NCBI GenBank assembly: GCA_022567475.1 | Contig: JADFGZ010000006.1 | Coordinates: forward strand, 1-32,534 | From: Acidobacteriota bacterium | GTDB lineage: Bacteria > Acidobacteriota > Terriglobia > 2-12-FULL-54-10 | Length of the DNA: 32,534 bases | Reading direction: 5' to 3' | Shown here: one piece after another, positions 1 through 32,534 of the stretch | How positions within the stretch are numbered: the first letter of the stretch is position 1 | How the letters are laid out: the number at the start of each line of letters is the position of its first letter | Notes under the pieces: model-generated | Told to the model about the DNA's origin: nothing | What the model saw: only the letters and a program-made list of their open reading frames with translations | Databases searched by the model: none | Made by a program: the position numbers and the translations under genes

Positions 1-1
1 T

Positions 2-1888
2 TCCGACCAGGTCGCCAACTGGATTCAGTTCGCGCTCTCGACACCTGTAGTGCTCTGGGGCGGTTGGCCTTTCTTCCAGCGTTGCTGGGCTTCGTTCGTC
101 TACCGCAGCCTGAACATGTTCACGCTCATCGCCATCGGCACCGGGACGGCCTACACATACAGCGTGGTCGCCACGCTCTCGCCGGGGATTTTCCCGCAGG
201 CGTTCCGGGGCGAGGGCGGGGAAGTAGCGGTGTACTTTGAAGCGGCCGCGGTGATTACCACGCTGGTCCTTCTGGGGCAGGTGCTCGAAAACCGCGCCCG
301 CAGCCGGACATCGAGCGCCATCAAGGCTCTCCTGGGTCTCGCGCCGAAGACGGCCCGCCTGCTGGGTGACGACGGGACCGAGCAGGACATCCCGCTGGAC
401 CGTGTCCAGGTCGGGAATCGCCTCCGGGTCCGCCCCGGAGAGAAGGTGCCCGTGGATGGCGTGGTTGTTGAGGGAAAAAGCGCTGTCGATGAATCCATGG
501 TCACCGGCGAGCCGATTCCTGCGGAGAAGGCTGAGGGAAGCCGCGTGGTCGGCGGCACCATCAATGGCACGGGCGGCCTGGTGATGCGGGCCGAGCGCGT
601 CGGCAGTGACACATTGCTCGCCCAAATCGTCCGCATGGTGAGCGAGGCCCAGCGCACGCGCGCGCCGATCCAGCGGCTGGCGGATGTTGTGGCCTCCTAC
701 TTTGTGCCCGCCGTGGTGGCGGTCGCCGTAATCACCTTCATCGTCTGGAGCTTGGTGGGGCCGGAGCCGCGCATGGCCTACGCGCTGCTCAGCGCCGTGG
801 CCGTGCTCATCATTGCGTGCCCTTGCGCGCTGGGACTGGCTACGCCGATGTCCATCATGGTGGGGACCGGGCGAGGCGCGGGGGCGGGCGTGCTGATCCG
901 GAACGCGGAAGCTCTGGAAATCCTGGAAAAAGTGGACACGCTGGTGGTGGACAAGACGGGTACGCTGACCGAGGGCAAGCCTCGTCTCGCCTCCGTAGCG
1001 GCTTTGGAGGGATGGAGTGAAGAAGAGGTCCTGCGCCTGGCAGCCAGCCTGGAGCGGGGAAGCGAGCATCCCCTGGCGGCGGCTATCCTGGCGGGCGCGC
1101 GGGAAAAGGGAGTGAAACTCTCCGCTGCCGGTGACTTCCAGTCGGTGACGGGGAAGGGCGTTACGGGAACGGTTGACGGACGGAAGCTAGTCCTGGGCAA
1201 CCGCAAGCTGCTCGAAGAAATGGGCGCCGATGTCGGGGTATTGGGTGACCGCGCCGAGGCGCTGCGCCGTGACGGTCAGACGGTGATGTTTCTCGCTGTC
1301 GATGGCCGCGCGGCGGGACTTGTGAGCGTGGCCGACCCGATCAAGGAAACGACGCTGGAAGCGATCCGGATGCTGCACGCAGAAGGGATCCGCATCGAGA
1401 TGCTCAGCGGGGACAACCAGACCACGGCGGAGGCCGTGGCGCGAAAGCTGGGAATCGATGAGGTGAGAGCGGAGGTTTTGCCGGAACAAAAAAGCCAGGA
1501 GGTCAAGCGGCTACAGGCTGAGGGGCGCATCGTGGCTATGGCCGGGGACGGCATCAACGACGCACCGGCCCTCGCCCAGGCGCACGTCGGAATCGCAATG
1601 GGCACCGGGACCGATATTGCGATGGAGAGCGCCGGGGTGACGCTGGTGAAGGGCGACCTGCGAGGCATTGTGCGCGCGAGGCGTCTGAGCCGGGGCACGA
1701 TGCGCAACATCCGCCAGAATCTTTTCTTCGCGTTTATTTATAACTCGGTGGGGATTCCCATAGCGGCGGGCGTGCTCTATCCTGTTTTTGGATTGCTGCT
1801 CAGCCCCATTTTCGCCAGCGTCGCCATGACGTTCAGTTCCGTTTCCGTCATCACCAACGCCCTGCGCCTGCGCAAGCTGGACCTGTAA
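2..1888 (+). CDS. copA: Cu(+)-translocating P1B-type ATPase, 5' partial
   Basis: The reading frame is open to the left edge of the window, so the gene starts outside and the GTG at 50 is not its true start. The visible part begins in a transmembrane hairpin and then shows the whole P-type ATPase core: the actuator TGE (in SMVTGEP), the metal-binding CPC in the membrane at 818-826, the phosphorylated DKTGT with its Asp codon at 950-952, the SEHP motif of the nucleotide-binding domain, and the hinge GDGINDAP. The last membrane pair carries YN and MTFSS, the residues that with CPC define Cu(I)/Ag(I) P1B-1 pumps. It would export Cu(I) from the cytoplasm. The N-terminal metal-binding domains lie outside the window. 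The gene converges on the transglycosylase gene, 53 bases away. Family call is firm; copper rather than silver is inferred from the motifs. Confidence 0.95.
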
Positions 1889-1941
1889 TCGCCATGTGAT
1901 TGTGGAAGGCGGCGTGCCGGGATTGGGCTCGACGGAAAATG

Positions 1942-2679
1942 CTACTGCTGGATAGCCTCGGCGTAGGCAAGAACGGCGCGCGGATAATCCCGGCTGGAGC
2001 CGTAGTATCTTCCCAGCGCTTTCGCGTGGCCTTCATGCCAGCCGTGTTTCACCAGGAAATTGGCGGCGCTGAAAATGGCGTCGTGGATGTCGAAAGGGTT
2101 CACGAGGCTGTCCCCGTTCCCGTCATAACCGAAATTCTCAACCGACTGAGGAAGAAACTGCGCCGGGCCCAGCGCCCCGCCATAAGAGCCCTGGATTTCG
2201 AAGCAGTCGCTGTTGATGTTCCGGCAATAAGCGGCCAGCGACGCCAAATTATCGCCCGCCCATTTCCACCGTTTTTCCTCTTCGCGCCGCATCAGGGAAG
2301 TGTAGAAGATGTTAAAGGTGGTATAGCTTCCGGTGTTCTTGCCGAAGTTGCTCTCCAGGCCCAGTAATGCGGCGATCACTTCTTTGGGAACGCCGAATTT
2401 CTCCTCCGCTGCCAGCAGCGGGTCGTGATGCTGGAGGAGAAAGTCCTTTCCTCGTTTCACCGACGCCGGCGAGACCAGACGGGCGATGATTTTGTCCCAG
2501 TCGATTTTCCGGGGCTGCACGATTCGCGTCGGGTAGAGTTTCAGGCGGGGGTCCTGGAAGAACGCCTCGGCCTCCTGGCGCGAAAAGCCGTTACTGACGA
2601 GCTGCGACAGCACGTAGTCCATGCGTTCACTGGACTGGGGAGCCAGCGCAAGAAATACGGCAAAGACCGCGGGAAGCAT
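1942..2679 (-). CDS. MltB-type lytic murein transglycosylase
   Basis: 245-residue periplasmic enzyme that would cleave the MurNAc-GlcNAc bond of peptidoglycan to give 1,6-anhydro ends. The slt-like catalytic motif LLGLESNFGKNTG supplies the catalytic Glu (about residue 109), and the downstream GALGPAQFLP segment, a DGDG-like loop (YDGNGD) and the final HGW region match the MltB/RlpA-associated transglycosylase_2 family. I chose the ATG at 2679 rather than the longer frame to 2793: it is preceded by AAGGAA at good spacing and begins directly with a short hydrophobic signal-like stretch (MLPAVFAVFLALAPQS). There is no lipobox Cys, so it is probably soluble periplasmic rather than a lipoprotein. 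It lies 164 bases downstream of the glycosyltransferase operon on the same strand and may be read through from it. A peptidoglycan-opening role for the neighbouring secretion genes is possible but only inferred. Confidence 0.9.
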   Translation of the reverse strand: MLPAVFAVFLALAPQSSERMDYVLSQLVSNGFSRQEAEAFFQDPRLKLYPTRIVQPRKIDWDKIIARLVSPASVKRGKDFLLQHHDPLLAAEEKFGVPKEVIAALLGLESNFGKNTGSYTTFNIFYTSLMRREEEKRWKWAGDNLASLAAYCRNINSDCFEIQGSYGGALGPAQFLPQSVENFGYDGNGDSLVNPFDIHDAIFSAANFLVKHGWHEGHAKALGRYYGSSRDYPRAVLAYAEAIQQ

Positions 2680-2843
2680 CAGGTGAGTTCCTTTTTGGGA
2701 TATCCGCTCGGTTTGTATTGTAACGGCAATGATAAAAAAGGGAAGGGCTTTCCGTCTGAAAATATCAGATCGGCGGGTTACTACTTTGCTCACGTTGCTC
2801 GAATGGCAGCGGGCGTTTCGGCGCTTTCTACCCGGACTCGGCG

Positions 2844-4289
2844 TTAGCTTCCGGACGTCGGTTTGGTAACGCCTTGTTTCGGCTCAGACTGCCCCTGAAA
2901 GCCGACGCGCTCGAGTTGCTTCCAGCTCACGTCTCCCCGCAGGTACTGCCACGTGCCCTGGAGGCGCCAGAGCATGTGCAGTTGCCGGTACGGGAAATGT
3001 TCGAAGAAGCAGAAAAGAATCATGCGAGCCACGTCGCGCCAGTCGTTGTATCGCCGGAAGGTGATTTCCTCCTGCAGGACAGAGCCGATCGAGATCAGAG
3101 TGGCGAATGCGTAGCCGAAAATCAGGAATTGGATGAAAAATTCCCAGCGCAGAACTCCCAGCAGGGCGGCAAGAAAAATCGTCGTGTACCCGACCACTTC
3201 AATGACCGGAGCCAGCAGCTCGAACAGCCAGTGATACGGGATCGCCAGCAAGCCCAGTCGCCCGTAGCGCGGGTTGAAAATCATGTCGCGATTTTTCCAG
3301 AGCACGTCGAACATCCCGACCTGCCACCGGGCCCGCTGATGGGCGAGAGACTTCAGGGTAGACGGCACTTCGGTCCAGCACACCGGGTCCGGGATAAAGC
3401 CGATATGGTAGTGCTGTTTTTTCTCGCGCAAATAACGGTGCAGCCGGACGATCAGGTCCAAGTCCTCTCCGATAGCGGAAGACCTGTATCCGCCGATTGC
3501 CTTCACCAGATCGCGGCGGAATATCCCGAAGGCTCCAGAGATGAGCAGCAGCATGTTGAAGTGCGCCCATCCCTCCCGGCCGATCAGAAACGCCCGGAGG
3601 TACTCAATCACCTGAATGATTTCCAGCCACCGCTTCGGCAGCCGCACCTCCCGCAAGATTCCACCCTCGACGCGCGAGCCATTGACTGCGCGCACGATTC
3701 CCCCGACGGCGACTACGTTCTTGGGGTCGCGCAAAATGGGCACCATCATGCGCAGCAGCGCGTCTTGCTCCAAAACGGCGTCCGCGTCCAGAATGCAGAG
3801 ATAGGGACTCGATGCGGCGTTGATTCCCGCATTGACCGCATCGGCTTTGTTGCCGCCCGCTTCCTTGTCCAGCACCAGTAACTGCGGGTAATTCTGGCTC
3901 ATGTAGACCGCGCGAACCGGCTTCGTCTGAATCTCCGGGACGTAGAGTGCCTCGGTGCGAAGCAGTTGGAAGTGGTCCATGAGTTTCTCAAGCGTCCGGT
4001 CCGTTGAGCCGTCGTTGATCACGATGACTTCCAGCTCCGAATAATCCAGGCGCAGCAGCGAGCCTACCGAGTCCACAATCATCATTTCTTCATTGTGCGC
4101 CGGCACAAGCAGAGAAATCGGCGGGGCGAACGGAGAAGCCTTCAGGTGTTCCAAGCGGGTGGTGGCCAGCAGGCGCTGGTGCCGTATGTTGACGAAAATT
4201 GCAACGACCAGCAGAAGTAAATACACCATGTTCGAGAGGAGGTAGTAGAAGAACAAGGTGTAGTTGGAGATATTCAGAAACTCGTACAT
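2844..4289 (-). CDS. Processive family 2 glycosyltransferase (BcsA/PgaC/YaiP-like)
   Basis: 481-residue inner-membrane synthase. One N-terminal membrane segment (about 9-33) is followed by a cytoplasmic GT-A domain with the D,D,D,QxxRW signature of processive beta-glycan synthases: NDGSTD (Asp93), DAD at 168-170, GED at 274-276 as the catalytic-base region, and QRARW at 318-322. Several membrane segments follow (about 346-405 and 420-436) and would form the translocation channel. There is no PilZ domain, unlike bacterial cellulose synthase, so direct c-di-GMP activation through the same chain is not evident. Its ATG shares one base with the stop of the HEAT-repeat gene (TGATG), so translation is coupled. 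Polymer identity cannot be read from sequence; a beta-linked hexose or N-acetylhexosamine polymer is the family expectation. Confidence 0.9.
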   Translation of the reverse strand: MYEFLNISNYTLFFYYLLSNMVYLLLLVVAIFVNIRHQRLLATTRLEHLKASPFAPPISLLVPAHNEEMMIVDSVGSLLRLDYSELEVIVINDGSTDRTLEKLMDHFQLLRTEALYVPEIQTKPVRAVYMSQNYPQLLVLDKEAGGNKADAVNAGINAASSPYLCILDADAVLEQDALLRMMVPILRDPKNVVAVGGIVRAVNGSRVEGGILREVRLPKRWLEIIQVIEYLRAFLIGREGWAHFNMLLLISGAFGIFRRDLVKAIGGYRSSAIGEDLDLIVRLHRYLREKKQHYHIGFIPDPVCWTEVPSTLKSLAHQRARWQVGMFDVLWKNRDMIFNPRYGRLGLLAIPYHWLFELLAPVIEVVGYTTIFLAALLGVLRWEFFIQFLIFGYAFATLISIGSVLQEEITFRRYNDWRDVARMILFCFFEHFPYRQLHMLWRLQGTWQYLRGDVSWKQLERVGFQGQSEPKQGVTKPTSGS

Positions 4290-5662
4290 CAGGCGTGTAC
4301 CGTGTCGTACTCCGGTAAAGGCGACTCACTGCGCAGTTGGTGAACCAGCCATCTGATGACGCGTTGTTGGCGCGGGGCCTTTGCCGCCGTGTTGAGGGTT
4401 TCCAGTTGTGGCAGCAGTCGCGTTTCGCCCGAGCGTGCCAACAGCCGTGCCATCGCCACGCGCACATGTCCGTTGGCGTGGTGCGCCAGGGCATCCAGCA
4501 ACAGGCGGTGCGTGCCGGCTTGCAGCGCTGTCAGGAGCACCGATTCTGCCGTGCTGCGCTGCTTGGGGTCCGCCAGCGCATCCAGCAGCCGCAGGATGCA
4601 GCCGGATCGCTCCAGTTCTGAAACCAGCGCTTGCATCGCGTAGCGGTCGCCTCGCTGCTGTACCAGCCCGAGGATCTCTTGTACGTATGACTCCAACCGG
4701 GCGAGCGCGGCCGCCGAACGCAGCCGGACATACCGGTTGGAGTCGCACAGAGTTTCGATCAAAACCGGGATGGTGCGCACATCGCGCAACTCGCCCAAAG
4801 CCACCACTGCCCGCAGCCGCACGAACCATTCCTGATCCGTAGCCAGGTTGGCCAAAACCATCAGCGCTTGCTGGGGCCTGGCCTGGCCCAGCGCCCTCGC
4901 CGCCGAAGCCCGCACCTCTGCCAACGGGTCGGAGGCCAGCATCTGGAGGTCGTCTCCCAGTTCAGGCGTAGCCACCTCTGCCAGCACGCGCGCCAGCATC
5001 GGACGGAATGCATCCTCTGCCTTAGGCACATAAGACAGTAACACCGAAGGGCGGCGACGGCAGCAAGAAAACAGCGCGTTCTGCAGGACCGCAGTGGGTG
5101 CATGCAGCGAACCTCGGGTGATGCGGTCGAGAATGGGAACAGCCGCTTGGGACACGCCGGTTTGTCCCAGCGCTTGGATTGCGGCCACGCGCGTTTCCGC
5201 GCCAGGGTCGTCGAGCGCTTCCGTCAATGCGGGGATCACTTCCGGAGTCCTCATGCGGCCGAGCGCCACCATGGCCTGTCGGCGCTTCCAGCCGCGCAAA
5301 TGGCGGGATTCGTAGATCCGCCGGTCCAGCAGGCCGCTGGTCCGCAGAAACCGCCGCAGCCGTTTGGCCCGCGCACGGGGAGCGACTTCCAACTGGTCGA
5401 GCAGGATCGTCTCGACGATGTCGCAATCCAGTTCATTAAACCGCCAGTGCTCAATGGGGACTCGGCCATCGAGCAGGGCATCCCATTGTTTGCGAATGGC
5501 GATGGTATGTTCTTCTCGCGTTCGGATTTGGCGGCGGCGATAAGCGCGCCGCACCAGGATGTAAGCGAACAGAACACCGATGCTCGCCAGCGATGCGAAG
5601 ATGGCGTTCACCAGAAATCCCGAAGGTCCGAGTTGTTCTATCCAACTAAAAGCGGAACCCAT
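4289..5662 (-). CDS. Membrane-anchored HEAT-repeat protein
   Basis: 457 residues. A single hydrophobic segment (about 15-37) is followed by an Arg-rich stretch (RRAYRRRQIR), so by the positive-inside rule the large remainder should be cytoplasmic. From about residue 125 onward it is built of alpha-helical HEAT/PBS-lyase-type repeats with recurring patterns such as ALGRMRTPEVIPALTEAL, ALGQTGVSQAAVPIL and ALGELRDVRTIPVLIETL. Such repeats usually make a protein-binding scaffold, not an active site. The gene overlaps the end of the YaiO-like gene by 17 bases and its stop overlaps the start of the glycosyltransferase by one base, so the three products are made together. The inference is that it couples synthase and secretion pore or recruits a regulator; no catalytic function is claimed. 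Confidence 0.85.
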   Translation of the reverse strand: MGSAFSWIEQLGPSGFLVNAIFASLASIGVLFAYILVRRAYRRRQIRTREEHTIAIRKQWDALLDGRVPIEHWRFNELDCDIVETILLDQLEVAPRARAKRLRRFLRTSGLLDRRIYESRHLRGWKRRQAMVALGRMRTPEVIPALTEALDDPGAETRVAAIQALGQTGVSQAAVPILDRITRGSLHAPTAVLQNALFSCCRRRPSVLLSYVPKAEDAFRPMLARVLAEVATPELGDDLQMLASDPLAEVRASAARALGQARPQQALMVLANLATDQEWFVRLRAVVALGELRDVRTIPVLIETLCDSNRYVRLRSAAALARLESYVQEILGLVQQRGDRYAMQALVSELERSGCILRLLDALADPKQRSTAESVLLTALQAGTHRLLLDALAHHANGHVRVAMARLLARSGETRLLPQLETLNTAAKAPRQQRVIRWLVHQLRSESPLPEYDTVHA

Positions 5663-6890
5663 AACTGAACCCTATGCTGGTTTGACTGCGGTCTTGCGAG
5701 CGGTCCTGATACAGCGTGTAGAAGGTGACGTCCTGCAAAGGCGTAATCTGGTAGCGAGCGCCTCCACCGAAAGTACGCGCCGAGAAGCGGCCAATCTGGT
5801 CCGCGAGCGCGAAGTTTTCCGTGCCCGCTCCGTAAAAGGCGTGAGCGGTGAGCCGCTGATGTACGGGGAAGCTCAGGCGCATTGAGCCGGAAGGTCGCCA
5901 TTCGGCTGCGGTGGCGGAGAAGCGGCTGCGTGCGGCCGTAACCTGCAATGACACGATCCAGTCGCTCGGCAAGTAGAAGGACACGCGGGGCGTAAGCGCC
6001 AGCACGCGGGCGTCACTGAACCACAACCACTGCTGCCGGTAGGACGTCTCAACCCCGCGCAGCAGCCCCCGGCTGGCTACTTGGAATCCATGGCCGTACT
6101 CGAAAAAGCTTTCGCCCTTGGGAGTGATTCCATTGTGGCGGCCGGCGCCGCCGCCGACGGTTAAGGTGTCGTTCGGACTCAGCCGGTAACTGCCGCTGGC
6201 GAGGAACCGCAAGGCGTCCTGCCCGAAGCGGTGCTGAAAATTCCCTGTAAAACTGGTCGTCCACCGAGAACTGAACTGTGAGCGCAGGCTGAGTGTGGCG
6301 GCCTGGGCGTCTTCGGCAAAATTGAACCGGTCAAAGTCAGTTCCAAAACGAAATTCGTGGCGGGGTTCTTCTTCCAGCGAAACCAGCCCGGCCCGCGCCT
6401 GGGCGTTCCCAGGATCGTGCCGCAGAGCCTCGCGGAATGATGCGCTCGCTTCTTTCCTGCGTCCCAGAGACCGGAGATTACGGCCTCGGCGGATATGAAC
6501 GTCCGGACGCTGTGGCTCGTACTGACGGGCGCGATCCAGCAGGATCAAGGCTTCGTCAAAGCGTTGCTGCCAGGACAGCAGGTCGGCCAACCCCAGCAGC
6601 ATGTCTACATCGTTGGGAACGGCGGCCAGTACTAGACGGTACTCGTCTTCCGCCTCTGACCAGCGGTTTGACCAAGCCAGCAACCTCGCGCGCCACCCGC
6701 GTGCCTCCAGGTCCTGATGAACCTCTGCAAGCCGGCTTTCGGCGATGGCGAGGGCGGCATTATTATCTTTGTTATCAATTAGTTCGCGAATTTGTGCCTG
6801 CCAGTCCCGTTGCAACTGCTGTGCGGCAACCGGCAACACGCAAAGCAACCCCAGGGTGGCCAGCATCGTTAGCGAGGGGAGATTTTTCAT
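5646..6890 (-). CDS. YaiO-family TPR/outer-membrane beta-barrel protein
   Basis: 414 residues. A signal peptide (about 1-23, ending in PVAAQQ) is followed by tetratricopeptide-like helices (about 25-150, for example LLGLADLLSWQQRFDEALIL and ALRHDPGNAQARAGLVSL) and then an amphipathic beta-strand region from about 175 to the end. The chain ends in Phe (SYGFRF), the usual C-terminal signal for BAM-dependent insertion into the outer membrane. In domain plan it parallels PgaA/BcsC, in which periplasmic TPRs feed a polysaccharide pore, though the barrel is short as in YaiO. ATG at 6890 is supported by AAGG about 8 bases upstream. It is the first gene of a tightly overlapping operon with the HEAT-repeat and synthase genes, and a candidate promoter lies 60-90 bases upstream. 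The proposed role is export of the polymer made by the synthase. Confidence 0.85.
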   Translation of the reverse strand: MKNLPSLTMLATLGLLCVLPVAAQQLQRDWQAQIRELIDNKDNNAALAIAESRLAEVHQDLEARGWRARLLAWSNRWSEAEDEYRLVLAAVPNDVDMLLGLADLLSWQQRFDEALILLDRARQYEPQRPDVHIRRGRNLRSLGRRKEASASFREALRHDPGNAQARAGLVSLEEEPRHEFRFGTDFDRFNFAEDAQAATLSLRSQFSSRWTTSFTGNFQHRFGQDALRFLASGSYRLSPNDTLTVGGGAGRHNGITPKGESFFEYGHGFQVASRGLLRGVETSYRQQWLWFSDARVLALTPRVSFYLPSDWIVSLQVTAARSRFSATAAEWRPSGSMRLSFPVHQRLTAHAFYGAGTENFALADQIGRFSARTFGGGARYQITPLQDVTFYTLYQDRSQDRSQTSIGFSYGFRF

Positions 6891-6952
6891 TTGATTTGCC
6901 TTCTGTCTTTAAAGCCCGCAGGCTATTAAGAACAATTCACCTTACATTTAGT

Positions 6953-6981
6953 ACTATGAGTTCCAGGCTAAATAGAGTCAA
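6953..6981 (-). promoter_or_regulatory. Candidate sigma-70 promoter for the YaiO-HEAT-GT operon
   Basis: On the minus strand TTGACT (6981-6976) is followed after 17 bases by CATAGT (6958-6953), 5/6 and 4/6 matches to the consensus boxes. The predicted start of transcription lies about 55 bases before the ATG at 6890. A perfect dyad sits just upstream of the -35 box. No alternative of equal quality is visible between here and the gene. Confidence 0.45.
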
Positions 6982-6991
6982 TAAAGGGGAA

Positions 6992-7010
6992 GTCCCGATT
7001 TTATCGGGAC
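6992..7010. promoter_or_regulatory. Perfect 8-bp dyad upstream of the exopolysaccharide promoter
   Basis: GTCCCGAT and ATCGGGAC are exact inverted repeats separated by TTT. The dyad lies 10 bases upstream of the -35 box of the minus-strand promoter, a usual place for an activator or repressor site. It could also be the stem of a short hairpin, but neither strand has a good T-run after it, so an operator is the better guess. Confidence 0.4.
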
Positions 7011-7059
7011 CTTTATGCTATAGGCACTTTCGTTGCAACTTACTCGTGTAACAAAGCAA

Positions 7060-7134
7060 GCCGCGACCGCTCTGCGGCCCATAGCCTTTCGGTGATGCAC
7101 CCTCCCGTGACTAAAGCACAGGAGGGTAGGCCGA
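7060..7134. other. Potential structured RNA segment
   Basis: Nested complementarity is visible: GCCGC (7060-7064) with GCGGC (7074-7078); then TCGG (7089-7092) with CCGA (7131-7134), enclosing ACCCTCC (7099-7105) with GGAGGGT (7121-7127), which encloses GTG/CAC around an ACTAAAG loop. The fold is possible on either strand. I could not match it to a riboswitch class I know. Confidence 0.3.
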
Positions 7135-7496
7135 CAGGGAGAGGTGAAGCCGTGGAGACTAAAGGCAGCCTTTTCTCAATTGTCGCCGATGATCGAATTT
7201 TTATGCGGTTCGGTAGTAAACTAATAGCCGCACATGTTTTTGAAGACTGTTTTTGAAGACTATGGAGAAGTGGCGGGAGGAGTGAACGGTATCGGAGGCG
7301 AAGGTTCCCGCCGCGTGGTGCATGGGAATCAGTCCAAGGTGGCGCGGAACGGGCGTGCATACTGTTTGCAACAGCTTTTTTCCCAGGCAGGCGTTCTGGA
7401 CTCAAGTAGCCGCTGGGTAAAGGGGTTGGCTGGCGAGATTGCTGCAAGCTGCAACAATGGATGCGAATGAAAGATTGCCCGAATTGGTCCGCAGGC

Positions 7497-7525
7497 TTGA
7501 CCCGCCCGGATAGAGCGATTAGAAT
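7497..7525 (+). promoter_or_regulatory. Sigma-70 promoter for acpP
   Basis: TTGACC (7497-7502), exactly 17 bases, then TAGAAT (7520-7525). Both boxes are 5/6 matches and the spacing is ideal. The start of transcription would be near 7532, giving a leader of about 160 bases before acpP that contains the stem-loop at 7609-7635. Confidence 0.6.
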
Positions 7526-7608
7526 CTGTCGCTTCGCTTCATAATGTCGGTGTAATGTATATGCATTAGGTCTCAAGGATGAAATTTGCTCCGGAAGGAA
7601 CGTGCGGT

Positions 7609-7635
7609 TGGCGCCAGCAATTGAGGCTGGCGCCA
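7609..7635 (+). promoter_or_regulatory. Strong stem-loop in the acpP leader
   Basis: TGGCGCCAGC and GCTGGCGCCA form a perfect 10-bp GC-rich stem with a 7-base loop (AATTGAG). There is no T-run after it, so it is not a normal intrinsic terminator. It lies inside the predicted 5' leader, 60 bases before acpP, and may stabilise the messenger or act as a protein site. Confidence 0.45.
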
Positions 7636-7694
7636 TCGGCTTGGCTCCTGCCGGTTGCCGGGACTTCGAGAATTAGAAAAAAGAGGGAGGGGGC

Positions 7695-7934
7695 ATGGCC
7701 TCTGTTGAAGAGAAAGTAAAGCAGATTATCGTGGAGCAACTTGGGGTTGACGAGGCGGAGGTGACACCCACCGCTTCCTTCGTTGACGATTTGGGAGCCG
7801 ATTCGCTGGATACTGTGGAGTTGGTGATGGCCTTGGAAGAAGCTTTTGAAATCGATATCCCCGATGATGCTGCCGAGAAGATATTGACGGTCAAGCAGGC
7901 TACAGAATACATCCAGACGCATGCAAAGGCTTGA
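7695..7934 (+). CDS. acpP: Acyl carrier protein
   Basis: 79 residues, the usual length of the fatty-acid synthesis carrier. The phosphopantetheine attachment site is Ser37 in the canonical [16 protein letters not shown] context, and helices II and III ([20 protein letters not shown]) follow the family closely. The protein is acidic as expected. The ATG has a strong GGGAGG-type ribosome site. It precedes fabF on the same strand, the usual acpP-fabF arrangement of type II fatty acid synthesis, although a 253-base gap separates them here. Product is certain; acting in primary fatty-acid synthesis, rather than a specialised pathway, is inferred from the neighbour. Confidence 0.97.
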
Positions 7935-8007
7935 ACCGATCTGCGCTCCGCCAGTGATGGATCTACAGTCCGGAGATCGGTGGGTCGCCAGATTGCGGAA
8001 TCGCTGC

Positions 8008-8034
8008 TTCGATAGTTCGCTGGTTCGATAGTTC
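8008..8034 (+). repeat. Short direct repeat in the acpP-fabF gap
   Basis: TTCGATAGTTC occurs at 8008-8018 and again at 8024-8034, a period of 16 bases, with a partial third unit after it. The 253-base gap from 7935 to 8187 is otherwise featureless apart from a weak CCGATCT...AGATCGG inverted repeat at its beginning. Confidence 0.5.
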
Positions 8035-8187
8035 AATGCTTCAAGGGACCGGCTGATCCTGCAGAGCAGCCGTCCAGGCGCGCGTAATCGAGGAGCAAGG
8101 ACGCCGGTGGCAGGAACTCGCCGGGGCTGGCCGGTTGCAACCACCGTCCGGCAAGTTGCAGTTTCCCGGAGAGAAGGAGCAAGCAAG

Positions 8188-9429
8188 TTGGCCAAACGAG
8201 TTGTCGTTACAGGAGTGGGCTTGGTCTCGGCTTTAGGGGTCGGGACGGAACAGACTTGGCAAGCTGTTCTACAAGGCCAGCCGGGCATCGCGCCCATCAC
8301 GCACTTTGATACAACGCAATTTTCCTGCAAAATAGCCGGTGAAGTCAAAGGGTTCGACCCGCTCCAGTTTATTGCAAAAAAAGAAGTGAAAAAGATGGGG
8401 CTGTTTATTCAGTATGCCCTGCCAGCCTCCGATTTTGCCCTGCAACAAGCAGGCCTGAAAATTACCCCCTCGATTGCCGAGCGCACGGGAGTTTTTATTG
8501 GCTCAGGGATCGGAGGGTTTGATGTGATTGAGCGCGAGCACAGCGCTCTGCTGGCTGGGGGGCCGCGAAAGATTTCGCCTTTTTTCATTCCGGCCACCAT
8601 CGTGAATCTGGCGGCGGGGCAGGTTTCTATCCGGCACGGCGCCAAGGGTCCGAACTCCGCTCCCTGTACCGCCTGCTCCTCCGGCGCTCACGCCGTCGGG
8701 GATGCCTTCAAGCTGATTTCCCGTTGTGAGGCGGACGTCATGATCTGCGGCGGCACAGAGGCCGCCATTACTCCGCTGTCGGTTGGCGGTTTCGCTTCCA
8801 TGCGTGCTCTCTCCACCCGCAACGACGAGCCGGCCCGGGCCAGCCGCCCCTTCGACAAAACCCGGGATGGATTCATCATCGGCGAGGGCGCCGGCATTCT
8901 GGTGCTGGAGGACCTGGAGTTTGCCCGCAAGCGCGGAGCCCGCATTCTGGCCGAGGTGGTCGGCTACGGCATGTCCGGAGATGCTTTTCATATCACTCAG
9001 CCCTCCGAAAACGGTGACGGCGCCTACCGGGTGATGAGCAACACGCTGGCCGACGCCCAGGTGAGCCCGGAGCAAGTGAAGTGCATCAATGCCCACGGCA
9101 CCTCGACGCCGTTTAACGACAAGCTGGAAACGATGGCGATCCGGCGCTTGTTCGGAGAGCACGCTGATCAAGTGGCTGTCAGCTCCACCAAGTCCATGAC
9201 AGGACACTTGCTCGGCGGGGCCGGAGGATTGGAAGCCGGCTTTGCCGTGCTGACCCTCCGGGATCAAATCATCCCCCCGACCATCAATTACGAAACGCCG
9301 GACCCGGAATGCGACCTCGATTATGTTCCCAACCAAGCCCGCCCGAGCCAACTGGAATATGTCCTCAGCAACTCCTTCGGATTTGGAGGGACCAACGCCT
9401 CCTTGCTGTTTAAGCGCTACGCGGAGTAA
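8188..9429 (+). CDS. fabF: Beta-ketoacyl-ACP synthase II
   Basis: Condensing enzyme of fatty-acid elongation. The frame could be read from 8107, but the TTG at 8188 is the better start: AAGGAG lies 8 bases upstream and the product becomes 413 residues. With that start, the catalytic residues fall at Cys163 (CTACSSG), His303 (NAHGTSTP), Lys335 and His340 (KSMTGH), the same numbers as the Escherichia coli FabF active site. The N-terminal RVVVTGVGLVSALG and C-terminal NSFGFGGTNASLLF segments are typical. It follows acpP, so elongation and its carrier are encoded together. A TTG start may keep translation modest. I see no sign of an inactive chain-length-factor homologue. Confidence 0.96.
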   Translation: MAKRVVVTGVGLVSALGVGTEQTWQAVLQGQPGIAPITHFDTTQFSCKIAGEVKGFDPLQFIAKKEVKKMGLFIQYALPASDFALQQAGLKITPSIAERTGVFIGSGIGGFDVIEREHSALLAGGPRKISPFFIPATIVNLAAGQVSIRHGAKGPNSAPCTACSSGAHAVGDAFKLISRCEADVMICGGTEAAITPLSVGGFASMRALSTRNDEPARASRPFDKTRDGFIIGEGAGILVLEDLEFARKRGARILAEVVGYGMSGDAFHITQPSENGDGAYRVMSNTLADAQVSPEQVKCINAHGTSTPFNDKLETMAIRRLFGEHADQVAVSSTKSMTGHLLGGAGGLEAGFAVLTLRDQIIPPTINYETPDPECDLDYVPNQARPSQLEYVLSNSFGFGGTNASLLFKRYAE

Positions 9430-9443
9430 AGGCACAAGCCTTT
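9428..9443 (+). terminator. Weak hairpin after fabF
   Basis: AAAGGC and GCCTTT form a 6-bp stem around ACAA, starting inside the fabF stop codon. Only a very short T stretch follows, so termination would be partial at best between fabF and etfB. Confidence 0.25.
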
Positions 9444-9473
9444 TGCTCGTCTAAATCAATTGGGAAAACCCCT

Positions 9474-10253
9474 ATGAAAATCATGGTTTGTATCAAACAA
9501 GTTCCCGCCAAGGACTCGACCTTGCGTCTGACGGAGGATTCCACCTGGATTCGGGAACAAGACTTGAGTTACGAAATCAATGAGCCGGACGCCTACGCTC
9601 TGGAAGAGGCCTTGCGGTTGAAGGAGAAACACGGCGGCGAGGTGGTCGTCTGCAGCGTGGGGCCGGACCGTGTCCAGCAGGTGATCCGGGAGGCTTTGGC
9701 TAAAGGCGCCGACCGCGCCATCCATCTTGTGGCGGATGGCGGCTCGCGGCTGGACAGCTACCCCGCGGCCCGGCTGATGGCCGAGGCGGTGCGCCGGGAA
9801 GGATTTGATCTGATCTGCACGGGGCTGCAATCCGATGACCTCGGTTTTGCCCAAACCGGCGTCGTGCTTGCCGAGTTGTTAGGATTGCCTCATGCCACCA
9901 TTATTATGGAAGTGCAGGCCGAAGACGGGCGGTTGAAGGTGAAGCGGGAACTGGAAGGTGGATGGTTCCAGTGGGTCCAGATGCCGCTGCCCGCTCTGCT
10001 GACGATCCAGTCCGGCATCAACAAGCTGCGGTATGCCACGCTGAAGGGCATCAAGCAGGCTAAATCGAAGGAAATCCGCCGCGTCATAGCCACCGAGTTG
10101 GGTTTGAAGGCGGAAGAGCTGGCTGGCAGACAGAAGCTCCACCGCGTTTATGTGCCGGTCAAAACCAAGCAGACCGAGTTCATCGACGGCTCACCCAAAG
10201 AGGCCGCCGCCAAACTGGTGGAGAAGCTGCAACGCGACGCCCGGGTGCTGTGA
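9474..10253 (+). CDS. etfB: Electron transfer flavoprotein, beta subunit
   Basis: 259 residues, the normal length for EtfB/FixA. The N-terminus MKIMVCIKQVPAKDSTLRL and the internal EINEPDAYALEEALRLKEK are hallmarks, followed by the AMP-binding core (VCSVGPDRVQQVIREALAKGADRAI) and the QSDDLGFAQTGVVLAELLG segment. EtfB pairs with EtfA to carry single electrons from acyl-CoA dehydrogenases and related flavoenzymes to ETF-quinone oxidoreductase. The gene is followed by etfA after 64 bases and, past a hicBA pair, by the oxidoreductase, so the complete route to the quinone pool is encoded here. Nothing suggests a bifurcating Etf: the partner encoded nearby is the simple dehydrogenase-linked oxidoreductase. 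Confidence 0.95.
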   Translation: MKIMVCIKQVPAKDSTLRLTEDSTWIREQDLSYEINEPDAYALEEALRLKEKHGGEVVVCSVGPDRVQQVIREALAKGADRAIHLVADGGSRLDSYPAARLMAEAVRREGFDLICTGLQSDDLGFAQTGVVLAELLGLPHATIIMEVQAEDGRLKVKRELEGGWFQWVQMPLPALLTIQSGINKLRYATLKGIKQAKSKEIRRVIATELGLKAEELAGRQKLHRVYVPVKTKQTEFIDGSPKEAAAKLVEKLQRDARVL

Positions 10254-10317
10254 GGAGTTGCCGCTGGTGAATCCCCCGTTTTGGACTCAACCGGTGCAGC
10301 AATAAAAAAGAGGAACC

Positions 10318-11310
10318 ATGAGTGACGCCATTTTAGCAGTAATGGAACAGCAGGAAGGGAAGCTGAACCGCATGAGCTGGGAGGCCCTGGCGGCTGCCCA
10401 GCGGATTGGGGATGAGCTGTCCAAACCCGTAGAGGCCTTGGTGCTGGGGGAGGGAGTTCGCGCGATTGCCGACGAGGTAGCCGCCAGCAAGCTGGCTTGC
10501 GTCCGGCTCCTGGAAGACCCTTTGCTGAAGGAGTACACTCCGGATGCGTATTGCCTTGCCCTCCGCGAGATCATTGCGGCCGAAAAGCCTTATCTGGTTC
10601 TGTTGCCGCACACATATCAAGTCCGCGATTTCGCCCCGAAGCTCGCGTCCGGGATCGAGCGGTCATTTCTGAGCGACTGTATCGGGTACCGCGTAGAAGA
10701 CGGCAGTCTGGTTTTTACTCGGCAGCTCTTTCAAGGAAAGATGAATGCAGACATATCGTTCACGGGCGATCCGCCTTATTTTGTCTCCGTGCAAGCCGGA
10801 AGTTTTCGGGCAGACCAAGTGGCTACGGGCGGGCAGCCGGCTGCCGTCGAGAGTTTTTCCTCCAAGATCGAATCCGGCAAGGTGCGCACCCAGCCGCTGG
10901 AAAAGTTCCAAGAGGCCAAGCGCACGGTTGATCTAACTCAGGCGGAGATCATTGTCGCGGCAGGCCGGGGGATCAAGGAGCAGGAGAATCTTGCGCTGAT
11001 TCAGAAACTGGCCGACGCACTCGGCGCGGAGGTCGGCGGGTCGCGGCCCATCTGCGACAACGGCTGGCTCCCGATGGAGCGCCAGATCGGCAGCTCCGGG
11101 CAAACCGTTGCTCCCAAGCTGTACTTGGCGCTGGGAATCTCCGGGGCCATCCAGCACCTGGTGGGGATGAAAGGCGCCCGCACCATCGTCGCCGTCAATA
11201 AAGACCAGAACGCGCCGATCTTTGAGGTGGCCGATTATGGAATCGTCGGTAACCTGTTTGACGTGGTTCCGGCCTTGATTGAGGAAATCAACAAAGCCAA
11301 AGGGCAGTAA
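10318..11310 (+). CDS. etfA: Electron transfer flavoprotein, alpha subunit
   Basis: 330 residues. The N-terminal domain is the divergent AANH-like half of EtfA, and the C-terminal FAD-binding domain (about 200-330) is clear: GGSRPICDNGWLP, then RQIGSSGQTVAPKLYLALGI, SGAIQHLVGM and AVNKDQNAPIFEVADYGIVG, ending in the usual DVVPALIEEI helix. The ATG is preceded by GAGGAA. With EtfB it forms the heterodimer that shuttles electrons to the membrane quinone reductase encoded downstream. A HicBA toxin-antitoxin module begins 68 bases after the stop and separates it from that partner. Confidence 0.95.
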   Translation: MSDAILAVMEQQEGKLNRMSWEALAAAQRIGDELSKPVEALVLGEGVRAIADEVAASKLACVRLLEDPLLKEYTPDAYCLALREIIAAEKPYLVLLPHTYQVRDFAPKLASGIERSFLSDCIGYRVEDGSLVFTRQLFQGKMNADISFTGDPPYFVSVQAGSFRADQVATGGQPAAVESFSSKIESGKVRTQPLEKFQEAKRTVDLTQAEIIVAAGRGIKEQENLALIQKLADALGAEVGGSRPICDNGWLPMERQIGSSGQTVAPKLYLALGISGAIQHLVGMKGARTIVAVNKDQNAPIFEVADYGIVGNLFDVVPALIEEINKAKGQ

Positions 11311-11378
11311 AAGCTCCTGAGCCGGGGGCGCAGTCGCCGGGCAACCGTGCTAAAGTATATGACTTAGGGAGAAGCGCT

Positions 11379-11591
11379 GTGGAATTCCAGGATTACAAGA
11401 TTGTTTTGTATCGCCAGGAAGATGGAGCATGGGTAGCAGAAGTCCCGGCCATTTCGGGCTGTTATGCGCTGATGCCAACTCGGGAAAAAGCGCTTGCAGA
11501 GTTGTCCAAAGTTTTCCAGATGATCTCAGAAGAATACCGCGAAAAAGACTTGCCCCTTCCAGCAGATACCACTGAAATCGTGCATGCCTAG
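11379..11591 (+). CDS. hicB: HicB-family antitoxin
   Basis: 70 residues, starting at GTG with a GGGAG site upstream. It has the partial RNase H-like fold of HicB antitoxins: a beta strand (YKIVLYRQEDGAWVAEVP), the conserved turn AISGCYA, and a helix after TREKALAELSKVF. There is no obvious C-terminal DNA-binding domain at this length, so autoregulation may be through the complex or absent. It overlaps the toxin gene by 8 bases, so antitoxin is translated first. The pair is inserted between etfA and the ETF-quinone oxidoreductase gene. It is a different lineage from the second HicB at 20310. Confidence 0.85.
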   Translation: MEFQDYKIVLYRQEDGAWVAEVPAISGCYALMPTREKALAELSKVFQMISEEYREKDLPLPADTTEIVHA

Positions 11592-11799
11592 TGCTACAGC
11601 GCGCGAATTCCAAAAGGTGGCTCACAAGCTCGGGTTTTTCCATACGCGGCAAGTTGGCAGTCACGAACGTTGGAACCATGCGGATGGTCGTGCCGTAACC
11701 ATTCCCCTTCACGGCGGTCGCGAGATCGGTTCGCTACTCTTCTTCAAAATCCTGCGCCAAATGAGAATTAGCCTAGAGGAATTCCAGAAACATCGCTAA
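11584..11799 (+). CDS. hicA: HicA-family mRNA interferase toxin
   Basis: 71 residues with the double-stranded RNA-binding-like fold of HicA. The catalytic His is His27 in the conserved GSHERW motif, followed by the second strand VTIPLHGGREI and the final LFFKILRQMRISLEEF helix. HicA toxins cleave mRNA and are held by HicB. The ATG lies within the last codons of hicB (8-base overlap). The residues needed for activity are all present, so the toxin is probably functional. The antitoxin-first order is the common alternative to hicA-hicB. Confidence 0.88.
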   Translation: MPSATAREFQKVAHKLGFFHTRQVGSHERWNHADGRAVTIPLHGGREIGSLLFFKILRQMRISLEEFQKHR

Positions 11800-11851
11800 A
11801 AAGCTGGATGAAAGGCACGCAAGTTTCTATTGCTAGAATGGAGCCGCGACC

Positions 11852-13606
11852 GTGGAGCACGAGCAACTAGAAGCAGATGTAGTGATTGTGGGCGCCGGTC
11901 CCGCCGGGCTGGCAACGGCCTTGCGCCTGGCTCAGCTCATCGAGCAGCACAACGCTGAGATCGATTCCGGAGCCCGCAAGGGCGAGAAACTTTCCGCCGA
12001 GGAAGTTTACTTGTTCGAAAAGGGCCGGGAGATCGGCTCGCATCTGCTCTCCGGCGCCGTGATCGATCCGCGAGGCTTGCGGGAGCTGCTGCCTGACTTT
12101 GACCCGCAGAGTTCCTCTGAGCCGAAATCGTGGCTGACACCCGTGCTGCAGGATTCGGTTTACTTTCTCACGGAGCGGAGCCAATGGAAGCTCCCCGTCA
12201 CTCCTCCGTTTCTTCATAACCACGGCAACTTCGTTACCTCGCTCAACCGTCTGGGACGGTGGCTGGGAGAGAAGGTCGAGGCGGCTGGGGTCAGCGTCTT
12301 TGCCGGGTTTGCCGGCAAGCAGATGCTCTACGAAGAGGGGCGCGTCGTGGGAGTGCGCACCGATGACAAGGGCCTGGATCGCGAAGGGAAGCCGAAGAGC
12401 AACTTCGAGCCCGGCTACGACCTGCGTGCCAAGGTAACGGTGTTGGCCGAAGGCCCGCGCGGATCGCTCGCCAAGCAACTGATCGGTCAGAGGAAGCTCG
12501 ATCAGGGGAGCAATCCGCAGACCTATGCGGTCGGTATCAAGGAGTTGTGGGAAATTCCCGAAGGACGCATCGAGCCGGGCACTGTGATCCATACGGCGGG
12601 CTGGCCGCTGACCTCGGCGCAGTATGGCGGCGGCTGGCTGTACGCCCTTCCGGAGGGAAGAGTCTCGCTGGGGTTGGTCTCCGGGCTCGACTATACGGAC
12701 CCGATGTTTGATTCGCATGAAGCCTTCCAACGCTACAAGACGCACCCGCTCTTTCGCCGTATTTTGGAAGACGGCAAGATGCTCAAGTACGGCGCCAAAG
12801 CCATCCCAGAGGGCGGCTGGTTCGCTTTGCCCCAGCTCGCCACCGACGGCGCGCTGCTGGTGGGCGACAGCGCCGGGTTCCTGAACTCCCAGCGGCTGAA
12901 GGGGATTCACCTGGCCATCAAGAGCGGCATGCTGGCGGCGGAGACGGTCCTTGAAGCGCTGCGACGGAACGACTTTTCAGAGAACAGTCTTTCTGATTAT
13001 GTTCGCCGCGTGGAGAGCAGTTGGGTGAAGGAAGAGTTGTGGAAGACGCGGAACTATCATCAGGGATTTGAGGGGGGAATGCTCCGCGGAGCTTTCCATG
13101 CGGGGCTCCAGATGTTTACCGGCGGACGGGGGCTGCGCGACCGCTACAGCAACCGTGCGGGACATGAGCGGCTTCGCAAGTTACAGAACGGCAAGTTACA
13201 GAATGGCGAGTTACAGAATGGAAAGCTACAGAATGACAAGCCGCACAACGGCGCGGCCAGCCCCGAGCGGCCCAGCTTTTCGCCCGATGGCAAGCTGACG
13301 TTTGACAAACTCACCGACGTCTACCACTCCTCCACCAAGCACGAGGAGGACCAGCCTTGCCACCTGCTGATCGCCGATACCAATATCTGCAACAACCGCT
13401 GCACGGTGGAGTACGGCAACCCCTGCCGGTTTTTCTGCCCCGCCGACGTCTACGAAATGGTGGAGGGGAAGGACGGCCATCCGCAAATCCATCTGAACCC
13501 ATCCAACTGCGTGCACTGCAAAACTTGCGATATTATGGACCCGTACCAGATCATTACCTGGGTGCCCCCCGAAGGCGGGGGCGGCCCGAACTACGAGAAT
13601 TTGTAG
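11852..13606 (+). CDS. Electron transfer flavoprotein-ubiquinone oxidoreductase
   Basis: 584-residue membrane-associated flavoprotein that passes electrons from EtfAB to quinone. The FAD fold starts at once (DVVIVGAGPAGLATALRLA). The body carries the family's FEKGREIGSHLLSGAVIDPR, GVRTDDKG and GDSAGFLNSQRLKGIHLAIK segments. The C-terminal ferredoxin-like domain has cluster ligands in NPCRFFCPADVYE and NCVHCKTCDI and ends with the diagnostic PPEGGGGPNYENL. Start is GTG at 11852 with GGAG about 9 bases upstream; the ATG at 11838 is out of frame. An unusual feature is a five-unit 15-base repeat (13178-13252) encoding KLQNG-type pentapeptides just before the cluster domain. All partner genes (etfB, etfA) are directly upstream apart from hicBA. 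Confidence 0.95.
   Translation: MEHEQLEADVVIVGAGPAGLATALRLAQLIEQHNAEIDSGARKGEKLSAEEVYLFEKGREIGSHLLSGAVIDPRGLRELLPDFDPQSSSEPKSWLTPVLQDSVYFLTERSQWKLPVTPPFLHNHGNFVTSLNRLGRWLGEKVEAAGVSVFAGFAGKQMLYEEGRVVGVRTDDKGLDREGKPKSNFEPGYDLRAKVTVLAEGPRGSLAKQLIGQRKLDQGSNPQTYAVGIKELWEIPEGRIEPGTVIHTAGWPLTSAQYGGGWLYALPEGRVSLGLVSGLDYTDPMFDSHEAFQRYKTHPLFRRILEDGKMLKYGAKAIPEGGWFALPQLATDGALLVGDSAGFLNSQRLKGIHLAIKSGMLAAETVLEALRRNDFSENSLSDYVRRVESSWVKEELWKTRNYHQGFEGGMLRGAFHAGLQMFTGGRGLRDRYSNRAGHERLRKLQNGKLQNGELQNGKLQNDKPHNGAASPERPSFSPDGKLTFDKLTDVYHSSTKHEEDQPCHLLIADTNICNNRCTVEYGNPCRFFCPADVYEMVEGKDGHPQIHLNPSNCVHCKTCDIMDPYQIITWVPPEGGGGPNYENL
13178..13252 (+). repeat. 15-bp coding minisatellite in the ETF-QO gene
   Basis: Five tandem 15-base units encode KLQNG, KLQNG, ELQNG, KLQND and KPHNG at residues 443-467. 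The first four units differ by one to three bases from each other; the last has drifted more. It lies in the linker between the flavin domain and the iron-sulfur domain and keeps frame, so unit gain or loss would be tolerated. Confidence 0.9.
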
Positions 13607-13667
13607 TTTTGTGGGAAGATACATCGATTCAAACTCTCCCAAGGAATAAAATTGCCGGCGGCCCTCC

Positions 13668-14114
13668 GTGAAAAAAAACTTTCGCCAGGGACAGATTTTT
13701 AACCTGATTCGCAGCCAGCCCATCCATACGCAGGAAGAGCTTTCGCTCGCCCTCAAGAAACTCGGCATTGACGTGACGCAGGTGACGCTCTCGCGCGACA
13801 TGCGGGAGATCGGTCTGGTTAAGACTCCGCAAGGGTATCGGGAAGCGCAGGAAGCCGCCGTAGCGGGTGAGGGTAATACAGGAGCTCTGAAACATGCGGT
13901 CGAGGAGTTTGTGCGGGACGTGCAGACCGCCCAAAACATCGTCATTATCCGGACGGACTCTGGCAGCGCGAGCCCGCTAGCCGAAGCGCTGGATAATGGG
14001 GACTGGCCGGAAATTGTGGGCACTCTCGCCGGCGACAATACAGTGTTTGCCGTCGCGCCCAACTCCAAGCAGGCACTGAAGGCCAAAGAGAGGCTGCTGG
14101 CTCTGTTGCGGTAG
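13668..14114 (+). CDS. argR: Arginine repressor
   Basis: 148 residues. The N-terminal winged helix (FRQGQIFNLIRSQPIHTQEE, then VTQVTLSRDMREIGLVK) carries the SR of the recognition helix typical of ArgR/AhrC. The C-terminal hexamerisation and arginine-binding domain ends with PEIVGTLAGDNTVFAVAP. The usual ligand motif is GDDT; here the second Asp is Asn, which could alter arginine affinity. Start is GTG at 13668, immediately before a run of Lys codons; the ribosome site is poor. No arginine biosynthesis gene is in the window, so its targets must be elsewhere. It sits 61 bases after the ETF-QO gene and before a strong promoter that drives tldD. Confidence 0.92.
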   Translation: MKKNFRQGQIFNLIRSQPIHTQEELSLALKKLGIDVTQVTLSRDMREIGLVKTPQGYREAQEAAVAGEGNTGALKHAVEEFVRDVQTAQNIVIIRTDSGSASPLAEALDNGDWPEIVGTLAGDNTVFAVAPNSKQALKAKERLLALLR

Positions 14115-14130
14115 GTCTTCAGCGCCTATT

Positions 14131-14159
14131 TTGACGCGCTGAGAGCCGGATGCTATAGT
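14131..14159 (+). promoter_or_regulatory. Near-consensus sigma-70 promoter for tldD-pmbA
   Basis: TTGACG (14131-14136), 17 bases, TATAGT (14154-14159), each a 5/6 match. Transcription would start near 14166, about 24 bases before the tldD ATG. AGCGC (14121-14125) and GCGCT (14136-14140) form an inverted repeat around the -35 box that could be a repressor site. Confidence 0.7.
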
Positions 14160-14189
14160 GTTTTGACTGTTTATTGAAAGGGCGGGATT

Positions 14190-15620
14190 ATGCAACGCGA
14201 ACGGAAGTTTTTCGAAGAAAAATACGGCATCACCGAAGCGGATTTGGAAAAGTACCTCGGGGCGGCGCTCTCTGCGGGCGGGGAATACGCTGATCTGTAC
14301 TTCGAGTATCAGGAGAGCACCTCCATCTCCCTGGATGAGTCCCTGGTCAAAGGGGCGACCCAGGGTGTATCCGCCGGATGCGGCGTTCGCGTCCTTTCCG
14401 GCGAGCGGACCGGCTATGCCTACACCGACGACCTGTCGAGCGACAAGATTCTGAAGGCGGCCCAGGTCGCTGCCCATATTTCGAACGGCCCGGCCCGTGT
14501 CTCAACCGTTGGACTTTCCGAATTGCAACTCTCCCGCAGCCTCTATCCCGTGGTCACCGCTCCGACCGATATTGAGATCGCCGCCAAGCTGGACCTGGTT
14601 TTGCGGGCCGACAAAGCAGCTCGCGCCCATGACAATCGAATCACGCAGGTGCGGGTCGGCTATGCCGATGAGGTGCGCCACGTCCTCACCGTTGCTTCCG
14701 ACGGCGGCGTCACCAGCGATTACCAGCCCCTGGCGCGCATCAGCGTCTTCTGCCTGGCGCAGGAAGGCAAGATGACGCAGCGCGGATTCAGCGGCGGAGG
14801 CGGCCGCGTGGAGTTGAAGTTTTTCCTGGAGGATAAAACCCCGGAGTACTTCGCGGAGGAGGCAGCCCGGCAGGCGATTGTCCAGTTGTCCGCCGTCGAT
14901 GCGCCCGCCGGTGAGATGGAAGTAGTGCTGGGGCCGGGATGGCCTGGAATTCTGCTGCATGAGGCCATAGGGCACGGCCTGGAAGCGGACTTCAACCGCA
15001 AGAAGACCTCGGCCTTTAGCGGGCTCATCGGACAGAAGGTCGCCAGCGAGCTTTGCACGGTGGTGGACGACGGCACCCTCCCTTCGCGGCGCGGCTCGCT
15101 CAACGTAGACGATGAGGGGACGCCCACATCGCAGACCGTTCTGATTGAAAAAGGCGTTTTGCGCGGATATCTCCAGGACAAGCTCAGCGGGCGGCTGACC
15201 GGCGCATCGCTGACAGGAAACGGGCGGCGGGAAAGCTACGCCGACATCCCCATGCCCCGCATGACCAACACCTTTATGCTGGCGGGCGAGTCCGAACCGG
15301 AGGATATTATCCGCTCCGTGCGGCGGGGCCTCTATGCGGTGCAGTTCGGCGGAGGGCAGGTGGACATCACCAACGGAAAGTTTGTCTTTTCGGCATCGGA
15401 GGCATACTTGATTGAGGACGGCAAAGTGACACGCCCGGTTCGCAACGCCACCTTGATTGGAAGCGGTCCTGAAGTGCTGAAGCACGTTTCCATGGTCGGC
15501 CACGACCTTGCCTTGGACGAAGGCATCGGCACTTGCGGCAAGAACGGCCAGACCATTCCGGTAGGCGTCGGCATTCCCACCATCAAGATAGACCGGCTGA
15601 CGGTCGGCGGAACCGGATGA
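14190..15620 (+). CDS. tldD: TldD metalloprotease subunit
   Basis: 476 residues, the usual TldD length. It carries the HExxxH zinc motif at 257-262 (LLHEAIGHGLEADF) and the third ligand candidate Cys449 (GTCGKNGQ). TldD and TldE form a heterodimer whose inner chamber degrades unfolded or modified peptides; known roles include microcin B17 maturation and CcdA antitoxin turnover in Escherichia coli. The ATG follows GAAAGGGCGGG. pmbA/tldE starts 20 bases downstream, so the heterodimer is produced from one transcript starting at the promoter at 14131. No RiPP precursor gene of a known class is seen next to it, which favours the housekeeping role. Confidence 0.95.
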   Translation: MQRERKFFEEKYGITEADLEKYLGAALSAGGEYADLYFEYQESTSISLDESLVKGATQGVSAGCGVRVLSGERTGYAYTDDLSSDKILKAAQVAAHISNGPARVSTVGLSELQLSRSLYPVVTAPTDIEIAAKLDLVLRADKAARAHDNRITQVRVGYADEVRHVLTVASDGGVTSDYQPLARISVFCLAQEGKMTQRGFSGGGGRVELKFFLEDKTPEYFAEEAARQAIVQLSAVDAPAGEMEVVLGPGWPGILLHEAIGHGLEADFNRKKTSAFSGLIGQKVASELCTVVDDGTLPSRRGSLNVDDEGTPTSQTVLIEKGVLRGYLQDKLSGRLTGASLTGNGRRESYADIPMPRMTNTFMLAGESEPEDIIRSVRRGLYAVQFGGGQVDITNGKFVFSASEAYLIEDGKVTRPVRNATLIGSGPEVLKHVSMVGHDLALDEGIGTCGKNGQTIPVGVGIPTIKIDRLTVGGTG

Positions 15621-15640
15621 CCGTGTAATTGTGTGAGTAT

Positions 15641-17008
15641 ATGAATGACCTGCAACAACTCGCCTCGGACGTAGTGAAGACCGCCACCAAAAGCGGCGCC
15701 ACGGCGGCCGACTGCGTGGTGCGCGAGGGCAGCGAGTTTTCTACTACGGTGCGCTGCAACGAAATTGAGCAGCTCAAAGAATCCGGTGCCAAGGGGATAG
15801 GCCTGCGCGTTTTCCTGGGGCATCGCACGGCCAGTTCCTACACTTCCGACTTTTCTCCAAAGGGGATCGAGCGGTTGGTCTCCAGCGCGCTGGCTGCGGC
15901 CCGGGTAACCTCGGAAGACCCTTGTGCGGGCCTCCCGGAGGCGGAGCATGTGGGGAGTCATCCGGACGAGTTGGGCCTGTACCACGATGACGTGAGCCGG
16001 CTTGAACCCTCCTTTATGATCGATCTGGCCCGCAAAACGGAGCAGATTGCGTTTGACTGTGACCCGCGCATCCGGAACTCCGAAGGGGGCACGTTCGATT
16101 CTTATCGGGGCCGGAAAATCCTGGCGACTTCACAGGGTTTTTTTGGCGAGTACCGTCATTCCACCTGCTCGCTCTCTGTGGCTCCCATTGCAGTGCCGGA
16201 AACGGACGGGAAGGCGGGCACGCTGGGGATGCAGCGCGACTACTGGTATAGCCTCTCTCGCAGCTTTGCCGGTCTGGAGACTCCCGAGCAAGTTGCCCGG
16301 AAGGCGGCTGAGCGGACATTGCGGAAGCTCGGCGCCCGAAAAATTTCCACCTGCCGGATTCCGATTATTCTCGATCAGTTGACTGCCGGGAGTTTGCTTC
16401 AAAATCTTTTTGAAGCGATCAACGGCGACGCCATTTACCGGGGCGCATCTTTTCTGGTTGGCAAACTGGGTGAAAAAGTAGCTTCCGAGCATGTCACGAT
16501 CGTCGATGACGGCACCATGCCGGGAGGTTTCGGCTCTTCCCCGTTTGACGGGGAGGGCGTCCGCAGTGGCCGCACCGTGGTGATGGATCGAGGCGTGCTC
16601 ACGAGCTACATGCTGAACTGTTACGCGGCGCGAAAACTGGGAATGAAGACCACGGGGAATGCCTCCCGGGGCATGGCTGGGAACCCTGGTATCGGCCCCA
16701 CAAATTTCTTTCTCCAGCCGGGTCCGCACAGCCCGGACGAGATCATCCGCTCCGTGAAGAATGGGTTTTATGTGACTGACTTTATAGGTTTTGGCGTGAA
16801 CGCTGTGACTGGGGATTTTTCCCGGGGGGCATCCGGCATGTGGATTGAAAACGGAGAGCTTGCCTACCCCGTGGAGGAGGTCACCGTCGCCGGCAACTTG
16901 CTCGAAATGTTTCACGGAATTGCAATGGTGGGCACGGACCTGGAGTTCCGCGGGTCGGTTGCCTCCCCAACGTTGAAGATCAGCGAAATGACGGTAGCTG
17001 GTAACTGA
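15641..17008 (+). CDS. pmbA: TldE/PmbA, non-catalytic partner of TldD
   Basis: 455 residues from the ATG at 15641; an in-frame TTG four codons earlier is a weaker start. It has the family's N-terminal domain (VVREGSEFSTTVRCNEIEQLKESG in pieces) and C-terminal domain (GNLLEMFHGIAMVGTDLEF), but the position of the zinc motif reads LLQNLFEAINGD, without HExxxH, as expected of TldE. It completes the protease chamber with TldD. The stop is 14 bases from the ATG of a small basic protein, which is therefore probably co-transcribed. Confidence 0.95.
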   Translation: MNDLQQLASDVVKTATKSGATAADCVVREGSEFSTTVRCNEIEQLKESGAKGIGLRVFLGHRTASSYTSDFSPKGIERLVSSALAAARVTSEDPCAGLPEAEHVGSHPDELGLYHDDVSRLEPSFMIDLARKTEQIAFDCDPRIRNSEGGTFDSYRGRKILATSQGFFGEYRHSTCSLSVAPIAVPETDGKAGTLGMQRDYWYSLSRSFAGLETPEQVARKAAERTLRKLGARKISTCRIPIILDQLTAGSLLQNLFEAINGDAIYRGASFLVGKLGEKVASEHVTIVDDGTMPGGFGSSPFDGEGVRSGRTVVMDRGVLTSYMLNCYAARKLGMKTTGNASRGMAGNPGIGPTNFFLQPGPHSPDEIIRSVKNGFYVTDFIGFGVNAVTGDFSRGASGMWIENGELAYPVEEVTVAGNLLEMFHGIAMVGTDLEFRGSVASPTLKISEMTVAGN

Positions 17009-17022
17009 GGCTCTTTCGATTT

Positions 17023-17175
17023 ATGGACACACGGAAAATCAAGGATCGCGCAGAACGCAAAAAACTGAAAAGGGAAGCACGCAAGAAACAGGCCCCCAAG
17101 GCTAAAAGGGAGGGCGACCGCGGCTCCCACAAAAGAAAAGTGAAGAAGATGGTCAGGGGCCAGTCGCGGCGCTAA
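17023..17175 (+). CDS. Very basic 50-residue protein, function unknown
   Basis: A short frame with ATG at 17023 and TAA at 17173-17175, 14 bases after pmbA. About half of its residues are Lys or Arg (starting MDTRKIKDRAERKKLKREAR), with the remainder Glu, Gln, Gly and Ser and almost no hydrophobic residues. It could not fold alone into a globular domain and suggests a nucleic-acid-binding or ribosome-associated peptide. I do not recognise a family. Supporting it as a gene are the operon-like spacing and coherent composition; against it are the weak ribosome site and small size. A TldD/E substrate is possible but not shown. Confidence 0.5.
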   Translation: MDTRKIKDRAERKKLKREARKKQAPKAKREGDRGSHKRKVKKMVRGQSRR

Positions 17176-17201
17176 CGGTTGCCGCAGGCGAGACGCTGCA
17201 A

Positions 17202-17477
17202 GTGAAATCCCTTCTCTACGCCCCGCTCCTGAGCGTGATCCTGCACGGGAGCGAGGCGGGTGGAATGTCCGGGCGGCCCGGCGCGGGTCCTGCCATTGGC
17301 ATTTCTTTTCTTCTCACCGCCATCGCTTGTGGTCTGGCAGCTCTTTGCTATGCGGAGCTGGCCTCCCGGATTCTCGTTGCTGGCAGCGCCTGCACGTGCG
17401 CCTATGCCACGTGCCCTGGGACCCGTGCTGCCATGCACTTGCCTCACCACCTTGATGGTCAGCTATGCCAGTGCTGA
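17202..17477 (+). pseudogene. Remnant of an APC-family amino-acid permease
   Basis: The stretch translates to GPAIGISFLLTAIACGLAAL followed by CYAELASRILVAGSACTCAY and ATCPG. This matches the second and third membrane segments of cationic amino-acid/APC permeases, where the family normally reads CYAELASMIPVAGSAYTYAYATLGE. The known-family start is absent, key aromatic residues have become Cys, and the frame ends within 20 codons of the match, whereas the family is about 450-500 residues. No further permease sequence is visible before the next gene at 17604. It is best read as a decayed fragment. The rest of the 428-base gap between the basic protein and the deaminase has no other gene. Confidence 0.75.
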
Positions 17478-17603
17478 CTTGGCTGCGTTTCTTTGTATAG
17501 CTCGGCGTGAGGCTGGCCATATATTGGGTATACAGCCGCCGGCATAGCGAGTTGGCCGCCCCGTAGTCTCTCCGACTATTTCCGCAGGAGAAAAATCCGC
17601 GTC

Positions 17604-18617
17604 GTGTCCTCCATAGAAGAATTTATTGCCGGGCTTCCCAAGGCAGAGCTGCATGTGCATCTGGAGGGGTCTGTGGAGCCGGAGACGCTGCTCGAGTTGG
17701 CGCGAAGGCATCGCTCCCCTCTGGCTGACGGGGGCGGGGAACGGGTGCGGGAGCTGTACGCCACCCGCGATTTCGGCGCCTTCTTGCAGGCTTTCCGGGC
17801 GGTTTGCGAACTGCTGCAGACGCCCGAGGACTACGAGTTCATCACCTACAAAGCCCTCAGCCGGCTTGCGCAACAGAACGTGCGGTATGCGGAGGTCACG
17901 CTTGCGGCCGGGGTGGTCCTGTGGAAGGGGGAGAACCTTCTCAACAGCTTCAGCGGGATGGAGGCGGGCGCACGGCGTGCTCAGGAGGATTTCGGAATCC
18001 GGGTGAAATGGATTTTCGATACGGTGCGGCAATTCGGTCTGGAATCGGCGGAGGGCGTCTTGCGGGAAGCGGTTCGGTTGCAGGACCGTGGCGTCGTCGG
18101 GCTCGGCATTGGGGGCGATGAGCAAAGGGGCGCTCCGGAACTTTTTCGCGCCGTCTTCGACGACGCCCGGAAGCAGGGCCTGCGCCTGACGGCCCATGCA
18201 GGCGAGACAGCGGGGCCGGTATCGGTGTGGGGCGCACTCGATGCTCTCGGCGCGGAGCGCATCAGCCACGGCTTCACGGCAGCGCGCGATCCTCGCCTGG
18301 TTGCGCATCTCGCTGCACGCCAAATTCCGGTCGATATCTGCCTGACCAGCAATGTTCGCACAGGGTGTCTCCCAGAGCTTGCCACGCATCCGGTGCGGCG
18401 CTATTTTAACCAGGGCCTTCTGCTCTCGCTCAATACGGACGACCCGGCTTTGTTTGAAACCTATCTGAACCGGGAGTACCGGCTGGCGCATGAAGTCTTC
18501 GGTTTCAGCAGGGAAGAACTCACCCGTCTGGCGGAGGCTTCTTTCCGGGCGGCATTTCTGACGCCGGAAGAAAAGGAATCCTACCTGGCTGCATTTCGTT
18601 CCCCGGAAGGCAGTTGA
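17604..18617 (+). CDS. Adenosine deaminase family hydrolase
   Basis: 337 residues, start GTG at 17604 with AGGAG about 13 bases upstream. The metal and catalytic residues of the family are in place: His17 and His19 in ELHVHLEG, GGDE at 170-173, His198 and Glu201 in AHAGE, His222 in ISHGF, and Asp279-Asp280 in NTDDP. It would hydrolytically deaminate a 6-aminopurine. Substrate is uncertain: the same subgroup includes adenosine deaminase, adenine deaminase and 6-aminodeoxyfutalosine deaminase of menaquinone synthesis, and no menaquinone gene is in the window to decide. Stands alone between the permease remnant and the glycan cluster. Confidence 0.9.
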   Translation: MSSIEEFIAGLPKAELHVHLEGSVEPETLLELARRHRSPLADGGGERVRELYATRDFGAFLQAFRAVCELLQTPEDYEFITYKALSRLAQQNVRYAEVTLAAGVVLWKGENLLNSFSGMEAGARRAQEDFGIRVKWIFDTVRQFGLESAEGVLREAVRLQDRGVVGLGIGGDEQRGAPELFRAVFDDARKQGLRLTAHAGETAGPVSVWGALDALGAERISHGFTAARDPRLVAHLAARQIPVDICLTSNVRTGCLPELATHPVRRYFNQGLLLSLNTDDPALFETYLNREYRLAHEVFGFSREELTRLAEASFRAAFLTPEEKESYLAAFRSPEGS

Positions 18618-18688
18618 ACGATTTGCGGGAAGGCCTTGTTTTAACCGCCTGGGCAGAATCCCCCAACGCTCGACTCTCCCAAGTCTCC

Positions 18689-18717
18689 TTCCACCAAAGG
18701 CATATTCCCGCTATACT
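18689..18717 (+). promoter_or_regulatory. Possible promoter before rfbD
   Basis: A good -10 box TATACT (18712-18717) is preceded at 17 bases by a poor -35 (TTCCAC). It would give a leader of about 135 bases for rfbD. The 240-base gap from 18618 to 18857 holds nothing else that I can identify. Confidence 0.3.
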
Positions 18718-18857
18718 GTGAGCCTTAGCAAATTAGAGAGGTCAGTGTATCGGGGGGCTTTGCTGCTCTCGGCCGTTGTGAGTTTACTTTAACGCTTTCG
18801 AGTTGCGTGTTTACGGGTTTCCGTCGGCAAGGAGCGGCAACTGTTAGCGATAGCCTC

Positions 18858-19727
18858 ATGCGCGTCTTGATCACAGGAGCGGGAGGAATGCTGGGGAAGG
18901 ACTTGGTGCCCGCCTTAAAGCCGGACCACGAGGTTCTGCCGCTGGACCGTTCGGCCTGCGATGTCACCGTCGGGGCTGAGGTCAGCCGCGTCTTTCGAGA
19001 TTGGCAGCCGGAACTAGTGGTTCATTGCGCCGCCTATACGGATGTGGACGGCTGTGAGCGGGATTCAGAGCGGGCCTTTGCGGTGAACGCGCAGGGTGCA
19101 GCGAATGTCGTTCGCGCCGCCGCGCAGGTGGGCGCTCGCGTCTTTTACATCAGCACGGATTACGTGTTTGACGGTACGAAAAAAAGTCCCTATAACGAAC
19201 AGGACCCGACGAACCCGGTCAACATATATGGCCGCAGCAAGTTGGAGGGAGAGCAGAAAACTCTGGAGCAGGACAGGGAAAACCAGAGGCACCTTTCCAT
19301 TCGCACCTCGTGGCTTTACGGGATCCACGGCGCTAACTTCATAGAGAAGATCGTAGCCGCCGCAGGGTCCCGCCCGAAGCTTGCAGTGGTGGCCGATCAG
19401 GTTGGCTGCCCCACCTGGACTGTGCATCTGGCGCGGAAGATTGCCGAGCTGGCCGGGACCTCCGCAACCGGCATCCTGAACGTCGCCGGAAGCGGGCAAT
19501 GCAGTTGGCATGAGTTGGCGCGCTCGATTGTGGAAAAGCTCAGCTTTCCAGTTGAGGTCGCGCCCATTGATTCGGTGACGGCAGGACGGGCCGCGAAACG
19601 TCCGTCCAATTCTGTTCTTGGCAGCCAGCGGTTGGAGCAAATGGGACTTGCTCCGCTGCCGCATTGGAAACAGGCGCTCGAAGAATATTTTCAACTTCGC
19701 CAGACGATGCCGGTGGCGGCTAAGTAA
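18858..19727 (+). CDS. rfbD: dTDP-4-dehydrorhamnose reductase
   Basis: 289 residues from the ATG at 18858 (the frame is open further up but MRVLITGAGGMLG is the natural start). Extended SDR fold: GAGGMLG nucleotide-binding loop (7-13), the HCAAYTDVDGCE segment diagnostic for RfbD, STDYVFDG, and the catalytic Tyr124-xxx-Lys128 in NIYGRSKLEGEQ. It catalyses the last step of dTDP-L-rhamnose synthesis with NADPH. rfbA, rfbB and rfbC are not in the window. It opens the glycan cluster and implies that rhamnose is part of the polymer made by the downstream glycosyltransferases. The stop is followed by an AT-richer insert before the next glycosyltransferase. Confidence 0.95.
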   Translation: MRVLITGAGGMLGKDLVPALKPDHEVLPLDRSACDVTVGAEVSRVFRDWQPELVVHCAAYTDVDGCERDSERAFAVNAQGAANVVRAAAQVGARVFYISTDYVFDGTKKSPYNEQDPTNPVNIYGRSKLEGEQKTLEQDRENQRHLSIRTSWLYGIHGANFIEKIVAAAGSRPKLAVVADQVGCPTWTVHLARKIAELAGTSATGILNVAGSGQCSWHELARSIVEKLSFPVEVAPIDSVTAGRAAKRPSNSVLGSQRLEQMGLAPLPHWKQALEEYFQLRQTMPVAAK

Positions 19728-19864
19728 CGGTGACGCGAGGATCAGAACCTGCACACTGTTCTGGAACGAATATGAAAATAGCTGAAGAAAAGGGAAGAGT
19801 ATGACGAAAAGGGACTCGTCCCAGGGAAAAAAAGAAGTCAATAAAGGGGTCTCTGATCAAGGGC

Positions 19865-20253
19865 ATGTCAAAAAGGCTTCCCAGTGGGATTCTGGATAAT
19901 CCGGTGTTCAAGAAGCAGCTTAAGGAAATTATGAAAGGATATTCTGGGTATATGCTCTTTATCGTAAAGAGCGTCTGTACTATGTAGGACTGACCACTAA
20001 CCTATTTGGGCGTATTAACTGGCATTTGAAAGATCGTCATGCGGGAAAGTGGGACAGTTTTGTAATTTTTAGAATTAAAAGAGTGGATTACCTGAGAGAT
20101 ATTGAGACGTTAATCACCCGTCTAATAAAAGTACCTGGTAACCGTGTGGAAGGAAAGGTGCCACGAGACGCGGATATTAATCGTGTCCTTAAAGTTATAC
20201 TGCGACAACATAAAAGCGAAATGAAAGGAATTGAGAGAGCATTGAGAAGGTAA
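19865..20253 (+). pseudogene. GIY-YIG nuclease-domain protein with a frameshift
   Basis: The first part, ATG at 19865, reads MSKRLPSGILDNPVFKKQLK then EIMKGYSG and soon hits a stop (about 19985). From about 19948 the next frame carries VYALYRKERLYYVGLTTNLF, then GRINWHLKDRHAGKWD and further sequence to the stop at 20253. Joined, the two parts give a GIY-YIG-type start (GYSGVYALY...YYVGLT) with the expected Arg in the following helix and a Glu later (DIETLITR). Loss of one G in the GGG at 19946-19948 explains the break. Either the gene is newly inactivated or the base is a sequencing error; a programmed shift is less likely. Base composition is AT-richer than the surroundings. Confidence 0.7.
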
Positions 20254-20309
20254 AGGTGTGTGGTGCAAAACTGCACTCTTGTTCCCAAGAAGGGCTTGAG
20301 GGAAACGCG

Positions 20310-20534
20310 ATGAAAAGCTATCGATTCTCTGTGGTTGTTGAAAAGGACAGTGAAGGTTACTTTGCTTCTTGCCCCGAGCTTCATGGATGTTACACGCAAG
20401 GGGAGACCTACGAGAAGGTTTTAGAAAACATTAAAGACGCTATCCGTCTCCATGTGGAGGATAGATTGGAAGCCGGGGAGGAAATTTCCCAGCCGGAGTC
20501 GGTTACCCTCACCTCTCTTGAAGTAGCAGTGTGA
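20310..20534 (+). CDS. hicB: HicB-family antitoxin (second copy)
   Basis: 74 residues from the ATG at 20310, with GAGGGA about 6 bases upstream. Typical HicB: MKSYRFSVVVEKDSEGYFAS, then CPELHGCYTQGETYEKVLEN and a helix AIRLHVEDRLEAGE. No DNA-binding tail. Its stop overlaps the GTG of the toxin gene (GTGA), so the two are translated together. With the frameshifted GIY-YIG gene it forms an AT-richer insert between rfbD and the glycosyltransferases. It is only distantly similar to the HicB at 11379, so the two modules arrived separately rather than by duplication. Confidence 0.92.
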   Translation: MKSYRFSVVVEKDSEGYFASCPELHGCYTQGETYEKVLENIKDAIRLHVEDRLEAGEEISQPESVTLTSLEVAV

Positions 20535-20782
20535 CTACAAAACTTCCACGGATAACTGCCGCTGACGCAATCAGGGCATTGGAGAAAGCAGGATTTGTGC
20601 TTGCCCGACAGAGTGGCAGTCACAAGATTTACAAAAACCTTAAAGGGAGGAAGACAACCGTTCCCTATCACGCGGGGAAAATACTCCACCCTAAAGTCTT
20701 GAAAAGCATCATAAAAGATGTAGGGTTGGCAGTGGAACAATTTCAGGAATTACTGAAACAACTTCAAGCCCGCTTCGATTGA
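20531..20782 (+). CDS. hicA: HicA-family mRNA interferase toxin (second copy)
   Basis: 83 residues starting at GTG 20531 inside the end of hicB. It has all elements of a classical HicA: ALEKAGFVLARQSGSHKIYK with the catalytic His31, TVPYHAGKILHPKVLKSIIK, and a short C-terminal helix. Expected to cleave mRNA when freed from HicB. The stop TGA (20780-20782) overlaps an in-frame TTG of the following glycosyltransferase frame, so the toxin gene may be transcriptionally joined to the glycan genes. Confidence 0.93.
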   Translation: MTTKLPRITAADAIRALEKAGFVLARQSGSHKIYKNLKGRKTTVPYHAGKILHPKVLKSIIKDVGLAVEQFQELLKQLQARFD

Positions 20783-20787
20783 CAGTA

Positions 20788-21981
20788 ATGAAACCTCGCA
20801 TCCTCATCATCTCGCCCGTAACGCCATACCCCGTGCATCACGGGGCGGGGAGCACGATCTACGGTTATATCCTGGCTCTGCGCGAGGTCTTTGACATATT
20901 CTATGTCGGTTTTTGCCCCGAGCAGTTCCTGCGCCAGGCGCAAACCGGCCTCAACGCGTTGTGCCGGAAAGCCGTGCTCTTCCAGACTCCTCCCGCGCGC
21001 CGCTTGGATGCATTTTCCCGAACCCCGTTTTTATTTTCGAATCTTCAAAGTGATGACATGCACCGGGAGGTGGACCGTATCCTGGAGGAGGAGCGCCCGG
21101 ACTTGGTGCAGGCGGAGTATCTGGGAATGGCGGACTATGCCGCCAAGGCCCGGTGTCCCCGGATCGTTCGCGCCCACGTCCAGGAGTGGTGGCACTACTA
21201 TCTGAACTGGCGGCGCACGCAAGGATGGCGCACGCGGCTGGGGCACCTGTTCTGGTCTCTGGACTCGGTGCGGCACAATCGGCGGACGCTCGAAAGCTTC
21301 GACTGGGTCCTGGTTACTTCCGAGGAGGAGCGCCGCCGCGCGCTGGAGTTGGCGCCGGGAGCGCGGGCCGAAGCGCTGCCTTTTATGTTGATGGATTGCG
21401 AGCAGTTCCGTCCGGCTGCCACTCCTCCGCAGCAGCCGCAGATACTCTTTGTAGGGTTTTTGCCGCATACACCCAACGAGGAAGCGCTTGCTTATTTCGT
21501 GCGCGAGGAATTGCCCCTGATCCGCAACCAGGAGCCGGATGCCAGGTTGGTGGTTGTTGGAGGAGGAGCTTCCAATTTCATCAAGGGCCTGTTGCATGAC
21601 CACGACGTGGATTATCGCGGTTACGTGGAGGACCTGCGGGATGTCTATCAGCAAAGCCGTGTCTATGTCGCTCCCATAAACAGCGGAGGAGGGATTCGCA
21701 CCAAAATCATTGAAGCGATGGCGGCCGGCGTGCCGGTGGTTTGCAATTCGTTTGCTCCGCTGGGGCTTGGGCTGCTCCCGGACCACCACGTGATAGTTCG
21801 CGACACTCCTGCCGAATCGGCGGCGGCCGTTGTCCGGCTGCTTCGCGACGATGGATATTGGGGCCGCATACGGGAGTCGGCGCGGATTGTGGTGGAAAAC
21901 GCCTTTAGCTTGCAAAGGATCGGGCCGCGAATCCAGTCGCGGTATCTCCAATTTTTAGAGGGCTGCCGCCAGCCCTCCTAG
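20788..21981 (+). CDS. GT4-family glycosyltransferase
   Basis: 397 residues from the ATG at 20788; a TTG three codons earlier overlaps the hicA stop and is a possible coupled start. N-terminal Rossmann half begins MKPRILIISPVTPYPVHHGA, with the glycine-rich acceptor loop. The C-terminal half carries the donor-binding GT4 pattern: ILFVGFLPHTPNEEALAYF, ARLVVVGGGA, VDYRGYVEDLRDVY, then VYVAPINSGGGIRTKIIEAM with the conserved Glu of the EX7E region and AAGVPVVCNS. A retaining transferase using a nucleotide sugar in the cytoplasm. It heads the run of glycan genes on this strand; donor and acceptor cannot be told. Confidence 0.9.
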   Translation: MKPRILIISPVTPYPVHHGAGSTIYGYILALREVFDIFYVGFCPEQFLRQAQTGLNALCRKAVLFQTPPARRLDAFSRTPFLFSNLQSDDMHREVDRILEEERPDLVQAEYLGMADYAAKARCPRIVRAHVQEWWHYYLNWRRTQGWRTRLGHLFWSLDSVRHNRRTLESFDWVLVTSEEERRRALELAPGARAEALPFMLMDCEQFRPAATPPQQPQILFVGFLPHTPNEEALAYFVREELPLIRNQEPDARLVVVGGGASNFIKGLLHDHDVDYRGYVEDLRDVYQQSRVYVAPINSGGGIRTKIIEAMAAGVPVVCNSFAPLGLGLLPDHHVIVRDTPAESAAAVVRLLRDDGYWGRIRESARIVVENAFSLQRIGPRIQSRYLQFLEGCRQPS

Positions 21982-22023
21982 AATGTTATAAAGTAGAGGT
22001 TCTCAATCTCCGGGGCGAGCAAT

Positions 22024-24030
22024 ATGAAAGTTGTCTACTTTGCCACAGGCACGCCGGCTGAGGTCTCCGCTGACCTGAAGCGATTAAGCTTCAACAGAAA
22101 CGGCGCTTCGCTGCGGGTGGTTTTGGGTGCAAGCCTCGCCGGGCAACTAGGTGAGTTTGCTTCGCTGCGGCCCGAACAGACGCTGTTCTATCAGGCACAT
22201 TCTGCGCCGGTTTTATGGCTCCGTCTGTGGAAGTTCCTGGGTCTTTCCCCCAATGCAGAAGTCATTTGCTTGTCCTCCCGGCAGCGATTTCGATTTTTGA
22301 AATTTATGGCGCTGACCTTGCGGGGCAAGGTGACTTTTTCAGCCAATAACGGAACCCTCGTCTCTTTCAGTTTGGGGGAATTGCTAAGGATTTGGGGAGG
22401 ATTGCTGTGGGCCTGGATACAGCAGATCCCTATTCCGCAAGGGCCTGTCTGCATTATCGGATCGGCATCGCCATCGCGCTTGAGCGCTATTGTTGCCAGT
22501 GCGCGTCAGCGTTTTCCGGAAGCCCGCATCCACGGAGTGCTTCCATCGGCGTCCGGCGTCTCTCCGACTGAACTGTTTGATTCATTCGTTTTGCTGAGGT
22601 GTCACGCGCTATTGGCTTACTTCCGGCTGTTGCCGCGATGTATCGGCAAAAGACGCTTTCAGAGGGTCATCCTGGCCTGCACGAATGAACAAGCTTCCGG
22701 TTTGAAGTGGCTGGCATGGTGGCTCCCGCTCTGGAACCTGGAAATCTATAACGAAAATATCGATGCCTTTCATGCGCGCAATCTGCGGTTGCTGGTTCGC
22801 CACTGGCTCTGGAGAAAGCGCAACAACCGCGAACTGCACCGGCAAACGCTCCCGGTAGGTGTGATGGGTTCTGCTTCGGCTTTCTACTTGAAGAAAATTA
22901 TTCCCCGGCTCCGCACCCGCTATCCGGCGGCAAAGCTGCACGGTTTTCTGCCCTCCTCTCTGGCGGGACCGGCGGCCGGCCTGTTTGATTCGGTCACGAT
23001 CCTCAGGCCGGGCATCCTCGGCGTGTTTCTGCAAACTTGGAGACTCGGCAAAACGCGCGGAGATTTCCAGTGCTGGATTATTCCCTGTACGAATGAGCCG
23101 TATCTCCGGATGAAGCTGCTGGCCTGTCTGCTGCCGCTTTCGCGGCGGCAGATTTACAATGAGCAAGCGGATGGGTTTCCTGCTCGCGACGTGCGGACGC
23201 TTTACCGGCACTTCCTGTGGCGTCTGCGAGATCGTCTTTCGTTCCAAATTGTCGCCGGGACGGCGGGAAGGAGCATGCCTCTTCGGCTTCTGCATCTCGG
23301 TTTTTTTTCGCTTCGCCTGCTGTCAGGGGCTGAGCTTTTGTTGCGCACGCGATTGCGGGCTTATCTTTCGAAACAGATCGGGCGCGCCGCTGTCTTCCCG
23401 AAGGCGAAGCAGCGCGTGGACCTCTTGTATCTCGGTTCGGAGGGGGCCGCTCACAGCTTTTTCAAGCAATCGAATTTCAATGGGCGGACCGGCCGGATAC
23501 GCCTGGTTCCGATTTCGAAAGGTCCCGGTCAACTGGAGCGGATCAATACGGCTATCGGAAGCAGCCAGGCGGACTTTATTTGTCTGATGGACAGCGAATG
23601 CAGGATGCTCCTCCCCGACTGGCTCGACCGGCTGCTGGAGACCTTTGATGAGGGTACGGCCCAGGTGGGGCCGCAGGTTGTCAGCCCCGATGGGGGCGGG
23701 TTGATCCGGGGTCTGCTGATTGGGAAAGAAGGCACGGCGCAATGGAACTCCGACAACGGTGTCTGCTGCCACTCCCAGCCGGAATGGCTGGAAGTCGATG
23801 CGCTTCCTTGGATCTGCGTGCTCCTCCGGCGCAGTGTCTTTCAACAGGTGGGTTTTTTCAGGGAATATACGGATGCAGCGGGGCAGTGGGTGGATTGGGA
23901 TTTCTGCCGGCGGCTGGCGGCGCAAGGTTTGCACTCGGTTTGCAATCAAAACGTCACGGCTGCGCACCCGGCAGCAAATGCTGTTTGTGAACCCGAGCGC
24001 CAGCTTGTGAATTCGGAGAATCGGCGTTGA
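22024..24030 (+). CDS. Repeat-domain protein with C-terminal GT2-like domain
   Basis: 668 residues. Two clearly homologous blocks are visible: residues 142-265 and 278-402. Shared landmarks are GSAS near the start, a RFPEARIHG / RYPAAKLHG strand, LFDS, CTNE, then IYNE, AR and RHWLWR / RHFLWR. A third, degenerate copy (about 1-130) ends with a similar KFMALTLRGK...LGELLRIWGGLLW pattern. The C-terminal part (about 464-650) looks like a GT2 transferase: ADFICLMDSECRMLLPDWLD replaces the usual DxD strand and VDWDFCRRLAAQGLHSV replaces the EDxDLxxR motif. It starts 42 bases after the GT4 gene and its stop overlaps the next gene (TTGA). I do not recognise the repeat family; membrane association of the hydrophobic strips is possible. 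Proposed role: glycan assembly. Confidence 0.75.
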   Translation: MKVVYFATGTPAEVSADLKRLSFNRNGASLRVVLGASLAGQLGEFASLRPEQTLFYQAHSAPVLWLRLWKFLGLSPNAEVICLSSRQRFRFLKFMALTLRGKVTFSANNGTLVSFSLGELLRIWGGLLWAWIQQIPIPQGPVCIIGSASPSRLSAIVASARQRFPEARIHGVLPSASGVSPTELFDSFVLLRCHALLAYFRLLPRCIGKRRFQRVILACTNEQASGLKWLAWWLPLWNLEIYNENIDAFHARNLRLLVRHWLWRKRNNRELHRQTLPVGVMGSASAFYLKKIIPRLRTRYPAAKLHGFLPSSLAGPAAGLFDSVTILRPGILGVFLQTWRLGKTRGDFQCWIIPCTNEPYLRMKLLACLLPLSRRQIYNEQADGFPARDVRTLYRHFLWRLRDRLSFQIVAGTAGRSMPLRLLHLGFFSLRLLSGAELLLRTRLRAYLSKQIGRAAVFPKAKQRVDLLYLGSEGAAHSFFKQSNFNGRTGRIRLVPISKGPGQLERINTAIGSSQADFICLMDSECRMLLPDWLDRLLETFDEGTAQVGPQVVSPDGGGLIRGLLIGKEGTAQWNSDNGVCCHSQPEWLEVDALPWICVLLRRSVFQQVGFFREYTDAAGQWVDWDFCRRLAAQGLHSVCNQNVTAAHPAANAVCEPERQLVNSENRR

Positions 24031-24749
24031 CCCGGCTTAGCAAATATTTCTGTGTTGTTTTCTTGTTGAGTTGCGCGGTCGCAGAGATGCCTAGCGCTGC
24101 CGCAGCGGAAGAGGGCGAAGCGCCTTTTTCTCTGTTTGACGAGGAAGAGAGCTTAACGTACAGGCTTCTTTGGCCGAGCGGGGTGATGCTGGGAGAAGCT
24201 GTCTTGCGGGGCTCTTTCTCGGGAGATAATCTGCATTTTCAGCTTACGGTAGAAGCTGGCTTGCCTCAGTACAACATCAGCCACTCTTCCTCCTCCGTGG
24301 CGACGAAGGATGGCCTCTGCTCCCTCCAATTTCAGGGAAATACCCGCAGGGGATCGAAAGCTTTAGACGAGTCGATAGAATTTGACCAGACGGCACACCT
24401 GGCGCGGCGAACGAGGGGAAATCAAACAACCTCAGCGTCCATCCCGGAGTGCGCCCGCGACCCGCTGACTTTTCTTTATTATTTTCGCAACCAGCTCGCT
24501 TTGGGCAAGACCTTGGACTCGGGAACATTCCATTTGGGGGCAAACTTCAGCTTGCAGATTGAAGCGGCGGGGCCCGAAACAGTGGACGCAGGCGGGCGGC
24601 AGTGGCCTGCGGAAAAGTATCGGGTGACATACAGGGGGCCCAATTCGGAGCGAACCGTTGAACTGTGGATTTCGACCGATGCGACTCCCAAACCTGTGCG
24701 GGTCCGGGTCGCGTTTCCTCTGGCAGTATTTTCCGCCGAGTTGGAGTGA
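24027..24749 (+). CDS. DUF3108-family exported protein
   Basis: 240 residues starting at TTG 24027, which overlaps the preceding stop (TTGA) and has GGAGAA about 7 bases upstream. A signal peptide (about 1-27, ending SAAAAEE) is followed by a beta-rich domain with DUF3108 marks: ESLTYRLLWPSGVMLGEAVL near the start, RDPLTFLYYFRNQLALGKTL in the middle, and ERTVELWISTDATPKPVRVR near the end. Function of the family is not known; it is exported and often near cell-envelope genes. Coupling to the repeat-domain protein suggests a periplasmic role in the same glycan pathway. Confidence 0.8.
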   Translation: MTRLSKYFCVVFLLSCAVAEMPSAAAAEEGEAPFSLFDEEESLTYRLLWPSGVMLGEAVLRGSFSGDNLHFQLTVEAGLPQYNISHSSSSVATKDGLCSLQFQGNTRRGSKALDESIEFDQTAHLARRTRGNQTTSASIPECARDPLTFLYYFRNQLALGKTLDSGTFHLGANFSLQIEAAGPETVDAGGRQWPAEKYRVTYRGPNSERTVELWISTDATPKPVRVRVAFPLAVFSAELE

Positions 24750-24848
24750 GCAACGCAAATCCCTGCTTCCTGAGACCTGTGTGCTCCAAACAAAAAACGG
24801 AAACCGAATAACCGCCCGGAATCCTCCATCCGAACCTTCTCTTCGACC

Positions 24849-26918
24849 ATGCGCATTGCGTTTTTTTCGTCCCTGAATCCGAAACCGTCCGGCATCTCAG
24901 ATTACAGCGAAGCCCTTTTGCCGCACTTGGCAACACAAGTGGACCAAGTGGACGTTTTCATCGAGGATTACGAGCCTTCTATTCCGTTGTTCTGCGACCG
25001 GCTGCGGGTTCGTCATTACCGGGAATTTGAGCCGGAGTATCGCGCCGGGCGCTATGACGCGGTGCTCTATCACATCGGTAATAATCCCTACCACGTCTAT
25101 ATCTACGATTTAGCGTTGCGGATACCGGGCGTGCTGGTGCTCCATGAATTCAACCTGCACCACCTGCTGGCTAACGTCACGATCGCCCGTCAGGATTGGG
25201 AGGGATACTTCCAGGAGGTCGAATACAATGCCGGCCCTGCCGCCCTGGAACGGGCGCAAAAAGTCCGGGAGGGCCTGCAAGAACCCGACTATGACAATAT
25301 TGCCATGAACCGCCGGTTGCTGGAACAAAGCCGGGGAGCGATTGTCCACAGCGATTATGTGGTGCGCCAAGTGCAGGAAAATGGTTTTCTTCTCCCTCTT
25401 CGCAAAATTCAGCACGGTGTCGAAATACCCGCTGTGGATGCGGGAAAGGCGCGCCGCCGGCTTGCGCGGCTCGCCGGGTTTTCCTTGGACAACGGCACGC
25501 CGGTCCTGGGCGTCTTCGGTTTCTTGAAGTCCTACAAGAGAATCCATGAGGTACTGCGGGCCTTTGCGCGCCTCTGCAAGTTGTACCCCAAAGCCAAGCT
25601 GGTGTTGGTGGGTGAGGAGCACCCGCAATATCCTCTGCGGCCCTTGATCTCAGAATTGGCCATTGACGATGCCGTCCGTATTCTGGGCTATGTGGATTTG
25701 GAAACTTTCGTGGACTGCATGGCGGCCTGCGATATCTGCGTCAACCTGCGCGGGCCCACTGCCGGAGAGACTTCCGGCAGTTTCTTGCGGGCGCTGGCGC
25801 TCGGCAAACCTACATTAGTCTCCGAGATTGGGACGTTCCTGGAGCTTCCCGACGATGTCGCCGTGAAGATTCCAGTGACTGGAAGGGAGATCGACTGGCT
25901 CTTTGAGTACATGCGGATTCTTTTGGAGGAGCCCGTGCTGGCCCGCGCAATTGGAGAACGCGGCTTGGCGTACGCGGCGCAAGAATGTTCCTGGCCGAAA
26001 GTAGCGGCAGAGTACGTTGAATTTCTCAAGCAGTGTGCCGACAGGGAGCCCGTCCGGAGCAACTCGGAGCCGAAGCCAGCCTCTGGTGTTGCTGAAGAGA
26101 ATAGTTCCCGCACGGATGTTTCCCAGGAAGAACTGGAAGAATACATCGTCGGTTTTTCTCATGCATCCCCGATGATGGAGGAGTATGTGCTGCTCCACCG
26201 CAAGCGATTAGCGCGCACGGTCGAGATCACTCCTGCCGGCCGTTCCGAAGACCGGGTATTGGAATTGGGCTGTTATCTGCATTTGACTCCGGCGCTCCGG
26301 AAGTATTTGAGGTACGGAGAAGTGCGAGGCGCATATTATGGTCCGGCGGGAAGGACCGATTACCGGGCTGCAACGGCCCCGGACGGAGAGGTGTTTGCTT
26401 GTCCCATTGACCTGTTTGATGTGGAGCGGGATCCGTTTCCGTATGCGGACGGCTATTTCCAAACCGTCTTGTGCTGCGAGTTGCTCGAACACCTGGCGGC
26501 CGACCCCATGCACATGATGGCGGAAATCAACCGCATCCTTGCGCCCGGAGGGCATCTGGTGCTCAGTACGCCGAACGTAACCAGTTTGCGCAGTGTGCAC
26601 GCCGTCCTGCTCGGTTACCACCCGGGGCTGTTCCACGCCTACATCAAGCCGGACGAAGAAGGCAGGGCGGACCCCCGGCACAGCCGCGAATACGCGCCCC
26701 GCGAAGTTGCGTTGCTTTTGGAAGCCGCCGGATTGCAAGTCATCTTGCTGGAAACAGGAGACTATCGCAGCGAGGGCTCTGTTTCCGAATCCACCGAAAA
26801 ATTGCTGGAGGCAAATCAATTCCCGCCGGAGCTGCGGGGAGAGATCATTTACTGTGTGGGACGGAAGGTCGGTCCGGTCCGGGAACGGTGGCCCAAAGAG
26901 CTATACTATTTCCCGTAG
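24849..26918 (+). CDS. Bifunctional GT4 glycosyltransferase / class I methyltransferase
   Basis: 689 residues in two domains. Residues 1-395 are a GT4 transferase: FSSLNPKPSGISDYSEALLP acceptor loop, LGVFGFLKSYKRIHEVLRAF, AKLVLVGEEHP, ILGYVDLETFVDCMAACDIC, and the Glu-containing GETSGSFLRALALGKPTLVS. After a low-complexity linker (about 396-425) residues 430-660 form a SAM methyltransferase: VLELGCYLHLTPAL at motif I, PFPYADGYFQTVLCCELLEH and ILAPGGHLVLSTPNVTSL. Motif I lacks the usual second and third Gly, so SAM binding could be atypical. One chain adding a sugar and methylating the glycan is the simplest reading. The 98-base gap upstream holds no gene, and the ribosome site is weak. Confidence 0.85.
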   Translation: MRIAFFSSLNPKPSGISDYSEALLPHLATQVDQVDVFIEDYEPSIPLFCDRLRVRHYREFEPEYRAGRYDAVLYHIGNNPYHVYIYDLALRIPGVLVLHEFNLHHLLANVTIARQDWEGYFQEVEYNAGPAALERAQKVREGLQEPDYDNIAMNRRLLEQSRGAIVHSDYVVRQVQENGFLLPLRKIQHGVEIPAVDAGKARRRLARLAGFSLDNGTPVLGVFGFLKSYKRIHEVLRAFARLCKLYPKAKLVLVGEEHPQYPLRPLISELAIDDAVRILGYVDLETFVDCMAACDICVNLRGPTAGETSGSFLRALALGKPTLVSEIGTFLELPDDVAVKIPVTGREIDWLFEYMRILLEEPVLARAIGERGLAYAAQECSWPKVAAEYVEFLKQCADREPVRSNSEPKPASGVAEENSSRTDVSQEELEEYIVGFSHASPMMEEYVLLHRKRLARTVEITPAGRSEDRVLELGCYLHLTPALRKYLRYGEVRGAYYGPAGRTDYRAATAPDGEVFACPIDLFDVERDPFPYADGYFQTVLCCELLEHLAADPMHMMAEINRILAPGGHLVLSTPNVTSLRSVHAVLLGYHPGLFHAYIKPDEEGRADPRHSREYAPREVALLLEAAGLQVILLETGDYRSEGSVSESTEKLLEANQFPPELRGEIIYCVGRKVGPVRERWPKELYYFP

Positions 26919-27098
26919 CTGCTCAGCTTTTACAGGGGTTTCACAGCCGCTCGGGGGTGGAAAGCCCGGTTCCATTGTCGCCGAAAGACAGGGATGTTCG
27001 GCTTCCGCTTATGGAATAATTCGTAACGTGCGTGGAGACAGGCAAGAACCGGAGCGAAGCATGTGCGCTTTGCGGAATACGGCAAGCGTCCCGATTGA

Positions 27099-28424
27099 GT
27101 GCCGGAGAGAGTAATCGACACAGTGCAATCAGCGAAAACTATCCGTCCACACCGCGCTCGTTTTCTCCGAACTCAGGTCCAGACCGATGGGCCATGCCGG
27201 ATCAATGTACATTGCACGATTGAGAACTCCGGTCGAATGACCTGGACAGAGCGGGCGGTGTCACGGGAAAGCGGCCCGGAGGGTGGGAGGGCAGTCGAGG
27301 TGGGACCGGTTTATCTTGGCTATCACGTCTTCGATGCCCTGACCGGACTGCTGCTGATAGACGGTGCCCGATCCAGCATGGGCGGCGACTGTAAGCCGGG
27401 AGAACAATGCGAGGCAACAGCGGAGATTCAGTTGCCTCCGGAAGAAGGCCGGTACCATGTTGTGATCTCTCCAGTAGAGGAGCAGGTTGGCTGGTTTTAC
27501 GAGTGCGGTTCCGAATATTTATTGTTGGAAGTTGCTTCCAGCCAGGAGAGTGTCACTGTGCAGCGTGTCCGGCGCACCACGCGCACGCGCATGCGCGTGC
27601 GCCGCATCCTGCGGTCGCTGTTTCGGGCGTTTTGGTATCCCTTGCGCACCCTGACGCATCGCTACTCTCTCATCTTTTCGATGGTGCGGCGAGACGTTCT
27701 GGGACGCTACCGGGGTTCGTTCGGCGGGGCTGCCTGGACCATTCTCCATCCGCTGCTGTTGATGCTAGCCTACTACTTTGTGTTTTCTGTCGTTTTGCGG
27801 GTTCGTTTCCGGGCCGAGCAGGGCTCAGCCGGATTTGTTCTCTATTTTCTTTGTGGCATGCTGCCGTGGATGGCTTTCAGCGAGGCGGTGGGGCGATCCG
27901 CCACCACCGTGATGGATCACGGTAATTTTGTCAAGCGGGTGCTCTTTCCTCTGGAGATTCTTCCTCTGAACTTGACGCTCGCGGGTCTGGTAACGGAATT
28001 ATTTGGGCTGTTGATTTTCTTTGTGGCTTTGGTGGCGCTGGGAGCGGGAATTCCTGCGACCGCGGCCTACTTCCCGCTGGTTCTCGTTCCGCAGTTTTTG
28101 CTGACCGTGGGACTCTGCTGGTTTCTGGCGGCGCTGGGAGTTTTTTTACGGGACACGGGTCATATCCTGGGATTCTTGCTTACGGTTTGGTTTTTTATAA
28201 CGCCGATCTGTTATCCGGCGACGGCGCTGCCGGAATCCTATCTCTGGCTGTTTGAGAAAAACCCGATGTACACCATCGTGGAAGCCTATCGCGCAATCCT
28301 GCTTGAAAACTCACCGCCGGATTGGGGTCCGCTCGCCACGCTGTGGGTTGTGTCTGTGGCGGCGTTTTTTGGCGGACATGCCTGGTTCTACAAAGTGAAG
28401 AAGTCTTTTGCGGATTTGATCTGA
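27099..28424 (+). CDS. ABC-2 glycan exporter permease with N-terminal beta domain
   Basis: 441 residues, GTG at 27099 (alternative GTG at 27123). Residues about 180-441 are a Wzm/TagG-type permease: VRRDVLGRYRGSFGGAAWTI, the FVFSVVL helix, NFVKRVLFPLEILPLNL, and WFFITPICYPATALPESYLW. The first 150 residues are unusual: a hydrophilic, beta-rich domain (about 25-147) with NSGRMTW, VYLGYHVFD, LLIDGARSSM, PGEQCEA, and EEGRYHVVISPVEEQVGWF, a pattern seen in glycan-related proteins. Wzm permeases are normally about 260 residues without it. An Arg-rich linker at 157-173 connects the two, so the extra domain should be cytoplasmic. The stop TGA shares a base with the ATPase ATG. The 180-base gap before it has no clear gene. 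Confidence 0.85.
   Translation: MPERVIDTVQSAKTIRPHRARFLRTQVQTDGPCRINVHCTIENSGRMTWTERAVSRESGPEGGRAVEVGPVYLGYHVFDALTGLLLIDGARSSMGGDCKPGEQCEATAEIQLPPEEGRYHVVISPVEEQVGWFYECGSEYLLLEVASSQESVTVQRVRRTTRTRMRVRRILRSLFRAFWYPLRTLTHRYSLIFSMVRRDVLGRYRGSFGGAAWTILHPLLLMLAYYFVFSVVLRVRFRAEQGSAGFVLYFLCGMLPWMAFSEAVGRSATTVMDHGNFVKRVLFPLEILPLNLTLAGLVTELFGLLIFFVALVALGAGIPATAAYFPLVLVPQFLLTVGLCWFLAALGVFLRDTGHILGFLLTVWFFITPICYPATALPESYLWLFEKNPMYTIVEAYRAILLENSPPDWGPLATLWVVSVAAFFGGHAWFYKVKKSFADLI
27581..27602. repeat. 22-bp perfect GC-rich palindrome at a domain junction
   Basis: GCGCACGCGCATGCGCGTGC plus GC is its own reverse complement, centred on GCATGC. It encodes part of the Arg-rich linker between the extra N-terminal domain and the permease core. 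Confidence 0.85.
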
Positions 28425-29689
28425 TGTTTGCCATTCAAGTGCGTAACGTTGCCAAGATGTACCGGCTCTATCCCGCTCCGGCTGCGCGTCTGAAGGAAAT
28501 GCTTGCCTTTGGACGGCGCTCCTATCACGAGGAGTTCTGGGCGCTGGAAGGGATCAGCTTCAATGTGGAACGGGGCGGGGTTCTGGGCATCATCGGACCG
28601 AACGGCTCCGGCAAGAGCACGCTGCTGGAGATTGTCACCGGCATGCTCGAGCCGACGCGGGGACGTGTGCTGACACGGGGCCGGATTGCCGCCCTGCTTT
28701 CGCTCGGAGCTGGCTTCAATCCGGAGTTCACGGGACGGGAGAACGTCTTTCTCAACGGCGAAATTATGGGGCTCTCCCGGCAGGAGATCGAAAGCAATTT
28801 TTCCCGGATGGAGCGCTTCGCTGAAATCGGCGATTTCATGGACCGGCCAGTAAAAACGTACTCTACAGGGATGTACGTGCGTCTGGCCTTTGCCGCCGCC
28901 ATTCATGTGAATCCGGAGATCCTGGTGGTGGATGAAGTGCTGGCGGTGGGGGATGCCATCTTCGTCAACCGTTGCATTCAGACATTCCAAGAGTTGCGCC
29001 AGCGGGGTGTCACCGTGCTGTTGGTTACCCACGACGTGGGGCTGGTGAAACTGCTTTGTGACCGGGCGCTCCTTCTGATGGACGGACACATCCTGGCCGA
29101 AGGCGACCCGGACAATGTCGTGAACCGCTACAATGGTCTTGTGCTGGAGAGGCAGCGGGCTTTCGATCAGGCGACTCCGTCGCCGATGCTTTCTGGTCCT
29201 GCAGCGGAGCCCCTGGAAAACTTGCAGTATACCTATCGGCATGGGGACCGCCAGGTAGTCGTTGTGAAGGTGGAGCTTTTGAACGAATCCAACCGTCCGG
29301 CCCAGGTGTTTCATTCCGGGGAAAGTATGAGAGTGCGCGTGGCGGTTTATTTTCGAGAGCATCATCCTTGCCCCGTGGTGGGAATGATGATTCGCACCCG
29401 GATTGGAATGGACGTTTTCGGCACCAACACGGAGTTGGAAGATGCCTCTCCGGGACCGGGGCGGCCGGGCGAATTTTGCGAGGTAACTTTCACGTTTCCC
29501 TGCTGGCTGACGCCGCAGGAATACACCTTGACGGTTGCCACCCAATCGCCCGATGGAACCAGCCATGACTGGCTGGACGGAGTACTTTCGTTTCACGTGA
29601 TCGACTCGCGCCGCATAGCCGGGGTTGCCAACCTGCACGCGCGCGTGACAACCCGCAAGTTGCCTTCGCGGTCTCCGATGCCCGCTTGA
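28424..29689 (+). CDS. Wzt-type glycan-export ABC ATPase with C-terminal glycan-binding domain
   Basis: 421 residues from the ATG at 28424, which shares its first base with the stop of the permease gene (TGATG). ATPase half: Walker A GPNGSGKST, the Wzt-type signature YSTGMYVRLAFA, Walker B ILVVDEVLAVGD and H-loop THD. After about residue 260 a beta-sandwich Wzt_C-like domain follows (VVVKVELLNESNRPAQVF, MIRTRIGMDVFGTNT, FTFPCWLTPQEYTLTVATQS). In Escherichia coli O9a the matching domain recognises the methylated end of the finished O-antigen before export. With the permease it would form a polysaccharide exporter driven by ATP. The presence of the C-terminal domain suggests that chain termination by a modifying enzyme is monitored, and such an enzyme is encoded next. 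Confidence 0.93.
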   Translation: MFAIQVRNVAKMYRLYPAPAARLKEMLAFGRRSYHEEFWALEGISFNVERGGVLGIIGPNGSGKSTLLEIVTGMLEPTRGRVLTRGRIAALLSLGAGFNPEFTGRENVFLNGEIMGLSRQEIESNFSRMERFAEIGDFMDRPVKTYSTGMYVRLAFAAAIHVNPEILVVDEVLAVGDAIFVNRCIQTFQELRQRGVTVLLVTHDVGLVKLLCDRALLLMDGHILAEGDPDNVVNRYNGLVLERQRAFDQATPSPMLSGPAAEPLENLQYTYRHGDRQVVVVKVELLNESNRPAQVFHSGESMRVRVAVYFREHHPCPVVGMMIRTRIGMDVFGTNTELEDASPGPGRPGEFCEVTFTFPCWLTPQEYTLTVATQSPDGTSHDWLDGVLSFHVIDSRRIAGVANLHARVTTRKLPSRSPMPA

Positions 29690-29722
29690 GGATGCGCTCA
29701 TCCCGAAAGGGAGATTTTCTCC

Positions 29723-31162
29723 ATGTCTGCCAACAATCAGAAAAACACGGAACTGGCCGGGCTGCTCCACGAAATCCGGGAGCGGCTCACAAGCAAATTT
29801 GCGAGAGTGGTCCCGGAGGACCCCGAATTGAACCTGCCGTCCACCGAGCCTCTCCAGAAGTCGCAGGCGGAGGCTGGCCGGCTTGTGTCTGCGATTGGAA
29901 CTGTCAACCCACGGCCATCGAGCCTCGCCAATGATCTGATCCAGATGTGTAAAAATGCTTTTGCAAGGCTCCTGGATTGGCAGGTCCGGCCCCAGAGGGA
30001 ATTCAATCGCGCAGTGGTAGAGTCTCTGGCGGGAGTTACGGAGGTTCTCCAGGACCAGAACAGAAACTTTACGATTCTTGCCGAATCGGTTAAACATTCC
30101 AACCGCGTTTCTGAGGGATTAGGACAAGAAATCGACAACTTTGAAAAACGACTGGCCGATCTAGGTGTGCAATTTGAGGAGCAGATGAAGCTGCATCGAT
30201 GGGCTTATGACGGCGTCATGGCGCGGCAATCCTCTGCATTGCAGGATCGCACCTTTGAGCTTCTGGAAGCCCTCCAGGAACAAATTCACGAGGAGCTTCG
30301 TATCTTGCGCCAGCGTGTAACCGCCCAGGCGAGAGCGGCTCAAGCAAAACCGGATGACGCTCGCATGGTGGTTGCCGATTCGTGCGCCGGAAGCAGCGGA
30401 AAGACGACACTCCCGCCGGGAATCGACTACTTTCAATTGGAGCGGCATTTTCGCGGGACAGAGGAGGAAGTGCGTGCCCGCCAGCGCTTCTACCTTCCAT
30501 TGTTTCAGGGCCGGAAGAAGGTGCTGGATATCGCTTGCGGCCGGGGCGAATTTCTGGAACTGATGCGCGAGGCAGGGGCAGGATGCCGGGGAATTGACTT
30601 GAGCCCTGATATGGTGGGCTGTTGTTTGGAAAAAGGTCTCGACGTGGTTGAAGCAGATGCGTTCCGCTATCTGGAGACCGTGCCAGACGGCTCGTTGGAC
30701 GGCATTTTTTGCGCGCAATTTGTGGAGCATCTGGAGCCGCAGGCATACATCCGCTTGATATCCCGGTGCGTGGCAAAACTGGCTCCTGCGGGAATTCTTG
30801 CGGTGGAGACGCAAAATCCTGAGTGCCTGGCAATTTTCAGCAAGACGTTTTTTCTGGATCCTACCCATGTCCGGCCTATTCCGCCCGCCCAAATGCGGTT
30901 CCTGTTTGCCGAGGCTGGCCTGAGGAAGATCACGACACATTTTCTTTCCCCTGCGGCAGGCGGACTGGCAGTGATTCCCCAGCTCGAATCCCAGGTGATC
31001 GAAGCAGACGCGTTGCAGGCCTGGAACGCCGCTGTGATCGAATTCAACGAAACCTACTTCGGCGGCATGGACTACGCCGTCATCGGCTATCGGGCAGCCG
31101 CCGCTTCCAGCGCCGAATCTCCGGATCGGAAGAAATCGCAGAAAACACCACTTCAGGAATAA
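29723..31162 (+). CDS. Coiled-coil methyltransferase, candidate glycan chain terminator
   Basis: 479 residues, ATG at 29723 with AAGGGAG upstream. The N-terminal 215 residues are mostly helical, with heptad-like stretches (about 95-205) rich in Glu, Gln and Leu. From about 232 a class I methyltransferase starts: GIDYFQLERHFRGTEEEVRA, VLDIACGRGEFLELM (motif I), GIDLSPDMVG, DGIFCAQFVEHLEP, LAVETQNPECL and FFLDPTHVRPIPPAQMRFLF. The DYFxLExxFRG lead-in and DPTHVRP loop are shared with the methyltransferase half of WbdD and its relatives, which cap O-antigen chains. No kinase domain is present. Placement directly after the Wzt-type ATPase fits a terminator whose coiled coil could act as a length ruler. 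The role is inferred; the enzyme class is firm. Confidence 0.85.
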   Translation: MSANNQKNTELAGLLHEIRERLTSKFARVVPEDPELNLPSTEPLQKSQAEAGRLVSAIGTVNPRPSSLANDLIQMCKNAFARLLDWQVRPQREFNRAVVESLAGVTEVLQDQNRNFTILAESVKHSNRVSEGLGQEIDNFEKRLADLGVQFEEQMKLHRWAYDGVMARQSSALQDRTFELLEALQEQIHEELRILRQRVTAQARAAQAKPDDARMVVADSCAGSSGKTTLPPGIDYFQLERHFRGTEEEVRARQRFYLPLFQGRKKVLDIACGRGEFLELMREAGAGCRGIDLSPDMVGCCLEKGLDVVEADAFRYLETVPDGSLDGIFCAQFVEHLEPQAYIRLISRCVAKLAPAGILAVETQNPECLAIFSKTFFLDPTHVRPIPPAQMRFLFAEAGLRKITTHFLSPAAGGLAVIPQLESQVIEADALQAWNAAVIEFNETYFGGMDYAVIGYRAAAASSAESPDRKKSQKTPLQE

Positions 31163-31186
31163 AAACTGGGCGACCCGTTGCCTTCA

Positions 31187-31208
31187 CCGAAGGAGCAACT
31201 TGCTTCGG
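31187..31208 (+). terminator. Weak hairpin after the glycan operon
   Basis: CCGA...TCGG with inner AGCAA/TTGCT forms an imperfect stem, followed by a partly T-rich stretch (AATATTCTTTCT). It lies 25 bases after the methyltransferase stop and could end the operon, but the stem is bulged. Confidence 0.25.
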
Positions 31209-31290
31209 AATATTCTTTCTGTGCTGCTGTGTGACAAGGCTTCATGATTCGAGAGCCTTGGCGCAAACAATCTTTTCTGGAGTTGGCTGA

Positions 31291-31770
31291 ATGCTGCTGA
31301 TTCACCGCCTGTTCATCAAGACTGCATTGATCTGGTTGCTATTGGGGGCGGCGGCAGGAGGGTGGATGTTGTTGGGACAAGCGGGGGTCGTGCCGCCGCC
31401 CCGCTGGAATCTCTATACGATCCACATCCATTGGCTGGGAATCGGGTTCTTCCTGAACATGGTTTTCGGGGTGGCCCTGTGGATGTTCCCCCGCAGGAGC
31501 GGGGAGAGCCGCCAGACGGCTGCTCGCGACCCGCTGGCCTGGGCGGCTTACCTGCTGTTGAGCGTGGGCTTGGCGGTGAGAAGCGCCGCCCTACTGTTTC
31601 CGTCCTTGTTGGGAAGCCTTGTGTTAGCCGCCTCGGCGTTCTTACAAGTGGGAGGGATACTGGCCTTCACCCTCGCGATCTGGCCCCGTATCTATTTGCC
31701 GGGCGCCGGGTTGCCGGGTGCTGGGATGCCGCGAGCCGGGATTTCGAAGATCACTCCTGCGGAAAAGTGA
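31291..31770 (+). CDS. Four-helix membrane protein resembling an oxidase subunit I fragment
   Basis: 159 residues. Four membrane helices are predicted at about 12-30, 45-67, 84-103 and 107-130. The second helix, TIHIHWLGIGFFLNMVFGVA followed by LWMFPR, resembles the His-bearing helices of small proteins related to heme-copper oxidase subunit I and NnrS. It therefore might bind heme, but it is far too short for an oxidase. The C-terminus has a three-unit 15-base repeat (31696-31740) encoding LPGAG, LPGAG, MPRAG. The ATG is 128 bases after the methyltransferase gene, and convergent with the last glycosyltransferase. Function not known. Confidence 0.65.
   Translation: MLLIHRLFIKTALIWLLLGAAAGGWMLLGQAGVVPPPRWNLYTIHIHWLGIGFFLNMVFGVALWMFPRRSGESRQTAARDPLAWAAYLLLSVGLAVRSAALLFPSLLGSLVLAASAFLQVGGILAFTLAIWPRIYLPGAGLPGAGMPRAGISKITPAEK
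31696..31740 (+). repeat. 15-bp coding repeat, three units
   Basis: Three tandem 15-base units encode LPGAG, LPGAG and MPRAG near the C-terminus of the small membrane protein. Same unit length as, but unrelated sequence to, the repeat at 13178. Confidence 0.8.
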
Positions 31771-31818
31771 ACTGCGGCGCATCAACAGGTTTTTCTGGGC
31801 TAGCTTTCTGGAAAGAAA

Positions 31819-32534
31819 TTACAGTTTCGATTCCACCTCGGCGGATTCGAGAACCGTCTCGGAGGAGAGCGGCTGGCGGCGAATCGGGAGGTAGTATCGG
31901 GCCAGGAGGTGTGCCGGCACGCCCAGCAAGAAAAAAGTTTGCAGGAAGAACCAGGCAGCCATCGTGCGGAACACTCCGTGCTCCTCCCAGCGACGGGCGG
32001 AGACGAGCAGAGAATCCTTCAGGCAAACCGTCTTGCCGGACTTCACGAGCCGCCGCGCGAAATCGAAATCTTCCATGAGCGGCAGGGTCCGGAATCCGCC
32101 CATAGCCTGGAACACTTCGCGCCGCACGAAGATTCCCGAGTCGCCATAAAAGATGCCGAAGGGCCGCCGCCACCGGTTGATGGCCGTAAAGAGGCTGCTG
32201 GCCATGCCGGGACCTTCGTACAGAATGTCGAAGTTGCCCCCGACGATCTGCGGATCGGCCAGCGCCGCTTCCAGGGAAAGAATTCCGGTTGCGGGGAAGA
32301 GCACGTCGGCGTGCAGAAACAAAAGAACCTCACCCTGCGCCTCTTCTGCCCCGTAATTCATTTGCCTCGCCCGGTGGGGTGAGCAGGTGAGGGTCCGGCA
32401 ATAACGGGCGGCGATGTCGCGCGTCGAATCGGTGCTCTGTCCGTCGACGACAATCATCTCAAACCGGCCCCTGGCCGCACTCAGCGATTCCAGCGTTTGA
32501 GCCAGGGAGTCTTCTTCGTTCAGAGTGGGAATGA
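31819..32534 (-). CDS. TIGR04283-type family 2 glycosyltransferase, 5' partial
   Basis: The frame runs to the right edge without a start; beyond the ATG at 32457 it continues as IPTLNEEDSLAQTLESLSAA, so the ATG is internal. GT-A motifs are clear: VDGQSTDST, SPHRARQMNYGAEEAQGEVL, LFLHADV as the metal-binding strand, GDSGIFVRREVFQAMGGF and LPLMEDFDFARRL. This pattern is that of TIGR04283, named for arsenosugar or rSAM/selenodomain-associated transferases. A membrane-active helix (WFFLQTFFLLGVPAHLLARY) follows near the C-terminus. It converges on the small membrane protein, 48 bases apart. Its biological acceptor is unknown; nothing in view links it to arsenic. Confidence 0.9.
   Translation of the reverse strand, partial: IPTLNEEDSLAQTLESLSAARGRFEMIVVDGQSTDSTRDIAARYCRTLTCSPHRARQMNYGAEEAQGEVLLFLHADVLFPATGILSLEAALADPQIVGGNFDILYEGPGMASSLFTAINRWRRPFGIFYGDSGIFVRREVFQAMGGFRTLPLMEDFDFARRLVKSGKTVCLKDSLLVSARRWEEHGVFRTMAAWFFLQTFFLLGVPAHLLARYYLPIRRQPLSSETVLESAEVESKL

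What the first reader, a model, noticed from the sequence alone, without database searches (positions are those of the whole stretch)
2844..6890. Overlapping YaiO barrel, HEAT-repeat and BcsA-like synthase operon
Three genes overlap end to end (17 bases and 1 base), giving a tightly coupled set: outer-membrane TPR/barrel, inner-membrane anchored cytoplasmic HEAT scaffold, processive synthase without PilZ. In cellulose and PNAG systems the pore and synthase are joined by other proteins; a HEAT-repeat scaffold in that place is not something I know as described. It may be a distinct exopolysaccharide secretion type, possibly with the adjacent lytic transglycosylase clearing peptidoglycan.
Basis: partly seen in the sequence, partly recalled or inferred. 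Interest (0 to 1): 0.7.

Follow-up and report, generated by a model that had tools for sequence, protein, structure and literature searches.

The report
HEAT-scaffolded polysaccharide synthase operon
The three overlapping genes encode a sugar-polymer synthase, a membrane-anchored HEAT-repeat partner and an outer-membrane exit barrel; the synthase-HEAT pair recurs across many bacterial phyla, usually beside a phosphorylation switch, and I found no earlier description of it.

Summary
In detail: on the minus strand a YaiO-type TPR/barrel gene, a HEAT-repeat gene and a processive GT2 synthase gene overlap by 17 and 1 bases. HEAT-synthase adjacency is extremely conserved: HEAT lies directly upstream of (or is fused to) this synthase in 77 of 78 testable named loci and 107 of 108 testable loci from five phylum samples. 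In four Bacillota genomes the two are one protein whose topology puts the HEAT repeats in the cytoplasm. The pair is equally conserved in Gram-positive phyla without an outer membrane or YaiO, so HEAT is a partner of the synthase and not a bridge to the pore. Outside the window's own lineage the gene before HEAT is usually a phosphorylatable receiver (REC) domain, often near a histidine kinase, Hpt or GGDEF protein. I propose a control module, REC then HEAT then synthase, standing where PilZ or MshEN stands in cellulose or NfrB systems; YaiO and polymer-modifying enzymes are added by lineage. The adjacent lytic transglycosylase is not conserved. Function, polymer and REC binding are inferred. 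Surveys and papers I could search do not describe the module.

The parts
5646..6890 (-). YaiO-family outer-membrane protein: signal peptide, TPRs (about residues 63-165), C-terminal barrel ending in F; putative polymer exit pore
   Evidence: TIGR04390 36.6 bits, cut-off 32; signal-like hydrophobic segment 4-22
4289..5662 (-). HEAT-repeat protein with one N-terminal transmembrane helix (N-out, HEAT solenoid in cytoplasm); synthase partner
   Evidence: AlphaFold2 pLDDT 95.9, pTM 0.86, all-helical solenoid
5558..5614 (-). predicted transmembrane segment of the HEAT protein (residues 17-35), followed by a basic stretch (RRAYRRRQIR)
   Evidence: 69 of 71 homologues have such a segment, 67 of the 69 with more K/R on the C-terminal side
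2844..4289 (-). processive membrane GT2 synthase, no PilZ domain
   Evidence: relative of hyaluronan, cellulose and chitin synthases by sequence and fold
3324..3338 (-). QxxRW motif (QRARW, residues 318-322) of processive GT2 enzymes
   Evidence: alignment
5646..5662 (-). 17-base overlap of the yaiO and HEAT genes, conserved in Terriglobia
4289..4289 (-). 1-base overlap of HEAT stop and GT start
1942..2793 (-). MltB-type lytic transglycosylase; 50 bases downstream, possibly cotranscribed but NOT a conserved part of the module
   Evidence: no homologue near the pair in other loci

Best explanation
The operon encodes a synthase-dependent exopolysaccharide machine. The GT2 protein polymerises a sugar nucleotide in the cytoplasm and threads the chain through the inner membrane. 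The HEAT protein, anchored by one N-terminal helix with its solenoid in the cytoplasm, sits on the synthase's cytoplasmic face as an obligate partner that assembles or gates it. In most phyla a phosphorylatable receiver protein encoded just upstream probably docks on the HEAT solenoid, so that a phosphorelay switches polymer synthesis on or off after translation, in the place where PilZ (BcsA) or MshEN (NfrB) receives c-di-GMP. In the window's Terriglobia lineage the local receiver gene is absent, and the YaiO TPR-barrel gene is translationally coupled upstream as the outer-membrane exit. Shown by sequence: gene order, conservation, fusion, topology prediction, catalytic motifs, and conserved receiver phosphorylation residues in relatives. 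Inferred: physical complex, gating, REC docking, polymer secretion.
For: HEAT lies directly upstream of or fused to GT in 77/78 testable named loci, including 14/14 Actinomycetota and 11/11 Bacillota, and in 28/28 Acidobacteriota, 22/23 Bacillota, 23/23 Actinomycetota, 25/25 Bacteroidota and 9/9 Pseudomonadota sample loci. In G347, G349, G351 and G353 the profile finds exactly one HEAT match genome-wide; for G347, G351 and G353 its coordinates are those of the gene next to the GT. Single-chain HEAT-GT fusions in four Bacillota genomes mostly carry an extra transmembrane segment between the halves, as required if both halves are cytoplasmic. The fusion model folds with pTM 0.77. GT and HEAT tree distances correlate, r 0.73, permutation maximum 0.13, 144 loci. 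35 of 37 short genes sampled near the HEAT start are Response_reg, with D52 in 36/37, T/S82 in 35/37 and K104 in 35/37 rows; others are multi-domain Hpt-REC-GGDEF-REC or kinase proteins. Precedent: phosphorylated EpsW, a single-domain response regulator, stimulates an EPS-initiating transferase after translation (PMC12802240).
Against: No structure or experiment shows HEAT-GT or HEAT-REC contact; no REC-HEAT fusion was found. The window lineage has no REC beside the operon (no REC hit within the fetched flanks of 13 of the 16 loci L046-L061; hits in the other three are on the opposite strand), so REC control cannot be claimed for the window itself. REC was not detected beside HEAT in the 9 Pseudomonadota sample loci, though flanks were short. 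The tree correlation is not corrected for the species tree. The fusion model was made from mostly unpaired rows and no PAE was available.
Confidence: 0.66

Rival explanations
1. HEAT is a trans-envelope scaffold joining the synthase to the YaiO pore.
For: In Terriglobia yaiO and HEAT overlap by a conserved 17 bases, which implies coupled translation.
Against: HEAT-GT is just as conserved in monoderm phyla without YaiO; the solenoid is predicted cytoplasmic and so cannot span the periplasm; YaiO position varies.
Confidence: 0.06
2. HEAT is a purely structural subunit (stability, assembly or dimerisation of the synthase) with no signalling role; the REC gene nearby acts on something else.
For: HEAT solenoids are generic scaffolds (closest folds alphaRep and PP2A-A); HEAT is kept where REC is absent, as in Terriglobia.
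Against: REC directly precedes HEAT in 13/14 Actinomycetota, 8/11 Bacillota and 9/12 Bacteroidota-group named loci, with intact phosphorylation residues and kinases or Hpt-REC proteins next to it.
Confidence: 0.25
3. The synthase makes a cell-wall or membrane glycan rather than a secreted exopolysaccharide, and YaiO is an accessory protein rather than an exit pore.
For: No product is known, and in monoderm loci no YaiO pore accompanies the pair.
Against: The GT is closest in fold to hyaluronan, cellulose and chitin synthases, which export their own polymer; TPR plus barrel is the PgaA/BcsC layout; polymer-modifying deacetylase and sulfatase-superfamily domains occur in related operons.
Confidence: 0.15

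Closest known systems
E. coli NfrB/NfrA (c-di-GMP-controlled GT with an outer-membrane partner; PMC8669469)
   Same: Membrane GT2 exopolysaccharide synthase plus an outer-membrane protein, with a cytoplasmic regulatory module on the synthase
   Different: Control domain there is a fused N-terminal MshEN c-di-GMP receptor; here a separate (occasionally fused) TM-anchored HEAT solenoid and, in relatives, a REC protein
PNAG (Pga/Ica) and cellulose (Bcs) synthase-dependent systems (PMC7112194)
   Same: Processive GT2 with D,D,ED,QxxRW; TPR plus barrel outer-membrane partner in diderms; deacetylase or sulfatase-superfamily modifiers in some lineages
   Different: No PilZ domain in the synthase and no BcsB, PgaB or PgaD gene beside it; far below the PgaC and CelA curated cut-offs; HEAT partner instead; the 2020 survey text does not mention HEAT or YaiO
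E. coli yaiO-yaiP-yaiS region
   Same: YaiO barrel near a GT2 (YaiP) and a deacetylase (YaiS)
   Different: No HEAT gene there; YaiP aligns at 29% over the catalytic core only
Myxococcus xanthus EpsW-EpsZ (single-domain response regulator activating an EPS-initiating transferase; PMC12802240)
   Same: A stand-alone receiver controls polysaccharide synthesis after translation
   Different: Target is a phosphoglycosyl transferase of a Wzx/Wzy pathway; no HEAT protein involved

Membership tests
Synthase-dependent exopolysaccharide system (general kind) | Inner-membrane processive GT2 with D, DxD, ED and QxxRW | tested here: met
Synthase-dependent exopolysaccharide system (general kind) | Outer-membrane TPR plus beta-barrel exit protein in diderms | tested here: met
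   (TIGR04390 above cut-off); pore function itself not testable here
Synthase-dependent exopolysaccharide system (general kind) | Cytoplasmic regulatory or co-polymerase subunit tied to the synthase | tested here: inconclusive
   HEAT occupies that genomic position and is fused in places, but its function is not shown
Cellulose (BcsA) system | BcsA curated model and PilZ domain | tested here: not met
   TIGR03030 46.8 bits against cut-off 699.1; no PilZ hit
PNAG (PgaC/IcaA) system | PgaC/IcaA curated model; PgaA porin model | tested here: not met
   TIGR03937 144.6 against 422.3; TIGR03939 27.7 against 366.65
NfrAB system | MshEN c-di-GMP domain on the synthase | tested here: not met
   no such domain in the GT
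YaiO outer-membrane family | YaiO barrel domain model | tested here: met
   TIGR04390 36.6 bits, cut-off 32; Pfam YaiO marginally below its cut-off
REC-HEAT-GT module (proposed here) | HEAT with N-terminal TM immediately upstream of this GT | tested here: met
REC-HEAT-GT module (proposed here) | Adjacent receiver-domain gene | tested here: not met
   none beside the window operon; none beside the operon in the Terriglobia loci examined

The most novel reading that the evidence does not exclude
A cross-phylum class of polysaccharide synthase, undescribed in the literature I could search, whose activity is gated by a membrane-anchored HEAT solenoid that receives a phosphorylated receiver domain, giving phosphorelay rather than c-di-GMP control of a processive synthase in both monoderm and diderm bacteria, with the pore and polymer-modifying enzymes added by lineage.
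Probability: 0.5. Interest if true: 0.78.

Novelty: new variant of a known kind. Interest (0 to 1): 0.62.

Why it matters
Known synthase-dependent polysaccharide machines are mostly thought of as c-di-GMP-controlled and were surveyed as five polymer types. The synthase of this HEAT-coupled kind was found in about 9% of sampled Bacillota, 17% of Actinomycetota, 21% of Acidobacteriota, 25% of Bacteroidota and 4% of Pseudomonadota genomes (the Acidobacteriota search used a single sequence and a looser cut-off), yet HEAT appears in neither of the two survey texts checked. It gives a directly testable hypothesis for how many environmental bacteria, including Gram-positives, switch a processive synthase by phosphorylation, and it points to a likely undescribed matrix polymer system.

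Tried and rejected
HEAT as envelope-spanning scaffold: rejected on monoderm loci and topology. Lytic transglycosylase as part of the machine: no conservation. Riboswitch or other Rfam RNA in the window: none. Zetaproteobacterial sfz stalk cluster as the same system: its synthase carries an EpsE-like (T2SS) N-terminal domain and its partner is BcsB-like, no HEAT. E. coli yaiO-yaiP as direct homologue: no HEAT, weak similarity. The actinobacterial in-frame fusion L169 was not used as topology evidence: only one hydrophobic segment separates its halves, so it may be a frameshift artefact. Literature searches combining HEAT or PBS lyase with exopolysaccharide, YaiO, CheY-like, response regulator or cellulose synthase found no paper on this gene pair among the hits shown; subscription papers and preprints were not searchable.

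Full report
WHAT IS THERE. The three ORFs and their overlaps are exactly as described. Family scans identify TPR plus YaiO barrel, HEAT repeats, and a GT2 without PilZ. A fourth minus-strand gene 50 bases downstream is an MltB-type lytic transglycosylase. Upstream, divergently transcribed, is what reads as an acyl carrier protein gene followed by a fabF-like gene (named from the sequence, not scanned), so the operon appears to start at yaiO.

CONSERVATION OF THE TRIO IN THE PHYLUM. Searching 60 relatives with the HEAT protein gave 13 genomes with a match including the window's own. Every match at E 1e-15 or better has a GT homologue beside it. In a 297-genome Acidobacteriota sample the GT has 63 positive genomes; HEAT is adjacent in 28 of 28 testable loci among the 29 inspected.

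THE PAIR GOES FAR BEYOND ACIDOBACTERIOTA. A scan of named genomes with a GT alignment returned 80 loci from Acidobacteriota, Bacteroidota and Balneolota, Ignavibacteria, Cloacimonadota, Actinomycetota (Solirubrobacter, Kineosporia, Sanguibacter), Bacillota (Clostridium, Priestia, Halolactibacillus), Pseudomonadota, Bdellovibrio, Nitrospirota, Chloroflexi, Aquificaceae, Elusimicrobia and one MAG labelled archaeal. HEAT is directly upstream in 77 of the 78 loci with enough upstream sequence; the exception is L062. Phylum samples of anonymous genomes give 22/23 (Bacillota, two of them fused, the exception being a broken GT with a HEAT gene just upstream), 23/23 (Actinomycetota), 25/25 (Bacteroidota) and 9/9 (Pseudomonadota). 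The sample centres are genomes also in the named set, so the two tallies overlap slightly, and I inspected only loci the tool fetched. In G347 (Solirubrobacter), G351 (Clostridium folliculivorans) and G353 (Kineosporia) the profile finds one HEAT gene in the whole genome, and it is the one beside the GT.

YAIO IS NOT THE CONSTANT. YaiO is found near the pair in most diderm named loci (24/28 Acidobacteriota, 9/12 Bacteroidota group, 8/8 of the Pseudomonadota and relatives group), in 0/14 Actinomycetota and in 1/11 Bacillota (a weak hit, L124). Its position varies: upstream overlapping HEAT in Terriglobia, between REC and HEAT in Alphaproteobacteria, downstream of GT elsewhere, or convergent in some Bacteroidota. 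HEAT therefore belongs with the synthase, not with the pore.

TOPOLOGY AND FUSION. 69 of 71 HEAT proteins have an N-terminal hydrophobic segment and 67 of those have more basic residues after it than before it, placing the repeats in the cytoplasm; the two without it may be wrongly started genes. Four Bacillota genomes encode HEAT and GT as one chain (L154; L186, L187, L188). Three of the four show two hydrophobic segments between HEAT and the catalytic domain; in L186 the simple hydropathy scan called one. Since the GT catalytic domain must be cytoplasmic, two crossings place HEAT there too. AlphaFold2 of the window HEAT protein is a confident solenoid (pLDDT 95.9, pTM 0.86); the fusion L188 reaches pTM 0.77, suggestive but without PAE not proof of docking. 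The fold matches only generic HEAT/ARM scaffolds; the GT half matches hyaluronan, cellulose and chitin synthases.

THE MISSING PARTNER: A RECEIVER DOMAIN. In most non-Terriglobia loci the gene before HEAT is about 125 aa long. Of 37 such short genes sampled, 35 match Response_reg, with phospho-acceptor D52 in 36/37 rows, T/S82 in 35/37 and K104 in 35/37. In other loci it is the last domain of a larger protein such as Hpt-REC-GGDEF-REC (L070, L100, L117), and CHASE3-HAMP-PAS histidine kinases or hybrid kinase-REC-REC-Hpt proteins lie further upstream. REC adjacency in named loci: Actinomycetota 13/14, Bacillota 8/11, Bacteroidota group 9/12, Acidobacteriota 8/28. The window's subgroup lacks it.

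LINEAGE ADD-ONS. Polysaccharide deacetylases sit in the operon in L073, L103 and L112. In some Bacteroidota the GT is C-terminally fused to, or followed by, a PF00884 sulfatase-superfamily domain, the superfamily that also contains phosphoethanolamine and phosphoglycerol transferases (background knowledge). These suggest different decorations of a shared backbone type; the sugar is unknown.

MECHANISM. Shown: gene linkage, fusion, predicted topology, catalytic motifs, conserved receiver residues. Inferred: HEAT-GT complex, gating, REC docking on HEAT. The EpsW-EpsZ work (PMC12802240) is a precedent for a single-domain receiver activating an EPS enzyme; NfrB (PMC8669469) is a precedent for a cytoplasmic regulatory module on a GT paired with an outer-membrane protein.

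NOVELTY. The 2020 survey of synthase-dependent systems covers five polymer types and its main text contains neither HEAT nor YaiO; a 2021 review of c-di-GMP control does not contain HEAT. I class it as a new variant of synthase-dependent polysaccharide systems.

Noticed in passing
window 6992-7010: Perfect 8-bp inverted repeat (GTCCCGAT-TTT-ATCGGGAC) about 100 bases upstream of the yaiO start, in the gap before the divergent acpP-fabF genes; could be an operator or terminator. No Rfam match in the window.
   Followed up: no
L228-L233 (Bacteroidota): The GT2 synthase is part of a 1134-1260 aa protein; in the three scanned (L228, L229, L232) the C-terminal part is a PF00884 sulfatase-superfamily domain. 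L234 carries the same kind of domain with TPRs as a separate gene between GT and YaiO.
   Followed up: partly
L234 1737-12446: Two HEAT-GT modules in tandem in one Bacteroidota genome, the first with a REC gene, each followed by a YaiO-like gene.
   Followed up: no
L123: A MAG labelled Candidatus Thermoplasmatota archaeon carries the HEAT-GT pair; this may be contamination or transfer.
   Followed up: no
L169 1453-4260: Actinobacterial in-frame HEAT-GT reading frame with an Arg/Gly-rich linker and only one hydrophobic segment between the halves; a frameshift in the linker is suspected.
   Followed up: partly
L235 4560-7355: HEAT protein more than twice the usual length (931 aa) next to the GT, with a further weak HEAT match near residue 800.
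   Followed up: no
window 1942-2793: MltB-type lytic transglycosylase 50 bases downstream of the GT; seen in the window only, so it may be cotranscribed by chance.
   Followed up: yes
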